Source of the DNA: Nitrosopumilus adriaticus
GTDB lineage: Archaea > Thermoproteota > Nitrososphaeria > Nitrososphaerales > Nitrosopumilaceae
Length of the DNA stretch: 64,000 nt
Direction: 5' to 3'
Assembly: GCF_000956175.1 (NCBI RefSeq)
Contig: NZ_CP011070.1
Coordinates: 682,001-746,000 of the forward strand
The notes under the pieces were generated by a model. That model did not search any database. It saw nothing but the letters and a program-made list of their open reading frames with translations, and was not told the origin of the DNA. Positions 1 to 64,000 of the stretch are shown one piece after another (the first letter of the stretch is position 1; each line of letters opens with the position of its first letter). A program made the position numbers and the translations under genes.

Positions 1-102
1 GAAGAAGTAATTAAAAAATATCAAAAGCACTCTATTGATGAGCATGGAATCGAATACAGTGAGGAAGGCCTTGATCAATTACTTCTTAGAATGAAGAACT
101 AA
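1..102 (+). CDS. C-terminal end of a truncated gene, unknown
   Basis: Frame 1 is open from the window edge to TAA at 100-102 and encodes the last 33 residues of a protein (ending LLLRMKN). The residues are charged and helix-prone with no recognisable motif. The gene begins outside the window, so no function can be given. The 3' end is followed by about 370 bases without a convincing gene. Confidence 0.6.
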   Translation, partial: EEVIKKYQKHSIDEHGIEYSEEGLDQLLLRMKN

Positions 103-469
103 GTCTTCTCTAAGAATCTTCTTGAAGGAAATATTTTGGAATCTGATTCCGGATAAAATAGGGGTAAGATATAGCGGATAATTTATTCTGTGATCTCTAT
201 ATCTTCTAATAATTCTAAATGGTATAGGTATGACTCAAAAACCATTGGTGCATTTTGTTGAAGTGATTTTTTAATGTTTTTTGAGACTTGGGCGTTCTGG
301 CTCACACAGTAATATGATATTATAGATATGAAAATATGACGAACGAAATATGATTGACTAATACATGAATATGTTTTGTTAAAACCTCGCTGTTGGAATT
401 ACTAATGCGTGCCTAAGTCTGTTTGAATTAAACAAACTCCACGTAATATGCTCCAACTGAGAATCTTTT
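103..469. other. intergenic region before histidine kinase
   Basis: No gene is convincing here on either strand. The sequence is AT-rich with short T runs (around 270-285), which could terminate the upstream gene. An AT-rich stretch (gtaatatgc) about 25 nt before the kinase ATG at 470 could act as a weak TATA element for a leaderless transcript. No stable hairpin or tRNA-like fold was seen. Confidence 0.4.
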
Positions 470-1549
470 ATGATGTTAGTAGATAATCCTGTTGAGCGAG
501 ATCCAGTTTTACGTGATTTGACAGAAATCTCAGTCAATGCATTAAAGGATTTAGAATTAGCAAGAAAAGAACTCAAAGAAAATGATCTTCAAATGCAAGA
601 GATGAATAAATTGGCAAATGAACGAGTTAATGAAATGTCTAGAGTCAATCAACAACTTCAAGATAAAATTTCATTTGTGGAAAACATGACAAAATCAATG
701 CAGGAGAAAAATGAACATCTAGAAAAAGAACTGAAAATTACCGAAACTGAAAAAATTAATTATAGTAAGCTTAATGCATTATTGAAAGAAGATCTCAGTA
801 AAGTAATTAAAAAGGAAAAAGAACTTTCTATCAAACAAATTTTCCTAGAAAAGAAAGTTAAAGAGCAAGCTGAGAACTTATTGAAAGGAGAAAAAATGTC
901 TATAATTGGGACATTTACTTCGAGACTTGCTCATGATATAAGAAATCCGTTATCAAAATTAAAAATGTCTCATGATATTTTGTGTAATTCTCCAAATATG
1001 CCCGTTCTGGATAAAATAAAACATCAGCAAAGAATTGAATCTGCAATTTCTAATATGACTCATATCATTGAAGATGTTTTAGAATTTGTAAGAATGTCTG
1101 AACTTGATATGAAAGAAACTCCAATAAAAACAATTATCAAATCCAGCATGGAATCGATAACTGTACCATCATCCGTAAAATTAGAAATTAAAGGAGATGA
1201 TAGAGCTGCTTTATGTGATTCTAGAAAATTAGAAGCAGTATTTGTAAACCTGTTAACTAATGCTATTGAAGCTATTCGCGGTAAAGGTTATGTGGCTATA
1301 AAAATTATGGATAATGGAAATAATATAGAAATATGTTTTGAAGATTCTGGTGCTGGGGTGATACCTAGCTTACAGGGTAAAATATTTGAACCAATGTTTA
1401 CAACAAAACAACATGGTACAGGATTGGGATTAGCTATTTGTAAAATGATTGTGGAACAACATGGGGGTAAACTATTATACAAAAATACGCCTTCTGCATT
1501 TTCAGTACTATTACCAAAAATCAATAACCATAAAATGGTGGCACGATAA
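470..1549 (+). CDS. soluble sensor histidine kinase
   Basis: This 359-residue cytoplasmic protein has a long N-terminal coiled coil (about residues 20-140) with no membrane span or recognisable PAS/GAF domain. A HisKA dimerisation domain follows, with the phospho-acceptor in SRLAHDIRNPL (His155), then a HATPase_c domain: N box LLTNAIEAI (about 264), G1 DSGAG (about 292) and G2 GTGLGLA (about 317). All kinase motifs are intact. It should autophosphorylate and pass phosphate to a receiver, plausibly the CheY-like protein encoded about 230 bp downstream. It closely resembles the kinase at 10113-11198 in length and in the C-terminal VEQHGG motif, suggesting paralogues. The signal is unknown; the coiled coil may be the sensory or partner-binding part. 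Confidence 0.9.
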   Translation: MMLVDNPVERDPVLRDLTEISVNALKDLELARKELKENDLQMQEMNKLANERVNEMSRVNQQLQDKISFVENMTKSMQEKNEHLEKELKITETEKINYSKLNALLKEDLSKVIKKEKELSIKQIFLEKKVKEQAENLLKGEKMSIIGTFTSRLAHDIRNPLSKLKMSHDILCNSPNMPVLDKIKHQQRIESAISNMTHIIEDVLEFVRMSELDMKETPIKTIIKSSMESITVPSSVKLEIKGDDRAALCDSRKLEAVFVNLLTNAIEAIRGKGYVAIKIMDNGNNIEICFEDSGAGVIPSLQGKIFEPMFTTKQHGTGLGLAICKMIVEQHGGKLLYKNTPSAFSVLLPKINNHKMVAR

Positions 1550-1551
1550 TT

Positions 1552-1719
1552 TTGCAATCGTCAATTGAACCATTTATTGAAAATTTAGCAAAAGAAGTTT
1601 CTAAATGTTCTTTATGCTCCTTAGATGGATATCTTTGTAAAACCCATTCTCAAATTGTGACATCTGACATTCTTCAAAACAGTAAATCTTTTTTGAGATG
1701 TCAAAAAACCTCTGCCTAG
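1552..1719 (+). CDS. possible 55-residue cysteine-containing mini-protein
   Basis: A TTG-started frame begins 2 nt after the kinase stop and runs to TAG at 1717-1719. The product has four cysteines: a CSLC pair near the N terminus, a single Cys followed by KTH, and one near the C terminus, a pattern that could bind a metal. Immediate juxtaposition to the kinase suggests co-transcription and possibly translational coupling. I know no family for it. Against it are the short length and TTG start; for it, no other gene fills the gap before the response regulator. Confidence 0.35.
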   Translation: MQSSIEPFIENLAKEVSKCSLCSLDGYLCKTHSQIVTSDILQNSKSFLRCQKTSA

Positions 1720-1777
1720 GATTGTCTGTATGAAAAAATCACACTAATCAATATCTCCACAGATAATAATATTCTAT

Positions 1778-2203
1778 ATGGCAAGAAAATTTCCTGTAGT
1801 GTTATTGGTGGATGATTCTGATGCATTTAGAATATTTTGCAGAGATGCCATTAAAGATTCTATAAAATTTATTCAAATCCTTGAAGCTAAAAATGGAATT
1901 GATGGTCTGAAACAATACCAATTACACAAACCAGATATGATCTTACTTGATTTGAAAATGCCTAAATTGGAAGGTGGTAAAGTTTTAGAATTAATCCGAA
2001 AAAATGATAAAATTACAAAAATTATTGTTACTTCTGCATACAACAATGATCAGGAATCAATTAATAATTTAATTAAAATGGGAGCTAATAGTTATGTCCC
2101 AAAACCTATGAATCGGATTAATTTGATGAAAGTTATTACAGATGTATTGGCAAAGGGGAAAATGCCTGGAACAAATTTTGCAAAATCACTTCCTGCAAAT
2201 TAA
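1778..2203 (+). CDS. CheY-like response regulator
   Basis: This single-domain receiver of 141 residues has the acidic pair VDDSD (Asp12/13), the phospho-acceptor in LLDLKMP (Asp58), the Thr/Ser of VTSAY and the Lys of PKPMN. The last 15 or so residues are a short tail. With no output domain, it should act by protein-protein contact or as a phosphate shuttle. The upstream soluble kinase is the obvious candidate donor. An AT-rich segment with TTTTTTAAAAAA follows the stop and may end the transcript. Confidence 0.9.
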   Translation: MARKFPVVLLVDDSDAFRIFCRDAIKDSIKFIQILEAKNGIDGLKQYQLHKPDMILLDLKMPKLEGGKVLELIRKNDKITKIIVTSAYNNDQESINNLIKMGANSYVPKPMNRINLMKVITDVLAKGKMPGTNFAKSLPAN

Positions 2204-2457
2204 ATTTAAAATTTGACTTTTTTAAAAAACAGGTTGAGTTTATGTTATTTTGGAAAAATCCTGAATTAGTATGTTACAGGCACAAAAAATTACCAATTTC
2301 AAAGTAATTCGAGCAAGATTGTAAAGTTTTTCTTACTATTTTGATTAAAACAAACATCTGACCTTTTGTTCAAAATAAGCTATCAGAAAATTAGTTTGAT
2401 CATCCTGATCATACCATTACGCATTACTCACTTGTCACTAAAAATGTTGTGGAATAA

Positions 2458-5400
2458 ATGAAATCAAATCTCAAATTAATCTGTATTTCTATGATGTTAT
2501 TTACAATATTGTATGTTTCATCAATCGACCAAGTCTTAGCTGATCATAAAATTGGTGATGATGTATTACATAAGGATCTTTATGAATTAAAAGTAAAATC
2601 TTCTCCCCCTGGTTTGCACATTGATGGTTCAGGTTTTTATGAAGAAAATACATGGGTTGTGATTGGTACTGCTCAAGAAAAATGGGGAGCATATGAATTT
2701 GTTAGATGGACAGTAAATAATGAATGGGTGGATGGAAACCCAATTAATGTTTTAATGGATGAAGATGTCACTGCCATTGCAACATATTCTATACATCCTG
2801 CACAAAAACAATCAAGTATTAACTTTTTAGAAGATTCAAGTAGTGGCACAACATATGATTTGAGAATAATATCTCCATATGGAAAAGCAATTGGCAGTGG
2901 AACATATGATGCTGGAGAGATTGTAGATTTTAGTGTATCTGAAAAATATGTTTATGATGAAAATGATCCTGGAATACGTTATGCATTTTCAGAATGGAGT
3001 GATGGATTTACCTCCAACTTGAAAACTAATTTTATAAAAATAGATGAAGATAAAACGATTACTGCAACTTGGGACACTCAATATAGGTTAGAAATATTGG
3101 ATTCAACTCAAAATAATAAAATTATTAACACCAGCTGGCATAATGCAAATGCAACTGCCCCTTTAGTTATGAGTGTAGTTGATACTACATCTGATGGAAA
3201 AGTCAAAAGAACAATAAATGAATGGGTCAGCAGTGGCTCTAATTTTGCTGAAATCAATGAGCCTACAGAACCCATTACTAGTGTAAAAATGGAGAATCCT
3301 TACTCCATCTCTATAGATTGGAAAGATCAATACTATCTCAATGTAAAAAGTAAGTATGGTGTAGTTGAAGGAAGTGGATTTTATGATAAAGATGATGTGG
3401 TTGTAGCCTCAATAGATGCAACAACTCAAGAATCGGGAATTCCGGGAGAAAGATTAGTTTTTGATGGTTGGAGTGGTGATGTACATTCTGATGGTAAAAA
3501 TGTTCAAGTCATCATGAATGAGCCAAAATCAATAGAGGGTATTTGGAAAAAACAGTATTTGTTAACAATAATTTCTGAATATGGGGTGGGAAGCGGAACA
3601 AATTGGTATGATGAGGGTAGTGTCGCAAAATTTGGAACAAGTATTCCAAGAGATCCTGCTGGAATGTGGCAGCAAACAAGTTTTCAAGGTTGGAGTGGAG
3701 ATGCAGAAGTAGTATCTACAAGTGGTAGTATACTGATGAATGGACCAAAAACAATTACAGCTAAATGGACTGTAGATCATACAATAGCATATTTGAATAT
3801 TGGAATCATATCCAGTGTTGTAATCGGAGGACTCTTTGTATATAAAAAACTTAAACAAATGGATAGTCAAAGAAAACGCTCTACAGAAGAAATAGTTGAA
3901 TCAATAAAAGAAAAAAGAGGGAAAAAATCTGGATTAGGTAAAATTTTAGGGGGGAAATTAAATTTTGGAAAAGATACATTTGCAATTGAAAATAAAGACT
4001 ATGAAATTGTATTGGAAAATGCTGAATCAGAGAAGAAAATCTTATTGGAGAAAACTCAGGAATTAAGAGATAATATAGAAGAAGAAAAGAAAAACATACA
4101 GAAAAAATCCAATCAATTAGATCATAGATTGTCGCAAATAGAATTTGAACAAAAAGAATCAGAAATAGAATTTGAAAAAAAGAAATTAGAAGAAAAAACT
4201 AGGATGTTAGAAAAAAATCTGGCTGATGTTGAAGATGAAAAGAAAAATATATTGCGGGAAAAGGAAAAACTAGAAAAAAACCTAGCTGAGGCAAAATTTG
4301 AAAAGACTAAAAATTTAATTAATCTTGAAAATCACATTGATGAGGTAAACCTACAAAAGAAAAATCTATCTGAAAAAACTGAGAAACTAGAACAATCTCT
4401 TAAAGATGTTGAACGTGAAAAGAAAAACATAACTCAAGAAAAAATAGATCTGGTGATCAAACTACGAAGTATTGAAGAACAAAAAAATGGTGTTATAGAG
4501 AAACTGGAACAAAAAGCACAAGAGATTGAACTTAAAAGAAAAGAATTAGAAATCGATCTTAAAAGAAAATCAGCAGAGTTAGATATTCAAAAAAGGAAAT
4601 TATCCCAAAAAACAAGTGAACTTGAAAAAAGTATTGCTGAAGTAGAATTACAAAAACAAAGTTTATCTCAGAAAAAAGAAAGTTTGGAAGATAGTATAAC
4701 GGACATTGTATTACAAAAGAAAAAAATCACTTCAGACTTTGAAAGCAAAGAGCAATTTTTTGATTTTGAAAGAAAGTCTAGAATTAAAAGAATTACTGAC
4801 TTGGAAAATAAATTGGCAAAAGCAGAATCAGAAAAAAAGCGAGCTGAAATCGAGCTAAAAACAAATTTATCTGCCATTGAACTGACAAAACAAAAAATTT
4901 CACAAAAAACTGAACAATTGGACAAAAATCTAACTGATGTAGAACAACAAAAGCGGGGAATTTTGTTTGAAAAAGAACAACTTGAGAAAAATCTCACCGC
5001 AGTTGAACTAGAGCGGAATATACTATATCAAAAAACTAGTGAATTAGAAGCAAAAATATCTGAAATAAATAATCAGAAAAAAACACATGCAACTGAAATA
5101 AAGAAAAATTTTGCTGCAATTGAACTTCAAAAACAGGCTGCTTTACAAAAAATACAAGAACTCGAAAAAAAAATTCTAGATGTAGAAACTGAAAAGAAAA
5201 ATGTCTCTAGAAACTTTGAAAGAAAAGAATCTGAAATTGAATCAATTAAAAGTAACTTGAAACAAAAGACTTTACAACTTGAGGAAGATCTTGCAACAAT
5301 AAACCTACAAAAGAAAAATTTATCTGAACAAACCAAAAAAATTGAACAAACTCTTGTAGATGTAGAAACTGAAAAGGAAAATGTCCTACAAGAAAAAAGA

Positions 5401-6666
5401 AATCTAGAGGATAGTTTAGCTAAACTTGAATATGAAAAAAAGAAATGCGCTGTTGAATTAGAAAAAAGTATTAGTAATATTGATCTAGAAAAAAGAAAAG
5501 CAATAATTAAACTTGAAAACGAGGTTGCAGAAGTAAATCTTCAGAAAAAGAGCTTATCAGAAAAAATGATTCAACTGGATAAAAGTCTTGAAGAAGTAAA
5601 TTTGGAAAAGAAACAATTACATGAAAAAATTACTCAGTTAAATAAAAATTTGAAAGAAGTGGATCTTGCAAAGAATGAAACGGCCTCTAAATTGGAAAGC
5701 ATGACTGCTTCATTTGAATTAGAAAATAAAAGTAAATTACTTGATATTCAAAGAAAGGAAAATGAAATTCAATTTACAAAACAAGATCTAGATAATAAAA
5801 ATAAACAACTTGAAAGTAGTCTTACAGAAGTAAACCTACAAAAGAAAAATCTTAATTTACAAAAAATTGAACTTGAAAATAAATTAGGGAAAATAGATCT
5901 AGAAAAGAAAAAACTCTCATCAGAACTTGAACGAAAAGAATCTGCTATTGAAACAGAAGAAAAGAGACTAGGTCAAAAAATCTGGGATTTGGAAAAGCGA
6001 ATAGCTAATTTCTCGCTCGAAAGAAAGATTTCCTCAATAGAACTTGAAAAAAAGAAAATTTATGCAGAACTTGAAAGAAAAGAGTTGCTAATTAATCTTG
6101 AAAAAGAGCATCTTTCTCAAAGAAAAGCAGATTTGGAAAAAAGTATTGCGGCAATTGAGATAGAGAAGGATATTTTACCTTCAGAAACTCAGTTACAGAA
6201 AAATTCAAAATTAAACAGAAAAAATGTTTCTGCCAAATCTAAAGATTTGGAAAATATTATTGCAGAAATAGAACTTGCTCGAAAGATTTCATCTGCAGAA
6301 CTTGAAAGAAAAGAATCTGTTATTCTTCTACAAAAGAAAAATTTGGATGAGGAAACTGAAATTTTGAAAAAGAGAATTTCAGGTTTGGAAGTTGAGAGGA
6401 AAATCTCTTCAGTTCAAATAGAAAGAATAGAATCAGAAATTCAACTCGAAAAGAAAAAATTGGAACACCAAACAAGAGAAATTGGAAAAGCAACTTCTAA
6501 AAATATTAATTTATCAAAGAATGTTTTGACTTCTTATTCTACTGAGTATGATTCTAATTCATATGAAAAGTTTAGAGAATGGTCTAGTGTTCTTGAGGAT
6601 CAAATATCTGTAAATGAACCATCTGATAATGAAAGATCTGTTTCCTACTCTGGTGATAATCAATGA
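2458..6666 (+). CDS. giant membrane protein: extracellular beta repeats, one TM, long coiled coil
   Basis: The 1402-residue product starts with a Sec-type signal peptide (residues 1-28, ending QVLA). About five repeats of 65-80 residues follow (40-440), each of the form Y-L-x-I ... GSGxY ... F-x-x-WSG ... KTIxAxW. These resemble the divergent InlB B-repeat (Listeria-Bacteroides repeat) family of extracellular beta domains. One membrane span lies at about 443-464, followed by Lys/Arg. From about 506 to 1351 the chain is a near-continuous coiled coil of 21-residue units rich in Glu, Lys and Leu, then a Ser/Asn-rich tail. Predicted topology is beta repeats outside and a coil inside more than 100 nm long if extended. 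The stop overlaps the next start (ATGA), so the secreted protein downstream is translationally coupled. Function unknown; a scaffold linking envelope or fibres to the cell interior is my inference. Confidence 0.85.
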   Translation: MKSNLKLICISMMLFTILYVSSIDQVLADHKIGDDVLHKDLYELKVKSSPPGLHIDGSGFYEENTWVVIGTAQEKWGAYEFVRWTVNNEWVDGNPINVLMDEDVTAIATYSIHPAQKQSSINFLEDSSSGTTYDLRIISPYGKAIGSGTYDAGEIVDFSVSEKYVYDENDPGIRYAFSEWSDGFTSNLKTNFIKIDEDKTITATWDTQYRLEILDSTQNNKIINTSWHNANATAPLVMSVVDTTSDGKVKRTINEWVSSGSNFAEINEPTEPITSVKMENPYSISIDWKDQYYLNVKSKYGVVEGSGFYDKDDVVVASIDATTQESGIPGERLVFDGWSGDVHSDGKNVQVIMNEPKSIEGIWKKQYLLTIISEYGVGSGTNWYDEGSVAKFGTSIPRDPAGMWQQTSFQGWSGDAEVVSTSGSILMNGPKTITAKWTVDHTIAYLNIGIISSVVIGGLFVYKKLKQMDSQRKRSTEEIVESIKEKRGKKSGLGKILGGKLNFGKDTFAIENKDYEIVLENAESEKKILLEKTQELRDNIEEEKKNIQKKSNQLDHRLSQIEFEQKESEIEFEKKKLEEKTRMLEKNLADVEDEKKNILREKEKLEKNLAEAKFEKTKNLINLENHIDEVNLQKKNLSEKTEKLEQSLKDVEREKKNITQEKIDLVIKLRSIEEQKNGVIEKLEQKAQEIELKRKELEIDLKRKSAELDIQKRKLSQKTSELEKSIAEVELQKQSLSQKKESLEDSITDIVLQKKKITSDFESKEQFFDFERKSRIKRITDLENKLAKAESEKKRAEIELKTNLSAIELTKQKISQKTEQLDKNLTDVEQQKRGILFEKEQLEKNLTAVELERNILYQKTSELEAKISEINNQKKTHATEIKKNFAAIELQKQAALQKIQELEKKILDVETEKKNVSRNFERKESEIESIKSNLKQKTLQLEEDLATINLQKKNLSEQTKKIEQTLVDVETEKENVLQEKRNLEDSLAKLEYEKKKCAVELEKSISNIDLEKRKAIIKLENEVAEVNLQKKSLSEKMIQLDKSLEEVNLEKKQLHEKITQLNKNLKEVDLAKNETASKLESMTASFELENKSKLLDIQRKENEIQFTKQDLDNKNKQLESSLTEVNLQKKNLNLQKIELENKLGKIDLEKKKLSSELERKESAIETEEKRLGQKIWDLEKRIANFSLERKISSIELEKKKIYAELERKELLINLEKEHLSQRKADLEKSIAAIEIEKDILPSETQLQKNSKLNRKNVSAKSKDLENIIAEIELARKISSAELERKESVILLQKKNLDEETEILKKRISGLEVERKISSVQIERIESEIQLEKKKLEHQTREIGKATSKNINLSKNVLTSYSTEYDSNSYEKFREWSSVLEDQISVNEPSDNERSVSYSGDNQ
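3975..6510 (+). repeat. degenerate 63-nt (21-codon) coding repeats in the coiled coil
   Basis: The coiled-coil segment repeats with a period of 21 residues, that is three heptads or 63 nt. Example units are VNLQKKNLSEKTEKLEQSLK, VELQKQSLSQKKESLEDSIT and IELTKQKISQKTEQLDKNLT, each followed by one acidic residue. The nucleotide phrase ctacaaaagaaaaat recurs in many units. A few units are shortened to 18 residues or replaced by RKE-rich linkers. The pattern points to growth by internal duplication followed by drift. Confidence 0.75.
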
Positions 6667-7049
6667 GCTTAATATTGTTAGGTATATTCTTAATTTCGGC
6701 ATTCACAATTGTGATGTTTAGCACTACTGGCGTTGCTAATTCTTTAGATACTTCCTCTGATGTCAATAAACTGGGTGCCTTACAAGTTTTTGATTCCTCT
6801 GGAAGTACTCTTCTTGGATTAAACTTGGGAACTTCTGATAATATCGCTTCTGTAACCCTTACATTTAATTCAAATATTGCAGGCAGTGCCACTGTAACTC
6901 TTTCTTTAAAAGATAATGATGGGGTAGAAATTGGAACTGGTTCTACATTAACTGGGGGTCCAACTAAAACTGTGATAATTAGTCTAACTGATAGTATAAC
7001 TGATGCTGAAAGAAGTACTTTACAATCTGCAAACATTTCTGTTACTTGA
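6663..7049 (+). CDS. small secreted surface protein, cysteine-free
   Basis: This 128-residue protein has an N-terminal hydrophobic signal (residues 1-24, likely cut after GVA) and a Thr/Ser/Asn-rich, beta-prone mature part without cysteine. Its start overlaps the stop of the giant coiled-coil gene by 4 nt, so the two are co-translated. Just after the signal it has DVNKLG, matching NKIGG in the next gene and NLIG in the protein at 9058-9513, which suggests a common family. A dedicated signal peptidase is encoded 1.5 kb away. A role as filament or surface-layer subunit (TasA/AbpA-like) is inferred from layout, not from a clear family match. Confidence 0.7.
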   Translation: MSLILLGIFLISAFTIVMFSTTGVANSLDTSSDVNKLGALQVFDSSGSTLLGLNLGTSDNIASVTLTFNSNIAGSATVTLSLKDNDGVEIGTGSTLTGGPTKTVIISLTDSITDAERSTLQSANISVT

Positions 7050-7060
7050 TGGTGGTATAA

Positions 7061-7477
7061 TTGAGTCTAAAAATAATTTTCTTTGTGGGCATTATGATTA
7101 TTGCTGTATCTGCAATAGGTTTAGGTGCAAATCTAAACACATCAAGTCTAATTAACAAAATTGGAGGTGATGACAATATTTCCATTGCATTAACTGATGC
7201 TGATATAACAAATATGGTGCATTCTACAAGCGGCTCAAATATTGATTCATCAACAATTACTGTTAGAAATACTGACAGTGTTTCTCATTCATATCAAATA
7301 TGTGTGATTACAAAAGCTGGAGCTTCAATAAGTGATACTGTAGGTACTACTTCGGATTGCACAATTACTCCTTTAATATCTTCAAGCAGCACAGGTTCGG
7401 CTGTAATTACTTTTACGACTCCTCTTAGTAAAACCAGTGTTGATTTTGCAAATATCTCTATACAAGAAATTAGTTAG
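7061..7477 (+). CDS. small secreted protein with conserved cysteine pair (TasA/AbpA-like candidate)
   Basis: This 138-residue protein begins with TTG 11 nt after the previous stop. Signal/TM segment 1-23 ends IGLGA, then NLNTSSLINKIGG. The mature part is beta-prone and carries the block SYQICVITKAG followed about 20 residues later by a second Cys (SDCTI), ending in an ISIQE strand. The proteins at 7562-8071 and 9058-9513 share the same QIC/EIC ... C ... DIS-I-E(L) layout, so they are paralogues and probably carry one disulfide. Third gene of the operon starting at 2458. Its 3' end converges with the opposite-strand operon. Confidence 0.75.
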   Translation: MSLKIIFFVGIMIIAVSAIGLGANLNTSSLINKIGGDDNISIALTDADITNMVHSTSGSNIDSSTITVRNTDSVSHSYQICVITKAGASISDTVGTTSDCTITPLISSSSTGSAVITFTTPLSKTSVDFANISIQEIS

Positions 7478-7561
7478 ACTGTGATGTTACTCTAAACTTC
7501 AAACAATAAATAAATTATTTTATTTATGAAAAAATTATTTTATTTTGACTTGTAGTTTTGA

Positions 7562-8071
7562 TCATCCTAATTCTTGTATTGTAATAGATATGTCTACAAG
7601 TTCACTGACTTTAACACCGTTTGAAAAACCTATGGAATGATTAACTGATTTTTCATAAGCCTCAATTTCATCTGTATTTGTACAAGCCAGTGGGCTATCT
7701 AATGATGGCGTAAATTTTTTTAAAGGTCCTTGAATTATGGTACAAATTTCAAAAGATTGAGCTACTTTACTATCATTAACAACAGAAAAACCAATACCCC
7801 TAATTTCGATAACTCCGTCTGATGAAACCTTTTTTGTCCATGAAAAATCTTCAATGTGTCCACGGGGGGTAATTAACCCATTTTTCCCTGATTCTGAATT
7901 TGAAAATGATTGGGTTAAAATTGATTCATCTGCTATTGCCATTGAAATAGTTGCTACAATTAGAATCATGGTAAGTATTCCATACATGGTGAATTTTTGA
8001 AAATCTATTCTTTCCAAGTTTTTATAGGACTTTATTTCATTAAGATTTTTTTTAAAATTGGCATGATTCAA
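7562..8071 (-). CDS. small secreted protein, cysteine-pair family
   Basis: The 169-residue frame has a hydrophobic segment only at about 29-47 (MYGILTMILIVATISMAIA), preceded by a charged stretch. Translation may really start at the internal Met just before this segment, or the protein may keep a cytoplasmic N-tail. The mature region contains SFEICTIIQGP, a second Cys (LACTNTDEIEAY) and ends VDISITIQELG, aligning well with the protein at 9058-9513. It is the last gene of the minus-strand group after the signal peptidase, 122 bp downstream of it. A surface or fibre subunit is inferred from the dedicated peptidase and paralogy. Confidence 0.75.
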   Translation of the reverse strand: MNHANFKKNLNEIKSYKNLERIDFQKFTMYGILTMILIVATISMAIADESILTQSFSNSESGKNGLITPRGHIEDFSWTKKVSSDGVIEIRGIGFSVVNDSKVAQSFEICTIIQGPLKKFTPSLDSPLACTNTDEIEAYEKSVNHSIGFSNGVKVSELVDISITIQELG

Positions 8072-8193
8072 TTTTTTTCTAGTTTACTTTAGAAATAATT
8101 AGTAATATTGAGCATGGAACATTTTCAAATTGGGCAATTCCATAATGGAATTTTCTGGAAAATACCCTTCACTAAAAAGTGAGCCTATTTTAT

Positions 8194-9018
8194 CTAAAAA
8201 AGGGGTGGGATCAATTCATTTTCATTCAAGATTTTTATTAAAATTGGAATGGTGTTCATTGCACTCATTGCTTGCAGTACGAGCAACATTATGCCACCTA
8301 GAGCAAAAATTAATTTTAAAGGTTTGATATCATCACTTTTATTATTTTGAATTTTTCTTGAAAACACATAGAGCATAATAAATGACATAACTAACAACCC
8401 AAATGATGCTGAATTAGCAATAGATGGCTCAAGATAATTTGATAGTGGTATGTTCATAGTTTTTGCAAGTCTGATATCAAATCCTAAAACTGCCTGAGTT
8501 AAAACAAAATTTATTAGCACTGAAATAATTCCAATCTTATAAATTACAAAGCTCTCTGTATGATTTTTTTTACTTTGTTTATCTTTGTTCTTAGAATACA
8601 TGATTAATGCCCATATCCCAAAAATTGAAATTCCGATTGGAGTTTGTAAAAATAGCGATGTGTATCCAACATATGGAATAACAAAAATTGTTCTCCCAAT
8701 AACTTCGTCTACTGGAACTATTCCTGGATCATTTTTTCTATTATTGTCCCCTTTTGTGATGAACCCTTCATCCGTTTGCTTTACAATTCTATGTACTACA
8801 TTTTTTTCTTCCTCATTTACAAATCCTATGATGTCACCTATGATGTATTTTTGATCTTGCTTAAGAACAACAAATGTTCCGCTTTCTATAACTGGATACA
8901 TACTGTTTCCTACAAGCATAATGTAAGTTGTATCGCCGTGTAATTGTGCTGGCCAAAAATATATAACAATAGGTAGTAGACATAACAAAAAAGCCACTTT
9001 AACTTTATTGTGTTTCAT
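8194..9018 (-). CDS. sipW-like: SipW/ER-type signal peptidase I (S26B)
   Basis: A 274-residue integral membrane serine peptidase. An N-terminal span (8-23) precedes the catalytic box GNSMYP (Ser39). The general base is His76 in NVVHRIV rather than Lys, which marks the archaeal/ER/SipW subtype. Box E follows as KGDNNRKND (Asp91, Asp97), and three or four C-terminal spans complete the protein. The family removes signal peptides at the outer membrane face. It sits between two genes for small secreted proteins on the same strand (39 bp after one, 122 bp before the other), as bacterial sipW sits with tasA. This indicates a peptidase dedicated to local substrates. Whether it is the only such enzyme in the genome cannot be told here. 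Confidence 0.85.
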   Translation of the reverse strand: MKHNKVKVAFLLCLLPIVIYFWPAQLHGDTTYIMLVGNSMYPVIESGTFVVLKQDQKYIIGDIIGFVNEEEKNVVHRIVKQTDEGFITKGDNNRKNDPGIVPVDEVIGRTIFVIPYVGYTSLFLQTPIGISIFGIWALIMYSKNKDKQSKKNHTESFVIYKIGIISVLINFVLTQAVLGFDIRLAKTMNIPLSNYLEPSIANSASFGLLVMSFIMLYVFSRKIQNNKSDDIKPLKLIFALGGIMLLVLQAMSAMNTIPILIKILNENELIPPLF

Positions 9019-9057
9019 CTTTTCTCACACTAAATATTTAGAAAGAAAAAGAATGGA

Positions 9058-9513
9058 TTAATTTCCAATCTGGTCTAGTTCTTCTATGGAGAAACTAATG
9101 TCTACTATGCTAGTAACATTAACTGGTGTTGTAAAGTTAATGTAATGTGATGTGGAATTGGCATATGCTGCTATTTCGCCTGTAAGTGTACATGCTGGTA
9201 TTTGTCCTGCTGCGGGTGTATATGTTCCAACAGGACCTTCAATTACTGCACATATTTGAAAATCATGTGATTCTGTGGTGTCTTCATTTCCTACTGCAAA
9301 AACAATTGAATCTGTTTCAATTACGCCTTCAGTTGATACTTCTTCAGTCCAAGTTAATGCAGTAATGTTGCCTCTTGCAGTGGATACCTCGTTATTGTCA
9401 CTTGCTCCAATTAAGTTGAATGTTGGAGTGTTAGTTAGTGTGGCTCCAAATCCTACTGTAGATGTTACTAGAATTGCTATTCCTAATAGTGCAATAATTG
9501 GTAAACTTTTCAT
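9058..9513 (-). CDS. small secreted protein, cysteine-pair family (fibre-subunit candidate)
   Basis: The 151-residue product has signal 1-23 (probable cut near GFGA), then TPTFNLIGASDNN and a beta-prone region. Hallmarks are HDFQICAVIEGP, a second Cys about 20 residues later (PACTLTGEIAAY) and the terminal strand VDISFSIEEL. It is clearly paralogous to the proteins at 7562-8071 and 7061-7477. It is the first gene of its operon, directly ahead of the SipW-type signal peptidase. Bacterial TasA and the archaeal bundling pilin AbpA of Pyrobaculum are secreted, beta-rich subunits with SipW-type processing. I infer an analogous role but see no diagnostic sequence identity. Confidence 0.8.
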   Translation of the reverse strand: MKSLPIIALLGIAILVTSTVGFGATLTNTPTFNLIGASDNNEVSTARGNITALTWTEEVSTEGVIETDSIVFAVGNEDTTESHDFQICAVIEGPVGTYTPAAGQIPACTLTGEIAAYANSTSHYINFTTPVNVTSIVDISFSIEELDQIGN

Positions 9514-10112
9514 ACCTATTCAATCAAAATGTGATTATTATCAACTAGTTTTTTCATAGTAAACAAGCTACATCAACATAAAATATCTGAACATTATCTT
9601 GGCATCTATTTTTGTCACATCTCTCATAATACGCAATTATACCACTAAATTTTCTTAAATTAAAAGAAAAACTGGGGTTTTAAATTTTTTACAACACATA
9701 TGTTCTTTTAATTTCTGACTAAGTTTTCAACAACATTGTTAAATTATTTGAAAAGAATTTGACTCGTTATCAATATCTCTCAATGATTCTGACATGAGTC
9801 CAATTCTTTTCTCAACTTAAGACCAACCACGGGGATGTGTGTTGATGACAGTTACAATACTATTAAATAATTTAGTATGTATTTTCATGTGTGTTCTATT
9901 TGATAAAACATTAGTTGTTATCTTATAATTTTTATTGTTATTTACATGAATTCTACTTTTTCTGAAGAACTGGAGTTAAATCAATGCTCTGCAGCATGTT
10001 GGTGTAAAAAGAAGAAAAACTATCTGTTATAATTTGATTTTTTGAAAAATTCATTTTGTTTGTTTAGAATTAACAATCATATGAATATAGAGATAATATT
10101 CCCAAATATCTT
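9514..10112. other. 600-bp AT-rich intergenic region
   Basis: This region separates the minus-strand secreted-protein operon from a plus-strand kinase, so it must hold promoters for both. It contains several TATA-like stretches (attaaataatttag near 9862; cttataatttt near 9922). A 28-codon frame at 9946-10032 starts ATG, encodes a Cys-rich segment (CSAACWC) followed by lysines, and may be fortuitous. No tRNA, C/D box pair or strong hairpin was found. Its length is unusual for this compact genome, so an unseen regulatory RNA remains possible. Confidence 0.4.
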
Positions 10113-11198
10113 ATGCGTAAATATATTGTTAGGAAGAATTTTGATCAAAATAACCTTGATGAATTAAATGTTCCAAACAGATCAGTCTTCTTTGAAAAAA
10201 AGAAAGGTGCTAAAATACTATCTAAAGAAGATCAAAAATTAAATAACCAAAAACAAACTAACTCTACAAATCCGCCTGAAGATCAATATGTTGTAAATAC
10301 AAACCCTGATGAAGAAATTCTTAGCACTGAGGCAAAAAAAATCTTTGACGAATCCTTGTCTGCAATGGAAGAATATGATAAAAAAAGACTTGATAACATT
10401 TACAATCAACTATCAACAGAAAAAAAAATCTCTAAAGAACTCAATGAAAAACTACACAAAAATTTATCTAAAATTGCATCTGCAGAATTAGAATTAGTTA
10501 AGAAAAAAAATCAATTAGAAAAAGATCTTGATGATAAAACAAAACAATTAATCGATTCTGAACGATTTGCTGCAATTGGACAATTGTCTGGCAAACTGGC
10601 TCATGAGTTACGTACTCCGTTAACTGTCATTAAGGGTTCTGTGGGTGTTATGAAGCATAAAAAGGGTGAGCTAATAGATGACTCTATCATTCAAAAATTG
10701 GAATTGATGGAAGAATCCATCTATCGAATGAATAATCAGGTTGAAAAAGTATTGAATTTTGTTCAAAAATATCCTTTAAATAAAAAAGAAGAGTCACTAA
10801 GAAACATAATTCAGAGATCCGTATCTTTACTTAGAAAAAACACAAACATTACAATTCTAACTCCAAAAAATGACATCAAATTCAATTGTGATCCAATTAA
10901 AATGGAGGTAGTCATAGGCAATATGCTCTTAAATGCAATTCAAGCAATAGAAAATGAAATTGGTCAAATAATTATTGAAATTAGTGAATCATCTGATTCA
11001 ATTAACATCACTATTCAAGATTCAGGTAAAGGAATTCCAGAAGATCTTGGGGAGCAAATTTTCTCCCCTCTAGTTTCTTCAAAAATGAATGGAACTGGAT
11101 TGGGATTATCAAGTGTAAAAAATATTGTAGAACAACATGGTGGAGTGATCAATTTCAAAAATAATCCTACTACATTTACTATTAGTTTTCCAAAATAA
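10113..11198 (+). CDS. soluble sensor histidine kinase
   Basis: This 361-residue cytoplasmic kinase has no membrane span. A charged N-terminal region and coiled coil (about 75-150) lead to HisKA with the acceptor His164 in GKLAHELRTPL. HATPase_c follows with LLNAIQAI, DSGKGIP and GTGLGLSS, then VEQHGG. All motifs needed for autophosphorylation are present. Architecture and C-terminal sequence match the kinase at 470-1549, indicating duplication. No receiver gene adjoins it; the nearest CheY-like gene is about 3.6 kb downstream on the other strand. It lies next to the surface-protein locus but regulation of that locus is speculation. Confidence 0.88.
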   Translation: MRKYIVRKNFDQNNLDELNVPNRSVFFEKKKGAKILSKEDQKLNNQKQTNSTNPPEDQYVVNTNPDEEILSTEAKKIFDESLSAMEEYDKKRLDNIYNQLSTEKKISKELNEKLHKNLSKIASAELELVKKKNQLEKDLDDKTKQLIDSERFAAIGQLSGKLAHELRTPLTVIKGSVGVMKHKKGELIDDSIIQKLELMEESIYRMNNQVEKVLNFVQKYPLNKKEESLRNIIQRSVSLLRKNTNITILTPKNDIKFNCDPIKMEVVIGNMLLNAIQAIENEIGQIIIEISESSDSINITIQDSGKGIPEDLGEQIFSPLVSSKMNGTGLGLSSVKNIVEQHGGVINFKNNPTTFTISFPK

Positions 11199-11361
11199 TG
11201 TGTGATTAATTCAAATTTTTAAGTTATGTGTATAAACACAAACATTTCTTGAAAATTAAAATTCTTTATTAAAATTGTTGAATGTATTTAAAAATAAAGT
11301 GACTCTTTTGTCTATATATTTTGAATCCCCCACTTATGATCAAAGATTCAAAGGTGTACAT

Positions 11362-11568
11362 ATGCTTGAATCCCACGCATTCTTTTCAAAAATGGTCGAT
11401 GAACTTGTCGAATTCTCAGAATATGATCCGGAATTAGCTGATGGAATAAAGTGGCTAGATGATCAGGCACAGAAAAAAGGAATCACATTTTATGATATGG
11501 TTTTTGAAGTGTTATACAAGCATGATGTGAACTCTAAAGCAAAAGAGTGGCTTAGTACAAGAAATTAA
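11362..11568 (+). CDS. 68-residue conserved mini-protein A
   Basis: I place the start at ATG 11362 (MLESHAFF); a TTG frame extends to 11275 but adds residues without clear merit. The protein is acidic and helical, with no cysteine or signal. Its centre, LDDQAQKKGITFYDMVFEVL, matches IDHQTQMEGLSFYDVYLD of the mini-protein at 12829-13044, so the two are related. They flank citrate synthase on either side, pointing outward from the other strand. The shared [IL]D-x-Q-x-Q-x-x-G-[IL]-[ST]-F-Y-D core is not one I can name. Possibly a small regulatory or partner-binding domain. Confidence 0.65.
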   Translation: MLESHAFFSKMVDELVEFSEYDPELADGIKWLDDQAQKKGITFYDMVFEVLYKHDVNSKAKEWLSTRN

Positions 11569-11571
11569 AAA

Positions 11572-12735
11572 TTATTTTCTCAAATCGAGTGTTTTGTATT
11601 CGCAGCCCTCAGGACCACAATATTTTCCAACGTATGTGGCCTTTGGTCTGTATAATGCTGGTTTTGGTGCTGCCTCTGCAAATTTTTCTTCAATGATGTG
11701 GGCTGCCCATCCGACAACTCTTGAAATTGCAAAAATTGGCGTGTTAAGATCCATTGGAATTTTTAACATGTAATATAATGATGCACTGTACAAGTCTACA
11801 TTGGGATAGATGTCTCTATTTTTTTGAGATTTCATTTCAGAAATAGTTACAGTTTCTACTTTTTCTGTAATGTCAAACCATGGGTCTTTAGTTTTTGTTG
11901 CAAGTTTTCTTGATAGTTCTTTTAGCACCTGTGCTCTGGGATCATATGTCTTGTAAACTGCATGCCCCATACCCATAATTCTTTCATTGTTTTTCATCTT
12001 TTCTTTTATCCATTCTTCAACTTTTCCAATCTCTTCAATTTCTAATAACATCTTCATAACTTCAGTATTGGCTCCACCGTGAAGCTCTCCACTTAATGCT
12101 CCGATTGCAGCACTGGATGCTGAATACATATGTGCCCTAGTTGATGCAACTTGTCTGGCAGTAAATGTTGATGCATTGAAAGTATGATCAGCATGAAGAA
12201 TAAGACACACGTCAAATATTTTTTCAACCTCTGAGTCTGGCTTTTCTCCAAACATCATGTACAAAAAATTTGCAGCGTGACTTAGTGAGGAATCTGGCTC
12301 AACAGGATCTAAACCATTTCTTATTCTGTGCCAACTAGCAACAATTGTGGGAACTTTTGCAATGAGGTTAATTGCCTTTTCATAACTAGCTTCTTTGTTT
12401 GCAAATTCCTCATCATAATACCCTGCAAGTGCAGCTACGAATGCTTGCAACATGTCCATAGGATCTGCGTCTTTTCTCCAGTTCCCCATGTTTTTCTGCA
12501 TCTGTTTAGGAATGTATCTTGCATCAACTAATTTTGCATTAAATTCGTCCAGTTGAGTCTTGGTTGGTAGATCATCATAAAGTAGCAAATATGCTGTTTC
12601 CTCAAATGAGGAATTTTCTGTAAGATCTAAAATGTCAAATCCACGATAAATTAGCTTGCCTTTTTCTCCATCAATATTAGATATTCTGGTATCTGCAACT
12701 TCGATTCCTCGCAAGCCAATGTTCTTAGTTTCCAT
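11572..12735 (-). CDS. gltA: citrate synthase
   Basis: This 387-residue enzyme condenses acetyl-CoA and oxaloacetate to citrate. It shows the catalytic signatures of the Si-type fold: HADHTFNASTFTAR, the GELHGGAN segment, GMGHAVYKTYDPRA with the active-site His, and an Arg-containing C-terminal region. It ends with a short Cys-containing tail (CGPEGCEY). Length fits the archaeal/short bacterial class. In an autotrophic ammonia oxidiser it would feed the oxidative or horseshoe branch of the TCA cycle for biosynthesis. It is single, with mini-protein genes on both sides in the opposite orientation; its 3' end lies 3 bp from the end of the left one. Confidence 0.95.
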   Translation of the reverse strand: METKNIGLRGIEVADTRISNIDGEKGKLIYRGFDILDLTENSSFEETAYLLLYDDLPTKTQLDEFNAKLVDARYIPKQMQKNMGNWRKDADPMDMLQAFVAALAGYYDEEFANKEASYEKAINLIAKVPTIVASWHRIRNGLDPVEPDSSLSHAANFLYMMFGEKPDSEVEKIFDVCLILHADHTFNASTFTARQVASTRAHMYSASSAAIGALSGELHGGANTEVMKMLLEIEEIGKVEEWIKEKMKNNERIMGMGHAVYKTYDPRAQVLKELSRKLATKTKDPWFDITEKVETVTISEMKSQKNRDIYPNVDLYSASLYYMLKIPMDLNTPIFAISRVVGWAAHIIEEKFAEAAPKPALYRPKATYVGKYCGPEGCEYKTLDLRK

Positions 12736-12828
12736 ACTGAGCCTAACAGAAATCTTCTATTATATTTTCTCCGACATTGTGTCTATGATGTTTAGCATTT
12801 AGTCTAAAATACCAACTTTTGGTGATAA

Positions 12829-13044
12829 ATGATTATTTTTAATCAAAAATTAATGAGTCCAATGGAGCGTAAACGACTTGAAAAATTAGATAATTTAGTA
12901 CTAAATGCATCTTCTAGTGAACTTAAAAAGATTCAAGAAATTGACCACCAAACACAGATGGAAGGTTTATCTTTTTATGATGTATATTTGGATTCGAGTT
13001 CCTTAATTCATCAAAGTATCAAAAAACCATTTAGAGAATCTTAA
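12829..13044 (+). CDS. 71-residue conserved mini-protein B
   Basis: A small, helical, cytoplasmic protein divergent from citrate synthase. Its core IDHQTQMEGLSFYDVYLD resembles the core of the mini-protein at 11362-11568. The N terminus may start at the second Met (MSPMERKRLEKL). The 93-bp gap to gltA contains AT-rich stretches that could serve both genes. Family unknown to me; relation to citrate synthase is suggested only by position. Confidence 0.6.
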   Translation: MIIFNQKLMSPMERKRLEKLDNLVLNASSSELKKIQEIDHQTQMEGLSFYDVYLDSSSLIHQSIKKPFRES

Positions 13045-13090
13045 ATTTCATTCTTAATTTAAATGAGGGCTAATAATTTTTTAATTTGAA

Positions 13091-14209
13091 TTGGCAGCAT
13101 CAAAAACTAAAAAACCTTCAACTAAAAAAGCAGTAAAAAAGATAGTTAAAAAAACAGTGGTAAAAAAAGTTACTAAAAAACCATCTGCAAAAAAATCTAC
13201 TAAAACTAAAGTAAAAAAATCTGTAAAGCCAAAACGAAGTAAAGTAATTTGTATTTCTCATAAAGAAGACTGTGATGGAATTAGTTCTGCTGCAATAATT
13301 CGACAAGCATTTGGCGGAGATGCAATTCTTGTTGACTATCCTGGACAAATGGAAGCATTAAATCAAGTAGTTTTAGATGAAAAATTAAAATCATTATTTA
13401 TCTGTGATTTGGGTCTAAGTAAAAAAACACAAGATGAGTTTATTGACATCATGACAACTCTGAGGAAAAATAAAGTCTCTGTAACTTACATTGATCATCA
13501 TGATGTTGATCCTAATGTTGTCAAAGCACTAAACAAAATCAAAGTAAAAGTAATTCATGACATCAATGAATGTACTGCTGTTCTAGCTTACACTGCTTTC
13601 AAATCTAAATTAAATGATCATGCATCCTTTGTTGCAGCTTGTGCTGCAATCACTGATTATATGGAATCAAGACCGATAGGTTCCAAATTATTACAAATCT
13701 ATGATCGACAATTTGCATTGATTAGTGCAACTGTTCTAACATACAATATAGTGGGACATCAAAAAGAACCTGATTATCTGTTGTACTTGGTTGAAGAATT
13801 GGCAGACTCTAAATTTCCTCATGCTATACCTAACACATTTGAATTTGCACAAATTCAAGTTGAAAAACTATCTCAGATGATCGCCAAAGTAAAACAAGGA
13901 ATGAAGACCATGAAAAACCTAGGTTACATGGAAATACTTGATGCAGGCGCTAGCGGTGCTGTTAACTTTGTTATGGGTTTGTCTGGAAAGGACGTAGGTG
14001 TGGCATACAAAGAACGTATAGATCATGGCATTTACGCAGTATCTGTTCGTGGTTCTAAAGATTGCAAAGTGCATTTGGGAAAAATTGTTAATAATCTTGC
14101 AACTAGTCTTGGAGGGTCAGGTGGAGGCCATGATAAAGCATGTGGTGCTGTAATACCAAAACCAAAAATAAAAAAATTCATCACAGAATTGAATAAAAAA
14201 ATCAAATAA
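13091..14209 (+). CDS. DHH-family phosphoesterase with lysine-rich H1-like tail
   Basis: TTG start. Residues 1-50 are almost entirely Lys, Ala, Thr, Ser, Pro and Val (KKxVKK and KKPSAKK units), like a histone H1 tail. The DHH domain follows with SHKEDCDGISSA (first metal motif), CDLGLSK, and YIDHHD (Asp135-His136-His137). The C terminus carries the DHHA1 substrate motif GGSGGGHDKACGA. The family includes RecJ/GAN-like nucleases and nano-RNA/cyclic-dinucleotide phosphodiesterases; the exact substrate cannot be set. The basic tail would favour nucleic-acid binding. Followed by convergent ridA. Confidence 0.85.
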   Translation: MAASKTKKPSTKKAVKKIVKKTVVKKVTKKPSAKKSTKTKVKKSVKPKRSKVICISHKEDCDGISSAAIIRQAFGGDAILVDYPGQMEALNQVVLDEKLKSLFICDLGLSKKTQDEFIDIMTTLRKNKVSVTYIDHHDVDPNVVKALNKIKVKVIHDINECTAVLAYTAFKSKLNDHASFVAACAAITDYMESRPIGSKLLQIYDRQFALISATVLTYNIVGHQKEPDYLLYLVEELADSKFPHAIPNTFEFAQIQVEKLSQMIAKVKQGMKTMKNLGYMEILDAGASGAVNFVMGLSGKDVGVAYKERIDHGIYAVSVRGSKDCKVHLGKIVNNLATSLGGSGGGHDKACGAVIPKPKIKKFITELNKKIK

Positions 14210-14293
14210 CTTCTTTTTAGTTTATTAACAAATATTGAACTTTTACTGATTCTTTGTACTCGTAAAATCTATTTAAGAAAATTTCCCAATCAA

Positions 14294-14749
14294 CTAATCT
14301 GTAATTTCCACTATTGCATCAATCTCGGTCATCGAATTTAATGGCAGGCTTGCAACCCCTACAGCAATTCTAGAATGTTTTCCTTTTTCACCAAATATCT
14401 CAAAAAGTAAATCTGATGCATGATTGATTATTTTGGGTTGCTGGGTAAAATCTGGAACAGAATTGACGAAACCTGATAATCTGACTATTTTTGAAACTTT
14501 ATCCAAATCTCCTACTTCTCTTTTTATTTGGGAAATAATGTTAATTGCACACATTCTGGCTGATTTCTGGGCTATTTCCAAATTTTCGTCTGAGACTTTT
14601 CCTGTAAAAATTACTTTGCCGTCCTCCATTGGAATTTGTCCTGAAATGAATAACAAATTCCCAGTTTTAATTACTGGAACATATGAACCTGCAGGCGTTG
14701 GAGGTGTTGGTAGTTTAATCCCTAACGACTCTATTTTTTCCTCAATCAA
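14294..14749 (-). CDS. RidA/YjgF-family protein
   Basis: The 151-residue protein has the RidA fold hallmarks: LLFISGQIPMEDGK, a central helix with INIISQIKREVGDLDKV and the C-terminal SRIAVGVASLPL segment with the Arg that binds the carboxylate, ending EIDAIVEI. It is slightly longer than the usual 125-130 residues because of a Pro-rich N terminus, as in the LPTPPTPAGSY subfamily. RidA hydrolyses reactive enamines/imines from PLP enzymes. Imine deaminase activity is plausible but some subfamilies lack it. Confidence 0.85.
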   Translation of the reverse strand: MIEEKIESLGIKLPTPPTPAGSYVPVIKTGNLLFISGQIPMEDGKVIFTGKVSDENLEIAQKSARMCAINIISQIKREVGDLDKVSKIVRLSGFVNSVPDFTQQPKIINHASDLLFEIFGEKGKHSRIAVGVASLPLNSMTEIDAIVEITD

Positions 14750-14807
14750 TGTACAATTACAATTTTTTATCTGAATTTATTTTTACCTACATTTAGAATT
14801 TTTAACA

Positions 14808-15167
14808 TTATTGCAGTTTGGCTAATTCATTTTTTACCATTATTGGGTCGATTGGTTTTGTAATGTATCCTAACTGAGGAATTTTTCCACTCTTAACTGC
14901 TATCATGTTTGATTTGATGGATGTGACGATTAACATCTTTACGTTTTTATCCATTTCTCTAATTTTTGCAGCCGTCTCAATTCCGTTTAATCCTGGCATC
15001 TCATAATCAATTGTCACTAGAGCTGGTTTATACTTCCTAAATGCTCTAACTGCATCCATGCCGTTTTTTGCCTCTATTACAGAATCTATCTTCATATATC
15101 GAAATACTTCCTTGATACTTTGCCTCATAAATGGTGAGTCATCTACGACAAGCACGTTTAATCCCAT
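14808..15167 (-). CDS. CheY-like response regulator
   Basis: A 119-residue receiver with VVDDSPFMR (Asp9/10), phospho-acceptor Asp54 in TIDYEMPG, the Thr of VTS and the Lys of TKPID. The PFMRQ sequence after the acidic pair is typical of CheY of the chemotaxis type. No output domain. It is followed on the same strand by ridA with a short gap, and its upstream AT-rich region (rc of cattaaatattg, near 15190) suits a TATA box for a nearly leaderless message. The partner kinase is not adjacent. Confidence 0.9.
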   Translation of the reverse strand: MGLNVLVVDDSPFMRQSIKEVFRYMKIDSVIEAKNGMDAVRAFRKYKPALVTIDYEMPGLNGIETAAKIREMDKNVKMLIVTSIKSNMIAVKSGKIPQLGYITKPIDPIMVKNELAKLQ

Positions 15168-15283
15168 AAAATGGTATGAGGATCATAATACATTAAATAT
15201 TGTTTGTTTAAAAATTACACTTTTTCCAATATACTAACTCTCTAATTTTTTATGACCATCAACAAAACCTAATAATTCAAAAA

Positions 15284-16444
15284 TCAGTTTTTAATAATTT
15301 TAATGTGTACCTTTTCGCCTTTATTTGAATTACTTTGATATATTGTTCTAGTTTTGTATCCTTGCTTTTGAAGACATCCATCTAAAATTGAAACCCAGGG
15401 CAATGAATGACCACTGTTCAACTTTGATTCTACAGTAATGTTTTTTGTATTTGCTTCAAAATTCACATGTCCTGAACATGTAATTTGCACTATTGCATCC
15501 ATTATCTCAATTACATCATCTAGTGATTTTGATTTGAATGAAATGCCATTCTTTTCTAATAGTTTGAATATGTCTGATTCTGGTCTTTTTGATACCATTG
15601 TGGCATTTAGAATGTATGTTAAACCAATTTCATTCACCGTTTTAATTATTTTATAAATTTCTTGGGCTTCTGTTTTTGTCATATCTGCTAATGCTTTGGT
15701 TTTGATGGCAATTTTCCAAATACTTGCAAATACTTTTTCCTGATTTGAAGCAAGAATATCTGTGGATGAAAAAATTGCCCCTTTACCATTGTCGTTATTT
15801 ACTAAAAGCAACTCTGTTTCATCAAACATAAAACAATTTTGTGTGATTTCTGATGCTCTGATTTCAATTCCGTCAGGAATCTTCCTATATGCTTCTGAAC
15901 AAATTTGAGATGGTGAAACCAGAATTTTAATATCAAGATTCCTTCGTGCAACTGAAACTAATTGGTCTTTGCATTCAGCTAGTAATCCAAAACCCCACTG
16001 ATCTGTCATGATCTTAATTGATGATTTAGAACCTTCAATCATTGTTTGGAGCTGTGACAAAACATTATTTGCACTGACATGAAAATATCTTTTTTCTTCA
16101 GAACCTCTAGTTTTTCTACTTTCCTCACTTGCTTTTTTCAAGTTTGATACCAATGAATTCATCGCATTTACTTTGTTGATTTGCTCATGAATAATCCCGT
16201 CAAAAGCATCTTCTGGAGCAATTGCAGTGCACATAATTGGTTTACTTTTTGAAATTATTGCTAGTTTTTTATTTTCTAATTTCAGTAATGTTGGATAAAT
16301 TTTTGTTCTGGGAATCTCTGAATAATATGCCAATTCACTAGCTGAAACTGTGCCCTTTGAAATAAGGGATACATATGCTTGTGCTTCATATTTACTTAAT
16401 CCAAATTCTTCCAAACTCACTGTAAGCACATTTTCATTTACCAT
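15284..16444 (-). CDS. TrmB-family transcriptional regulator
   Basis: The 386-residue protein opens with a winged HTH (about 8-75), including GLSKYEAQAYVSLI and IPRTKIYPTLLKLENKKL, typical of the TrmB family. A central domain resembling the PLD-like effector fold of TrmB proteins follows (about 120-260: IKIMTDQWGFG, KILVSPSQ). An extra C-terminal region of about 110 residues is not typical. Effectors in the family are sugars or other metabolites; none can be assigned. A strong ribosome-binding site (GGAGG) lies 6 nt before the ATG, so this mRNA is led. A divergent cdv-type operon starts 160 bp away and could be a target. Confidence 0.85.
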   Translation of the reverse strand: MVNENVLTVSLEEFGLSKYEAQAYVSLISKGTVSASELAYYSEIPRTKIYPTLLKLENKKLAIISKSKPIMCTAIAPEDAFDGIIHEQINKVNAMNSLVSNLKKASEESRKTRGSEEKRYFHVSANNVLSQLQTMIEGSKSSIKIMTDQWGFGLLAECKDQLVSVARRNLDIKILVSPSQICSEAYRKIPDGIEIRASEITQNCFMFDETELLLVNNDNGKGAIFSSTDILASNQEKVFASIWKIAIKTKALADMTKTEAQEIYKIIKTVNEIGLTYILNATMVSKRPESDIFKLLEKNGISFKSKSLDDVIEIMDAIVQITCSGHVNFEANTKNITVESKLNSGHSLPWVSILDGCLQKQGYKTRTIYQSNSNKGEKVHIKIIKN

Positions 16445-16603
16445 ATTTTTCCTCCAATTATTATTAGGTAAAATTGAGAGCTAAATTCCTTTACACAAAT
16501 ACTCAAAAAAAATCAAAATTGTATCTCTAGACAGGTGTAACTGTAGTTACTAAAATTATCGTGACATCGTCCTCATATACAAAATCTAAGGGAAAATAGC
16601 GGT

Positions 16604-17161
16604 ATGTTGGTAAAATACAATGAAGCAGACATTGAAAACATCTCTCATTCAGTAACCCTTGTTCCGAGATTGGAGTATTCTTCTAATCTCCTATCTGAAA
16701 TTATAGATGTTTTTTCAGAAAAACTATATGATTTAAGAAAATCTAACTGTGATTTTGTTTTATTTTTTGATGAATCTGACAAAAATCATTATAATGCAAT
16801 AGAACTTGAGCGAAATTTTGCTTTTTCTTTAGAAGTTCTAACAACAATAAAGAAAAGAATTACTTCTATTTTTGGTATTCGCAGTATTCCCGAGGTACTG
16901 CCATCATTAATTCCGATGATTCGAACAATCAGTGCTCAGTTTTTTAGTATTGTTCCTATATGTAGTCAAAGATTATCTGAATTATCTGTTCATTTGGGAA
17001 GTATTGTTTTAGATTCTGCATCTCTTACAAAGGCAAGATTTGATTTTAGCCAATCAAATCACGAATCGTCAATTTTTCTTGATGAAGTAAAATTGATGGT
17101 AGACTCTAAAATAAGTAAGCAGTATCCTAATGTTGATTTTTCTAAATTATACGATACTTGA
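16604..17161 (+). CDS. probable ESCRT-III/Snf7-like (CdvB-like) protein
   Basis: A 185-residue helical protein, first in a three-gene operon ending with cdvC. Residues about 65-150 follow the CdvB/Snf7 layout. A helix (IELERNFAFSLEVLTTIKKR) is followed by PEVLPSLIPMIRTI and SAQFFSIVPICSQRLSEL, ending with a segment like SVHLGSIVLDSAS. Sulfolobus CdvB has the comparable L-E-x-V ... L-x-P-x-x-x-x-I-x-x-I ... I-x-P spacing. There is no obvious MIT-interacting motif at the C terminus. Similarity is by eye and the identity is an inference, but the operon context with the Vps4-like ATPase supports it. Its stop overlaps the next TTG start. Confidence 0.5.
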   Translation: MLVKYNEADIENISHSVTLVPRLEYSSNLLSEIIDVFSEKLYDLRKSNCDFVLFFDESDKNHYNAIELERNFAFSLEVLTTIKKRITSIFGIRSIPEVLPSLIPMIRTISAQFFSIVPICSQRLSELSVHLGSIVLDSASLTKARFDFSQSNHESSIFLDEVKLMVDSKISKQYPNVDFSKLYDT

Positions 17162-17649
17162 TAACTCTACCCTCAAAGCGAGATTTTACTAAAGATATTC
17201 AAAGAATTAAAAATATTTCGATAAAAATTGATAAAAAACTATCTGAAGTAAAGCCTTCTGAAGACATCAAAATTGATAAACTAAGTTTGGAAGAACTACA
17301 GGATTTAGATAAAATTGTCAAAATTGCTGATTTTATGATGTGCAAATATGCTGACAAAAAAGAGATGAGTTCAATTCTGAAACATTTTGCATCTATAGTT
17401 TCTGAAACTGCCTCGTCAATTAATGATCTTGATGATGAGATATCTGAATTAATTCTAGCAGCTGAGGATTCGATCAACAAAGTAAAAGACGTACATACCA
17501 CAATTTCAGACAAATCTGATTTTAAGAAGAATTACCATGATGGTCCTGAGTATAATGAGGTAGAAACAAGTGCAATTAATTTAACCAATTTTGTGACAGA
17601 GATTAACACAGTAGAATACCAACAAAATTCTCAAAGACAAACTGCGTAG
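17158..17649 (+). CDS. helical protein of the cdvC operon, unknown
   Basis: A 163-residue acidic, all-helical protein that begins with TTG overlapping the stop of the preceding gene (TTGA), so translation is coupled. It ends 9 nt before cdvC. Motif-free: a basic N terminus, a Glu/Asp/Lys-rich middle with KHFASIVSETASSINDLDDE, and a Gln/Asn-rich tail. I recognise no family. Position between a probable ESCRT-III-like gene and cdvC makes a division or membrane-remodelling role likely. It could be a second, more diverged ESCRT-III-like or adaptor protein. Confidence 0.6.
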   Translation: MITLPSKRDFTKDIQRIKNISIKIDKKLSEVKPSEDIKIDKLSLEELQDLDKIVKIADFMMCKYADKKEMSSILKHFASIVSETASSINDLDDEISELILAAEDSINKVKDVHTTISDKSDFKKNYHDGPEYNEVETSAINLTNFVTEINTVEYQQNSQRQTA

Positions 17650-17658
17650 GTAAATGAG

Positions 17659-18852
17659 ATGAGTTTAGCCCCCCAAGAATTAGAAAATACTGCAAGCAAA
17701 TATGCTTCAGAAGCAATCAAATTTGATTCCCAAGGCGCACGAGGAATGGCAATCACACATTATCAGCATGCCATTGACTCTTTGGTAAAACTACTACAAC
17801 TGTATCCTACAAGCAAACTGAATCAAATTTACAAAGACCGATGTAACTCTTATCATAATAGAATCAATGCATTACAACAGGCTCATGGTGTAGAGCCTGC
17901 AGTAGATCCTAAAGCATCTGAAGACGAACAAAAGAAATCTGTTCAGAGACAAGAAGATGAAAATGACTTTGAAGATCTTTTAATGAAAGAAAAACCTGAT
18001 GTCACTTGGGACCAAGTAATAGGATTGGATGATGCAAAAAGTGCTTTACGTGAATCAATTGTTTATCCTACAAAGAGACCTGATTTATTCCCATTAGGTT
18101 GGCCAAAAGGAATGTTGCTTTACGGTCCACCAGGTACTGGTAAAACAATGCTTGCAGCAGCAACTGCAAATGAGATGGATGGTTACTTTATCAATGTGGA
18201 TGCATCTTCTATGATGAGTAAATGGTTAGGTGAAGCAGAAAAAAATGTTTCAAAATTATTTTCTATGGCAAGGCAATATGCTGAAAAAGAAGGGAAACCT
18301 GTAATTTTATTTGTAGATGAAGTTGACTCTTTACTTGGATCTCGAAATAGTGAAGTTGGAGGAGAGGTTAGAACCAAAAACCAATTCTTAACTGAGATGG
18401 ATGGTGTTAATGGTAAAGGCAAACAACTAATGTTGTATGTGATTGGGGCAACAAACAAACCCTGGAGTCTTGATTGGCCATTCCTTCGAAGATTCCAAAA
18501 AAGAATCTATGTTTCTCTTCCAACACAAGAAGCAAGAGAGAATCTATTTGCACAATACACTGAGCCCCTAAGTAAAAACTACAAAGTAAATAATTCTGAA
18601 TTGGCAAAACTATTTGATGGTTACAGTGCCAGCGATATTAAAGACGTATGCCAAGCTGCTCAAATTAAAACAGTACATGAAATTTTTAATGCTCCTGATT
18701 ATCATGAACCAGTTGAGGGTGAAGAACCAGTAAAACCAAGAGAGCTTACCACGTCTGATTTCAAAGATATTATGTCGAGAAGAAAACCAAGTGTTTCACT
18801 TGAAATGATTCGTGCATACCACAAGTGGAGCGAAGAGTTCCAAGCACTTTAG
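17659..18852 (+). CDS. cdvC: CdvC, Vps4-like AAA ATPase of cell division
   Basis: The 397-residue product has an N-terminal MIT domain of three helices (about 5-75), a linker, and one AAA module. Walker A is GPPGTGKT (156-163), Walker B is ILFVDEVDS (216-224), and an SRH-type region GATNKPWSLDWPFLRRF supplies the arginine finger. The C-terminal helix ends the family's usual length. CdvC disassembles ESCRT-III (CdvB) filaments during cytokinesis in Thermoproteota and Nitrososphaerota, acting at the membrane mid-cell. It is the last gene of a coupled operon with two helical proteins. Confidence 0.95.
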   Translation: MSLAPQELENTASKYASEAIKFDSQGARGMAITHYQHAIDSLVKLLQLYPTSKLNQIYKDRCNSYHNRINALQQAHGVEPAVDPKASEDEQKKSVQRQEDENDFEDLLMKEKPDVTWDQVIGLDDAKSALRESIVYPTKRPDLFPLGWPKGMLLYGPPGTGKTMLAAATANEMDGYFINVDASSMMSKWLGEAEKNVSKLFSMARQYAEKEGKPVILFVDEVDSLLGSRNSEVGGEVRTKNQFLTEMDGVNGKGKQLMLYVIGATNKPWSLDWPFLRRFQKRIYVSLPTQEARENLFAQYTEPLSKNYKVNNSELAKLFDGYSASDIKDVCQAAQIKTVHEIFNAPDYHEPVEGEEPVKPRELTTSDFKDIMSRRKPSVSLEMIRAYHKWSEEFQAL

Positions 18853-18937
18853 AACATCTGATCTTAAACATTTTGCAAAAATCTATGATCTATTCTTAAT
18901 TTGCGATCAATCCACTTTCCGTCATTCTCTCATAAAA

Positions 18938-18945
18938 CTTAAATT
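18938..18945 (+). promoter_or_regulatory. TATA-like element of the carAB operon
   Basis: The sequence cttaaatt lies about 30 nt before the inferred carA start at 18976. This predicts transcription from near 18968 and an almost leaderless message. A small inverted repeat (CGCT TTCT AGCG, 18946-18957) sits between the element and that start and could be an operator. By eye only. Confidence 0.4.
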
Positions 18946-18975
18946 CGCTTTCTAGCGGACTTATCGAGGGTCACA

Positions 18976-20133
18976 ATTACTACAAAGAAATCAAACCACG
19001 CAAAAAAGTTTGGAAAGCTAATTTTTGATGATGGATCTGTTCTTGATGGGGAAGGCTTTGGGTTTTCAACTACTGTTTTCGGTGAAATTGTCTTTAATAC
19101 TGGAATGGTAGGATATACTGAGGCACTAACTGATCCTTCCTATAGTGGCCAAATTCTTACCCTCACATACCCTCTAGTTGGAAATTATGGAGTCCCTGAT
19201 TCTTCAATTAAAGACACTGATGGAATCCCAAAATTCTTTGAATCTGACAAAATTCAGGTTCGGGGTTTGGTTGTCCATGAATTATCCTTAACCGCAAGTC
19301 ATTGGAATCTTTCTATGACTCTTGATGAATGGCTATACAACGAGAAGATTCCTGGAATATCTGGGATTGATACTCGTGAACTGACAAAAAAGATTAGAAC
19401 AGGTGGAGTGATGATGGCAGCACTGGTTGTATCTGATTCAGAAATTGATGTTGAGAAAATCAAAAAACAACTCGTTTCTGCACCTAGTTATGATTCTGAA
19501 CAATTTATGGATGATGTATCTACAAAACAAGAAAAAGTCTATGGTGATGAAAATCAATCTGTTGTTGTTATAGATACGGGTGCGAAAAATGCAATTATCA
19601 GAAATATTCGAGAAATTGGTTACAAAGTAATACGCCTTCCATGGGACACGTCATATGAAAAAATAATGTCTTATCATCCAAAAGGTGTTGTACTAAGTAG
19701 TGGTCCAGGTGATCCGCAAAAATGTCCTAACACAATAGAGACTGCTAAAAAATTAATTGAAAATAATATTCCAACTTTAGGAATTTGTTTAGGTGCTCAA
19801 ATTATTGGTATTGCAGGAAATACTGATACTTACAAATTAAAGTATGGGCATCGTGGACAAAACAAACCTTGTGTCAATTTAGAAAATAATCAAGTTTATG
19901 TGACAAGTCAGAATCATGGATATGGAATAACTCCGGAATCTCTTGAAAAATCTGAATTTAATTTATGGTTTACAAATGCAGACGACAAAACAGTCGAAGG
20001 GATAAAACATAAAAAACAAAAATGTATTGCAGTACAATTTCATCCAGAAGCTGCGCCCGGTCCTTATGATTGTAAATTCGTCTTTGAAGAGCTACAACAC
20101 CTTATGGAGGAAGGAACATCTGCCAAAGAATGA
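18976..20133 (+). CDS. carA: carbamoyl-phosphate synthase small subunit (glutaminase)
   Basis: CarA releases ammonia from glutamine for carbamoyl phosphate (pyrimidine and arginine synthesis). The N-terminal CarA domain starts with KFGKLIFDDGSVLDGEGFGF; the class I amidotransferase has the catalytic Cys271 in GICLGAQ and the His/Glu of FHPEAAPGP. The frame is open from 18943 and the first ATG (19105) lies well inside the conserved domain, so it cannot be the start. No ATG, GTG or TTG occurs before it. The best start is ATT at 18976 (MTTKKSNHAKK) after a GAGGG ribosome-binding site, giving 385 residues, the normal length. A base error changing ATG to ATT is an alternative. Overlaps the start of carB. 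Confidence 0.9.
   Translation: MTTKKSNHAKKFGKLIFDDGSVLDGEGFGFSTTVFGEIVFNTGMVGYTEALTDPSYSGQILTLTYPLVGNYGVPDSSIKDTDGIPKFFESDKIQVRGLVVHELSLTASHWNLSMTLDEWLYNEKIPGISGIDTRELTKKIRTGGVMMAALVVSDSEIDVEKIKKQLVSAPSYDSEQFMDDVSTKQEKVYGDENQSVVVIDTGAKNAIIRNIREIGYKVIRLPWDTSYEKIMSYHPKGVVLSSGPGDPQKCPNTIETAKKLIENNIPTLGICLGAQIIGIAGNTDTYKLKYGHRGQNKPCVNLENNQVYVTSQNHGYGITPESLEKSEFNLWFTNADDKTVEGIKHKKQKCIAVQFHPEAAPGPYDCKFVFEELQHLMEEGTSAKE
20106..20114 (+). promoter_or_regulatory. ribosome-binding site deciding the carB start
   Basis: GGAGGAAGG is a near-ideal Shine-Dalgarno sequence inside the end of carA. It ends 5 nt before CTG 20120-20122, the codon at which the conserved CarB N terminus (PKNESLKKILVLGSG) begins. 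No ATG, GTG or TTG in this frame lies nearby. Confidence 0.7.
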
Positions 20134-23100
20134 GTCGTTAAAGAAAATTCTTGTACTTGGAAGTGGGGCAATAAAAATCGGAGAAGCCGGCGAGAGTCGC
20201 TAAAACGACCGTCAATTTGACTACTCCGGAAGCCAATGCCTCAAAGCCATACATGAAGATGGGCTGAACAGTGTTTTAATCAATCCAAACATTGCAACAA
20301 TTCAGACTGATACAAGATTTGCCGATCAAGTGTATCTCCTTCCTGTAAACAAAGAGTATGTAGAATCTATTATCGAAAAAGAAAGACCAGATGGAATAAT
20401 GCTGGCATATGGTGGACAAACTGCCCTAAATTGCGGAGTTAGCCTAGAGGAATCTGGAATTCTACAAAAATATGGTGTGAAAGTGCTTGGAACCCAAATT
20501 AAAGGAATTCAAAAAACAGAAGATCGACAGCTCTTCAAGGATTCCATGAAAGAATGCAATGTCCCTGTTTTGAGAAGTAAAACTGTCACTAACTTTGATG
20601 ATGCAAAAAAGGCAGCAGAAGAATTAGAGTATCCTGTAATAGTTAGAGTTGCATATACTTTGGGTGGTCGTGGCGGTGGGGTCGCATATAATGAAATTGA
20701 ACTTCATGAAATTGTTGAAAGAGGTTTCAAGGCAAGTATAGTTGGTCAAGTTCTAATTGAAGAATACATTGGACATTGGAAACAAATCGAATATGAGGTG
20801 ATGCAAGATTATGATGGAAATAATGTCATTGTTTGTAATATGGAAAACGTTCTATCGATGAAAGCACACACTGGTGATAACATTGTAGTTGCACCCTCTC
20901 AAACAATTGATAACCATGAATACCATATGCTACGTTCTGCAGCATTACGTGCTACAAAACATGTTGGAATTGTTGGGGAGTGTAATATTCAATATGCACT
21001 TGAACCAATCTCTGATAGATACGTTGCCATTGAAATTAATCCTAGACTTTCACGTTCTTCCGCTCTTGCAAGTAAAGCAACTGGATACCCACTTGCTTAC
21101 ATGTCTGCCAAAATTGGATTAGGTTACAATTTATCTGAATTAGTTAATAGAATCACAAAAAACACTACTGCGTGTTTTGAACCTTCACTTGATTACATAG
21201 TATGTAAACATCCACGTTGGGACTTTGAAAAATTTGAACTAGTAAACAGAAAACTTGGACCAACCATGAAATCTGTTGGTGAAGTAATGGCAGTTGGTAG
21301 AACGTTTGAGGAATCATTCCAAAAAGCAATCAGGATGTTAGATATTGGAAATGATGGTGTAGTTCTAAACCGCTCAAATGGAAAAACATACACTGAAGAA
21401 GAAATTGAAGACAAATTATCTCATCATGATGATCACATCATGTATAATGTTGCAATTGCATTGAAGATGGGAATTTCTGTAGACAGAATATACAAACTTT
21501 CAACCATTGATCCTTGGTTTATTGAAAAAATTAAAAATATTGTCGAGGTTGAATCAAAACTTAAAACTTTTGAACTTGATACGTCTCTTCTTTGGGAAGC
21601 CAAAAAAATGGGCTTTTCAGATAAACAAATTGCTCGTGCTAAGGGATTCATTCCTGATGAAATACGTAATTTACGCAAGAAATTAGGCGTCTTGCCCTCC
21701 GTAAAACAGATTGATACCTTGGCAGCAGAATGGCCTGCAGTCACCAATTATCTCTATCTCACATATGGTGGTAATTCCCATGATATTACAATACCTGCTG
21801 ATGAAAAGGGCATAGTGGTTCTGGGAGCCGGTCCTTATAGAATAGGAAGTAGCGTTGAATTTGATTGGGGAACTGTAAACATGGTTTGGGGTTTACAGGA
21901 AAATGGTGAGAAAAGTGTTTCCGTTGTAAACTGTAATCCTGAAACAGTCTCAACTGATTATGATATTTGTACTAGATTATACTTTGAAGAATTAACACAA
22001 GAAAGAATTTTAGATATTACAGAATTTGAGCATCCAAAGGGAATCATTACCTGTGTTGGTGGACAAACTGCAAATAATCTCACTCCTGGTCTTGCACAAC
22101 ACGGTGTGAATATTTTAGGAACAAGCGCACATGATGTTGATAGGGCAGAAAATCGCTCAAAATTTAGTTCCGAACTTGACAAGCTTCACATCAAACAACC
22201 CTTGTGGCAAGCATTCTCAAATCTTAATGAAGCAAAAAGCTTTGCACAACAAGTTGAATTTCCTGTAATTGTAAGACCTTCGTACGTTCTTTCTGGTGCA
22301 GCTATGAAAGTAGTTTGGTCTCAAGATGAATTAAAAACATATGTGAAAGAAGCTACTGATGTTTCTCCTGATCATCCAGTTGTAATATCAAAATTCATGC
22401 TAAATTCTCTTGAAGTAGATGTAGATGGCGTTAGCAATGGAAAAGAAGTGATTATTGGTGCAATAGTTGAACATATTGATAGTGCGGGTGTTCATTCTGG
22501 AGATGCCATGATGTGTATTCCTCCGTGGAGATTGAGCAATAAAATTATAGAAACTATCAATGAGTACACCAAAAAGATTGCTTTGACATTTAATGTGAAG
22601 GGCCCATTTAATCTTCAATTTTTGGTTCATGATGATCATGTGTATGTGATTGAACTAAACATTAGAGCATCACGCTCCATGCCTTTTGTATCTAAATTAG
22701 TAAAAACAAACCTGATTTCCCTTGCGGCAAAAGCAATTCTAGGCATACCTTTGCCTAAAATCCCTGAAAACAAATGGCAAAAGATTCACAATTATGGAAT
22801 TAAGGTCCCACAATTCTCATTTATGCAACTTGATGGTGCTGACATTGCTTTGGGTGTTGAGATGCAATCTACTGGAGAGGCTGCCTGTTTTGGAAATAGT
22901 TTCTATGATGCACTCTCAAAAGGATTGACGTCAGTTGGATATAATTTGCCAGATCAAGGGACTGCCCTGGTTACAGTTGGTGGTGCTCAAAATAAAGAAA
23001 AATTAGTTGCATCAATTGCAACACTAAAGCATTTGGGATTCAAAATACTGGCAACAGAACATACTGCTGAATTCTTTGAAGAAAAAGTCGGCCAAGTTGA

Positions 23101-23383
23101 AATTGTCCATAAAATTTCTGAACCTGATAGAAAACCAAACATTTCTGATCTTCTTTATGAGCGAAAGATTGACTTTATCATAAATATTCCAAGTACGTCA
23201 ACATTGGAGAAATACGTTGGAATGCTTGATGATGAATATCAGATTAGAAGAAAATCTTTAGAGCTTGGAATTCCTGTTCTAACAACTATTGAATTGGCAG
23301 ATTCTTTTGTAAAAACTTTAGAGTGGCTTAAAAATAACAAAACCACTAAAGAACCAATTGAGCCTTATGATAAATACGATTAA
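20120..23383 (+). CDS. carB: carbamoyl-phosphate synthase large subunit, interrupted by a 21-nt intron
   Basis: CarB makes carbamoyl phosphate from bicarbonate, ammonia and two ATP, with CarA as partner. From CTG 20120 the first exon reads PKNESLKKILVLGSGAIKIG, then EAGE ending at 20194. After 21 extra nt (20195-20215, with in-frame TAA 20201-20203) it continues FDYSGSQCLKAIHEDGL. The family motif is GEAGEFDYSGSQ, so the insert splits it exactly between codons. The rest holds two ATP-grasp halves (first with RVAYTLGGRGGG, second with VRPSYVLSGAAM) and the MGS-like allosteric domain. After removal of the insert the protein is 1080 residues, normal for the family. Without removal translation would stop after about 27 residues. 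CTG as start is inferred from the ribosome-binding site and the conserved N terminus. Confidence 0.9.
20195..20215 (+). other. candidate bulge-helix-bulge pre-mRNA intron in carB
   Basis: The 21-nt insert folds with its flanks into an archaeal splicing motif. The central helix is GGCG (20189-20192) with CGTC (20210-20213): three Watson-Crick pairs and one G-U. The 5' bulge is A20193 G20194 A20195. The inner helix is GTCG (20196-20199) with CGAC (20206-20209), closing loop CTAAAA. The 3' bulge is A20214 A20215 T20216. Cleavage after the second bulge nucleotide, the known rule, cuts after 20194 and 20215 and joins GAG to TTT, as the conserved protein requires. An outer helix CGGAG (20179-20183) with CTCCG (20224-20228) is separated by an internal loop, so this is a relaxed HBh' form. 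The fold and frame are seen; splicing is inferred. Confidence 0.8.
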
Positions 23384-23396
23384 CCATTTAGATAAA

Positions 23397-24161
23397 TCAC
23401 AAAACTTGTTTAATTATTGATTCATCTCCAATAATCACTCCGTCTAACGAAACAATTTTTGCAGATAAAATTTTCAATCTTTCTATGATTGGAGAAATTG
23501 ATTTTTTGTAATATTTTTTGTGTGTGGCATAAAAATATCTATTAAATGATGGAACGATGATAATCTCTAATTCTCCAGACTTTGATGGAAATATTTTTTG
23601 TTTATCTGTCTTGAGTGAAATCCAAACTCTTTGCCCATTCATTATTGAATCTTTTTGAAAAAATACTGGGTGAATGTGCCCCATTATGATTTTATCAATA
23701 TGGGCAAAATTCTCAGATGGCATTGTATGACCATGTGTTAGCAAGATATTTTCTTCAACCATTCCTGTCGAGCTAATCATGGAGATATCTTCTGGGACTA
23801 ATTTCTGAATATTTGCATCATGATTGCCTGGAATTAGTATTACATCACATTTGTTTCTGATTTCTTTAAAAAATAAAGGAACTTCGTCCCATTCATTTCT
23901 TGATATGGTTTTGATACTTGATTTTATGTCTCCCAATAGAATAACCGAATCTGGATTCTCTGAGTCTATGATTTCTGATAACTCTTGAATTGTTTCATTT
24001 ACTGATGAATTTTTCCCAATGAAGATCTCGTTTGATTTTAAAGTATTCTCAAATCCTAAATGAATGTCTGTTACTATGAGATTCTTTTTTTTACCTTCTA
24101 AAATTAATGCTGGCTTTGATTGAATGATTCTAGTTTGTGGCATCAAAGTTATACTGTACAT
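23397..24161 (-). CDS. ICC-like metallophosphoesterase
   Basis: This 254-residue calcineurin-like phosphoesterase contains TDIHLGFE, LLGDIKSS, PGNHDAN, THGHTMPS and GHIHPVF, the five metal-binding blocks in order. It belongs to the COG1407-type group of archaeal DNA-repair-associated phosphoesterases, often linked with Lhr helicases elsewhere; none is next to it here. The start may be the second Met (MPQTRIIQ, 24143) rather than 24161. Convergent with carB (13 bp) and divergent from the SWIM-domain gene. Confidence 0.85.
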   Translation of the reverse strand: MYSITLMPQTRIIQSKPALILEGKKKNLIVTDIHLGFENTLKSNEIFIGKNSSVNETIQELSEIIDSENPDSVILLGDIKSSIKTISRNEWDEVPLFFKEIRNKCDVILIPGNHDANIQKLVPEDISMISSTGMVEENILLTHGHTMPSENFAHIDKIIMGHIHPVFFQKDSIMNGQRVWISLKTDKQKIFPSKSGELEIIIVPSFNRYFYATHKKYYKKSISPIIERLKILSAKIVSLDGVIIGDESIIKQVL

Positions 24162-24177
24162 ACATGATTAAATCCTT

Positions 24178-24480
24178 ATGAATAAAGACTCTGATAGAGT
24201 TGAAATCTTAGTTTCTGAAAAACGTGTTAAACTACATATTTTTGAACCTAGTAAAAGAAAAATTTGGACCGTAGTGGGAAAGGGAGAAGAGCATTGGATA
24301 GATCCTATTGGAAGTTATTGTTCATGCCCTGGATTTTATTTTGGTCAGTTAAATGGAAAAAATTCTTGCTATCACCTAGATTCTGCAAGATTAGCTCAAA
24401 AAGAAAATAAAATTGAAGAAATTATTTTTTCCGATGATGAATTCACTGATTTTCTTTCTGGAATGATTTCTGATTTGTAA
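24178..24480 (+). CDS. SWIM zinc-finger protein
   Basis: This 100-residue protein carries CSCPGFYFGQLNGKNSCYH, a CxC(n)CxH SWIM motif (about 48-67) that binds one zinc and usually contacts nucleic acid or protein. The N-terminal half is a beta-type extension common in archaeal SWIM mini-proteins. Divergent from the metallophosphoesterase with a 16-34 bp gap, which suggests shared control and perhaps a joint DNA-related role, since SWIM proteins in eukaryotes assist recombination. That role is an inference. Confidence 0.8.
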   Translation: MNKDSDRVEILVSEKRVKLHIFEPSKRKIWTVVGKGEEHWIDPIGSYCSCPGFYFGQLNGKNSCYHLDSARLAQKENKIEEIIFSDDEFTDFLSGMISDL

Positions 24481-24528
24481 TGATTATTTATTCGAATGTG
24501 TTAATAACTAGAAATTATATTAGTAATT

Positions 24529-24780
24529 ATGAATGAAGATCAACAAAATTCTGAAATTGAGAAAATTGCAAATTTAATGGTTCACGATGGAGTTTCCCCT
24601 GATGAACAAGATGATGTAAAATTAGAAAAATACAAAAATCTAATCAAGGAAGATTGCAATCTTGATGACGAATCCTCAATGAAATTAGTATATGAGACAT
24701 TACTTTACAGAAAATTAAAAAATTCTGATTCTGGAGATATTTTAGAAAAAGGTAATGATTTTGGTGCTGGATTTAGTTAA
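24529..24780 (+). CDS. small acidic protein, unknown
   Basis: An 83-residue acidic helical protein with no cysteine, signal or membrane span. It carries HDGVSPDEQDDVKLEKY and an LVYETLLYRKL helix. It follows the SWIM gene by 48 bp on the same strand. Its stop abuts the end of the convergent gene at 24781. I recognise no family. Confidence 0.6.
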   Translation: MNEDQQNSEIEKIANLMVHDGVSPDEQDDVKLEKYKNLIKEDCNLDDESSMKLVYETLLYRKLKNSDSGDILEKGNDFGAGFS

Positions 24781-25134
24781 CTATTCTAGTTGAACAGTAT
24801 CGATATCATCTTTTGAAACGCCTTTCCATAGTCCAGTCATTCCTTCTGGTTCTACTTGTTCAACTTTGGTGATTTGCTGAATTTTAATGTGATCTGGATT
24901 TGGAGGCATCCATAACATTGCCATATAATCTCCTATGCTTCCAACCTTATTTGGTAATGCCATGGTAATTTTGTCACTTGAAAATCCCTTGGTTGAAAGT
25001 GCATTTACTGCTTTTTCTTTAAGATCCATTCTACCGTGCAGGAATAAGTACACATCCTTTTGAGTATCAATTTCTGCCATGAATTCAGTGATTTCTTTGA
25101 CTAAATCAATCTTTCTTGATCTAACCACTCCCAA
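24781..25134 (-). CDS. conserved hypothetical cytoplasmic protein
   Basis: A 117-residue protein, alpha/beta by eye: FMAEIDTQKDVYLFLHGRMD, then KGFSSDKITMALPNKVG and MLWMPPNPDHIKIQ. TTG start at 25134; an internal GTG at 25128 is an alternative. Divergent from the A-ATPase subunit F gene with about 35 bp between. Not recognised; no catalytic motif visible. Confidence 0.55.
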   Translation of the reverse strand: MGVVRSRKIDLVKEITEFMAEIDTQKDVYLFLHGRMDLKEKAVNALSTKGFSSDKITMALPNKVGSIGDYMAMLWMPPNPDHIKIQQITKVEQVEPEGMTGLWKGVSKDDIDTVQLE

Positions 25135-25169
25135 AAAGGGTTAAATTAGAATGAACAAAAATTTTAACT

Positions 25170-25463
25170 GTGAAAATCTTCACTGTCGGCAGCAAATCGT
25201 TTGTTACTAGTTTCCAATTAGCAGGAGTTCCGGGAATTATCTCTGAAACTCCTCAAAATGCTCTGGATGAAATAAAGAAACTTACTGATGATTCAGATGT
25301 TGGTTTGGTATTGGTAAGTGATGACATTACTGAACCAATTAATGATGAATTAACAGCATTAAGGGCAAAAAAATCTACTTTGGTTTTTGCATTACCTGCA
25401 ACTGGAAGTGAAAAAACAGAAGTTGATTATAGAGTTATGCTCAAAAAGATTCTCGGCGTTTGA
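25170..25463 (+). CDS. atpF: A-type ATP synthase subunit F
   Basis: A 97-residue protein with the subunit F fold: KIFTVGSKSFVTSFQLAGV at the N terminus, LVLVSDDI in the middle and YRVMLKKILGV at the end. GTG start. Subunit F forms part of the central stalk and couples rotation to catalysis. It stands alone here, which fits the scattered A-ATPase genes of some thaumarchaea; no other ATP synthase gene is in the window. Confidence 0.8.
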   Translation: MKIFTVGSKSFVTSFQLAGVPGIISETPQNALDEIKKLTDDSDVGLVLVSDDITEPINDELTALRAKKSTLVFALPATGSEKTEVDYRVMLKKILGV

Positions 25464-25503
25464 TTGTTTAATCTACTTATATTCAATTTTCTAATGATTT
25501 ACC

Positions 25504-26532
25504 ATGAAAACTGCATTTGTCAAAGGACCATCCGTTATTTCTGTTGATGACACTGAAAAACCGTCAATTGGTGATGGTGATGTTTTAGTTCAGATGAGTG
25601 CTTGTGGAATATGCGGTTCAGATTTAGAAAAAGTTTTTGGCCAATATGGCCAACCATCTATGCGTTTAGGTCATGAACCATCCGGAATTATTTTAGATGT
25701 TGGTTCTAATGTCTCTGAATTTAAAAAAGGAGATCGTGTTTTTACTCATCATCATGTTCCCTGCTATGATTGCCATTTATGCAATCATGGAAATGAAACC
25801 ATGTGCCAAAAATACTATGAAACAAATCTCTCTCCATGTGGATTGTCAGAACAATATGTAGTACCTGCATGGAATGTATCTCATGGTGGAATTTTAAAAA
25901 TATCTGATTCGTTAAGTTTTGAAGAAGCTGCAATGATTGAACCTTTGGCTTGCTGTGTTAGGGCATGGAAGAAATTTCTCTTTCATGAGGGTGATTCTGC
26001 AGCAATTTTTGGAGTAGGGCCAACTGGAATGATGCACGTTATGCTTGCACATGTGAAAAAATTCTCAAAAATATTCTGCTTTGATGTGAATAATTTTAGA
26101 TTAGACTTTGCCAAAAAATTCAATATTACTGATTCAATTAACTCTCTGGATGAAAACAGAAAACAAAAAATTTTGGATGGAACAGAAGGGAGAGGCGTAG
26201 ATGTAGCAATTGTTGCTACTAGTAGCCTTAAAGCATTGGAGGACGCAATAGATATGGTCCGAAAAGGTGGATATGTAATGATGTTCGGGGTTCCATCAAA
26301 AGGTGCACAACTAAATTTGGAAATGAGTAAAATCTATTCCAAAGAAATAACACTTGTAACAAGCTATGCTGCTTCAGATAAGGATACCAAAGAAGCACTT
26401 GATTTAATTGAATCTTCAAAAATTGATGTTAAGCAACTAATTACTCATACTTATCCTATCACTGAATCTCAAAAGGCTTTTGATCATGCACGTACTGGTG
26501 AGAATTCCATGAAAATAATCATTACTAAATAA
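25504..26532 (+). CDS. zinc-dependent MDR alcohol/polyol dehydrogenase
   Basis: This 342-residue medium-chain dehydrogenase has the catalytic zinc site around CGICGSD and GHEPSG, a structural zinc site CxxCxxC...C (CYDCHLCNHGNETMC), and the Rossmann motif GVGPTGMMH (about 172). It is closest in style to threonine/sorbitol dehydrogenases. Substrate cannot be set. It precedes the class I aldolase by about 45 bp on the same strand, so a shared sugar-related path is possible. Confidence 0.85.
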   Translation: MKTAFVKGPSVISVDDTEKPSIGDGDVLVQMSACGICGSDLEKVFGQYGQPSMRLGHEPSGIILDVGSNVSEFKKGDRVFTHHHVPCYDCHLCNHGNETMCQKYYETNLSPCGLSEQYVVPAWNVSHGGILKISDSLSFEEAAMIEPLACCVRAWKKFLFHEGDSAAIFGVGPTGMMHVMLAHVKKFSKIFCFDVNNFRLDFAKKFNITDSINSLDENRKQKILDGTEGRGVDVAIVATSSLKALEDAIDMVRKGGYVMMFGVPSKGAQLNLEMSKIYSKEITLVTSYAASDKDTKEALDLIESSKIDVKQLITHTYPITESQKAFDHARTGENSMKIIITK

Positions 26533-26578
26533 GAAAGGCTTAAGAAAGGTATTTTGATTATTTCAAATTCGAAGAGAA

Positions 26579-27382
26579 TTGGATTGGGGATTAAAAAACA
26601 GAATTTCTAGTATTATTAAACCACAAAATAACCGTGCATTAATGTTGGCAGTAGACCATGGATATTTTCTTGGGCCTACTGAAAAATTAGAGAACCCAAC
26701 AAAGGTAATCGCACCACTTTTGAAACATTGTGACTCTTTAATGGTTACAAGAGGAGTTCAAAGAGCATGTGTTTCGCCAACAACTGATACTCCTATGGTG
26801 TTGAGAGTATCTGGTGGCTCCAGTATAATTGGGGAAGATCTTTCTCAGGAAGACATTACTGTATCCATTGAAGATGCAATCCGATTAAATGCAAGTGCTC
26901 TTGCAATGTCTATTTTTGTTGGCTCAAAATATGAATATCAAACAATTGCCAATCTTGGAAAATTAGTTAGTGAGGCCGAAAAATATGGACTTCCAGTTTT
27001 AGCCGTTACTGCTGTTGGAAAAGAACTTGGTAAAGATGCTAGGTACCTTTCTTTGGCATGTAGAGTTGCCGCTGAACAAGGAGCACATATTGTAAAAACT
27101 TACTATTGTGATAATTTCGAAAAAGTAGTTCAATCATGTCCAGTTCCAATAATTGTTGCAGGTGGGAAAAAAATTCCAGAACGTGATGCATTACAACTAA
27201 CATACAATGCCATCAAAGGTGGTGCAGTTGGTGTTGATATGGGTAGAAATATCTGGCAATCAGAGCATCCAGTATCTATGATTAAAGCTGTTAGAGCAAT
27301 TGTGCATGGAAATCAAAATGTTGATCAAGCTTTCAAACTTTATAAAAAATTAGTTAGTGAAGAATCTAAAAAAAAAGTCTAA
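26579..27382 (+). CDS. class I (DhnA/LsrF-type) aldolase
   Basis: This 267-residue TIM-barrel aldolase starts with TTG (MDWGLKNR). It has LAVDHGYFLGP, TRGVQRACV, the Schiff-base Lys region IVKTYYCDNF and IIVAGGKK at the C-terminal phosphate site. The family covers archaeal FBP aldolase, ADH synthase and LsrF; the VDHGYFLGPT wording leans to LsrF-like members. The frame ends SKKKV at TAA 27380-27382, directly within a 42-nt tandem repeat. A one-base shift in the A9 run before the stop would extend it into SNSPKKPFNPNQKK units. Whether the true protein has that tail is open. Confidence 0.85.
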   Translation: MDWGLKNRISSIIKPQNNRALMLAVDHGYFLGPTEKLENPTKVIAPLLKHCDSLMVTRGVQRACVSPTTDTPMVLRVSGGSSIIGEDLSQEDITVSIEDAIRLNASALAMSIFVGSKYEYQTIANLGKLVSEAEKYGLPVLAVTAVGKELGKDARYLSLACRVAAEQGAHIVKTYYCDNFEKVVQSCPVPIIVAGGKKIPERDALQLTYNAIKGGAVGVDMGRNIWQSEHPVSMIKAVRAIVHGNQNVDQAFKLYKKLVSEESKKKV

Positions 27383-27615
27383 CTCACCAAAGAAACCATT
27401 CAACCCAAATCAAAAAAAATCTAACTCACCAAAGAAACCATTCAACCCAAATCAAAAAAATCTAACTCACCAAAGAAACCATTCAACCCAAATCAAAAAA
27501 ATCTAACTCACCAAAGAAACCATTCAACCCAAATCAAAAAAAATCTAACTCACCAAAGAAACCATTCAACCCAAATCAAAAAAAACCTAATAATTCAAAG
27601 CCTTCAGAAAAGTAA
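27378..27615 (+). repeat. five 41/42-nt tandem repeats with variable A tracts, coding-like
   Basis: Units begin at 27378, 27420, 27461, 27502 and 27544. Each has an identical 34-nt core followed by A tracts of 8, 7, 7, 8 and 8. In the right frame the core encodes SNSPKKPFNPNQKK; after the fifth unit the same frame reads PNNSKPSEK and stops at 27613-27615. The repeat frame differs from the aldolase frame by +1 nt and changes again at the two 7-A tracts. It looks like a basic, disordered C-terminal tail of the aldolase broken by homopolymer length changes, which could be real slippage-prone variation or sequencing error. Confidence 0.8.
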
Positions 27616-27619
27616 TTCA

Positions 27620-28030
27620 TTAATCTATTTTTGAGAGATGAATATGTGCAATTTTCCATGTTGGTTGTTTTACTAGTACAAATGTTGCACGACCAGTAAT
27701 TGTCATGTGTTCTCCTGTAAATGCTTTGTTATCTACCAACATTCCTTTTTGTGTTAATTCCATTGCCACAACAGCTGTATCTCCGAAGATACTGATTTTT
27801 GGATTTTTTATCTCATAAGAATAATCTGATATACTAACAAACCTTAATTCCTCAAGCTCAATTGTAGTTTGATAATCTTTTAGGTCATATGGTGGCAAAT
27901 CACTGAAACTAGAAAATTTTGAATCATTTAGGTGGATGTCTTTTAAAACTTCTAGATCCTTTGAAATTCCTGCTTGAAATAAAGTTTCAATAACCTTGAT
28001 GATTTCTTCATTATCTGTCAAAATATTCAA
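27620..28030 (-). CDS. SnoaL/NTF2-like protein
   Basis: A 136-residue alpha+beta cone protein: helical start EEIIKVIETLFQAGISKDLEVL, DSKFSSFSD, then strands ending with ATFVLVKQPTWKIAHIHLS. This layout is typical of SnoaL-3/DUF4440 NTF2-like proteins, which bind small ligands or act as minor isomerases/hydrolases. No clear catalytic residues. It converges on the repeat region behind the aldolase. Confidence 0.7.
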   Translation of the reverse strand: MNILTDNEEIIKVIETLFQAGISKDLEVLKDIHLNDSKFSSFSDLPPYDLKDYQTTIELEELRFVSISDYSYEIKNPKISIFGDTAVVAMELTQKGMLVDNKAFTGEHMTITGRATFVLVKQPTWKIAHIHLSKID

Positions 28031-28231
28031 CTCTCAATGCAGGAAATATCAGTTTAAGTCTTCTGTACAATTGAGCCTAATGATATGGTTATTCATTTGA
28101 GAATCTTTATTAATTATCAGTTGATTGTTTTTTTGATTTCAATGAGTGCAAAATTAAATGACAACTTTGGCAAAGAATTGCTTATTGTTGCTTCACTGTA
28201 AATTGTGCTCAAATTTTACTAGGTTAAAATT

Positions 28232-29944
28232 ATGGCGAGTGATTTAATGAATAAAATGGAAAGTATGACAGGGGCCAAGGCCTTGATGACGGCTATGGAA
28301 AAAGAAGGCGTCAAACAAGTATTTGGTTTGCCTGGAGGAGCAAATCTTCCAATGTATGATGAATTTTCAAGATGCGATATTAGACATATTTTGGTTAGGC
28401 ATGAACAATCTGCAGCACATATGGCTGATGGTTTTGGCAGAGTTAGCAGAAAACCTGGAGTTTGTTTTGCCACATCCGGTCCTGGTGCTACAAACATCTT
28501 AACTGGAATTGCAACAGCCCAAGCAGATTCAGCTCCAATGGTTGCAGTAACTGGACAAGTTCCTGTTGCAATGATTGGACGTGATGCGTTTCAAGAAAGT
28601 GATATAATTGGAATGGCAAACCCTGTTGTAAAATATGCATTTCAACCAAGAAGTGCAGCAGAAGTTCCTGAAACTGTAAAAAAAGGATTCTTCATTGCAG
28701 AGTCTGGAAGACCTGGACCTGTATTAATTGACATTCCAAAAGATGTTCAAACAAACGAAGCAGAGATGGTTTTCCATGATGAATTTAAAATTAAAGGATA
28801 TCATCCTTGGACTGATCCTGATATTGTTAATGTTGAAAGAGCAATTGACATGTTACTACATTCAGAAAAGCCAATAATCTTAGCTGGTGGTGGTACTATA
28901 ATTTCGTCAGCATTTGCAGAATTACAAGCAATAGCTGAAGCATTAATGCTTCCAGTGGTTACAACTTTTAAAGGCAAGGGTGCATTTCCAGAAAATCACC
29001 CATTGTCATTGGGGCCAATTGGTATGCATGGACACGCTGAAGCCAATAAAATGATGGCAGAAGCTGATTGTGTTTTGGCAATTGGTACTAGATTCTCAGA
29101 CAGATCTGTTGGAACATTTGAAGCATTTGAAAAGCGATTAAAAATTATTCATATGGATGTAGACCCAGCAGAGATTGGAAAAAATCAAACAACACAAGTT
29201 GCAGTCGTAGGTGATGTCAGAGCATCATTGAGAATCATGGTAAAGTTACTCTTACAAAAACAAATTAAAAAAACAGAAGATAATACTTGGATAAAGCATG
29301 TTAAAGAGACTAAATCTTATTGGAAAGAAAACTTGAAACTACATCCAGGTGAAATGGGTGCAGCTAAACTTTTACGAAAACTTAGAGAACTTTTACCTAA
29401 AGAATCCATCGTAACAACTGAAGTTGGGCAACACCAAATGTGGGCATCATTATTCTATGATGTAATCCAACCTGGAACTTTCTTTAGTTCTACTGGTCTT
29501 GGTACTATGGGTTGGGGATTTCCTGCAGCAATTGGAGCAAAAGTTGCAAGACCTGATGTACCTGTAGTTGACATTGCAGGTGATGGTAGTTTTAGCATGA
29601 CTGAAAATTCTCTTGCAACTGCAGTGTTGGAAGACATTCCTGTAATTGTATTTCTCTTAAACAATTCATCATTGGGAATGGTTGCCCAATGGCAAAGAAC
29701 TTTCTATGATAGAAGAATGAATGGAGTTGAACAAAATCATTGTCCAGATTATGTTAAACTAGCAGAATCTTACGGTGCTCAAGGAATACGTGCACAATCA
29801 ATGGATGAGCTTGACAAAGCAATCAAAACTGCACTTAGCAGTGATGTTGCAACAGTAATTGACATTCCTATTGATCCTGAAGAAGATGTATTGCCATTTG
29901 TAGCTCCTGGAACTTCGCTTTCGGATATGATTCTACCATCTTAG
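28232..29944 (+). CDS. ilvB: acetolactate synthase large subunit
   Basis: The 570-residue ThDP enzyme makes acetolactate/acetohydroxybutyrate, the first common step for Val, Leu and Ile. It shows FGLPGGAN, the ThDP Glu in RHEQSAAHMADG, GPGATN, the FAD-binding centre RFSDRSVG, and the ThDP-Mg motif GDGSF...NN (about 450-478). It is followed by ilvN (9 bp), leuA (overlap) and leuB in one transcription unit. The ATG at 28232 sits just after an AT-rich stretch (ctaggttaaaatt), compatible with a short leader. Confidence 0.95.
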   Translation: MASDLMNKMESMTGAKALMTAMEKEGVKQVFGLPGGANLPMYDEFSRCDIRHILVRHEQSAAHMADGFGRVSRKPGVCFATSGPGATNILTGIATAQADSAPMVAVTGQVPVAMIGRDAFQESDIIGMANPVVKYAFQPRSAAEVPETVKKGFFIAESGRPGPVLIDIPKDVQTNEAEMVFHDEFKIKGYHPWTDPDIVNVERAIDMLLHSEKPIILAGGGTIISSAFAELQAIAEALMLPVVTTFKGKGAFPENHPLSLGPIGMHGHAEANKMMAEADCVLAIGTRFSDRSVGTFEAFEKRLKIIHMDVDPAEIGKNQTTQVAVVGDVRASLRIMVKLLLQKQIKKTEDNTWIKHVKETKSYWKENLKLHPGEMGAAKLLRKLRELLPKESIVTTEVGQHQMWASLFYDVIQPGTFFSSTGLGTMGWGFPAAIGAKVARPDVPVVDIAGDGSFSMTENSLATAVLEDIPVIVFLLNNSSLGMVAQWQRTFYDRRMNGVEQNHCPDYVKLAESYGAQGIRAQSMDELDKAIKTALSSDVATVIDIPIDPEEDVLPFVAPGTSLSDMILPS

Positions 29945-29953
29945 TGATTAATC

Positions 29954-30436
29954 ATGTGGGCAATTCTTTCAATTTTAGTCGAAAACAAACCTGGAATCTT
30001 GTTTAAGGTAACCCATCTTTTCCGCTCTAGAAACTTCAATATTGATAGTATCTCTGTAGGTGTTACTGAGAATCCTGAATACTCCAAGATGACTATAACG
30101 ACTTATGGAGATGAAAAACAAGTAGAGCAAATTGTCAAACAGCTAGACAAAATGATTGACACTGTCAAAGTTGAACACTTGGATGAGCACAAAACAGTAT
30201 ATCGAGAACTTAGTCTTTTTAAGATTAAACTAAGTAATGCTAGTGATAGTATGGAAATTAATAAACTAGCAAATGCATATGGAGGTAAAGTTCATGACGT
30301 AAAAAAGGAATCCATTATGGTTGAATTGACTGCAACTCCTGATCAAATTCAAGCATTTGAGGAATTAGCAAAACCATTTGGAATTATTGATGTAGCTCGA
30401 ACTGGTGTAGCTGCCTTGCAAAGGAGCGGAGCTTGA
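29954..30436 (+). CDS. ilvN: acetolactate synthase small (regulatory) subunit
   Basis: The 160-residue subunit has an N-terminal ACT domain (ILVENKPGILFKVTHLFRSR, then FNIDSISVG) that binds branched-chain amino acids for feedback control. The C-terminal ALS_ss domain ends FGIIDVARTGVAALQR. Length is normal. It follows ilvB by 9 bp and overlaps leuA (TTGA), so its dose is tied to the pathway. Confidence 0.95.
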   Translation: MWAILSILVENKPGILFKVTHLFRSRNFNIDSISVGVTENPEYSKMTITTYGDEKQVEQIVKQLDKMIDTVKVEHLDEHKTVYRELSLFKIKLSNASDSMEINKLANAYGGKVHDVKKESIMVELTATPDQIQAFEELAKPFGIIDVARTGVAALQRSGA

Positions 30437-31947
30437 ACGTTAGAATATTTGATACCACTTTAAGAGATGGAGAGCAAACAATTGGTGTATCATTATCGCC
30501 AGATCAAAAATTAGCAATAGCAAAAAAACTTGATGAATTAGGCGTTGATGCAATTGAAGCTGGCTTTCCAGTTATTTCAGAAGGAGAATTAAAAGCAGTT
30601 AAGATGATAACTAGTGAAGGATTATCTTGTGAGATTGCAGGATTAACAAGGACCATAAAAAAAGATATTGACGCTGCAATTGATGCTGGATTAAATTACA
30701 TTCATACCTTCATTGCAACATCTGACATTCACTTGGAGCATAAACTCAAAATGACAAGAGATCAAGCCCTTGAAAAAGCAATTGAAGCTGTAGAGTATGG
30801 TAAATCACGTGGTCTTCAAGTAGAGTTTTCAGCTGAAGATGCTTCAAGAACAGAAAGAGAGTTTTTAAAAAAAGTGTTTGGTGAAGTGGCAAAGGCAGGA
30901 GCTGATAGAGTTAACATTCCTGACACTGTAGGATATTCTACTCCTGAATACATGGCAGAAATTACTAGAGATACAGTAGAGGTCACAAAACTTCCAGTAA
31001 GTGTTCATTGTCATAATGATTTTGGACTAGCTGTTGCAAACTCATTAGCTGGAATTCATGCAGGAGCATCATGTGCTCATGTAACAATTAATGGAATTGG
31101 TGAACGTGCAGGAAATGCATCCCTAGAAGAACTTTCTATGGCATTGAAATGTTTGCCATATGATCAAAAATATGAAACCAATATCAAATCTGAATTAATT
31201 TACGAAACATCGAGATTTATCTCAAAGACTGTTGGAATCATAGTTCAGCCAAACAAAGCAATTGTTGGCGCTAATGCATTTGGTCATGAATCAGGCATTC
31301 ACACACATGGTGTTTTGAGTAATCCTCTAACCTACGAGCCTATAAGCCCTGAATTAGTTGGACGAAAAAGATGGCTTCAAGTTGGAAAACATGCAGGAGT
31401 TCATGGAATGAATGCAATGCTTGCAGAATATGGCGTTAAACCAACTGATGAGCAATCAAAACAAATCCTAGAGAAAGTCAAAGTGTTAGGTGACCAAGGA
31501 AAACAAATCACTGATGTGGAGTTACTTTCGATTGCAAGTGATGTTTTGGGAGAAAAGGATCTCAAAAGAATTGTTCAATTAAGTGGATTCTCAGTATCAA
31601 CAGGTATTGGAACGATGCCTTATGCATTTGTAAAATTAAACATTGATGGTCAGGATCATATAGGAACTGATTATGGGGTGGGCCCAGTAGATGCTGCCCT
31701 AAACGCTATCCAAAAGATTACTGGAAAGATTTCGGAGATTAGAATCAAAGATTATGGATTAGCTTCTATTTCTGGTGGTTCCTCTGCGTTATGTGAAGTA
31801 ACAGTAAAGGTTGAAGATGCTCTTGGGAATAAAGTATCTGCAAAATCAGTCGGTGAGGATATTGTTACTACTTCTGTAAAGGCAGTAATTGATGCAATCA
31901 ATCGAATCATGCTCAAAAAGATGCTTCAAGAAAAGCAAGTCAACTAA
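30433..31947 (+). CDS. leuA: 2-isopropylmalate synthase
   Basis: A 504-residue HMGL-like TIM barrel begins IFDTTLRDGEQTIGVSLS, with the metal motif VHCHNDFGLA and GIGERAGNAS. A C-terminal LeuA dimer/regulatory domain follows (about 380-504: GTDYGVGPVDAALNAI). It condenses acetyl-CoA with 2-oxoisovalerate, the first leucine step. TTG start overlaps the ilvN stop after a GGAGCGGAG ribosome-binding site. Citramalate synthase is close in sequence and is the main alternative; the adjoining leuB suits leucine synthesis. Confidence 0.88.
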   Translation: MNVRIFDTTLRDGEQTIGVSLSPDQKLAIAKKLDELGVDAIEAGFPVISEGELKAVKMITSEGLSCEIAGLTRTIKKDIDAAIDAGLNYIHTFIATSDIHLEHKLKMTRDQALEKAIEAVEYGKSRGLQVEFSAEDASRTEREFLKKVFGEVAKAGADRVNIPDTVGYSTPEYMAEITRDTVEVTKLPVSVHCHNDFGLAVANSLAGIHAGASCAHVTINGIGERAGNASLEELSMALKCLPYDQKYETNIKSELIYETSRFISKTVGIIVQPNKAIVGANAFGHESGIHTHGVLSNPLTYEPISPELVGRKRWLQVGKHAGVHGMNAMLAEYGVKPTDEQSKQILEKVKVLGDQGKQITDVELLSIASDVLGEKDLKRIVQLSGFSVSTGIGTMPYAFVKLNIDGQDHIGTDYGVGPVDAALNAIQKITGKISEIRIKDYGLASISGGSSALCEVTVKVEDALGNKVSAKSVGEDIVTTSVKAVIDAINRIMLKKMLQEKQVN

Positions 31948-31979
31948 ATCCTAAAATTCTCTTCTTTTGATATAGAATT

Positions 31980-32993
31980 ATGTATAAAATTTCATTAATT
32001 ACTGGGGATGGTATTGGTCCTGAATTGTCTGAATCTGCAGTCTCAATATTAAACAGAATTAATGAAAAATTTGATTTAAAATTTGAAATAATAAAATTAT
32101 CTGCCGGAGACAAGGCTCTTGCTGAAACTGGTAAAGCATTACCTGATGAGACCCTTGATGCAATTAAACAATCAGACGCATGCTTGAAGGCTCCTGTTGG
32201 TGAGAGTGCAGCTGATGTGATTGTAGTATTGAGGCGAATGCTTGATCTCTATGCAAATATACGACCTGCAAAATCCTATCCACACATGCCTGCACTTCGT
32301 GATGGTATTGATATGGTGATAGTTAGGGAAAACACCGAGGATCTTTACACTGGTAAAGAATTTAGTTTAGGAAATTCTGCTGTTGCATTGAGAATAATTT
32401 CAGAGGATGCATCACAGCGAATTGCAAAATATGCCTTTGAAACTGCAACACAACGAAATTCCATGAAAAAAGTAACGTGCGTTCATAAATCAAATGTAAT
32501 GCGAATAACTGATGGATTATTTGCAAAAGCATGCACAGAAGTATCAAAAAATTATCCTAATATTGCATTTGAAGAAATGTATGTGGATGCATGCGCTATG
32601 AATTTAATTCGTCAACCAGAAAAATTTGATGTTATAGTTACAACTAATTTATTTGGAGATATTTTGTCTGATGAATCTTCTCAGGTTGTGGGAGGATTGG
32701 GGATGGCACCGGCTGCTAACATTGGTGATGACTTTGCTTTGTTTGAGCCTGTTCATGGAGCTGCATTTGATATTGCAGGAAAAAATATTGCAAATCCTTC
32801 TTCTTTTCTACTATCAATTAAAATGATGTTGGATTGGTTAGGTAACAAACATAACGATTCAAAATGTATTGAAGTTGGACAAAAATTAGAATCAACTATC
32901 TTTGATTTGGTAAAATCTGGTGTAAAAACTAAAGACATTGGTGGTGAAATGTCTACTTCTGAATTTACTAAACATATTACGGATAACATCTAA
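31980..32993 (+). CDS. leuB: 3-isopropylmalate dehydrogenase (isocitrate/IPM dehydrogenase family)
   Basis: The 337-residue protein has ITGDGIGPEL, LRRMLDLYANIRP, VRENTEDLYTG, HKSNVMRITDG, TNLFGDILSDESS and EPVHGAA, the core of metal-dependent decarboxylating dehydrogenases. The ENTEDLY wording is shared by NAD-isocitrate, homoisocitrate and some archaeal IPM dehydrogenases, so substrate is set mainly by the operon (ilvBN-leuA). No leuCD genes are in the window. Confidence 0.85.
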   Translation: MYKISLITGDGIGPELSESAVSILNRINEKFDLKFEIIKLSAGDKALAETGKALPDETLDAIKQSDACLKAPVGESAADVIVVLRRMLDLYANIRPAKSYPHMPALRDGIDMVIVRENTEDLYTGKEFSLGNSAVALRIISEDASQRIAKYAFETATQRNSMKKVTCVHKSNVMRITDGLFAKACTEVSKNYPNIAFEEMYVDACAMNLIRQPEKFDVIVTTNLFGDILSDESSQVVGGLGMAPAANIGDDFALFEPVHGAAFDIAGKNIANPSSFLLSIKMMLDWLGNKHNDSKCIEVGQKLESTIFDLVKSGVKTKDIGGEMSTSEFTKHITDNI

Positions 32994-33007
32994 AAAAATG
33001 TTTCAAA

Positions 33008-33856
33008 ATGAATAAAAAATTTCTTTTTTTGATAATCCCTTTACTATTAATAATGATATTTGTTGGATTTCAATTTTTGATAGAATCCCAAACATCAATA
33101 GATTCTTTGACTAAAAATCAAATTGAAAAAACAAAATTAGATATTAAATCACTTTTTGATATTTATGGGTATGGTAATAATTTTGAAATTAAAGATGGAA
33201 AAAAAGTCTGGAATGATCCTAAATTTGAATTGAATCCTCAAAATAATGATATTTACTTAGAACTCAATTATGATCCTGGGGAAAATACCGTGGTTGTTTA
33301 CCCTATTTTCACTGCATCTGCTTATGATGAGCCTGGTTTTTACACTTTTTTTCGAGGTGAATGTGATGAAACATGTTTAACAGTTACAATTAATGATGAA
33401 TATTCTCTAGATTTTACTTCGAGTGGAAATGCTTTTCAGGTATTCCAATTATTAGGATATCCTATAATTTCTGATATTGATGTGGATGAAAATCCAGACA
33501 TACTTGAAAAATATGATAAAATAATTTTACTACATAATGAGTATGTTTCAAAAAAAGAATTCACTGCAATTACAAAACACCCCAACGTCATTTACCTTTA
33601 TCCTAATGCACTATATGCTGAAGTGAATGTAGACTATCAAAAAAATTCTATTTCTCTATTGAGGGGACATAATTTTCCTGAATCTGAAATACAAAACGGA
33701 TTTGATTGGAAATATGATAACAGTGTTTTTGAATACGATGTAGATTGTATGAATATGCAATTTGACATGATTGAGAATGGTTGGATGCTGAATTGCTATC
33801 CTGAAAAAGCAATTCATCAAAGCAAGGTATTATTAAAAATGATTAAAGACTTTTAG
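33008..33856 (+). CDS. membrane-anchored or secreted protein, unknown
   Basis: A 282-residue protein with a strong N-terminal hydrophobic segment (FLFLIIPLLLIMIFVGFQF, about 5-23) and no further span, so it is exported or anchored outside. The exterior part has acidic beta-rich stretches, a CDETC pair (about 118-122), and CMNMQ plus NCYPE near the end, so up to two disulfides are possible. It follows leuB by 14 bp and could be co-transcribed by read-through. No family recognised. Confidence 0.65.
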   Translation: MNKKFLFLIIPLLLIMIFVGFQFLIESQTSIDSLTKNQIEKTKLDIKSLFDIYGYGNNFEIKDGKKVWNDPKFELNPQNNDIYLELNYDPGENTVVVYPIFTASAYDEPGFYTFFRGECDETCLTVTINDEYSLDFTSSGNAFQVFQLLGYPIISDIDVDENPDILEKYDKIILLHNEYVSKKEFTAITKHPNVIYLYPNALYAEVNVDYQKNSISLLRGHNFPESEIQNGFDWKYDNSVFEYDVDCMNMQFDMIENGWMLNCYPEKAIHQSKVLLKMIKDF

Positions 33857-33886
33857 AATGTTTTTATCATGATTCATATCTTATTT

Positions 33887-34243
33887 CTAGTCTTTTCTTT
33901 TTTTAACATCTGATTTTGGCGGATTCAAAGACCAAAAAAATAACGCAAATCCTATTGGAATCATAATGAGCAACGCTGCAACAAGTGAAATTGTATAAAA
34001 TGTTGGATCTAATCCTGGAATGAAAGGTCCTGGAAACACTGCATAAAGCCACAAAATCCCAATAAACACTAAAAGAATTTTATTTTTTTTAATTAGTTTT
34101 TTCCATCCAAGACGGCGTTTCTGAATATAGCAATCCTTGCAACGTGTTCTATCATCTATCATACATGATGTGCAACAAGTTTTCTCACAAAAATAACATA
34201 TTCTGTCACCGAACACTGATCCACAATAATCACACTTGTGCAC
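33887..34243 (-). CDS. zinc-binding domain with two membrane spans
   Basis: The 118-residue protein starts with CDYCGSVFGDRICYFCEKTCC followed by SCMIDDRTRCKDC. This Cys-rich domain (residues 4-38), B-box/RING-like in spacing, should bind two zincs. Basic residues and two spans follow (about 55-72 and 80-105), then a basic tail. The zinc domain would face the cytoplasm if the positive-inside rule holds. Function unknown. Confidence 0.7.
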   Translation of the reverse strand: MHKCDYCGSVFGDRICYFCEKTCCTSCMIDDRTRCKDCYIQKRRLGWKKLIKKNKILLVFIGILWLYAVFPGPFIPGLDPTFYTISLVAALLIMIPIGFALFFWSLNPPKSDVKKRKD

Positions 34244-34325
34244 TAAGTATGATTCATTCCTTTGAATTTATCTTTTTTTCAAAAATTACCAATTTTTATT
34301 AGTCTGATTTTTTTCTATACTGTAA

Positions 34326-34457
34326 ATGGCAAAGTGCTGTATTTGTAAATTAGTTGAAGGTACTCTAAAAATTTCTGATGGTAATCCAAAATACAAAGGT
34401 AAGCCCATTTGCAAAGAATGTCAGGGTTACAGAAAACTTCTAAAAGAAACCAAATAG
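34326..34457 (+). CDS. 43-residue zinc-ribbon mini-protein
   Basis: ATG 34326 to TAG 34455-34457. The product has CCIC near the N terminus and CKEC 25 residues later, a CxxC...CxxC zinc ribbon with a basic tail (YRKLLKETK). It is about 25 nt from an AT-rich element (cttattagtc region) suitable for a leaderless message. Divergent from the zinc/TM gene and convergent with the 81-residue gene. DNA or RNA binding is plausible but not shown. Confidence 0.65.
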   Translation: MAKCCICKLVEGTLKISDGNPKYKGKPICKECQGYRKLLKETK

Positions 34458-34458
34458 T

Positions 34459-34704
34459 TTATTCTGGTTTAGGTTTGTTTTTTTCAGCCCATTTCTCATA
34501 CATTGAGATCAACTCATCAACATCTTTTCCTTCTTCAGAATATGTGATAATCACGCCAAATGTGCCTTTTTTATCATGACCTCTTGCAAAATACCCCCAA
34601 AAAGAATCTGGAAGTTTTACAAAATTGTTTGAATCGTGTGAAACTCCTATCAAATTATTCCCAATTACTTCGACTACTTTTTTTGCATCTTGAGATTCTA
34701 TCAT
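34459..34704 (-). CDS. small conserved protein, unknown
   Basis: An 81-residue cytoplasmic alpha/beta protein with KLPDSFWGYFARGHDKKG and an acidic C-terminal helix (DELISMYEKWAEK). It is 39 bp downstream of aspS and so probably in its operon (nusA-like, aspS, this gene). No known motif. Confidence 0.6.
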   Translation of the reverse strand: MIESQDAKKVVEVIGNNLIGVSHDSNNFVKLPDSFWGYFARGHDKKGTFGVIITYSEEGKDVDELISMYEKWAEKNKPKPE

Positions 34705-34743
34705 GAATTCTCATTACTCCAATACAATAAAAATCTGAATAAA

Positions 34744-36030
34744 CTATGGGCTTAATCTATCAGGATCTCTAGGATACAAAACAACTTCACGCACATTATC
34801 AATTCCAATCAATGTGGTCATCAATCTATCTAATCCCATTCCCCAACCAGAGTGTGGTGGCATTCCCCAATCAAATGTTTTTAGATGATCTTGGAATTGT
34901 GCAGGATCCAAATCTTGTTCTTTGAGTCTTGCCTTTAGCATCTCGGGATTGTGCAATCTGGTTCCTCCAGAAGATAATTCTAGATATCCAAATTGCAAGT
35001 CAAATGAGCGTGATAATGTAGCATCTTCATCTTTTTCTCTAATGTAAAATGGTTTTAGTTTCATTGGCCAGTCAGTCAAGAAGAAAAACCCTGGATGATT
35101 ATCTCCAATTATTCTAAGATGTGAATCAAGTAAGTCGTCTCCAAATTCTATTTTTTCTCCTGCTTTTTGTAATTCTTCTACACATTGAGAATATGTGATT
35201 CTTTCAAATGGTGATTTTGGAATCTCAATTGTATGGCCAATTGTTTCTTGTTCTTTTTTACAATTCTCTGATGTGTAGTTGTAAACTTTTATTACGAGAG
35301 ATTCTAATACATCCATTACATCGTTATAGTCCATAAATGCAGCTTCAATATCTACACTGGTAAATTCGGAGAGATGTCTTCCTGTATGGGAGTTTTCTGC
35401 ACGATAAAAATTTGAAATTTCAAAGACTCGCTCTAATCCAAGCGTCATCTGTTCTTTGTATAATTGTGGACTTTGAGCTAAATATGCTGTCTTTCCAAAA
35501 TAATCCAAGGAAAATAAATTGGCGCCACCTTCACTTGCACTACCAATAATTTTAGGAGTTGTAATCTCTATGAACTTTTTTTCAGTTAATGTTTTACGAA
35601 GAGACTGTAATACATGATGTCTAAGTTTGAAAATTGAAGCTGTTTTTTGATTCCTCATATCTAGTGCACGATGATTTAATCTTGTATCGATATTACTTTC
35701 AACTCTCCCAATTGGATCTACAGGCAATGGATGGATAGCTTTACCTAACACTTCAATTTCATCGGCTTTAATTTCAAATGCAAAGTCTCTAGCTTTAGTT
35801 TCTTGCACAATACCTTTTACAGAAACTACACTCTGACGATTTATCTCTCCTAGATTATCATTTAATTCACCTTTGACAATCACTTGAGATATGCCTGTAA
35901 CATCGCGTAAAGTAATAAATGACATCTTGCCTAGTTTTCTAAAATCTTCAACCCATCCCCCAAGAACAACTTGTGTTCCGATTAACTGCTCAGTTAATTC
36001 GTCAATATCGTGTGTTTTAACAAAAACCAT
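34744..36030 (-). CDS. aspS: aspartyl-tRNA synthetase (archaeal type)
   Basis: The 428-residue class II synthetase has an OB-fold anticodon domain (LGGWVEDFRKLGKMSFITLRD), then motif 1 around LRKTLTEKKFIEITTPKI, motif 2 FYRAENSHTGRHLSEF and motif 3 GWGMGLDRLMTTLIG with PRDPDR. It charges tRNA-Asp; archaeal forms are often non-discriminating and also charge tRNA-Asn for GatCAB, which cannot be judged here. It starts 2 bp after the NusA-like gene on the same strand. Confidence 0.95.
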   Translation of the reverse strand: MVFVKTHDIDELTEQLIGTQVVLGGWVEDFRKLGKMSFITLRDVTGISQVIVKGELNDNLGEINRQSVVSVKGIVQETKARDFAFEIKADEIEVLGKAIHPLPVDPIGRVESNIDTRLNHRALDMRNQKTASIFKLRHHVLQSLRKTLTEKKFIEITTPKIIGSASEGGANLFSLDYFGKTAYLAQSPQLYKEQMTLGLERVFEISNFYRAENSHTGRHLSEFTSVDIEAAFMDYNDVMDVLESLVIKVYNYTSENCKKEQETIGHTIEIPKSPFERITYSQCVEELQKAGEKIEFGDDLLDSHLRIIGDNHPGFFFLTDWPMKLKPFYIREKDEDATLSRSFDLQFGYLELSSGGTRLHNPEMLKARLKEQDLDPAQFQDHLKTFDWGMPPHSGWGMGLDRLMTTLIGIDNVREVVLYPRDPDRLSP

Positions 36031-36032
36031 GC

Positions 36033-36545
36033 CTATCTTTTATCCTCAAATTCTATCTCAATGTCAAGGTTTCGGGCATTTTTCACAATTTGTACAACTT
36101 TTTCAGTATCTATTGGAAATTTTGGTGTCCATTTGCCTGACACTACTGCTTTTGTCTTTTGAACGCCTCCTGGAGCCCAAACTGCATTAATTGATAGAAT
36201 TTTGGTTGGAAAAAACAAATCTTCTATGAATCTCTTGTCATTCTCATCTGCTTCCACTAGCCATATTTTTCCATTGAATTGTTCTTGAAGTAATCTGTAT
36301 AGTGTTCTACTCTGTCTAATAATCATAATATCGTTTTTTGCTAGTGACAAAACAAAATTCCCTTGAAATTCTTTACAAGAATAAAGCGTAAAATTCTCAA
36401 TCATCTTGTTTGTTTTTGCAGTTTTTGCAAGAATAATTGATGCATCAACATCTGCCTTTGTGAGTTCACCTGACTCTACTTTATTTTCACATTTTGGGCA
36501 GAGAACTGCATTCTTTGCATCAAAACCACAGATTGGAAGTATCAT
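36033..36545 (-). CDS. NusA-like KH protein with zinc-ribbon N terminus
   Basis: The 170-residue protein starts ICGFDAKNAVLCPKCE (a small zinc ribbon). KH-like folds follow: WLVEADENDKRFIEDLFFP is very like the archaeal NusA stretch ahead of its second KH, and a conserved TEKVVQIVKNARNL helix closes it. Archaeal NusA consists of KH domains only and binds RNA during transcription. Identity is by pattern, and the GxxG loops are poorly conserved. First gene of the aspS operon. Confidence 0.6.
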   Translation of the reverse strand: MILPICGFDAKNAVLCPKCENKVESGELTKADVDASIILAKTAKTNKMIENFTLYSCKEFQGNFVLSLAKNDIMIIRQSRTLYRLLQEQFNGKIWLVEADENDKRFIEDLFFPTKILSINAVWAPGGVQKTKAVVSGKWTPKFPIDTEKVVQIVKNARNLDIEIEFEDKR

Positions 36546-36628
36546 TTGAATCGACTTTTTTCATTTCAATAATGTTGTTTATATCCCTTAGTGCAAAACA
36601 AAAATTCTAGTTTGGATCAAATAGGGAT

Positions 36629-37564
36629 ATGGTTTTTTTAGATATTAATGGACTATCTGTAAAATATTCATCATCTTCAGGTCCTGTTTATGCAGTTGAT
36701 GATGTTGATATCCATTTAGAGGATGGTGAATCATTAGGAATTGCAGGTGAAAGTGCATGTGGAAAAAGTACATTGGGATTATCAATTATTAGAATGCTTT
36801 CTGGAGGAAGTGCTCAAGGTAAAATCCTCTTTGAGGGTGATTCTTTATTGGATTTGAGTGAATCTGATTTTAATACAAAATATAGGTGGAAAAAAATCTC
36901 TATGATCTTTCAGGGTGCTATGAATGCACTTGATCCTGTATTTACAATAAAGGAGCAATTTCTTGAAATTTTAAATCAACATGATTTTGATGGAAATTTT
37001 AACCGATTAATTTTGGATGCAATGAATTCAGTCAGCTTAGACGAAAATGTTTTGAAAAAATATCCTCATGAATTGAGTGGGGGTATGAAACAACGAGTTG
37101 TCATTGCCATGGCATTATTACTAAAACCAAAATTTGTTATTGCAGATGAGCCTACAACAGCACTTGATGTGTTAATTCAGGCTCAAATCATCAATTTACT
37201 GAAAACTCTCAAAAAAGGTGGAATGTCATTTTTGCTAATCACTCATGATTTGGCAGTACTATCTGAAATTGCAGATAAGATTGGAATAATGTATGGTGGA
37301 CAAATTGTTGAATTTGGTAGTTCTGAAGAAATATACAAAAATCCAAAACATCCTTACACCAAAGGATTATTGGAATCAATTCCGAGATTGCATGGAACTA
37401 ATCCCAAATACATCAAGGGAACTCCTCCAAGCTTGCTTGATGCTCCAACTCAATGTCGATTTATAGAACGATGTCCCCTGGCAATTGAAAAATGTAAAGA
37501 ACTTCCGCCTAAACTGAAAACAAAAACTGGATATGTCCGGTGTTGGCTTTATGAAGAAGAATGA
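36629..37564 (+). CDS. peptide/nickel-type ABC transporter ATPase (DppD/OppD family)
   Basis: The 311-residue ATPase has Walker A GESACGKST (about 40), Q loop, signature LSGGMKQR, Walker B FVIADEPTTALD and the C-terminal oligo_HPY segment CRFIERCPLAIEKC that marks the DppD/OppD group. That tail has Cys residues seen in some family members as an iron-sulfur site. No permease or binding-protein gene is near, so it is an orphan here. A peptide or metal-chelate importer subunit is likely. Confidence 0.88.
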   Translation: MVFLDINGLSVKYSSSSGPVYAVDDVDIHLEDGESLGIAGESACGKSTLGLSIIRMLSGGSAQGKILFEGDSLLDLSESDFNTKYRWKKISMIFQGAMNALDPVFTIKEQFLEILNQHDFDGNFNRLILDAMNSVSLDENVLKKYPHELSGGMKQRVVIAMALLLKPKFVIADEPTTALDVLIQAQIINLLKTLKKGGMSFLLITHDLAVLSEIADKIGIMYGGQIVEFGSSEEIYKNPKHPYTKGLLESIPRLHGTNPKYIKGTPPSLLDAPTQCRFIERCPLAIEKCKELPPKLKTKTGYVRCWLYEEE

Positions 37565-37594
37565 AAATTTTATTTTGAATTTAGGTATTCGTTG

Positions 37595-37855
37595 TCAATT
37601 TTTTTTGAAATAGATTTCTTGAATCTCTGTAATTTCCCTCTGCGTTGTATTTTTTGAAATCATTTTAAGATAATTTATCAAGTCTTGATTCTTCTGCATT
37701 TTTTCAAACTCTTCAATTTTTTTTAATGACTCTTGCTCAAATTTTAAAATATTTTGTAATTCTTTGCTAATTTCAACTGCTTTCATCTTTTCATAGTTTT
37801 TAGATTTTGATTTTCTAAAACTGATTTCATCAATTATTTTTTCAATCTCATCCAT
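37595..37855 (-). CDS. small coiled-coil protein, unknown
   Basis: An 86-residue Lys/Glu-rich helical protein predicted to form a coiled coil over most of its length (SKELQNILKFEQESLKKIEE). No cysteine or membrane segment. It may belong with the two genes upstream on the same strand (mini zinc finger and 126-residue protein). Function unknown. Confidence 0.55.
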   Translation of the reverse strand: MDEIEKIIDEISFRKSKSKNYEKMKAVEISKELQNILKFEQESLKKIEEFEKMQKNQDLINYLKMISKNTTQREITEIQEIYFKKN

Positions 37856-37894
37856 GTTGATATATTTTTTATGCTTTGATATTGTTTTTAAATT

Positions 37895-37990
37895 TTATTT
37901 CTGATTTTCTTTTTTGTGCTCTAAGACGTGTTTTAATCCATCAGTCATACTTAATGAATCCAAATCAATATCACAATATGGACACTTCAA
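37895..37990 (-). CDS. 31-residue C2H2-like zinc-finger mini-protein
   Basis: A TTG-started frame just downstream of the 126-residue gene reads MKCPYCDIDLDSL, then a helix ending HVLEH and a basic tail. The CxxC(n)HxxxH spacing is that of a single zinc finger. No other gene fits this interval. The length is extreme, but several similar tiny finger genes occur in the window, which supports it. Confidence 0.5.
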   Translation of the reverse strand: MKCPYCDIDLDSLSMTDGLKHVLEHKKENQK

Positions 37991-37996
37991 AATATT

Positions 37997-38377
37997 TCAG
38001 GCATCTGAATATTTTTTAACAATGGGTAGACATGAGTCGATTATTCGTAATACTTCGGATCTGATTACTTTTTTATCAATTGATATCCAAACTCTGATTT
38101 TTTTTATTGCAAATGATATTGTCTGTACCTTTTTTCTTTCTTCCCATGAAAATTCAATTTCTCCCAAGTTTTTATCAAAAAATCCTTCAAGATCTGTTTT
38201 CATTGCAATATGTGAGAATTGATATTTTGTGTTCTTTTCATCTAATAATGGGATCAAATCTGGTCTTCGTTTGTAAGCCAATAATTCTCCACTCTCGCCA
38301 ATTACGCCTACAAATCTGATATATGGGCTAATTCCGGCAATTACATCACTAATTGATTCACAGTCTTTTTTTAACAT
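37997..38377 (-). CDS. conserved thaumarchaeal-type protein, unknown
   Basis: A 126-residue alpha/beta protein: two strands with RFVGVIGESGELLAYKRR, a FSHIAMKTDLEGFFD segment, then KVQTISFAIKKIRVWISID and a closing helix with a Cys. The strand-strand-helix order recalls profilin/longin or roadblock-like folds but I cannot fix a family. Cytoplasmic. Divergent from the DedA gene by 91 bp. Confidence 0.6.
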   Translation of the reverse strand: MLKKDCESISDVIAGISPYIRFVGVIGESGELLAYKRRPDLIPLLDEKNTKYQFSHIAMKTDLEGFFDKNLGEIEFSWEERKKVQTISFAIKKIRVWISIDKKVIRSEVLRIIDSCLPIVKKYSDA

Positions 38378-38468
38378 TTTATTGAACTTTGAAAAGATGT
38401 TATTTTAATGATTGTTGTGAGCATATCTTCTAGATTTAATTAAATAAAGCCCGAAAACAGTTTGATTT

Positions 38469-39101
38469 GTGGATTTTGTTGACCTATTTCCATTTGCCCC
38501 GGAAGTAGGTTATCTGAGTTTATCTCTTGTCAATTTCTTTGGTTCTTTGGTTCCATTTGTTCCTCTGCCAGGATTTTTACTACTTGCTACTATGGCAGTA
38601 GGTGATCAATTTGATCTACATATTCTAGCAATACTTTCTGCTGTTACTGCAACTGTTGCAAAGCAAATAATCTTCTATGTTAGTTATGGTGGACGAAAAA
38701 TCATCAATGAGAAGACTAGAAAACGAATGCGACCCTTTGAAAGATTAGTTAAACGATATGGTGCGGGAGCTGCATTTTTCGCTGCAGCAACTCCGATTCC
38801 AGATGATCTAGTATATGTCCCATTGGGATTGGCAAAGTATAACCCAAAGCGATTCTTTATTGCAACTCTAACTGGCAAAATAGTTCTTAGTTATTCAATT
38901 GTTTTCATCTCACATTATCTTGGTTTGTCTCTGGTAGAGCCTTTTATTGAAAACATAGATGATGCTACTCCAATTTACATTGGAATTATAATTTTTGGGG
39001 CAATGATGACTGCTGTAGTAGTTTTGCTTTTAAGATTAGATTGGGCAAGGATTCTGGGAAAGTTTGCGCCATGGACATTGGATGAAAATAATGAAGATTA
39101 A
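38469..39101 (+). CDS. DedA/VTT-domain membrane protein
   Basis: The 210-residue protein starts with GTG and has four or five spans. The VTT (SNARE-associated) core shows a re-entrant segment with VPLPGFLLLATMAVGDQ and the conserved ATPIPDDLVYVPLG motif. Family members move undecaprenyl phosphate or lipids or support membrane homeostasis; an archaeal lipid-carrier role would be by analogy. Its stop overlaps the end of the convergent glycosylase gene by 4 bp. Confidence 0.8.
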   Translation: MDFVDLFPFAPEVGYLSLSLVNFFGSLVPFVPLPGFLLLATMAVGDQFDLHILAILSAVTATVAKQIIFYVSYGGRKIINEKTRKRMRPFERLVKRYGAGAAFFAAATPIPDDLVYVPLGLAKYNPKRFFIATLTGKIVLSYSIVFISHYLGLSLVEPFIENIDDATPIYIGIIIFGAMMTAVVVLLLRLDWARILGKFAPWTLDENNED

Positions 39102-39658
39102 TTTTTTTCAATATTTATTTTAAAATTCCATAACTTGTCAGTTGCCTTTTTAATTCCAACTCTTGGGGAATCATAAATTTTTTTAATTTTTATTCCGTCT
39201 TCAATGTATAGATTTGAATCTTGTGTTAAATCTACACCGTAATGTTCTTTAGTTATACCTAGTGCTTGTGTTAATTTTGCAGGCCCGTTTGTTAGATTCT
39301 TTGTGTTTGTAATTCCTCTATTTTTTTGTATTTTTTTTATTCCTTTTTCAGGTTCGATTGCACGAATTAAAACCGCACCTGCTTTGATATTTGAGTGTCT
39401 TGCAACTACATTAAAGCAATAATGCATTCCATATGTGAAATACACGTATGCGTGGCCTACTTCACCAAACATCACTTTGTTTCTATCTGTCTGCTTACCA
39501 AACGCATGGCTGGCAGGATCATCTGAATGCCTGTATGCCTCAGTTTCAGTAATAATTCCTGCCATGACTGACCCCTTAATTTTTCTAACAATTCTTTTTC
39601 CTAAAATATTTCTTGCAACTGTTACTGTGTCTTTATTGTAAAAATCTCTAGGAAGCAT
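39098..39658 (-). CDS. mpg: 3-methyladenine DNA glycosylase (AAG/MPG family)
   Basis: The 186-residue protein carries TETEAYRHSDDPASHAFG with the catalytic Glu and the YVYFTYGMHYCFNVV active-site strand, and NGPAKLTQALGI. AAG enzymes remove alkylated or deaminated purines. It overlaps the upstream uracil-DNA glycosylase by 11 bp on the same strand, giving a base-excision repair pair in one transcript. Confidence 0.92.
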   Translation of the reverse strand: MLPRDFYNKDTVTVARNILGKRIVRKIKGSVMAGIITETEAYRHSDDPASHAFGKQTDRNKVMFGEVGHAYVYFTYGMHYCFNVVARHSNIKAGAVLIRAIEPEKGIKKIQKNRGITNTKNLTNGPAKLTQALGITKEHYGVDLTQDSNLYIEDGIKIKKIYDSPRVGIKKATDKLWNFKINIEKN

Positions 39659-40241
39659 ATTCGATATCTATAGTGATTTCTTTTCCATCTTTTAACTCTC
39701 TTATGTTATCAAATAATTTTAAAATGTCTTCTTTTAAAACATCAATTAGTTGTTGATTATAGATTGTTGCTGCTGGGTGGATGGTGAGAAAATACAATTG
39801 ATTATCTTTTCTAACAACTTTTCCTCTAAATTTTGTTATCTCAGATCCTCCTAAAATAGAATTAAATGCTGTATTTCCTAATATGCAAATTATTTTTGGT
39901 TTTATAATTGAAATTTCTTGTTTTAGGTATTCTTTACATGTCTCTCTTTCATCTGTACTTGGAACTCTGTTTTTTGGGGGTCTGCATTTTACAACATTTG
40001 TGATGTATACTGATTCCCTAGAAATTCCTGCTTCATCAAGTGCGGCTGATAATTTTTTTCCTGCAACCCCTACAAATGGCTCTCCGTTTTTGTCTTCATT
40101 TCTTCCAGGTGCCTCTCCTACAAAAATCACATCAGATTTAAAATTCCCTTTTCCTGGAACTGAGTTGGTTCTAGTTTTACAAAGATCACACTTTGTACAA
40201 TTTATTACATTTTGTTTTATGTCTTCTAATTTTTGTTTCAT
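39648..40241 (-). CDS. udg: family 4 uracil-DNA glycosylase (4Fe-4S)
   Basis: The 197-residue enzyme has the N-terminal CTKCDLC cluster ligands, the catalytic motif GEAPGRNEDKNGEPFVG, a later Cys (VVKCRPPKNR) and Cys of ETCKEYL, and the final HPAA motif. It excises uracil from DNA. It lies 1 bp downstream of tldD and overlaps mpg, so the three genes form one operon. Confidence 0.95.
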   Translation of the reverse strand: MKQKLEDIKQNVINCTKCDLCKTRTNSVPGKGNFKSDVIFVGEAPGRNEDKNGEPFVGVAGKKLSAALDEAGISRESVYITNVVKCRPPKNRVPSTDERETCKEYLKQEISIIKPKIICILGNTAFNSILGGSEITKFRGKVVRKDNQLYFLTIHPAATIYNQQLIDVLKEDILKLFDNIRELKDGKEITIDIEYAS

Positions 40242-40242
40242 T

Positions 40243-41661
40243 CTAGTTTACACTCTTTATCGTTGCAGTTCCACGAACTGTTGGCCCACCATTTCCCATA
40301 ATCATTGATTGCATTGGATCTCCTTTACCGCAATTAGTTATTGGCCTAACAGTAAAGTCATTTCCACACGCATCAATTGATTCAAAAAACTCTGGTGCAG
40401 TACCCATCACAATAACATCTCTTAGCAAATCAGTAATTTCACCATTTTCAATTTTTTGAGCATATTGGCATGAAATACTCCAATTGTATCGCTTCATATC
40501 TATTGATGGAATTTTCATGTTTGAAATCAGATATCCGTTTTTTACTTCTTTGATTATTTCATCTGGCTTTCTGTCTCCATTCCCAATACATGTGCATGCC
40601 ATACGAATCAAAGGCATGAATCTATAGTTTGTAGCTCTCATATTTCCAGTAGGTTCTGTGTTGAAAATTCTTGCAGTCTCTCTATTTTGCATATGATTTA
40701 CTAAAATTCCCTCCTCAACCAGTTTTGTTTTCTTAGTTTCTACTCCTTCATCATCAAAATTATACCACCCTAAACTTTCTTTGATGGTGGGATCATCGAA
40801 AACATTTAGATTCTCTGGGCCTATTTTCATTCCAATTCTTCCTTTCCACCAAGCACCACCTGCCCATGCCATTTCTTTTCCTAGTACTCTATCTGCTTCT
40901 GAGGGATGACCTAGTATTTCATGTGTGAGCAAAGATACAAAATCTGGATTCATTACAACTGTTCCTGTTTCTTCTTTGACTGATTTTGCAAAAATTAATT
41001 CTGATGCTTTTTGAGCAATCTCTTTTGCTTTTAGTTGAATTTTACCTCTACTTGTAATTTGTTCTAATCCTCCTCTTCCTCCCTCTGTAATGTTTATTGC
41101 TTGTGTAATTCCTTCATCATGAGCAACTGCAATCATATCTGTTACAACATCTGTAAAATTTTGTTCAATTTTACTGCCTTCACTATTTACAAAATATTTT
41201 GAGTTTGTTGTATACCAAGGACTGACTACTGATTTAATGATTCGTGGTGTTTCTAAAATAATTTTACTGCATTCTAATCCTATTGATATTAGTTCATCAA
41301 TTGATGGCTTTTTTAAAACTGGAAAATCAACTTTGATATTTTTTGTTGGATTGGGGTAAAGATCTACTGTATTGTTCTTTTTTGCATGATGTGATGAGTT
41401 TTTTATAGCATCGTTGATTTTTTCTTTTATTTCGTCAAAAGACTCTGGTTTTGTAATTGAGCAAAAACTCCAAGCCCCTTCTTTGAATAATCTGATTCCT
41501 AGTCCTGAATCACTAAGTGTCCTCACATTTTCAATCTCTTTATTTTCAATTTGGACTGATTTCTTTTCTTGCTCTTCTGCCCTAATATCGCAATATTGGG
41601 CACCAGAATCCATGGCATACCTGATCCCTTTATCAGCTAGATCTTGCAGTATGCCATTCAT
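40243..41661 (-). CDS. tldD: TldD/PmbA-family metalloprotease
   Basis: The 472-residue protein shows the TldD zinc motif HEILGH (about 247-252) followed by PSEADR, plus a conserved third Cys-rich region near the end (TNCGKGDP). Family TldD/TldE forms a heterodimeric peptidase acting on unfolded or modified peptides. No TldE partner gene is adjacent. It begins an operon with two DNA glycosylases, an unexpected pairing. Confidence 0.9.
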   Translation of the reverse strand: MNGILQDLADKGIRYAMDSGAQYCDIRAEEQEKKSVQIENKEIENVRTLSDSGLGIRLFKEGAWSFCSITKPESFDEIKEKINDAIKNSSHHAKKNNTVDLYPNPTKNIKVDFPVLKKPSIDELISIGLECSKIILETPRIIKSVVSPWYTTNSKYFVNSEGSKIEQNFTDVVTDMIAVAHDEGITQAINITEGGRGGLEQITSRGKIQLKAKEIAQKASELIFAKSVKEETGTVVMNPDFVSLLTHEILGHPSEADRVLGKEMAWAGGAWWKGRIGMKIGPENLNVFDDPTIKESLGWYNFDDEGVETKKTKLVEEGILVNHMQNRETARIFNTEPTGNMRATNYRFMPLIRMACTCIGNGDRKPDEIIKEVKNGYLISNMKIPSIDMKRYNWSISCQYAQKIENGEITDLLRDVIVMGTAPEFFESIDACGNDFTVRPITNCGKGDPMQSMIMGNGGPTVRGTATIKSVN

Positions 41662-41701
41662 AATTTATTGGATATGGGATGCCTCGTAAATCTTGTACTA
41701 C

Positions 41702-41839
41702 TCAGTGGCTTGAAATTGCAGGCATGGTAAAATAATACTCGTCTTCAAACTCATAGTCTACTTTGCCTTTTTTTCGTAAAAATTCAAAGTATTCTGTACA
41801 ATTTTTATAAAATTCTTCATTTTTATGTTCATGACTCAT
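41702..41839 (-). CDS. 45-residue acidic mini-protein, unknown
   Basis: ATG at 41839 to TGA at 41702-41704 encodes MSHEHKNEEFYKNC, a YFEFLRKKGK helix and an aromatic acidic tail (YEFEDEYYFTMP). It lies upstream of tldD on the same strand with a 40-bp gap. No motif is recognised. It is the only frame that fits this gap. Confidence 0.45.
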   Translation of the reverse strand: MSHEHKNEEFYKNCTEYFEFLRKKGKVDYEFEDEYYFTMPAISSH

Positions 41840-41907
41840 AATTGGTTTTTCTAAATATGCTTTTTTTAAAGAGAGTGAGAATTTTTAGCTCTGACCGTTT
41901 ATTTTCT

Positions 41908-43791
41908 TTAAGTAGAGTTAATTGCTGATTTTTTTTGATTATTTGATTTGGGGAGTGTGAATGAAAATTCAGCTCCTTTGTTTATTTCACTTTGGACTGA
42001 AATCTTACCTAAATGGTTATCTATGATTCCTTTACATATTGCCAATCCTAATCCACTTCCTCCTCTTTCCCTAGTAAGTGTTGCATCTACTTGGTAGAAT
42101 TTTTTGAAAAGTTGTCTTTGATGGTTTTCTGGAATCCCAACTCCGTTGTCTTTGATGGTTATTTTAATTTCTCTTGGAAGGTCTTCCATACTTACATGAA
42201 TTTTACCTATTTTTGGCTCAACTGCAGTCAAACTATTTTTGATTAAATTTGTAATAACCTGTGCAATTCTGTCTGGATCGTGTTCTATTTCTAAATCAAA
42301 TAAATTAGAACTTAGATCAATGTTATTTTTTTGTGATTCAGGTAATAATGATGTGATTGCTTTGTTGATTGTATCTTTGATGTTCTTTTTTTCTTTTTTC
42401 ATTCTTAACTGGCCCAAATCTAATTTTTGTGCATCAAGTAAATCTGAAATAATTCCTAACAGTGTCTCTGAACTTGATTTAATAATTCCAATTCGTTCTT
42501 TTTGTTTGTCAGTTAATTTTCCTAAATGTTCTCCAAGTAAAATATCTGAATACCCTTGAATTGGAACTAACGGTGTCTTTAATTCGTGAGTGATCATTGC
42601 TAAAAATTCATCCTTTGCAATATCTGTCTTTTTAGCTTGCTCTGCTTTTTCTTTAATTGTATTTGACATTATGTTGAAATTATCTACTAACTGACCTACC
42701 TCATCTGTGCCTTTATAGTCGATTTTTTCACCATATACTCCTTCTTTGACTTTAGACAATGCTTTACTGATTAATTCTAATGGTAAAAGTGACCTTCTAA
42801 TCACCATTAGTACTAAAATGAACACTGCAATATCGACGATTAATAAAATTTGAATAATTATTTGTCCTTCTGACCCTTCTTTTGTAATCTCGTCATTCCA
42901 GGAGTTAATTAACAGATCAATATCTTCAAACAAAATTAATTTCTGCTCGTTCATTTGATTTTTAGCTAGATTAAATTCTGGGGATAACAAGGCCCTTTCT
43001 TCAAGTATGTTGATTCGAAGTTGGATTGCCTCCCAGAGAGGATCTATTTTTCTTAAAGTTTCAGAATTTTCTCTTGGAATAGGTTCTATCTCTTCATGTG
43101 TTTGCCCTACGCTTTTTACATCCAAATCATCTGTTGAAATTTGTAATAATTTTCTTATCCCAATTTCAAATTGGAGATTTTTCTCCTTGAGTAATTCTTG
43201 TGAATTTTCACCTTCTCCAATTGAAATCAATAAGCTTTGCTGTCCTATCACTTTTGCACATTCTGCCAAGTCTTTAGCTATCTCCTTATGTGTATTGAAG
43301 TTTCTATCCAAACTTTCTAAATCTCTCTCTAGATTTGCAGTAAGTAATACAAGATCCTGATTTTTTTGTAAAACATAATTAATTGCATTTGTTGCTTCAG
43401 GATCAAACACTGATGTATTTTTTACATTAAAAGAATTTGATTTGAAATTTTCCCATGATGACGAAACTTTGTTATATTCTAAATACAAGTCCTCTGGAAT
43501 TTTTGCTATGTCTTTTTCATTTACTTTTCCACCATCTTTGATTTGTATTAATATTGATTGCACTTTGTCAATTTCTTTTTCTAATTCACCACTATCCTCT
43601 AAATTCCCATTTGCAACTGATGTTACAAGTGATGAAATTGATTCAGCTTTTACTTTGATGTCTCCAATACTAATAATAGAGTATGATTGTGTTATTCCTG
43701 ATTTGTCATCTTGATATAATAGAAATAGATTGAATACAGCTGCTCCAATCAAAATAATTATCAAAAGATATGCTTTGCTTACAATCTTCAC
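41908..43791 (-). CDS. membrane sensor histidine kinase with HAMP
   Basis: I choose GTG 43791 (MKIVSKAYLL), giving 627 residues. An ATG frame extends to 43866 but would run into the divergent Hpt gene and its promoter. Order: TM1 (about 6-24), a 300-residue external helical sensor, TM2 (IILLIVDIAVFILVLMV region), HAMP, HisKA with MITHELKTPL (His about 402), and HATPase_c with IKNSLTAVE, DNGVGIP and GSGLGLA. A complete transmembrane kinase of the four-helix-sensor type. The Hpt and CheY proteins encoded just across the shared promoter are likely partners. Confidence 0.9.
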   Translation of the reverse strand: MKIVSKAYLLIIILIGAAVFNLFLLYQDDKSGITQSYSIISIGDIKVKAESISSLVTSVANGNLEDSGELEKEIDKVQSILIQIKDGGKVNEKDIAKIPEDLYLEYNKVSSSWENFKSNSFNVKNTSVFDPEATNAINYVLQKNQDLVLLTANLERDLESLDRNFNTHKEIAKDLAECAKVIGQQSLLISIGEGENSQELLKEKNLQFEIGIRKLLQISTDDLDVKSVGQTHEEIEPIPRENSETLRKIDPLWEAIQLRINILEERALLSPEFNLAKNQMNEQKLILFEDIDLLINSWNDEITKEGSEGQIIIQILLIVDIAVFILVLMVIRRSLLPLELISKALSKVKEGVYGEKIDYKGTDEVGQLVDNFNIMSNTIKEKAEQAKKTDIAKDEFLAMITHELKTPLVPIQGYSDILLGEHLGKLTDKQKERIGIIKSSSETLLGIISDLLDAQKLDLGQLRMKKEKKNIKDTINKAITSLLPESQKNNIDLSSNLFDLEIEHDPDRIAQVITNLIKNSLTAVEPKIGKIHVSMEDLPREIKITIKDNGVGIPENHQRQLFKKFYQVDATLTRERGGSGLGLAICKGIIDNHLGKISVQSEINKGAEFSFTLPKSNNQKKSAINST

Positions 43792-43814
43792 AAATGTGGT
43801 TTTCTTACAAAGAG

Positions 43815-43822
43815 TATAAAAA
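43815..43822. promoter_or_regulatory. shared bidirectional TATA element
   Basis: TATAAAAA lies 24 nt after the kinase GTG (43791) on one side and 24 nt before the Hpt ATG (43847) on the other. This is the normal TATA-to-start distance for leaderless archaeal mRNAs in both directions. One element can thus serve both genes. By eye; transcription starts not measured. Confidence 0.5.
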
Positions 43823-43846
43823 CATCCAGATGCATTAATTTTCATT

Positions 43847-44206
43847 ATGTCTGATGAGTTCATCAAAATTGCTACTGAGGAAATTAACGAGGAAATTCAA
43901 GCAATATCTACAATCTTAAAATCTTGTAAAGACAATGATGATGTGTACCAAAACTCTAAAGATCTACAAAGTCATACGCATAAAATCAAAGGTTTGGCAC
44001 CAATGATGGGTCAAGAAGGATTGGGAGCAATATGTTCTACCTTGGATGCAATATTGAAGCAAATCAATGATGGTAAAAAAGTTGAAGGCATTTTTGATAT
44101 TCTTTTTGAAGCACTGCCACATATGGAAAATTCCATGAGTCAATCCAACTATGACATGAATGGTATTTCTGACAAAATCACAAATTTCTCATCTAATTTG
44201 AAATGA
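43847..44206 (+). CDS. histidine phosphotransfer (Hpt) protein
   Basis: A 119-residue four-helix Hpt domain with the phospho-acceptor His45 in the HKIKGLAPMMG motif, like the P1 domain of CheA. It has no kinase part. It should relay phosphate between a kinase and a receiver: the divergent membrane kinase and the CheY-like protein 35 bp downstream are the natural neighbours. The ATG is 24 nt past a TATA box, implying a leaderless message. Confidence 0.9.
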   Translation: MSDEFIKIATEEINEEIQAISTILKSCKDNDDVYQNSKDLQSHTHKIKGLAPMMGQEGLGAICSTLDAILKQINDGKKVEGIFDILFEALPHMENSMSQSNYDMNGISDKITNFSSNLK

Positions 44207-44240
44207 TGAATATTTTTTATAGCCAATCATTCACAAAACT

Positions 44241-44636
44241 ATGATGGCAAAAATCTTAATTGCTGATGATTCTGATGCAATTCGTCTAGTTTTACAAGAT
44301 ATTTTGTCAATAGGAGAACATGATGTGGTTGGAGAAGCTACTGATGGTGCAGAAGCTGTTGAATTTTACAAAAAACTTAACCCTGATTTGATTTTACTTG
44401 ACTTGGCTATGCCGCAAAAAGATGGTCTTACAGTTACAAAGGAAATAATTGCATATGATCAAAATGCAAAAATTGTTTTGATTACTGCCAGTGATGATCA
44501 AAAAGTAATTCAGAATTGTCTTGATGAGGGCGCTACCTCTTATGTTTCAAAACCATTTGATTTTAATTCTGTTTTAGATAATATTAAGGGAATTTTAGAA
44601 AGTAATTTAGGGAATAAATCTGGAAGTATAAATTAG
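44241..44636 (+). CDS. CheY-like response regulator
   Basis: A 131-residue single receiver with IADDSDAIR (Asp9/10), phospho-acceptor Asp54 in LLDLAMP, Thr of LITAS and Lys of SKPFD. ATG at 44241 or 44244. It follows the Hpt gene and precedes the PIN-ATPase gene by 5 bp, so phosphorelay and ATPase may share a transcript. No output domain. Confidence 0.9.
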   Translation: MMAKILIADDSDAIRLVLQDILSIGEHDVVGEATDGAEAVEFYKKLNPDLILLDLAMPQKDGLTVTKEIIAYDQNAKIVLITASDDQKVIQNCLDEGATSYVSKPFDFNSVLDNIKGILESNLGNKSGSIN

Positions 44637-44641
44637 AAAAC

Positions 44642-46462
44642 TTGTCAAAAATAGTAGCTGATACTAGCGTAATAATTAATGGTGAGCTAATTACTCAAAT
44701 AGAAAATGGTTCTATTAAAAACTCCCAAATTATTATCCCTCAAGCGGTATTTGATGAATTACAATCACAGGCTTCAAATAAAAAAGAACAAGGGTTTGTT
44801 GGTTTAGAAAAAATTAAAACACTAAATGAATTATCTGGAAGTTTTGGTTTGGAGATAATCATGAAAGGTCCGCATCCTTCTACCGATGATATCAAGTTTG
44901 CTGCTAGCGGTAGAATTGATGCACTCATAACTGACATGGCAAAACAAAATGGTGCTGTTCTTTATACCTCTGATAAGGTACAACATTTAGTTGCACAAGC
45001 TGAAGGCATTGAAACTGTATTTCTAAAAACAAAAATTAAAAACGAGAAATTAGAATTTTTGAAATTCTTTGATTCTGAAACTATGAGTATTCATCTTAAA
45101 GAAAACCAATTTCCATTGGCAAAAAAAGGAACTCCTGGAGCATTTTTACTAACTCAAATTAGCGATGAAATTCTTACACAGTCTTATTTGAAAATGATTT
45201 CATCTCAAATATTTGATATTGCAAATGTTTCTGATTCAAGTACCGTGGAAATCTCAAAGACTGGTGCATCTGTAATTCAACATGATGACTATCGAATTGC
45301 AATTACCTATCCTCCATTCTCTGAATCTTATGAGATTACTATAGTACATCCAATCATTAAACTATCTTTAGAAGACTATGAAATCTCTGATGAGTTAATG
45401 GAAAGATTGTCTGATAGGGCTGAAGGCATTGTAATTTCTGGTGCGCCTGGATCTGGTAAAAGTACACTTGCATCAGGTCTTGCAAATTTTTATCACAAAA
45501 AAGGAAAAATCGTTAAAACATTCGAGTCTCCTCGAGATTTACAAGTTGATTCTGGTATAACACAATATGGAAAATTAGATGGGAGTTTTGATAATACTGC
45601 AGATATTTTACTTTTAGTTCGTCCAGATTATACCATTTTTGATGAAGTAAGAAGACGTGAAGATTTTAGAACCTTTGCAGATCTGAGATTAACTGGGGTT
45701 GGCATGGTTGGAGTTGTACATGCAAACTCTCCGTTAGATGCAATACAAAGATTCATCGGTAAAATTGAATTGGGAATAATTCCCAATATTTTGGATACTG
45801 TAATTTTTGTAAATGATGGAAGAATTGAAAAAGTTTACGACTTGGAATTAAAAGTTAAAGTTCCATCAGGTATGACTGAATCTGATCTTGCAAGACCTGT
45901 AATTGAGGTAAGAAACTTTCAAGATAATGTTTTGGAACACGAAATTTACACATTTGGGGAGGAAAACGTTATCGTTCCTGTCTCAAAGCGAGTTCAAAAA
46001 GTTGGAATTGAAAAATTAGCCGAGGATAAAATAAAAGATACTTTCAAAAGATATGACCCTAGTGCGCAAGTAGAAATTTTATCTGATAATCGCGTTAAGG
46101 TTCTAGTAAATGAGCAATATATCCCATCAATTATTGGACGAGGCGGCTCAAACATTAATGAAATTGAAAAATCCCTACAGGTTCACATTGATGTTGTTGC
46201 AAAAAATTCTGAAACCTTATCTTTGACCTCAAATGATCTTCCCTTTACATTTTCAGAATCCAAAACTGCCTTACTACTCACTGTTAGCAGAGAGTACACA
46301 TCAATGCATGCAGATATCTATGCCAATGATAAATTTTTGGCATCAGTACGAATTGGCAAAAAAGGACAGATAAAAATTCCAAAACGCTCAGATACTGCAA
46401 GAAATCTAATGGATGTGACATCCTCTCAAAGTGACATTAAATTATATCTTAAAGATTTTTAA
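44642..46462 (+). CDS. PIN-ATPase-KH protein (PINA family)
   Basis: The 606-residue protein starts with TTG. An N-terminal PIN nuclease-like domain (VADTSVIINGEL, TDMAKQNGAVLYTSD) is followed by a VirB11/PilT-type ATPase: Walker A SGAPGSGKST (about 266), Walker B region TIFDEVRRREDF and VGVVHANSP. A KH domain (IIGRGGSNINEIE) is near the C terminus. Conserved across archaea; the Sulfolobus PINA protein works on Holliday junctions with Hjc/Hjm. Its 3' end overlaps the convergent DtxR gene by 14 bp. Confidence 0.9.
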   Translation: MSKIVADTSVIINGELITQIENGSIKNSQIIIPQAVFDELQSQASNKKEQGFVGLEKIKTLNELSGSFGLEIIMKGPHPSTDDIKFAASGRIDALITDMAKQNGAVLYTSDKVQHLVAQAEGIETVFLKTKIKNEKLEFLKFFDSETMSIHLKENQFPLAKKGTPGAFLLTQISDEILTQSYLKMISSQIFDIANVSDSSTVEISKTGASVIQHDDYRIAITYPPFSESYEITIVHPIIKLSLEDYEISDELMERLSDRAEGIVISGAPGSGKSTLASGLANFYHKKGKIVKTFESPRDLQVDSGITQYGKLDGSFDNTADILLLVRPDYTIFDEVRRREDFRTFADLRLTGVGMVGVVHANSPLDAIQRFIGKIELGIIPNILDTVIFVNDGRIEKVYDLELKVKVPSGMTESDLARPVIEVRNFQDNVLEHEIYTFGEENVIVPVSKRVQKVGIEKLAEDKIKDTFKRYDPSAQVEILSDNRVKVLVNEQYIPSIIGRGGSNINEIEKSLQVHIDVVAKNSETLSLTSNDLPFTFSESKTALLLTVSREYTSMHADIYANDKFLASVRIGKKGQIKIPKRSDTARNLMDVTSSQSDIKLYLKDF

Positions 46463-46934
46463 AATTTTCAATTATTTTGGGATTTGCCTTTAGAAAAGTA
46501 ATGAATTTTCTTAGCTGTCTAATTGTTTTTGGATTGAGATGGTGTTCGATTCCCTCCGTATCTTGATTTGCAGTATCATACCCTACTCCTAAAATTTCAA
46601 AAAATTCTAATAAAATCCCGTGATTTTGTCTAATCCCTTCAGCTACCTGTGCACCTTTCCTTGTGAGATTAATCCCGTGATATTTCTCATATTCCAAAAA
46701 CCCTCCCTCATCTAATCTTTGAAGCATCTTGGTAACACTTGGTGCGCTAACATTCATGTATCTTGAAATATCCAATGTTGTGGCGTATCCCTTTAGTTCT
46801 ACAAGCTCTGATATTATTTCTAAATAATCTTCCATTCTGGTACTTGAACGGGTTCTCTTAGTTTGATGGGCAGCTTTTATTGAATCTAATCTCTTTGTAT
46901 TTTTGGATTTCATGTGTTCTTTGTATCTAACCAT
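46449..46934 (-). CDS. DtxR/MntR-family metal-dependent regulator
   Basis: A 161-residue protein with a winged HTH (RMEDYLEIISELVE, VSAPSVTKMLQRLDEGGFLEYE) and a metal-binding dimerisation domain with HGILLEFFEILGV and EGIEHHLNP. It lacks the SH3-like third domain, as MntR does. It should bind DNA when loaded with Mn or Fe. The basic N-terminal extension (about 1-30) is unusual; translation may start later. Confidence 0.88.
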   Translation of the reverse strand: MVRYKEHMKSKNTKRLDSIKAAHQTKRTRSSTRMEDYLEIISELVELKGYATTLDISRYMNVSAPSVTKMLQRLDEGGFLEYEKYHGINLTRKGAQVAEGIRQNHGILLEFFEILGVGYDTANQDTEGIEHHLNPKTIRQLRKFITFLKANPKIIENFKNL

Positions 46935-47046
46935 ACTCTAGTATAATTGGGTGTCTTTCTCAAACTTTGGTTACTCTTTGTTGACTCGAGTGTGATGCTA
47001 GTTGATCTTAGAATGTTAATTATTTTTTTATAAAATTGATATTGGT

Positions 47047-47397
47047 ATGGTAGACCCCCTAAAGGAACGACTAGCAAACTTGAGGAAAATCTCTGATTCA
47101 GCCAAACGAAGAGCAAATTTGTATACTGATATTGCTAAAATTGACAGTAAAAATACCAATTCGTCATTGGGTGCACTTCAAAAAGCCCCTGCACCTGGTA
47201 AAAAACTCCAAAAAATTGGATTTTTGATGTTATGGGTTCCAGAACCCACTGGTGTTACTATTGCAGTTGGTGGCCCGATGATTGTTGCAGGGAGATATCT
47301 TGACAAGAAATACAATGGCTCTACTATTCATGATATTGGCCATGAGACAAAAAGTACGCTTTCTTCAATAAGTGACTTTAAGAATTCCATAATGTGA
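47047..47397 (+). CDS. conserved hypothetical with hydrophobic hairpin
   Basis: A 116-residue protein: helical basic N-terminal half, then LQKIGFLMLWVPEPTGVTIA and GGPMIVAGRYLDKKY, a moderately hydrophobic Gly/Pro-containing hairpin that could associate with membrane. No known motif. Divergent from the DtxR gene by 112 bp. Confidence 0.55.
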   Translation: MVDPLKERLANLRKISDSAKRRANLYTDIAKIDSKNTNSSLGALQKAPAPGKKLQKIGFLMLWVPEPTGVTIAVGGPMIVAGRYLDKKYNGSTIHDIGHETKSTLSSISDFKNSIM

Positions 47398-47435
47398 CAC
47401 CTTTAGTTTTTAAATAGACTCCGATTAATTTACTC

Positions 47436-47927
47436 ATGACTACTAGATCCCAAGTCCTGATTCCTATTTTTATTGCAGCCGTAATTATCGGTGCTGTGGG
47501 TTTGATATCTATTCCAAGTGAGAGTAAACTAGAGTCAGTTGAATTTCCAAGAGGTACAATAAAGGTTGATGATGTTCCCTTACAAGTCCAAATTGCAGAC
47601 ACTGAACCAAGACGCGTTCGTGGTTTAATGTTTCAAGATGAATTACCATCTGATCAAGGAATGATATTTGTATTTGAACAATCTGGTCTTTATTCTCTTT
47701 GGATGCTTAATATGCAATTTCCACTTGACATGATTTGGTTTGATGAAGATGGCAAAGTTGTGCATATTGAAGAAAATATTCCGCCATGTAAAAGTCCTTT
47801 AGAAATTACAACTTGTCAAAGCGTAGTTCCTGAAAAAGAAGCAGTATATGTACTAGAAGTCACATCTGGATTTGTTAAACAAAACAACATTACTAAAGAC
47901 TCTGTCTTGAGTATAATTTCTATCTGA
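47436..47927 (+). CDS. DUF192-family exported protein
   Basis: The 163-residue protein has an N-terminal signal anchor (IPIFIAAVIIGAVGLISIP) and the DUF192 fold: RRVRGLMFQDEL, GMIFVFEQ, WMLNMQFPLDMIWFDEDGKVVH. Two Cys (PPCKS, TTCQS) could pair outside. The family is widespread and secreted, function unclear. 38 bp after the preceding gene, so perhaps one transcript. Confidence 0.85.
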   Translation: MTTRSQVLIPIFIAAVIIGAVGLISIPSESKLESVEFPRGTIKVDDVPLQVQIADTEPRRVRGLMFQDELPSDQGMIFVFEQSGLYSLWMLNMQFPLDMIWFDEDGKVVHIEENIPPCKSPLEITTCQSVVPEKEAVYVLEVTSGFVKQNNITKDSVLSIISI

Positions 47928-47968
47928 TTATAAAAAAAAGCTTTATGTGATATTCTCTTAATGTAATT

Positions 47969-48613
47969 ATGATGAATAAATTAATCTTAATTTCAATTTT
48001 AATTGGACTTTTAATTATCGGTGCTGTTTCAATTGTAATTTTTTCTGAAGATTCTTCAGAATCACAAATCCAAAAAACTGTTTATGAAAACAATTTTACT
48101 TTTTATGATGTAGAAAAAATCGAAAAGTCTCTTGAAGAAAAGAATATTTTCATGTCTACTCCTGTTGCTATAACAGATCATACTGTTTCTCAATATTGTA
48201 CCTATTTTGATTCTACAAACGAGCAAAAAACTGTAGAGTATTGTACGACTACGGCTCTCTTGAATTCTGATGATCAAACCATTGGTAATCTAAACATGGG
48301 TGGTACTACTGATGGCCCTGTAATGGCACTTGCAATTCTTGATGCATCTCCCTTTTTAGATTCAAGGTATGATGAGGTAAATTCTGTTTTTAAAATCATG
48401 GTTGAAACATTAGTTTGTGATTGCTGGGAACAGCGCCAACCCGGTGGCTTTGACACCGTCAAATCTTGGATTGATGCAGCTTCGGAGAAATATGAGAAAT
48501 CCTCGCAAGCAACAATGAAGTCTGAAATTACTGGATTGGATAACAAGCGACTGATTCTAGAGATTACATCTAGTGGTGAATCCTACCTTTGGACGTTACT
48601 GGTGTTAAAGTAG
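47969..48613 (+). CDS. membrane-anchored exported protein, unknown
   Basis: A 214-residue protein with an N-terminal hydrophobic segment (LILISILIGLLIIGAVSIVIF) and an external part containing several Cys (QYCTYF, EYCTT, VCDCWE), hence possible disulfides. The IIGAVSIV signal is alike to that of the preceding DUF192 protein. No family recognised. Confidence 0.65.
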   Translation: MMNKLILISILIGLLIIGAVSIVIFSEDSSESQIQKTVYENNFTFYDVEKIEKSLEEKNIFMSTPVAITDHTVSQYCTYFDSTNEQKTVEYCTTTALLNSDDQTIGNLNMGGTTDGPVMALAILDASPFLDSRYDEVNSVFKIMVETLVCDCWEQRQPGGFDTVKSWIDAASEKYEKSSQATMKSEITGLDNKRLILEITSSGESYLWTLLVLK

Positions 48614-48653
48614 CTTAATTATATATTGCAAAATTCTTTGATTGGCGATTACT

Positions 48654-49427
48654 ATGATTGAACAATTTTGGTTTATCCTTTTAGGATTTGCAGCAGGTGT
48701 TTTGGGTTCGATGATTGGACTAGGTGGGGGAATTATTGTGGTTCCAGTCTTAACTTTTCTTGGTTTTCCACCTACTGTTGCTGCAAGTAACAGCCTTTTT
48801 GCAGCATTAAGCAATGCTGTAGCATCAACAATATCTTATTCTAAGCAAAAAAGAATTGAAATATCCCTTGGATTGAAACTAGGGTTACTTTCAATTCCTG
48901 GGACTGTTTTGGGTGCAATAATTTCAACTGATGTTGCACCTGAGATTTTTAAAATTTTATTTGGATTTGTTCTCATTGCCTCAGCATCTTACATTTTTTT
49001 GAGAAAAAAAATCGAAAGCAAAGAAAAAAGATTATCAAAACAAATTATGGTATTTGCAATTGGTGCAAGCTTTTTTGCTGGAATCATATCTGCATTTTTT
49101 GGAATTGGCGGTGGGATAATCTTTGTACCCTTAATGGTTGTTGGGATGGGAATGGTCATGAAAAGAGCAGCTCCTACATCTCAATTGATACTGTTGTTCT
49201 CTTCTTTATCTGGAGTTATTGTTCATAGTCTTTTGGGCCATCCTGATTTTACTCAAGCAGGATTTTTAGCGATTGGATCTTTTGCAGGTGGGTTAGTTGG
49301 CGCACGGTTATCGCTTGACATCAAAGAAAGATATTTACAAATTATTGTCTCTGTTGTAATTTTGGTAGCTGCTGCAAAATTATTTTTAGATTCTGCAACT
49401 GAAAATCCTGGCTTTTTTGGATTTTAG
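48654..49427 (+). CDS. TSUP (TauE/SafE) family membrane transporter
   Basis: Start taken as ATG 48654 (MIEQFWFILLG); a TTG at 48642 is also in frame. About eight spans with the two repeat motifs GSMIGLGGGIIVVPVL and FFGIGGGIIFVPLM typical of TSUP proteins, which export sulfite, sulfoacetate or related organic anions. Substrate cannot be set. Last gene of the plus-strand run; a candidate RNA and the opposite MaoC-like gene follow. Confidence 0.88.
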   Translation: MIEQFWFILLGFAAGVLGSMIGLGGGIIVVPVLTFLGFPPTVAASNSLFAALSNAVASTISYSKQKRIEISLGLKLGLLSIPGTVLGAIISTDVAPEIFKILFGFVLIASASYIFLRKKIESKEKRLSKQIMVFAIGASFFAGIISAFFGIGGGIIFVPLMVVGMGMVMKRAAPTSQLILLFSSLSGVIVHSLLGHPDFTQAGFLAIGSFAGGLVGARLSLDIKERYLQIIVSVVILVAAAKLFLDSATENPGFFGF

Positions 49428-49481
49428 CCTTGAATTTTTTATTGTACTTTTATAGTTATTTTGTAATACATAATGTCTTTC

Positions 49482-49523
49482 AGGTCATTTGATCTGAGGG
49501 CTGGGGAGACTAGTCGGCTTCCC
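49482..49523 (+). ncRNA. candidate structured small RNA
   Basis: Between two convergent genes lies an unusually GC-rich patch with two adjacent hairpins: AGGTC/GATCT (49482-49495, one G-U) and GGGGAG/CTTCCC (49503-49523, one G-U). A TATA-like tttatagttatt (49449-49460) stands about 25 nt before the first hairpin and a T-rich stretch follows the second. This suits an independent short transcript, but a double-sided terminator is equally possible. It matches no RNA family I can name. Confidence 0.35.
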
Positions 49524-49529
49524 GGTATT

Positions 49530-49982
49530 TTATCTTGGTGGCTCTTTCTTTATTCTGTAAATGTTTCTTTTTGAAAGAACAATTATCTCTCCATCTTGGT
49601 TTGTTCCTTCATAATCAATCCCAATCTTGCCAAATTCTTCATCGATGTCATCCTTTTGTGATACTGTGAATTTCAATTTCAAAACTTGATCAGTGAATAG
49701 TGTTTTTAGAAATCTGGTATTTCTATTATCCCATTCTGGATCCCCATCTGTGCCAACAAAAACAATGTGGTTTCCATAAATTTGACTCAGCCTTGTAAAT
49801 TCTCCCTCCATTCTTGATAGAATTGCTCTTCCTGAGACGATTTTCTGTTCGCCTTTCTTCCTTTCATCCAGAAATGCATTTCTTACTCTGGAAAAATTAA
49901 GATATTCTTCTAATTCTTTATCTGAAATACTGCATGTGGAATAAAATGAATCACCTATTCTGAATTCTGAAAATTTTTTCAT
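49530..49982 (-). CDS. MaoC-like hotdog protein, catalytic dyad not evident
   Basis: A 150-residue hotdog-fold protein: RIGDSFYSTCSISDKELEEY, SGRAILSRMEGEFTRLSQIYGN, then FTDQVLKLKFTV. The layout fits MaoC/(R)-hydratases, but the usual GDxNPxHxD dyad is replaced by FSRVRNAFLDE, so hydratase activity is doubtful. It starts 2 bp after the double SDR protein on the same strand, so the two are co-expressed. Confidence 0.6.
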   Translation of the reverse strand: MKKFSEFRIGDSFYSTCSISDKELEEYLNFSRVRNAFLDERKKGEQKIVSGRAILSRMEGEFTRLSQIYGNHIVFVGTDGDPEWDNRNTRFLKTLFTDQVLKLKFTVSQKDDIDEEFGKIGIDYEGTNQDGEIIVLSKRNIYRIKKEPPR

Positions 49983-49984
49983 TC

Positions 49985-51754
49985 TTATCTTGATTCATCA
50001 ACACAGAAAACTATCTCTGATGATGACTCTGCATTGCCTGATACCAGAAAATTAAATGCATCTGCAATTCTTTGATTATTTGGCTCTGAACCTGTTACTG
50101 AACCTGGGAAAATTGTAAACATCCTGATTTTTGACTTTAAGACGTCACTTAATTCTTGATTGACTGTAGTCGTAAATGGTCTTAAAGCTCCTCTGAAAAC
50201 CTCTACTTGTCCTCTCTGTGTACCTGTGACTTTTCTGCCCACTGGTAAATCTGGACCTATAATCATAATTGCACCTTTTACATCTTTGTAAAGACGTGGA
50301 TCATTGGTTCCGCCTGGAACAAATTGTTCAAGTGTTCTTTGTGCAACTGTTGCAGGTGTTGTGATGAATTTTGCAATTAATGCCTCCCACTCTGCTCTTG
50401 ATGATTCTGTTATTTTTGACATCTCTGGGAGTTTACCAGTAATGTGGATGACTCCTAGAATCTCTCCGATGTTGGTTTTTGCAGTGTTTAACCATTTTGT
50501 AACTTCATCTGGATTTTTAATATCTACAACATGAGAGTGAAATTTTCCACTGATGTATTCTTGAAGTTCTGTGGAAGTTGATTGGGATATGAAACATGCA
50601 ACTTTGCCGCCATTTTTCTCAACGTGCTGTGCTAAAAATTCCACTCGTTCTGCATCTGCTTTATCTGTTGCATCAATTGTGAAGACAACGGCCTTTCCTG
50701 TAAAATCTGGTTGGTGGCAACCAGGTGTAGTAGTTCCAATGTATGGTTTGACTGGATAAAATACTCTGTCTCCAGGAATTACTTTACCGTTGATTATCTT
50801 TGCAATTTCATCATCGCAAAGATTGAGGACTGATTCTGCAACTTGTCCTTGTGATAGAAATTCTCTATTTGCAATCATATGTGATGTGTTATTTTGAACT
50901 TTTTCTGCAATCGTTTGAATTTTATTTAATAGATTTGTAAATGTCTCAGTTAATTTTGCAACATCTTTTCCGTTTGCAAGTTTTTCAGCTGCTTTTACAA
51001 TCCCATCTTTGATTATATTCTCGTCTTCTCCCAATAATGGAAGTAGCTCTCTATTGGCCTCGTCAACTTCCGTTGGCACTAAATCTTCAAATCCACTAAC
51101 TCTCATAAATTCAGCAGCTGCTTTAGGATATACTGTCTTGTAAATTCTATCTGAGTGAACTGGTCCTGGATTTGTTGCAATTGATATGATTCCTTTATCA
51201 GTTAGTTCCCATGACATTAATTCTGCTAATCTGTTCTTTGCACCTTGAGATGCTGTATATGGACTTCTAAACCTGTATGGTCTTTGCTCTAATGGCCTTT
51301 CTTCAGTAAAGAATGTTGAAATTGTAATTATTTTTCCTCCTTCTTTCATAATTTTTAATGCCTGAACAGAACCCCAGAATGTTCCTGTAAGATGAATTCC
51401 TATAGTACTTTTGAATTCATCAAGTGATGCATTTGCAAAACAAGTAACAGGTCCTGATACTCCTGCATTATTAATTATATAGTCTATTGTAATATTTTCA
51501 TTTTTTAACGTATCAAACATGTTGTTCATTGCTGTTTCATCTGCAACATCAACTCCTGCAAAAATCCTAACTGATGAATTTGTACCTTGTGGGATCTTTC
51601 TTTCTAGTTCTTTGGCAGCTTCTTCTAATGGCTCTTTTCTTCTTCCAAGAATTATTACACTTGCCCCTTCTTCAATGAATTTTGTAGCAATGGCTTTACC
51701 TATTCCTGTTCCGCTTCCTGTTACTAGGGCAATTTTATTTTGGAATTTTAGCAT
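49985..51754 (-). CDS. tandem short-chain dehydrogenase (half-malonyl-CoA-reductase-like)
   Basis: Start at ATG 51754 (MLKFQNKIALVTGSG); a TTG upstream is less likely. The N-terminal SDR domain has TGSGTGIGKAIA and NNAGVSG, and a NPGPVHSDRIY segment. At the YxxxK site it reads PYTASQGAK, with Gln at the Lys position. A second, degenerate SDR domain (about 355-590) lacks the usual cofactor glycines. This active-plus-degenerate layout, and the GPV/I-x-S/G-DR motif, match one half of the Chloroflexus bifunctional malonyl-CoA reductase. A role in 3-hydroxypropionate chemistry is a guess. 589 residues. Confidence 0.7.
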   Translation of the reverse strand: MLKFQNKIALVTGSGTGIGKAIATKFIEEGASVIILGRRKEPLEEAAKELERKIPQGTNSSVRIFAGVDVADETAMNNMFDTLKNENITIDYIINNAGVSGPVTCFANASLDEFKSTIGIHLTGTFWGSVQALKIMKEGGKIITISTFFTEERPLEQRPYRFRSPYTASQGAKNRLAELMSWELTDKGIISIATNPGPVHSDRIYKTVYPKAAAEFMRVSGFEDLVPTEVDEANRELLPLLGEDENIIKDGIVKAAEKLANGKDVAKLTETFTNLLNKIQTIAEKVQNNTSHMIANREFLSQGQVAESVLNLCDDEIAKIINGKVIPGDRVFYPVKPYIGTTTPGCHQPDFTGKAVVFTIDATDKADAERVEFLAQHVEKNGGKVACFISQSTSTELQEYISGKFHSHVVDIKNPDEVTKWLNTAKTNIGEILGVIHITGKLPEMSKITESSRAEWEALIAKFITTPATVAQRTLEQFVPGGTNDPRLYKDVKGAIMIIGPDLPVGRKVTGTQRGQVEVFRGALRPFTTTVNQELSDVLKSKIRMFTIFPGSVTGSEPNNQRIADAFNFLVSGNAESSSEIVFCVDESR

Positions 51755-51851
51755 TAGATAAAAACTCAAAACTTTTGTGATATTTAATTCGATTGATCTC
51801 CATGCCTTTTTTCTTGATATCTTTATTTGTGGGTACAGTTCATGATTTTTG

Positions 51852-52088
51852 ATGCATGATACAGAGCCAGATACATTTGTTTATCAAACATGGCCTGAGA
51901 AATTTAGCAGTATGCTAAAAGAGATTGGGGTTGATTCTGAACCCAAAGAAATTGGAACTGATGAAGTTGAAAAAGGTGATTACTATAGTAGATATTTTGC
52001 TCATACAGCTAGAATGATAACAAACAGGGGCTGTCTTGATGTCAAGAACTCAAATATTGACACAATACAGATTATTCAAAAGGGATAG
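51852..52088 (+). CDS. small acidic protein, unknown
   Basis: A 78-residue protein from ATG 51852 (MHDTEPDTFVYQTWPEKF), cytoplasmic, with GDYYSRYFAHTARMI and IDTIQIIQK. It lies 2 bp before the next gene and is surely co-transcribed with it. Not recognised. Confidence 0.6.
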   Translation: MHDTEPDTFVYQTWPEKFSSMLKEIGVDSEPKEIGTDEVEKGDYYSRYFAHTARMITNRGCLDVKNSNIDTIQIIQKG

Positions 52089-52090
52089 AC

Positions 52091-52468
52091 ATGCAAGATC
52101 CAAATCCACTTCCTTGGGGTGCTTTAGATAGATTTCAAGCACATTTTATTGTAAAAAAAGATGCTGGCAATTCAGTTGGAAACTTTGTTGCAAAAACTAA
52201 ACTTACAACTAAAGGCCATTTTGCATCAAAGACTGTTCTAAAAGTTGAATGGATTGGAGCGGGCAGCCTAGCATCAAAACTCAATTCAGATGATGAACTA
52301 AATGAAATGATTGCAAAACAATCCGTAAATGATGCTACCATCTATGTTGAACCTACTGATGGTGCAATTAGAATTAGAAACAAGTGGAATAATCATTTGG
52401 CTTTTGGAATTACAAAAGAACTCTTTGAGATTTATGATCGAATTGCAGGCCACATAAAATCAGTTTAA
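52091..52468 (+). CDS. conserved hypothetical protein
   Basis: A 125-residue alpha/beta protein: LDRFQAHFIVKKDAGNSVG, KTVLKVEWIGAGSLASKL, then ATIYVEPTDGAIRIRNKW and a closing helix. No Cys, signal or known motif. Second of a two-gene plus-strand unit; its stop overlaps the end of endA by 4 bp. Confidence 0.6.
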   Translation: MQDPNPLPWGALDRFQAHFIVKKDAGNSVGNFVAKTKLTTKGHFASKTVLKVEWIGAGSLASKLNSDDELNEMIAKQSVNDATIYVEPTDGAIRIRNKWNNHLAFGITKELFEIYDRIAGHIKSV

Positions 52469-53010
52469 GCTTTCCACCAGTCTAACGCAAGAAAATCAAC
52501 TTTATCCTTTCCTTTAGGGATTGCCAAGATGAATTGTTTTCTAACAGTTGTTGCAAGTCTTCCTGCAAGAACAATTCCAGTAGCTGAAATTGATTCACTT
52601 CTGGTATAAACTTGAATTAAAAATGGTGCATGATCAATGCCTGGCCCTTTTTCATACACTGCAAAATCGCAACCGAATTTAATTCCTGGATTAATTATAT
52701 ATCCTTTATCTCGAAAATGTTTGTACACTAGAAATTTTTTATCAAACTCATGAACTTCTTTTTTACAAATCTCAGTTAATTTTTCTACAGTAATCTTTTG
52801 TTTTACATTAGTAATTGTGATTTTTTTATTTTCTAAAAGATACAACCCTTCAATCAAATCTAAAATTAAAGGTGCATCAATCTCTTCGATTTTTGGTTTT
52901 GGAATTCCAATTGGTTTACCATAATATCCTTGACTGAAAAGTTTACGAGAATCTTCGATATTCCAAACAATGATTCTATTTTCAATTAATTCACTCTTCA
53001 TAACTTTCAA
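52465..53010 (-). CDS. endA: tRNA-intron splicing endonuclease
   Basis: The 181-residue protein carries the EndA catalytic domain: YKHFRDKGY, KFGCDFAVYEKGPG (Tyr119), DHAPFLIQV (His127) and TTVRKQFILA (Lys158), the Tyr-His-Lys triad in order. N-terminal domain about 1-85. EndA cuts bulge-helix-bulge RNA in tRNA, rRNA and a few mRNA precursors. Whether it is a homotetramer or needs a second subunit cannot be told. It is the enzyme expected to cut the carB insert at 20195-20215. Confidence 0.92.
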   Translation of the reverse strand: MKVMKSELIENRIIVWNIEDSRKLFSQGYYGKPIGIPKPKIEEIDAPLILDLIEGLYLLENKKITITNVKQKITVEKLTEICKKEVHEFDKKFLVYKHFRDKGYIINPGIKFGCDFAVYEKGPGIDHAPFLIQVYTRSESISATGIVLAGRLATTVRKQFILAIPKGKDKVDFLALDWWKA

Positions 53011-53094
53011 AATCCTTCTTTGTATATGAATTCTGTAGTTGTGATGGGATTTTTTTAAAATATTAAAAATAAAGTAAGATTTAGAATGAATTGT

Positions 53095-53748
53095 CTATAG
53101 ACTCAATGCTAATAATATGAAAGAATCTGATACCCTCTGACACTTGTCTGACATCTCTTCGATTCCTTCAATCACATCTTTGATCAACATCAATTCTTTA
53201 GTAGATGACACTTCGTTGAGAAGTTTAATTGTAGCATCTCTGTATTTGATGTCTATTTCTCTCTCTATAGTCTGTGTTTCTTGAGCTAATTCAATCGCAT
53301 TTGCAGTGTTTGTGTTTAGGCTTCTAATGATTTCATTTAACTTGTAGACTTCATCAACAACAAGTTCGATTAGTTTGGTGATGTCTTGATCAAGTTTTGA
53401 ACTTTTTAGAGTAGCTGGTTTTACGTTTGATAGCTTAAACGAAATACCTGTGATGTATCCTGCAATTTCATCCATTGTATATGCAGTATTTAGAAGATTT
53501 TCTCTGTTCATGATTAATCCTCCAACGTCTGCCACTTCTCTTGTGATCTTTCTTCTTAGACTCTCTACTTCTTCCTCAATGGTTGAAATTTGCTCTAATG
53601 CATTTTTTATTCCTGTCTTATCTTTTTTCATCATAAGCTCAGGAAGTGTAGCCAGTTCTCTGGCAGCATTTAGAATTCTGTTAATTTCGTCTTGTAAAAC
53701 TGCTATAGCCTTTCTTTTTGCTTGAACTTCAAGCTCTCCGCTATACAT
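53095..53748 (-). CDS. DUF47/PhoU-like protein
   Basis: A 217-residue all-helical protein: AKRKAIAVLQDEINRILNAAR, MNRENLLNTAYTMDEIAGYI, then ELAQETQTIEREIDIKYRDAT and EEMSDKCQRVSDSFILLAL. The regularly spaced acidic residues match PhoU-like DUF47 proteins, which bind metal clusters and regulate Pit-type phosphate transport. No pit gene is adjacent here. Confidence 0.85.
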   Translation of the reverse strand: MYSGELEVQAKRKAIAVLQDEINRILNAARELATLPELMMKKDKTGIKNALEQISTIEEEVESLRRKITREVADVGGLIMNRENLLNTAYTMDEIAGYITGISFKLSNVKPATLKSSKLDQDITKLIELVVDEVYKLNEIIRSLNTNTANAIELAQETQTIEREIDIKYRDATIKLLNEVSSTKELMLIKDVIEGIEEMSDKCQRVSDSFILLALSL

Positions 53749-53814
53749 AACAGAATCTAAAAAATCTTCAGGTAATTTAAATCCTTTATGATTTTTGATG
53801 CTTTTAGTGCGTGA

Positions 53815-55581
53815 TTACATCAAATTTTTATCATGTGCCACTTTTTTCTGACCTTTGTATAGTGTGATCACTTCTTCGTTGGTGGATGCATCTTCAACTG
53901 CTTTTTCAACTCTAATCTTTCCTGTAAACTTTGGAAATCTTAATGCAAGACCTGCACCTTTTCGTATCACATCTTTTGCAGCTTTGTGAATTGGACTCAG
54001 TGTAATTTCTGATGCAACTACTTCAATTACAAGCTCGGGTTCAAACCAAACATCTGCTTCCATCTCGCTAATGATGCGTGGGTTTTTTTTGATTGTAACT
54101 TTGGGATGCAATATTTGATATAACTGGTCTAGTGATTCATCTGAAAAACCTGTTCCGACTTTGCAGATGCTTGGAAATGTATCTTCGTCTTCATCATATG
54201 TTGCCAAAAGTAATGTTCCATAACTTCCTGTTCTTCTTCCTTTACCAAAAAATCCACCAATGACTACTAGATCAAGGCTGTCTCCTAATTCATTTTGGTA
54301 TTCTCGTTTTAATTTTAGCCAATAATTTCCTCTGGAGCCTGCTTGGTATGGTTTGTCTAGCATTTTTAGCATTAGACCCTCGCTTCCAGCATTGATACTG
54401 TTTTCCATAAAGTCTTCGACCTCATTTTCATTTTTCACAATTGCCATTGGTATGTATTTGACAAATTCATCTTCTTTTACGACTTTTTCTAATTTCTCTC
54501 TTCTATCTTTGTAGCTCAACTCCAAACAGCTTTTCCCGTTACAATATAGAATATCAAATAAATTCACAGATATTGGATACTGCGTTACTGCTTTTTCTAT
54601 TTTGTATTTTCTTCTTCTGTGCATTAATTCTTGAAAAGGAAGAAACTCTCCAGTGTTTTCATTCATTGCTACAGCTTCTGCCTCTAAAATAATATTGTCT
54701 GCTTGAATTGCTTTTGGGATTTTCTCTATGATGTCTGGATAATAGCTTGAGATATTCTCTAGGCTTCTTGAATACAATACAACTTTGTCTCCCTCAATGT
54801 GGAGTTGCACCCTTTCCCCGTCTAACTTGTACTCTGCTGCAAATTCTTCTCCCATCTTCTCCATTGCCTCTTCTTCGCTCTTTACTCTGTCTGCAAGCAT
54901 TGGCCTAATTGGATTAAATAAAACAATTTCAAACTTCTCCATTCCCTCAATTCCTTTTGTTGCAATTACTTCGGCAACTTTTCCCAAGTCACTTGAGACA
55001 CTATATGCATGCTCCAAACTTTTTCTATTTTCTTTACTGCCCGAGAATGCTATTGCCAATGCGTCCATTACAGTATTTTCTGCAACTCCCAGTCTTAACG
55101 TCCCTAACAAAATTTTCAGAATGTAACTTGCCTCTAATGGGTTTGCATCATTTAGTAGACTTGAAATGTATTTCATTTTCATGTCTTGAGAGCGTGAACC
55201 TTCTAGGTTTGCAATCTTGAATAATGTTTCATATACTCTTTCTATTGTAATGTCCTCTACAAGAAACGTTGTCTGTGTTTTTTGCTCCATTATTATTGAT
55301 GCAGCTTGTCCCAAGTCTCCTCCCTTTCTATACTCGTCTTCAATTTTTTTAATTGTACTTCCTGATGATTTTGAAATTGCCCTTATTGCTAGCTTTTCAG
55401 CTACTCCTAATTCTACACCTTCAAAATCTGGTCTTAACTTTCCTTGTAGCAAGTAAACAATCTTTGCAATAACATCATGTGGAGTTTTTTCAAACAATTC
55501 TACTAGAAATTGTGTCAACTCTAATCTTTTTCTAGTTGATTCCATTTTGTAAAAAGCTTCAGCTAAAATAGAAAACTCCAT
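53815..55581 (-). CDS. lig: ATP-dependent DNA ligase
   Basis: The 588-residue ligase has an N-terminal DNA-binding domain (about 1-215), the adenylation domain with the nucleotidyl Lys252 in EYKLDGERVQL, motif III-IV blocks (ILEAEAVAMN, EGLMLKMLDKPYQAGSRG), and the C-terminal OB domain with motif V/VI (WLKLKREY, ALRFPKFTG). It seals Okazaki fragments and repair nicks. Length is normal for archaea. Confidence 0.95.
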   Translation of the reverse strand: MEFSILAEAFYKMESTRKRLELTQFLVELFEKTPHDVIAKIVYLLQGKLRPDFEGVELGVAEKLAIRAISKSSGSTIKKIEDEYRKGGDLGQAASIIMEQKTQTTFLVEDITIERVYETLFKIANLEGSRSQDMKMKYISSLLNDANPLEASYILKILLGTLRLGVAENTVMDALAIAFSGSKENRKSLEHAYSVSSDLGKVAEVIATKGIEGMEKFEIVLFNPIRPMLADRVKSEEEAMEKMGEEFAAEYKLDGERVQLHIEGDKVVLYSRSLENISSYYPDIIEKIPKAIQADNIILEAEAVAMNENTGEFLPFQELMHRRRKYKIEKAVTQYPISVNLFDILYCNGKSCLELSYKDRREKLEKVVKEDEFVKYIPMAIVKNENEVEDFMENSINAGSEGLMLKMLDKPYQAGSRGNYWLKLKREYQNELGDSLDLVVIGGFFGKGRRTGSYGTLLLATYDEDEDTFPSICKVGTGFSDESLDQLYQILHPKVTIKKNPRIISEMEADVWFEPELVIEVVASEITLSPIHKAAKDVIRKGAGLALRFPKFTGKIRVEKAVEDASTNEEVITLYKGQKKVAHDKNLM

Positions 55582-55640
55582 TCTAATTCTCTACAAATCC
55601 TGAATAAAAGTTTGAATTCCTAGTATTATCATGTAATCCT

Positions 55641-55889
55641 TCATGTTTCTTTTTCTATTCTTACTTTGATGTGCATTCCTTTTCCGTGCGCTCTTTTATT
55701 TTGATTTATTTCCAAGACCTTCCATTTTTTTCCTTTAAATGTAATTCTTGGACTCTCCACATCAAGCTCATCTGTCATTTCTTTTGGAATGTCATCGAAT
55801 TTTTCATATTGCTTGAGAGTTACCTCTTTGCCTTTTTCCCAAGTTGAAAACTCTATCAGTGTAGCTTCGAAAAAATCTTCGTGGGGCAT
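55641..55889 (-). CDS. small conserved protein, unknown
   Basis: An 82-residue beta-rich protein: FEATLIEFSTWEKGKEVTL, then RITFKGKKWKVLEINQNKR and MHIKVRIEKE. It may be a small SH3/OB-like barrel and is basic at its C terminus, so nucleic-acid binding is possible. It lies between a membrane-protein gene and the DNA ligase gene on the same strand. Confidence 0.55.
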   Translation of the reverse strand: MPHEDFFEATLIEFSTWEKGKEVTLKQYEKFDDIPKEMTDELDVESPRITFKGKKWKVLEINQNKRAHGKGMHIKVRIEKET

Positions 55890-55897
55890 TATTTTGA

Positions 55898-56308
55898 TTA
55901 GATGTATCTGAAAATTGTTGGTCTATCTGTTTTTGGAAGTTCTGAAACTAGTGCAAAGTTGAAAAGCGGGTATACCTCTTTGTATTGTTTCATAAAACTC
56001 CATGCAACATCATGTGTTTTGAATTCTGTTCTTATTCCATCTATGTTACTGATTTTTCCAAACACATCAAAGACTACAACAGAATATTGCTTTGGACGAT
56101 TATGTGGTTTTGCTTTAAGCAACCATGCAAGAGCAAAAATAAAGACTGCTCCTAATATCACATACTCTCCAGCTATTTTGAAAAACGCTAAAATCACTCC
56201 TGGAATGGTTTGCCCAAATAAGACTGCCATAAAATTTGAAAATGATATGACTGCTAATGCTGTGAAAATGTATGTCTTCCAATCAAAAATTTTCTGAAAA
56301 GAATTCAA
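55898..56308 (-). CDS. two-span membrane protein, unknown
   Basis: The 136-residue protein has two or three hydrophobic segments (about 14-32, 37-64: TALAVISFSNFMAVLFG, VILGAVFIFALAWLL). A soluble domain follows with SVVVFDVFGKISNIDGIRTEF and a SELPKTDRPTIFRYI end. It precedes the 82-residue gene by 8 bp. No family recognised. Confidence 0.6.
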   Translation of the reverse strand: MNSFQKIFDWKTYIFTALAVISFSNFMAVLFGQTIPGVILAFFKIAGEYVILGAVFIFALAWLLKAKPHNRPKQYSVVVFDVFGKISNIDGIRTEFKTHDVAWSFMKQYKEVYPLFNFALVSELPKTDRPTIFRYI

Positions 56309-56373
56309 AGATACTAAGTATACACTTCTTTTTGATTTAACTATTTCCTATGATTTACAAGAATTGAAAATTG

Positions 56374-57510
56374 TTAATCTGGATCTTCGTAATTCTCTTT
56401 TTTATCCCCGCTTGAGGATGACTCTTCCATTGGTTTCATCTTGGTTTCAAGAACATCCATTCTTGCTCTATATCCTTCAGCATATTCTAATTCTGATGGA
56501 ACAAGTGTTGCTGGATGAATGAATCCTTGACTTCTGATTGCCATTGCTTTCTTTGTTGCAATCTCTCTTATGTAATCCCAATCAGGAGTTGAGAATCCAT
56601 CAAACGGACCAGTTAGCTTCCCGTTATGCATACTAAACACTAATGCTTCAACAATTGGAATGCAAAAGTTGATTGTAGCTGCAGAGTTTAGCTTTACGGG
56701 CATCAATGGCATATTGTGACTGCCTCTAGTGTTTCCGGCCACATAATGTGGATTGTTAAACACACTTCCAACTTCTTCTGTTGCTGGAAAGTTTTTCTGA
56801 GTTCTTACTAGACAAATAGGATCATCTTTGCCAACATATGTTCCTGCAATGTTATGTAATCTATCAGTTGACGCATCTAAAATTGGTTCGCCGTCTTTAG
56901 TATATACTGAATCTACTACATATCTTCCTGGATACATTAGTGCTGCTTCGATTGTTGGCTTGTCTTGCCATAATTCAAGTTCTGCAATTTGTGCTTTTTC
57001 AACATCCATGATGTTGATCTTCACTCCCGCTGCAAGACTCTTGTTTACAATTAATCCTGTGTTACTTAGTGCGTCTACAAACATTCTGTAAATTGGATAG
57101 TTGAATGCGCCTGGTTCTGTTTTGTCAGCTGCAAATACTGTAAATGCTTCATTGGGTCTTTCTTCAAACTCCATCTCTGCAACTCCTGGACCCATTCCTT
57201 TTACATTTCCAGAGAAAGAATCTCGTAGAAGATCTTGTCCTGCTCCGTACAAACCTTCATCTTTTGCAACTTGGGTTCCTGCCATGAAAGCATCCCAAGC
57301 TAACTTGTGAATTTTTTCATTATCTACACCATGAGTATGTGTCATTACGATGTGGGTGTCGTCTCCGCAATATCCGATGTAATGATCGATAAGTAAATCT
57401 CCTGAATTTTTGACGGTATCTCTAATAGCTTGAATTAGTCCGTCACTTGGTTTTGTATGTCCTCCAACTCCACCAACATCTGCTTTGATAACTGAAACTG
57501 TAATTTTCAT
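56374..57510 (-). CDS. fbp: bifunctional fructose-1,6-bisphosphate aldolase/phosphatase
   Basis: The 378-residue protein matches the ancestral archaeal enzyme: TVSVIKADVGGVGGHTKPSD at the start, GDDTHIVMTH metal site, MGPGVAEMEFEERPNEAF and GRYVVDSVYT with the aldolase Lys/Tyr loop region, and the FDGFSTPDWDYIREIA end. It makes fructose 6-phosphate from triose phosphates irreversibly, fixing gluconeogenic direction in autotrophs. A Ser/Glu/Asp-rich tail (about 360-378) is extra. Divergent from tuf. Confidence 0.95.
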   Translation of the reverse strand: MKITVSVIKADVGGVGGHTKPSDGLIQAIRDTVKNSGDLLIDHYIGYCGDDTHIVMTHTHGVDNEKIHKLAWDAFMAGTQVAKDEGLYGAGQDLLRDSFSGNVKGMGPGVAEMEFEERPNEAFTVFAADKTEPGAFNYPIYRMFVDALSNTGLIVNKSLAAGVKINIMDVEKAQIAELELWQDKPTIEAALMYPGRYVVDSVYTKDGEPILDASTDRLHNIAGTYVGKDDPICLVRTQKNFPATEEVGSVFNNPHYVAGNTRGSHNMPLMPVKLNSAATINFCIPIVEALVFSMHNGKLTGPFDGFSTPDWDYIREIATKKAMAIRSQGFIHPATLVPSELEYAEGYRARMDVLETKMKPMEESSSSGDKKENYEDPD

Positions 57511-57615
57511 AATTTTTCTTTTTGCCCCTTTGATTTATGTGCTTTTGACAAAGTTCTGTGATCTATAATTAATTGAATTTTTTTTAATTTTTCTTCAAAA
57601 ATTCATAACAGTAAT

Positions 57616-57637
57616 AAATGCCCTCAGTTAGGCATTT
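57616..57637 (+). promoter_or_regulatory. inverted repeat immediately before the tuf start
   Basis: AAATGCC (57616-57622) and GGCATTT (57631-57637) form a perfect 7-bp stem with an 8-nt loop, ending 3 nt before the ATG at 57641. As RNA it would hide the start region; as DNA it could be an operator. Many genes in this window seem leaderless, so a structured leader here is notable. Function inferred only. Confidence 0.45.
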
Positions 57638-57640
57638 CAT

Positions 57641-58939
57641 ATGGCAGATAAACCCCACTTGAACCTGATTGTTACAGGACATATTGATAATGGAAAATCA
57701 ACTACTATGGGTCATTTTTTGATGGATCTTGGAGTTGTAGATGAAAGAACTATTGCAGCTCACGGTGCAGAATCCGAGAAGACCGGAAAAGGTGACACCT
57801 TCAAGTATGCATGGGTAATGGATAATATTAAAGACGAAAGAGAAAGAGGAATTACAATCGATTTAGCTTTCCAAAAGTTTGAGTCTCCAAAGTACTTCTT
57901 TACTTTGATTGATGCTCCTGGTCACAGGGACTTTATTAAAAACATGATTACAGGCGCTTCTGAAGCAGATGCTGCCATCTTAGTACTTTCTGCAAAAGAA
58001 GGTGAAACTGACACTGCAATTGCAGCAGGTGGACAAGCAAGAGAACACGCTTTCTTGCTCAAGACACTTGGTGTAAGCCAACTAATTGTTGCAATTAACA
58101 AGATGGATGCAGTTGAATACAAAGAAGACGCATTCAAAGCAGCCAAAGAGAAAGGCGAAAAATTAGTAAAATCTGTAGGTTACAAACTAGAGAACGTACC
58201 ATTCATTCCAGTTTCTGGATGGAAAGGTGATAACTTGGTTAAGAAAACCGAGAACATGCCATGGTACTCTGGTAAAACACTACTTGAAGCATTTGATGAC
58301 TTTACAGTAACTGAGAAACCCGTAGGTAAACCACTACGTGTACCAATTCAAGACGTTTACACCATTACAGGTGTTGGTACAGTTCCAGTAGGAAGAGTTG
58401 AAACCGGTATAATGAAAGCTAACCAAAAAATCATTGTTATGCCTTCTGGTGCTCAAGGTGAAATCAAATCTATTGAAACTCACCATACAGAAATGCCATC
58501 TGCAGAAGCAGGTGATAACATTGGTTTTAACCTCAGAGGTATTGAAAAGAAAGATATCAAGAGAGGCGATGTACTTGGAACTCCTGATGCACCACCAAAT
58601 GTTGCAAAAGAATTCAAAGCACAAATTATAGTCATTCATCACCCAACAGCAATTGCTCCTGGTTACACACCAGTAATGCACGCACACACAGCACAAGTCG
58701 CAGCAACTGTTACTGAGTTCCTCCAAAAGATCAACCCAGCAACTGGTGCAGTTGAGGAAGAAAATCCAAAGTTCCTCAAAGTTGGTGACTCTGCAATTGT
58801 TAAAATCCGACCGGTGAGACCAACATGTATTGAAACATTCCAAGAATTCCCTGAAATGGGTAGATTTGCACTCAGAGATATGGGTGCAACTATTGCAGCA
58901 GGAATCGTTAAGGAAATTACCGAAGAGTACAAACCATAG
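57641..58939 (+). CDS. tuf: translation elongation factor EF-1 alpha
   Basis: The 432-residue GTPase delivers aminoacyl-tRNA to the ribosome. Motifs: G1 GHIDNGKST, switch ERERGITID, G3 DAPGHRDF, G4 NKMD and G5 SGWKG; beta-barrel domains II and III follow, ending MGATIAAGIVKEI. Codon use is visibly richer in C-ending codons (e.g. aac, ttc) than neighbouring genes, as expected for a highly expressed gene. Followed 11 bp later by rpsJ. Confidence 0.97.
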   Translation: MADKPHLNLIVTGHIDNGKSTTMGHFLMDLGVVDERTIAAHGAESEKTGKGDTFKYAWVMDNIKDERERGITIDLAFQKFESPKYFFTLIDAPGHRDFIKNMITGASEADAAILVLSAKEGETDTAIAAGGQAREHAFLLKTLGVSQLIVAINKMDAVEYKEDAFKAAKEKGEKLVKSVGYKLENVPFIPVSGWKGDNLVKKTENMPWYSGKTLLEAFDDFTVTEKPVGKPLRVPIQDVYTITGVGTVPVGRVETGIMKANQKIIVMPSGAQGEIKSIETHHTEMPSAEAGDNIGFNLRGIEKKDIKRGDVLGTPDAPPNVAKEFKAQIIVIHHPTAIAPGYTPVMHAHTAQVAATVTEFLQKINPATGAVEEENPKFLKVGDSAIVKIRPVRPTCIETFQEFPEMGRFALRDMGATIAAGIVKEITEEYKP

Positions 58940-58950
58940 GCGGATTTTTT

Positions 58951-59259
58951 ATGACTCAAACCGCCCGTGTAAAACTCACCTCAACCAGTCTACCAAAACT
59001 AGATGGTGTATGTGGTGAAATTATGGGTATCGGTAAAAAAACCGGTGTTAAAGTAAAAGGTCCAACTCCATTACCTGTAAAAAGATTACATGTGGCAACT
59101 AGAAAATCTCCATGCGGCAGCGGAACTGAAACTTATGAGAAATGGGAGATGAAGATGCATAGAAGAATAATCAACATCAACGCTGACGATAAAGCTATAA
59201 GACAACTCATGAGACTTAAAATCCCTGATGATGTCTACATTGAATTATCTCTGACATAA
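58951..59259 (+). CDS. rpsJ: ribosomal protein uS10
   Basis: The 102-residue protein has ARVKLTSTSLPKLDGV, the GPTPLPVKRL loop, TRKSPCGSGTETYEKWEMK and RRIININADDKAIRQL, all S10 hallmarks. It belongs to the 30S head and in archaea commonly follows the EF-1 alpha gene, as here. Starts right after a GGCGG(A) region. Confidence 0.97.
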   Translation: MTQTARVKLTSTSLPKLDGVCGEIMGIGKKTGVKVKGPTPLPVKRLHVATRKSPCGSGTETYEKWEMKMHRRIININADDKAIRQLMRLKIPDDVYIELSLT

Positions 59260-59297
59260 TCTGGTAGCCTTAAATTATAGAAATTTTGATGATAAAC

Positions 59298-59495
59298 ATG
59301 GTTGAAGAAAATTTTGATGAGGAAATAGAAGAAACTCCTGTTGAAACATTTGAAGTAAATTACTCTTGTTTGAGATGTGGAACTAATGTCTCAAATACCG
59401 AACTTTCAAGATTACCTGAAATCAAATGTATTTGTGGATTCAGAGTATTTACCAAAGTAAGACCACCAGTAGTTAAAACTGTAAAAGCAATCTAG
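59298..59495 (+). CDS. rpo12: RNA polymerase subunit Rpo12 (RpoP)
   Basis: The zinc ribbon YSCLRCGTNVSNTEL ... IKCICGFRVFTKVRP is diagnostic of Rpo12/Rpb12, bridging Rpo3 and the core. An acidic N-terminal stretch of about 20 residues is longer than usual. Start at ATG 59298; ATG 59289 adds three residues. In line with tuf and rpsJ, 38 bp behind. The 3' end meets a convergent zinc-finger gene within 2 bp. Confidence 0.88.
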   Translation: MVEENFDEEIEETPVETFEVNYSCLRCGTNVSNTELSRLPEIKCICGFRVFTKVRPPVVKTVKAI

Positions 59496-59496
59496 T

Positions 59497-59694
59497 CTAT
59501 CTGTCTTTTTTGTAACTGTGCTCTCTTTGCAAATGTGTTCTCATATCTTCCATATTTGAGAAAAATCTATTGCATTCTTTGCAATCATATTGCAAATCCT
59601 TACCGTGAATTATTTGCATGTGATTCATCATCTCTTCTTGCTTTGAAAATTTCTTATCGCACTTTTCACATTTTATTTTCTTAAAGAATCCCAA
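59497..59694 (-). CDS. two-finger C2H2 zinc-finger protein
   Basis: A 65-residue protein with two consecutive fingers: CEKCDKKFSKQEEMMNHMQIIH and CKECNRFFSNMEDMRTHLQREH are close to the eukaryotic C2H2 consensus in spacing (C-x2-C-x12-H-x3/4-H). Basic ends suggest nucleic-acid binding. It follows the treble-clef protein gene by 2 bp, probably as an operon. Confidence 0.85.
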   Translation of the reverse strand: MGFFKKIKCEKCDKKFSKQEEMMNHMQIIHGKDLQYDCKECNRFFSNMEDMRTHLQREHSYKKDR

Positions 59695-59696
59695 CT

Positions 59697-60116
59697 TTAT
59701 CCAAACTCTGCTTTCTTTTCATCCCAGCATCTTCTGCATAACTGACCTTCAATTTTCCAATGTCCTTTTGGATTATACCTGATAAGTCCCATCTTTCCGT
59801 TACATAATGAACAAAAGTTTTTCTTTTTTCCATGGGTCTCTTCTTTGTTGTCAAAACATTTCTTACATAACAGACCTTCCATGTCCCATTGCCATCTTGG
59901 CTCCCACAGATCAGTGATTTTTTGAGTTTGTCCACATACTACACATGGCTGTCTTACTTTTCCTTCATAGTATTCTTTTGATTTTTCAAAATGACAATCC
60001 CCGCACAGTGAACCTTTGATATTCCATTCTCTTTTTGGTTTGTGTTTGTGCGTTAACTCCTTGTTGCAAAGAGCACAGAATGATGGTTTTTTACTAAATA
60101 GACCCATTTTGATCAT
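59697..60116 (-). CDS. triple treble-clef/zinc-ribbon repeat protein
   Basis: A 139-residue protein built of three repeats of about 42 residues: CALC...GSLCGDC, CVVCG...GLLCKKC and CSLC...GQLCRRC, each with a W-x-(I/M)-x-G-x-LC centre. Twelve cysteines give three zinc sites. The W-G-LC hallmark implies a common fold multiplied by internal duplication. It resembles no named family I recall. Co-transcribed with the two-finger gene. Confidence 0.8.
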   Translation of the reverse strand: MIKMGLFSKKPSFCALCNKELTHKHKPKREWNIKGSLCGDCHFEKSKEYYEGKVRQPCVVCGQTQKITDLWEPRWQWDMEGLLCKKCFDNKEETHGKKKNFCSLCNGKMGLIRYNPKGHWKIEGQLCRRCWDEKKAEFG

Positions 60117-60170
60117 TATGATATGACTTATTCTATAAATGTAAACAAAATAAAAATCACAATAAAGTGT

Positions 60171-60293
60171 CTATTGGCTTAAGATTTTCTCAAGAGCTTG
60201 GCTTGCATTGAGCATACCGTTTCTCTTGGCAAACTCTTCGATCATTTTGTATTGTTTTTCTGTAAAACAAACTGGCATTGAACGTCTTTCCAT
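60171..60293 (-). CDS. 40-residue ribbon-helix-helix-like mini-protein
   Basis: From ATG at 60293 to TAG at 60171-60173: RRSMPVCFTEKQYKMIEEF followed by AKRNGMLNASQALEKIL. A short strand and two helices in CopG/RHH order, typical of small DNA-binding dimers. Too short for the usual gene finders. It is divergent from the SLOG-family gene at 60368 with 74 bp between, so it may regulate it or itself. Confidence 0.55.
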   Translation of the reverse strand: MERRSMPVCFTEKQYKMIEEFAKRNGMLNASQALEKILSQ

Positions 60294-60367
60294 ACAATAA
60301 TACTGTATTTTTTACTAATATCTTTTTCTCTCGGAAGATATTTCAAACCATTTTTGCAATATTCCAT

Positions 60368-60877
60368 GTGGTAAAGAAAAGACAGATCTTAGTTATTGGC
60401 CATAACACAAATGGTTGTACTCCTGAACACGAAAAAATCGCATATGATGTTGGCATGGAAATTGCAAAATCAAACTCTGTGTTGATTTGTGGTGGGCTAG
60501 GTGGGGTAATGACAGCAGCAGCTCATGGTGCAAGTGATGGTGGTGGTTTGACTATTGGGATAATTCCACAAAATGACCCTTCTATGGCAAATGAATTCTG
60601 TGATATTGTAATTCCAACTGGAATGGGTCTTGCTCGTGATTTTCTTAATGCACTAAGTGCAGATGGTGTAATAATTATTGGTGGGGGTTCTGGAACTCTA
60701 TCTGAGACGGCTGCTGCATACATGTACAAAAAACCAATGGTTGCAATTAGAAATTTGGGTGGACCTGTTGTGCCATTTATTGATGGGTTTATTGATCAGA
60801 GAGAAAATGTCAAAATCATTGGGGTTGATACTGCTCAAGAAGCAGTCAAGAAAATTTTAGAATTAATTACTGCATAG
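60368..60877 (+). CDS. SLOG-fold protein (TIGR00725/LOG-like)
   Basis: I place the start at GTG 60368 (MVKKRQILVIGHN), since upstream codons encode a hydrophobic stretch outside the domain. The Rossmann-like domain shows GHNTNGCTPEHEKIAYDVG, CGGLGGVMTAAAHGASDGGG, TGMGLARDFLNALSADG and GGGSGTLSETAAAY, the nucleotide-binding signature of TIGR00725 proteins. Close relatives include LOG phosphoribohydrolases and DprA. Substrate unknown. It overlaps the 3' end of the convergent dehydrogenase gene. Confidence 0.85.
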   Translation: MVKKRQILVIGHNTNGCTPEHEKIAYDVGMEIAKSNSVLICGGLGGVMTAAAHGASDGGGLTIGIIPQNDPSMANEFCDIVIPTGMGLARDFLNALSADGVIIIGGGSGTLSETAAAYMYKKPMVAIRNLGGPVVPFIDGFIDQRENVKIIGVDTAQEAVKKILELITA

Positions 60878-62003
60878 AAACTAGTAAAGGATCTGGTTTG
60901 TAAAACTCGCCATGCTCTGATGCTAACTTGTTTAATTCATCTATGATATTTTTGATCCCAATCTTTTTTGCAGTTTCAAACAATGGCTTTTTCAATCCTA
61001 GTCCTAACTGAGCTGCCTTTTCAATTTCCTCAATGTCACTTGCACCATTTGATACAAGCCATGCTGCATTGTTTAGAATATTTGCGACAAGCTGAATCGG
61101 ATTGCACTTTTGTGCTAGCTCTTCTGAAAGTGTTACTCTTTCATATTTGTCATCAGAATATTTGTAAAATCCTTCACCTGATTTTTGTCCTAGCTTTTTC
61201 TCATCAAACATTTTTTCTACAAGTGGGTGTGGGTTGATTACTTTTTTGTCTCGTAGGTGCATCTCAACTGTTGCTTTGTGAATTACATCCATTCCAGTAA
61301 AGTCTGCCAGCTCAAAAATTCCCATTGGAAATCCTAGTTTGAATTTTACTGCTGAATCAATCTCTTCTAGTGTTGCACCAGTTCTGTCTTTGACAAAACA
61401 AGCTTCGTGAACCATTGGAATGAATAGTCTGTTTATGATAAATCCTGGAACATCTTTTCTACATAGAACTGCTACTTTGTTTACGGACTTTACATAGTCT
61501 TGAGTTAAATCAGTAATCGCTTGTGATGTTTTCTCACCTGGGATGACCTCTACGAGTTTCATTAATTGCGGTGGATTGAAAAAGTGAATTCCAATGAATT
61601 TTTCTGGACGTGATGTGGTGTTTGCAATTTCAGTGATTGGCAGTGTACTTGTGTTTGATGCGAAGATTACTTCTGGTGCTGCAACTTTATCTAATTCTGC
61701 ATAAACTGTTTTCTTTAAATCCATAATTTCGGGAACAACTTCTATTACCAACTCTGCGTCTTTTACTGCTTCAGCTAAATCCACAACTGGCTTTATTCTC
61801 GAAAAGATGGAGTCGCCCTCATCTTTTGAAATTTTTTCTTTAGAAACGAGTTTATCTAAACTCCACTTGATTTTCTCCATTGCTTTGTCCAAAAATTCTT
61901 GTTTGATATCTCTCAAGACTACATTATATCCTGCAGTAGCTGAAACTTGTGCAATACCATGACCCATTACGCCGGAACCTAAAACTGTGATATTTTTAAT
62001 TGC
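60867..62003 (-). CDS. 3-hydroxyacyl-CoA dehydrogenase
   Basis: Start set at GTG 62003 (MAIKNITVLGSGVMGHGIAQ). The NAD domain has GSGVMGHGIA and the catalytic region SNTSTLPITEIA ... GIHFFNPP; C-terminal helices carry RLFIPMVHEACF and the KLGFPMGIFELADFTG stretch. About 378 residues. In Nitrosopumilus the (S)-3-hydroxybutyryl-CoA dehydrogenase step of the 3HP/4HB cycle uses an enzyme of this family, so this is its likely role. Crotonase and thiolase partners are not in the window. Confidence 0.88.
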   Translation of the reverse strand, partial: AIKNITVLGSGVMGHGIAQVSATAGYNVVLRDIKQEFLDKAMEKIKWSLDKLVSKEKISKDEGDSIFSRIKPVVDLAEAVKDAELVIEVVPEIMDLKKTVYAELDKVAAPEVIFASNTSTLPITEIANTTSRPEKFIGIHFFNPPQLMKLVEVIPGEKTSQAITDLTQDYVKSVNKVAVLCRKDVPGFIINRLFIPMVHEACFVKDRTGATLEEIDSAVKFKLGFPMGIFELADFTGMDVIHKATVEMHLRDKKVINPHPLVEKMFDEKKLGQKSGEGFYKYSDDKYERVTLSEELAQKCNPIQLVANILNNAAWLVSNGASDIEEIEKAAQLGLGLKKPLFETAKKIGIKNIIDELNKLASEHGEFYKPDPLLVSMQ

Positions 62004-62028
62004 CACTGATTCAAAAAACTGAGTATCC

Positions 62029-62035
62029 TTTATAA
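62029..62035. promoter_or_regulatory. shared bidirectional TATA element
   Basis: TTTATAA, palindromic in its core (TTATAA), lies 25 nt from the dehydrogenase GTG (62003) and 24 nt from the zinc-finger ATG (62060). Both distances suit leaderless transcripts in opposite directions from one element. Same geometry as at 43815-43822. Confidence 0.5.
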
Positions 62036-62059
62036 TGTATTTCAAAATTTTGTTACTTT

Positions 62060-62227
62060 ATGGGCTTGTTCAAACGTAAGAAAGAAGATGAAAACCAAAC
62101 AAAATGTGATGTATGTGGAACAGATCTGCATGATCCTGAACGCCTGAAAAGACACATGAAAAAAGCACATGGAAACGTACCTGCAAAGAAACTAGATCCA
62201 AATTCAGGCGATGGTGGACTCTGGTAG
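62060..62227 (+). CDS. 55-residue C2H2 zinc-finger protein
   Basis: From ATG 62060 to TAG 62225-62227. A single finger CDVCGTDLHDPERLKRHMKKAH with basic N terminus (MGLFKRKKED) like the MGLFSKK/MGFFKK starts of the zinc proteins at 59.5-60.1 kb. The tail is Pro/Asp/Gly-rich. It is 1 bp before the next gene start region, so it heads a small operon. Confidence 0.75.
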   Translation: MGLFKRKKEDENQTKCDVCGTDLHDPERLKRHMKKAHGNVPAKKLDPNSGDGGLW

Positions 62228-62228
62228 A

Positions 62229-62507
62229 ATGGAGTTAAACTCTAGTCAAAAAACTAGTCTGGTCTTCATTGGTGCCTTTCTCACAGCAGGTATTGTTTTA
62301 TCGACTATGGTCTTCCCGTTTTGGAATCTAATTCGTGAAGATGTTGTTGAAGAAGTTACGATTTTGACTAATGATGGTGGTGTCTGTTATGTTGAGGCCT
62401 TGGATAATATACCTAAAACAATTGAGGATTGCACTGCTAATCCTGGGGATAAGGTTACCATCAAATTCGGTGACGGTCTTGCTTGGGCAACCATAGTAAC
62501 TCCATAA
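62229..62507 (+). CDS. membrane-anchored protein, unknown
   Basis: Start at ATG 62229 directly after the zinc-finger stop. The 92-residue protein has one span (LVFIGAFLTAGIVLSTMVFPF) and an external domain with VTILTNDGGVCYVEALDN and DCTANPGDKVTIKFGDG. Two Cys could form a disulfide. No family named. Part of the zinc-finger/HIT gene run. Confidence 0.65.
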   Translation: MELNSSQKTSLVFIGAFLTAGIVLSTMVFPFWNLIREDVVEEVTILTNDGGVCYVEALDNIPKTIEDCTANPGDKVTIKFGDGLAWATIVTP

Positions 62508-62545
62508 TCGATGATTTAATATTTTAAAAAATTTATGGAAAAACT

Positions 62546-62953
62546 ATGGATTGTATTTTTTGTAAAATTGTCACAGGGGAAATTCCTGCAAAACTTCTCA
62601 AAGAGACTGATCATTCCATATCGTTTTTAGATGCATTCCCACTTGCAAAGGGCCATATCCTTGTGATTCCAAAGAATCATCATCAAAAAATACAAGACTT
62701 GACTGAAAATGAAAACTCTGATTTATTTTCACTTGTACATACGATGATTTCAAAAGTTGATTCTATTTCTGGTTCAACTTTACTTGCAGTGCATAACGGC
62801 AAAGATGCAGGACAAGAAGTTCCACATGTTCATGTGCATTTGGTTCCACGAAGTGCCGATGATTCTGCAGGTGCCATCCACTCTATGTTTAATGGAACTC
62901 TAAAACTATCTGACTCTGAAATTGAAGAGATGTACAATAAATTAAAAATCTAA
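62546..62953 (+). CDS. HIT-family nucleotide hydrolase
   Basis: The 135-residue protein starts with the zinc-binding FCKIVTGEIPAK (HINT-like CxxC remnant CIFC), has AFPLAKGHILVIPK and the catalytic HVHVHLVPR triad. HIT proteins cleave AMP-lysine-type or dinucleotide bonds. 38 bp after the preceding gene, and it overlaps the end of the convergent DnaJ gene by 4 bp. Confidence 0.93.
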   Translation: MDCIFCKIVTGEIPAKLLKETDHSISFLDAFPLAKGHILVIPKNHHQKIQDLTENENSDLFSLVHTMISKVDSISGSTLLAVHNGKDAGQEVPHVHVHLVPRSADDSAGAIHSMFNGTLKLSDSEIEEMYNKLKI

Positions 62954-63627
62954 TAAGGGAATAATCTTTCTTTTGTATCTGAATTTTCTACAATAATTGC
63001 TTTAGTTGGGCATGTTTCAGCTGCATTCATTATTTTATTTACGCCTGCACCTTTCTGATTTATTACAGACGACTTTGGATTTGATTTGCTCTGCTTGTTT
63101 ATCTCAAAAACGTCTGGTGCAATTATCTCGCAACTACAACACCCAATACAACGACTTTCATCTACATCGACTGATAGATTTGGTTGTTTCTTTGGCTCTC
63201 TGGCTTTCTCGTATTCACCATTTCTTCCATCTGGACGTACTCGTGCATTGTAATCTTCCCAGAATTTTCTTTCATACTCTTTCCAAAAATCAGGGTCACC
63301 TTCTTCAAATTCGCGAGTGTATTTGCCCCAATCCTGCTCTGGTATGCTTCCATCATCAGGTGCTCCCCATTGCGGTTTTTTCTTGTATCTTTGTTGGGGG
63401 TTTGGCTTGGTTTCTGTTTGTTGATTTGGCGAATATCTTGTATTGCTGGGATTTTTCTTTAAAAAATTGTAAGCCTCTGTAATCTTTTTGAACTCTGTCT
63501 CTGACTGTGTGTTTTTGTTCTTATCTGGATGGTGCTCTAGTGCCAGCTTTCTGTATGCTGCCTTGATCTCATCTTGCGATGAATCTTGATCCACATTCAA
63601 AACTTTGATTGCCTGATATGCGTTCAC
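62950..63627 (-). CDS. DnaJ-ferredoxin fusion protein
   Basis: Start at GTG 63627 (MNAYQAIKVLNV). Residues about 1-65 form a J domain with the HPD motif (ALEHHPDKNK). A Gln/Pro-rich basic linker follows, then a ferredoxin with CIGCCSC ... C (SRCIGCCSCEIIAPDVFE) and CPTKAI at the end, as for a 4Fe-4S ferredoxin. This DnaJ-Fer arrangement is known from plants and Thaumarchaeota and was proposed to have been acquired from Viridiplantae. It may help DnaK in Fe-S or redox-linked folding. Confidence 0.9.
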   Translation of the reverse strand: MNAYQAIKVLNVDQDSSQDEIKAAYRKLALEHHPDKNKNTQSETEFKKITEAYNFLKKNPSNTRYSPNQQTETKPNPQQRYKKKPQWGAPDDGSIPEQDWGKYTREFEEGDPDFWKEYERKFWEDYNARVRPDGRNGEYEKAREPKKQPNLSVDVDESRCIGCCSCEIIAPDVFEINKQSKSNPKSSVINQKGAGVNKIMNAAETCPTKAIIVENSDTKERLFPY

Positions 63628-63680
63628 TGAAATTATAGATTTCTCATATGATAAAAATAATTGCCACTGTTTGATTGTGT

Positions 63681-64000
63681 TTATTCTAGTAAAACTTCGT
63701 TTTCTGCCTTCCATGCAGGCTCTACAATACACAAAAATCTCAAGTCACCGGATCCAACATTTTTTATGAATTGCTTGGAATTTGGAGAAATGTACAATGA
63801 ATCATCTTTTTCTATTTTGTGTGGTTCCTCATCCACGGTAAGTACTGCACTGCCTTCTAGGATGTAGTAAATTTCAGATGATTTTAGCTTGTGGGGTTTT
63901 GATTGCATTCCTGATTCCAAAGTAAATTGCGCAATGCTATAGTTTATTCCGTTTAGTGTATTGTGTGGGTGAAAATATTGTTTTATTTTTGTTCCTTCGT
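63681..64000 (-). CDS. cupin-domain protein, 5' end beyond the window
   Basis: The frame is open to the window edge on the minus strand. It reads FHPHNTLNGINYSIAQFTLE, then HKLKSSEIYYILEGSAVLTV and DDSLYISPNSKQFIKNVG, a single-domain cupin barrel. The metal-binding first His (usually GxxxxxH) is not evident. A sugar-nucleotide or small-ligand role is possible; no substrate can be set. Start lies outside. Confidence 0.75.
   Translation of the reverse strand, partial: EGTKIKQYFHPHNTLNGINYSIAQFTLESGMQSKPHKLKSSEIYYILEGSAVLTVDEEPHKIEKDDSLYISPNSKQFIKNVGSGDLRFLCIVEPAWKAENEVLLE

Follow-up and report, generated by a model that had tools for sequence, protein, structure and literature searches.

The six genes at positions 2458-9513 of the window form a cassette that is co-inherited with the archaellum as a conserved module in Nitrosopumilus. 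The window is the whole stretch of 64,000 nucleotides that was analyzed, positions 682001-746000 of the single-contig, 1,803,090-base genome of Nitrosopumilus adriaticus (labeled G000). Positions are those of the window unless a locus or genome is named. The cassette encodes four small secreted proteins (s1 to s4), an extra ER-type signal peptidase and a giant membrane protein of 1402 aa. Because it was found only with archaellum genes, the cassette may well represent a new kind of surface fiber or collar for cells that both swim and attach. Our main reading, to which a probability of about 0.42 is given, is that the six genes act as one module of archaellum-bearing Nitrosopumilus and would build a strand-complemented surface fiber or collar anchored by the giant protein.

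The surface structures of marine ammonia-oxidizing archaea are poorly known. Nitrosopumilus maritimus is without any pilus secretion ATPases (PMC4858521), and N. adriaticus is described as a species with genes for motility and a particle niche that forms biofilms better than N. piranensis does (PMC12448741). A module tied to the archaellum would help to explain particle attachment by motile species, and it may be testable in culture with N. adriaticus. The literature searched yielded neither proteomic nor biofilm expression data on the cassette genes.

All six genes that the preliminary description had placed in this region are present, and they occupy it as two convergent operons: giant, s1 and s2 on the plus strand, and s4, peptidase and s3 on the minus strand. 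The giant protein (2458..6666) consists of a signal peptide, a beta ectodomain with InlB-type repeats (PF18998, 9e-9), one transmembrane segment identified by hydropathy (residues 443-461, 3784..3840) and followed by residues rich in K/R, and a tail of about 850 aa. The tail contains the coiled-coil region (approximately residues 520-1360, 4015..6537), which shows a hydrophobic period of 3.54 residues and is rich in E and K (17% each), with only two prolines in the tail. The K/R-rich side would be the inside of the cell, making the coil cytoplasmic, and the coil would be about 125 nm long if continuous. In the second cassette of genome G447 the giant is only 485 aa long and lacks the coil, which can thus be dispensed with in that cassette.

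The topology of the giant would also suit a sensor of surface contact or flow, in which its ectodomain, with s1-s4, detects attachment and the coil relays the signal to neighboring histidine kinases and response regulators in control of swimming. Here the neighbors are a soluble histidine kinase and possible regulator (470..1549, plus strand), whose orthologues in G031, G351, G156 and G034 have the same position, a response regulator (1778..2203, plus strand) and another histidine kinase (10113..11198, plus strand). Kinases and regulators flank most cassette copies and two lone s4 copies. However, these genomes are rich in two-component genes, whose adjacency may therefore be due to chance. 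No domain common to the kinases and the giant was found, and the G447 giant noted above has no cytoplasmic coil through which to signal. A sensor is thus considered quite improbable.

The small proteins follow a common plan of signal peptide, post-signal arm and body. The s1 protein (6663..7049, plus strand) is a 128-aa secreted beta-sandwich protein without Cys, and its start overlaps the stop of the giant (ATGA). This coupling, noted in the preliminary description, is real. Of the nine copies inspected, eight have giant and s1 overlapping by 1 or 4 bases, and in G459 the start of s1 is unclear. The s2 protein (7061..7477, plus strand) is a 138-aa secreted paralogue with a TTG start and Cys81/Cys100. 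The s3 gene (7562..8071, minus strand) encodes a secreted paralogue with a Cys pair; its start is uncertain (TTG at 8071) and the mature protein begins from about 7930. The s4 protein (9058..9513, minus strand) is a 151-aa secreted paralogue with Cys88/Cys108. The arms lie at 6738..6785 in s1 (NSLDTSSDVNKLGAL), 7127..7186 in s2 (ANLNTSSLINKIGGDDN...) and 9385..9444 in s4 (ATLTNTPTFNLIGASDNNEV), and their consensus is roughly L-x-[TS]-[TS]-[PS]-x-x-N-x-[IL]-G.

A search of the G000 genome with s4 identified s3 (1.2e-24) and s2 (5.8e-13), so the paralogy of s2, s3 and s4 is far beyond chance. A fifth paralogue lies about 194 kb away (G000:C1:885970, 1.3e-38). Five residues (N76, C88, C108, T111 and I114) are invariant in the 12 family sequences. 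The body of s1 has no detectable homology to s2, s3 or s4, and the part that matches the family is limited to the signal and arm (hhalign E 2e-4, probability 47%), in agreement with the arm listing, in which the s1 arm resembles those of s2 and s4. For example, the s1 arm of G447 (GASLSTTPQLNKL) is nearly identical to the arm of an s4 copy (GASLSTTPEFNLIG). Thus, of the earlier proposal that all four proteins share signal and arm, and three of them a Cys pair, true paralogy holds for s2, s3 and s4, and s1 shares only the signal and arm. Among the s4 copies, 9 of 20 arm positions are invariant versus 22 of 104 in the body, a marginal difference (p 0.045). Elsewhere, a lone s4 paralogue lies beside a TrmB-like regulator that resembles the archaellin-adjacent one (L049:9025-10411, also L050 and L114). 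A viral origin was also considered and rejected; 74 pattern matches were obtained in IMG/VR, with no relative among them.

AlphaFold2 predicted all-beta sandwiches for both proteins modeled, with the conserved arm disordered in each. The model of mature s4 with 12 relatives has six strands (pLDDT 82.5, pTM 0.76), with residues 1-20 at a pLDDT of about 55, and the model of mature s1 with two relatives has seven strands (pLDDT 81.3, pTM 0.72), with residues 1-11 below 50. A conserved, unpaired N-terminal arm beside an all-beta body resembles a donor strand as seen in a monomer model, a resemblance that is not proof. Foldseek against the PDB gave one match to s4 at 7.9e-4 (a DUF1425 protein), followed by generic Ig-like domains with a TM of about 0.4, and no match to s1 below 0.03. 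TasA and AbpA, the folds raised in the preliminary description, were absent from the best 50 of 1382 PDB fold matches to s4; the models bear out the beta sandwiches, and within those 50 matches the likeness to TasA or AbpA found no support.

Ig-like folds are common among adhesins, and sequons are present in all four small proteins, one of which (N49-x-T51 of s4) is conserved in the relatives of s4. The small proteins might therefore be monomeric, N-glycosylated adhesins, secreted or associated with the S-layer, in which the arm is a linker and the co-occurrence with the archaellum reflects niche, the tie to a motile particle lifestyle being one of ecology only. This explanation leaves the extra peptidase, the conservation of the arm against a disordered model and the same six-gene order at different sites unaccounted for, and it is regarded as very unlikely.

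The peptidase (274 aa, 8194..9018, minus strand) is an S26 enzyme of the archaeal/ER type (TIGR02228, 5.7e-28) whose best PDB matches are SEC11A/C. Its catalytic dyad, Ser39 (codon 8902..8904) and His76 (codon 8791..8793), is invariant in the alignment of four members, and beyond the catalytic part the enzyme carries a C-terminal extension of four further transmembrane segments. The ER type and the dyad proposed earlier are thus borne out. With the curated SipW model (NF046067, cut-off 190 bits) the enzyme scores 56.6 bits, and the archaeal control enzyme of locus L061 likewise fails to reach the cut-off (102 bits). The genome also has an ordinary S26 peptidase, weakly related and like those in most relatives, so the cassette peptidase is an extra one. 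Its co-occurrence with the neighboring small-protein genes is near-perfect across 95 genomes. A general rule that S26 peptidases adjoin small secreted proteins was found to be weak (5 of the 23 best matches in the phylum versus 2 of 16 housekeeping loci), and the small protein beside a related peptidase in G374 has no homology to the cassette family. Another related peptidase, whose C-terminal membrane tail is alike, lies near secreted proteins that end in PVGGELLSID and a transmembrane segment (L048:3603-9535, G038).

The distribution of the cassette was followed through 95 genomes of the genus. The peptidase is present in eight of them, and both the giant ectodomain (at E below 1e-100) and the small proteins were found in exactly this set, with one lone s4 in G284 in addition. 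Lack of co-occurrence in relatives had been named beforehand as the result that would count against the preliminary description. That result did not appear: in relatives the peptidase, the small proteins and the giant strictly go together. No member of the small-protein family was found outside this genus among 398 genomes of the phylum. The core archaellum protein ArlH is present in 10 of the 95 genomes, including all eight with the cassette, and was not found in G284. The cassette therefore occurs in 8 of 10 archaellum genomes versus 0 of 85 others (naive Fisher p 3.7e-10). Since the genomes are related, a CarB tree (one marker gene, 28 genomes) was built to count independent contrasts. On this tree the archaellum changes five times, and the cassette goes along in four of the five contrasts and in the opposite direction in none; with so few contrasts, the 0.05 level is out of reach of a sign test (p 0.125).

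The location of the cassette also points to the archaellum. In N. adriaticus the end of a full che and archaellum cluster lies upstream of the giant, at a distance of about 11 kb. This cluster is outside the window (G000:C1:654835-673214, L121) and is complete for chemotaxis and archaellum; its several archaellin-type genes extend to 673214 of the genome. Archaellins are on the same contig in G031, G351 and G156, about 12 kb from the giant, and in G034, where the giant is split over two contigs, the flanking genes match the same archaellum island. Thus, in five genomes the cassette lies about 12 kb from archaellins or within the same island. The cassettes of G290, G447 (contig 12) and G459 are at other sites with their internal gene order kept, so the synteny looked for in relatives extends to different genomic sites. 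All genes of the second G447 cassette (L144:6508-12318) are on one strand. In that cassette, an armless s-domain (hhalign 1.2e-9) is fused to a 602-aa protein, whose PEFG-CTERM-like end scores 22.5 bits, under the 25-bit cut-off. Separately, a lone archaellin-like gene, alike in both genomes, lies outside the main archaellin array in G013 (L149:14652-15344) and G034 (L047:6836-7573).

Restriction to archaellated genomes and a place in the archaellum island would also be expected if the small Ig-like proteins encircled the archaellum within the S-layer as a collar or stator ring, similar to ArlF/ArlG, with the giant as a base scaffold and no separate fiber. ArlF is also Ig-like (the ArlF-like protein of this genome hits PF22201 weakly) and binds the S-layer (PMC4307647). 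In addition, the second s4 of G034 adjoins an archaellin-like gene, and in G459 a FlaK-type prepilin peptidase gene (L146:7065-7757) adjoins the cassette, divergent from s4. However, two archaellated genomes, G013 and G128, have no cassette; in G013 the archaellum island is there with the cassette missing. An archaellum can thus do without the cassette. The lone s4 of G284 occurs where ArlH was not found, the small proteins have no sequence relation to the ArlF-like protein, and the [KRDE][GA] class III motif (PMC4307647) is absent from the N-termini of s1-s4. An archaellum accessory is therefore considered possible and, on balance, unlikely. Because archaella exist without the cassette, the link points to the occasion on which the cassette is needed, in cells that both swim and attach, more than to a component of the archaellum.

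The strand-complemented fiber or collar is judged most likely for several reasons. First, the peptidase is extra to the ordinary one. Secondly, the small proteins share a free arm, which is conserved yet disordered in both models. Third, a divergent arm-bearing partner, s1, is coupled to the anchor. Lastly, the armless s-domain of G447 with its PEFG-CTERM-like end would be an anchored subunit that acts only as an acceptor. The co-occurrence of all parts, the four contrasts in which the cassette goes with the archaellum, the gene order preserved from site to site, the nearby archaellum/che cluster and the FlaK-type gene of G459 also speak for this reading. In the proposed mechanism, the putatively dedicated peptidase would remove the signals of s1-s4 and free their N-terminal arms. 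Each arm may then fill the open edge of the incomplete Ig-like sandwich of the next subunit, and s2-s4 would thereby form the fiber or collar. The s1 protein, which would be co-translated with the giant and has only the arm in common with the others, could act as a starter similar to TapA. The giant would fix the base of the fiber in the envelope and, by means of its coiled coil, connect it with the inside of the cell. The structure would serve for attachment or for anchoring a filament in cells that switch between swimming and life on surfaces. Several points weigh against a fiber: the absence of a sequence relation to TasA/camelysin or to the small protein of G374, the generic Ig-like nature of the Foldseek matches, the marginal conservation of the arm, the p of 0.125 on one marker, the archaella of G013 and G128 that go without the cassette, the lone s4 in G284, where ArlH was not found, and the coil-less giant of G447; moreover, the polymer itself is a prediction.

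Several known systems resemble the cassette in part. In the TasA-SipW-TapA system of Bacillus subtilis, an ER-type Ser/His peptidase also adjoins small secreted beta proteins, and a divergent partner also shares the N-terminal arm. The donor strand of TasA is its post-signal segment, and TapA shares its N-terminus with that strand (PMC9674648). Unlike that system, the cassette has a Cys pair in s2-s4 and generic Ig-like fold matches, the peptidase has an extra four-TM domain, and the presumed cleavage sites are without the aromatic P2' of TasA (PMC10269814). Family membership in TasA/camelysin, which the preliminary description had proposed to check, was not supported by sequence. The s1-s4 proteins had no match at E<1 to the camelysin/TasA (PF12389) or SipW-cognate signal (TIGR04088) profiles, while a control from the same phylum was recognized by PF12389 (6.7e-13), TIGR04088 (2.2e-8) and the TasA model (5e-7). 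This control, L061:79-3389 of G361, is an archaeal operon of the SipW-TasA/camelysin type that encodes a 169-aa peptidase and two camelysin-like proteins, and the small-protein family could not be aligned to it.

AbpA of Pyrobaculum is likewise archaeal and forms TasA-like strand-complemented bundling pili (cited in PMC9674648). A profile of the small proteins (A3) gave no PDB sequence match to it, and it is absent from the best 50 fold matches. The Sulfolobus threads (Saci_0406) are described as archaeal, Sec/SPase I processed, glycosylated and strand-complemented fibers, and that description mentions no dedicated peptidase (PMC9715654), unlike the cassette. The cassette proteins also differ from the threads in having no YYY start, no sequence match and different neighbors. 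ArlF and ArlG are, like the cassette proteins, small and archaellum-linked, with an N-terminal hydrophobic segment and an Ig-like domain, and FlaF binds the S-layer (PMC4307647). This genome, however, has separate ArlF- and ArlG-like genes in the archaellum operon, and homology of the small proteins to ArlF was rejected (hhalign E 0.13 against its own ArlF-like protein). We would suggest, more tentatively than the main reading, a previously undescribed archaeal surface polymer that functionally belongs to the archaellum island, with Ig-like subunits carrying an exchangeable arm, its own ER-type peptidase and a start on an arm-bearing partner co-translated with a giant coiled-coil anchor. Of the known families tested, none includes the cassette, which would work like a peptidase-coupled, strand-complemented assembly and would extend the surface assemblies of this kind by a non-TasA family.
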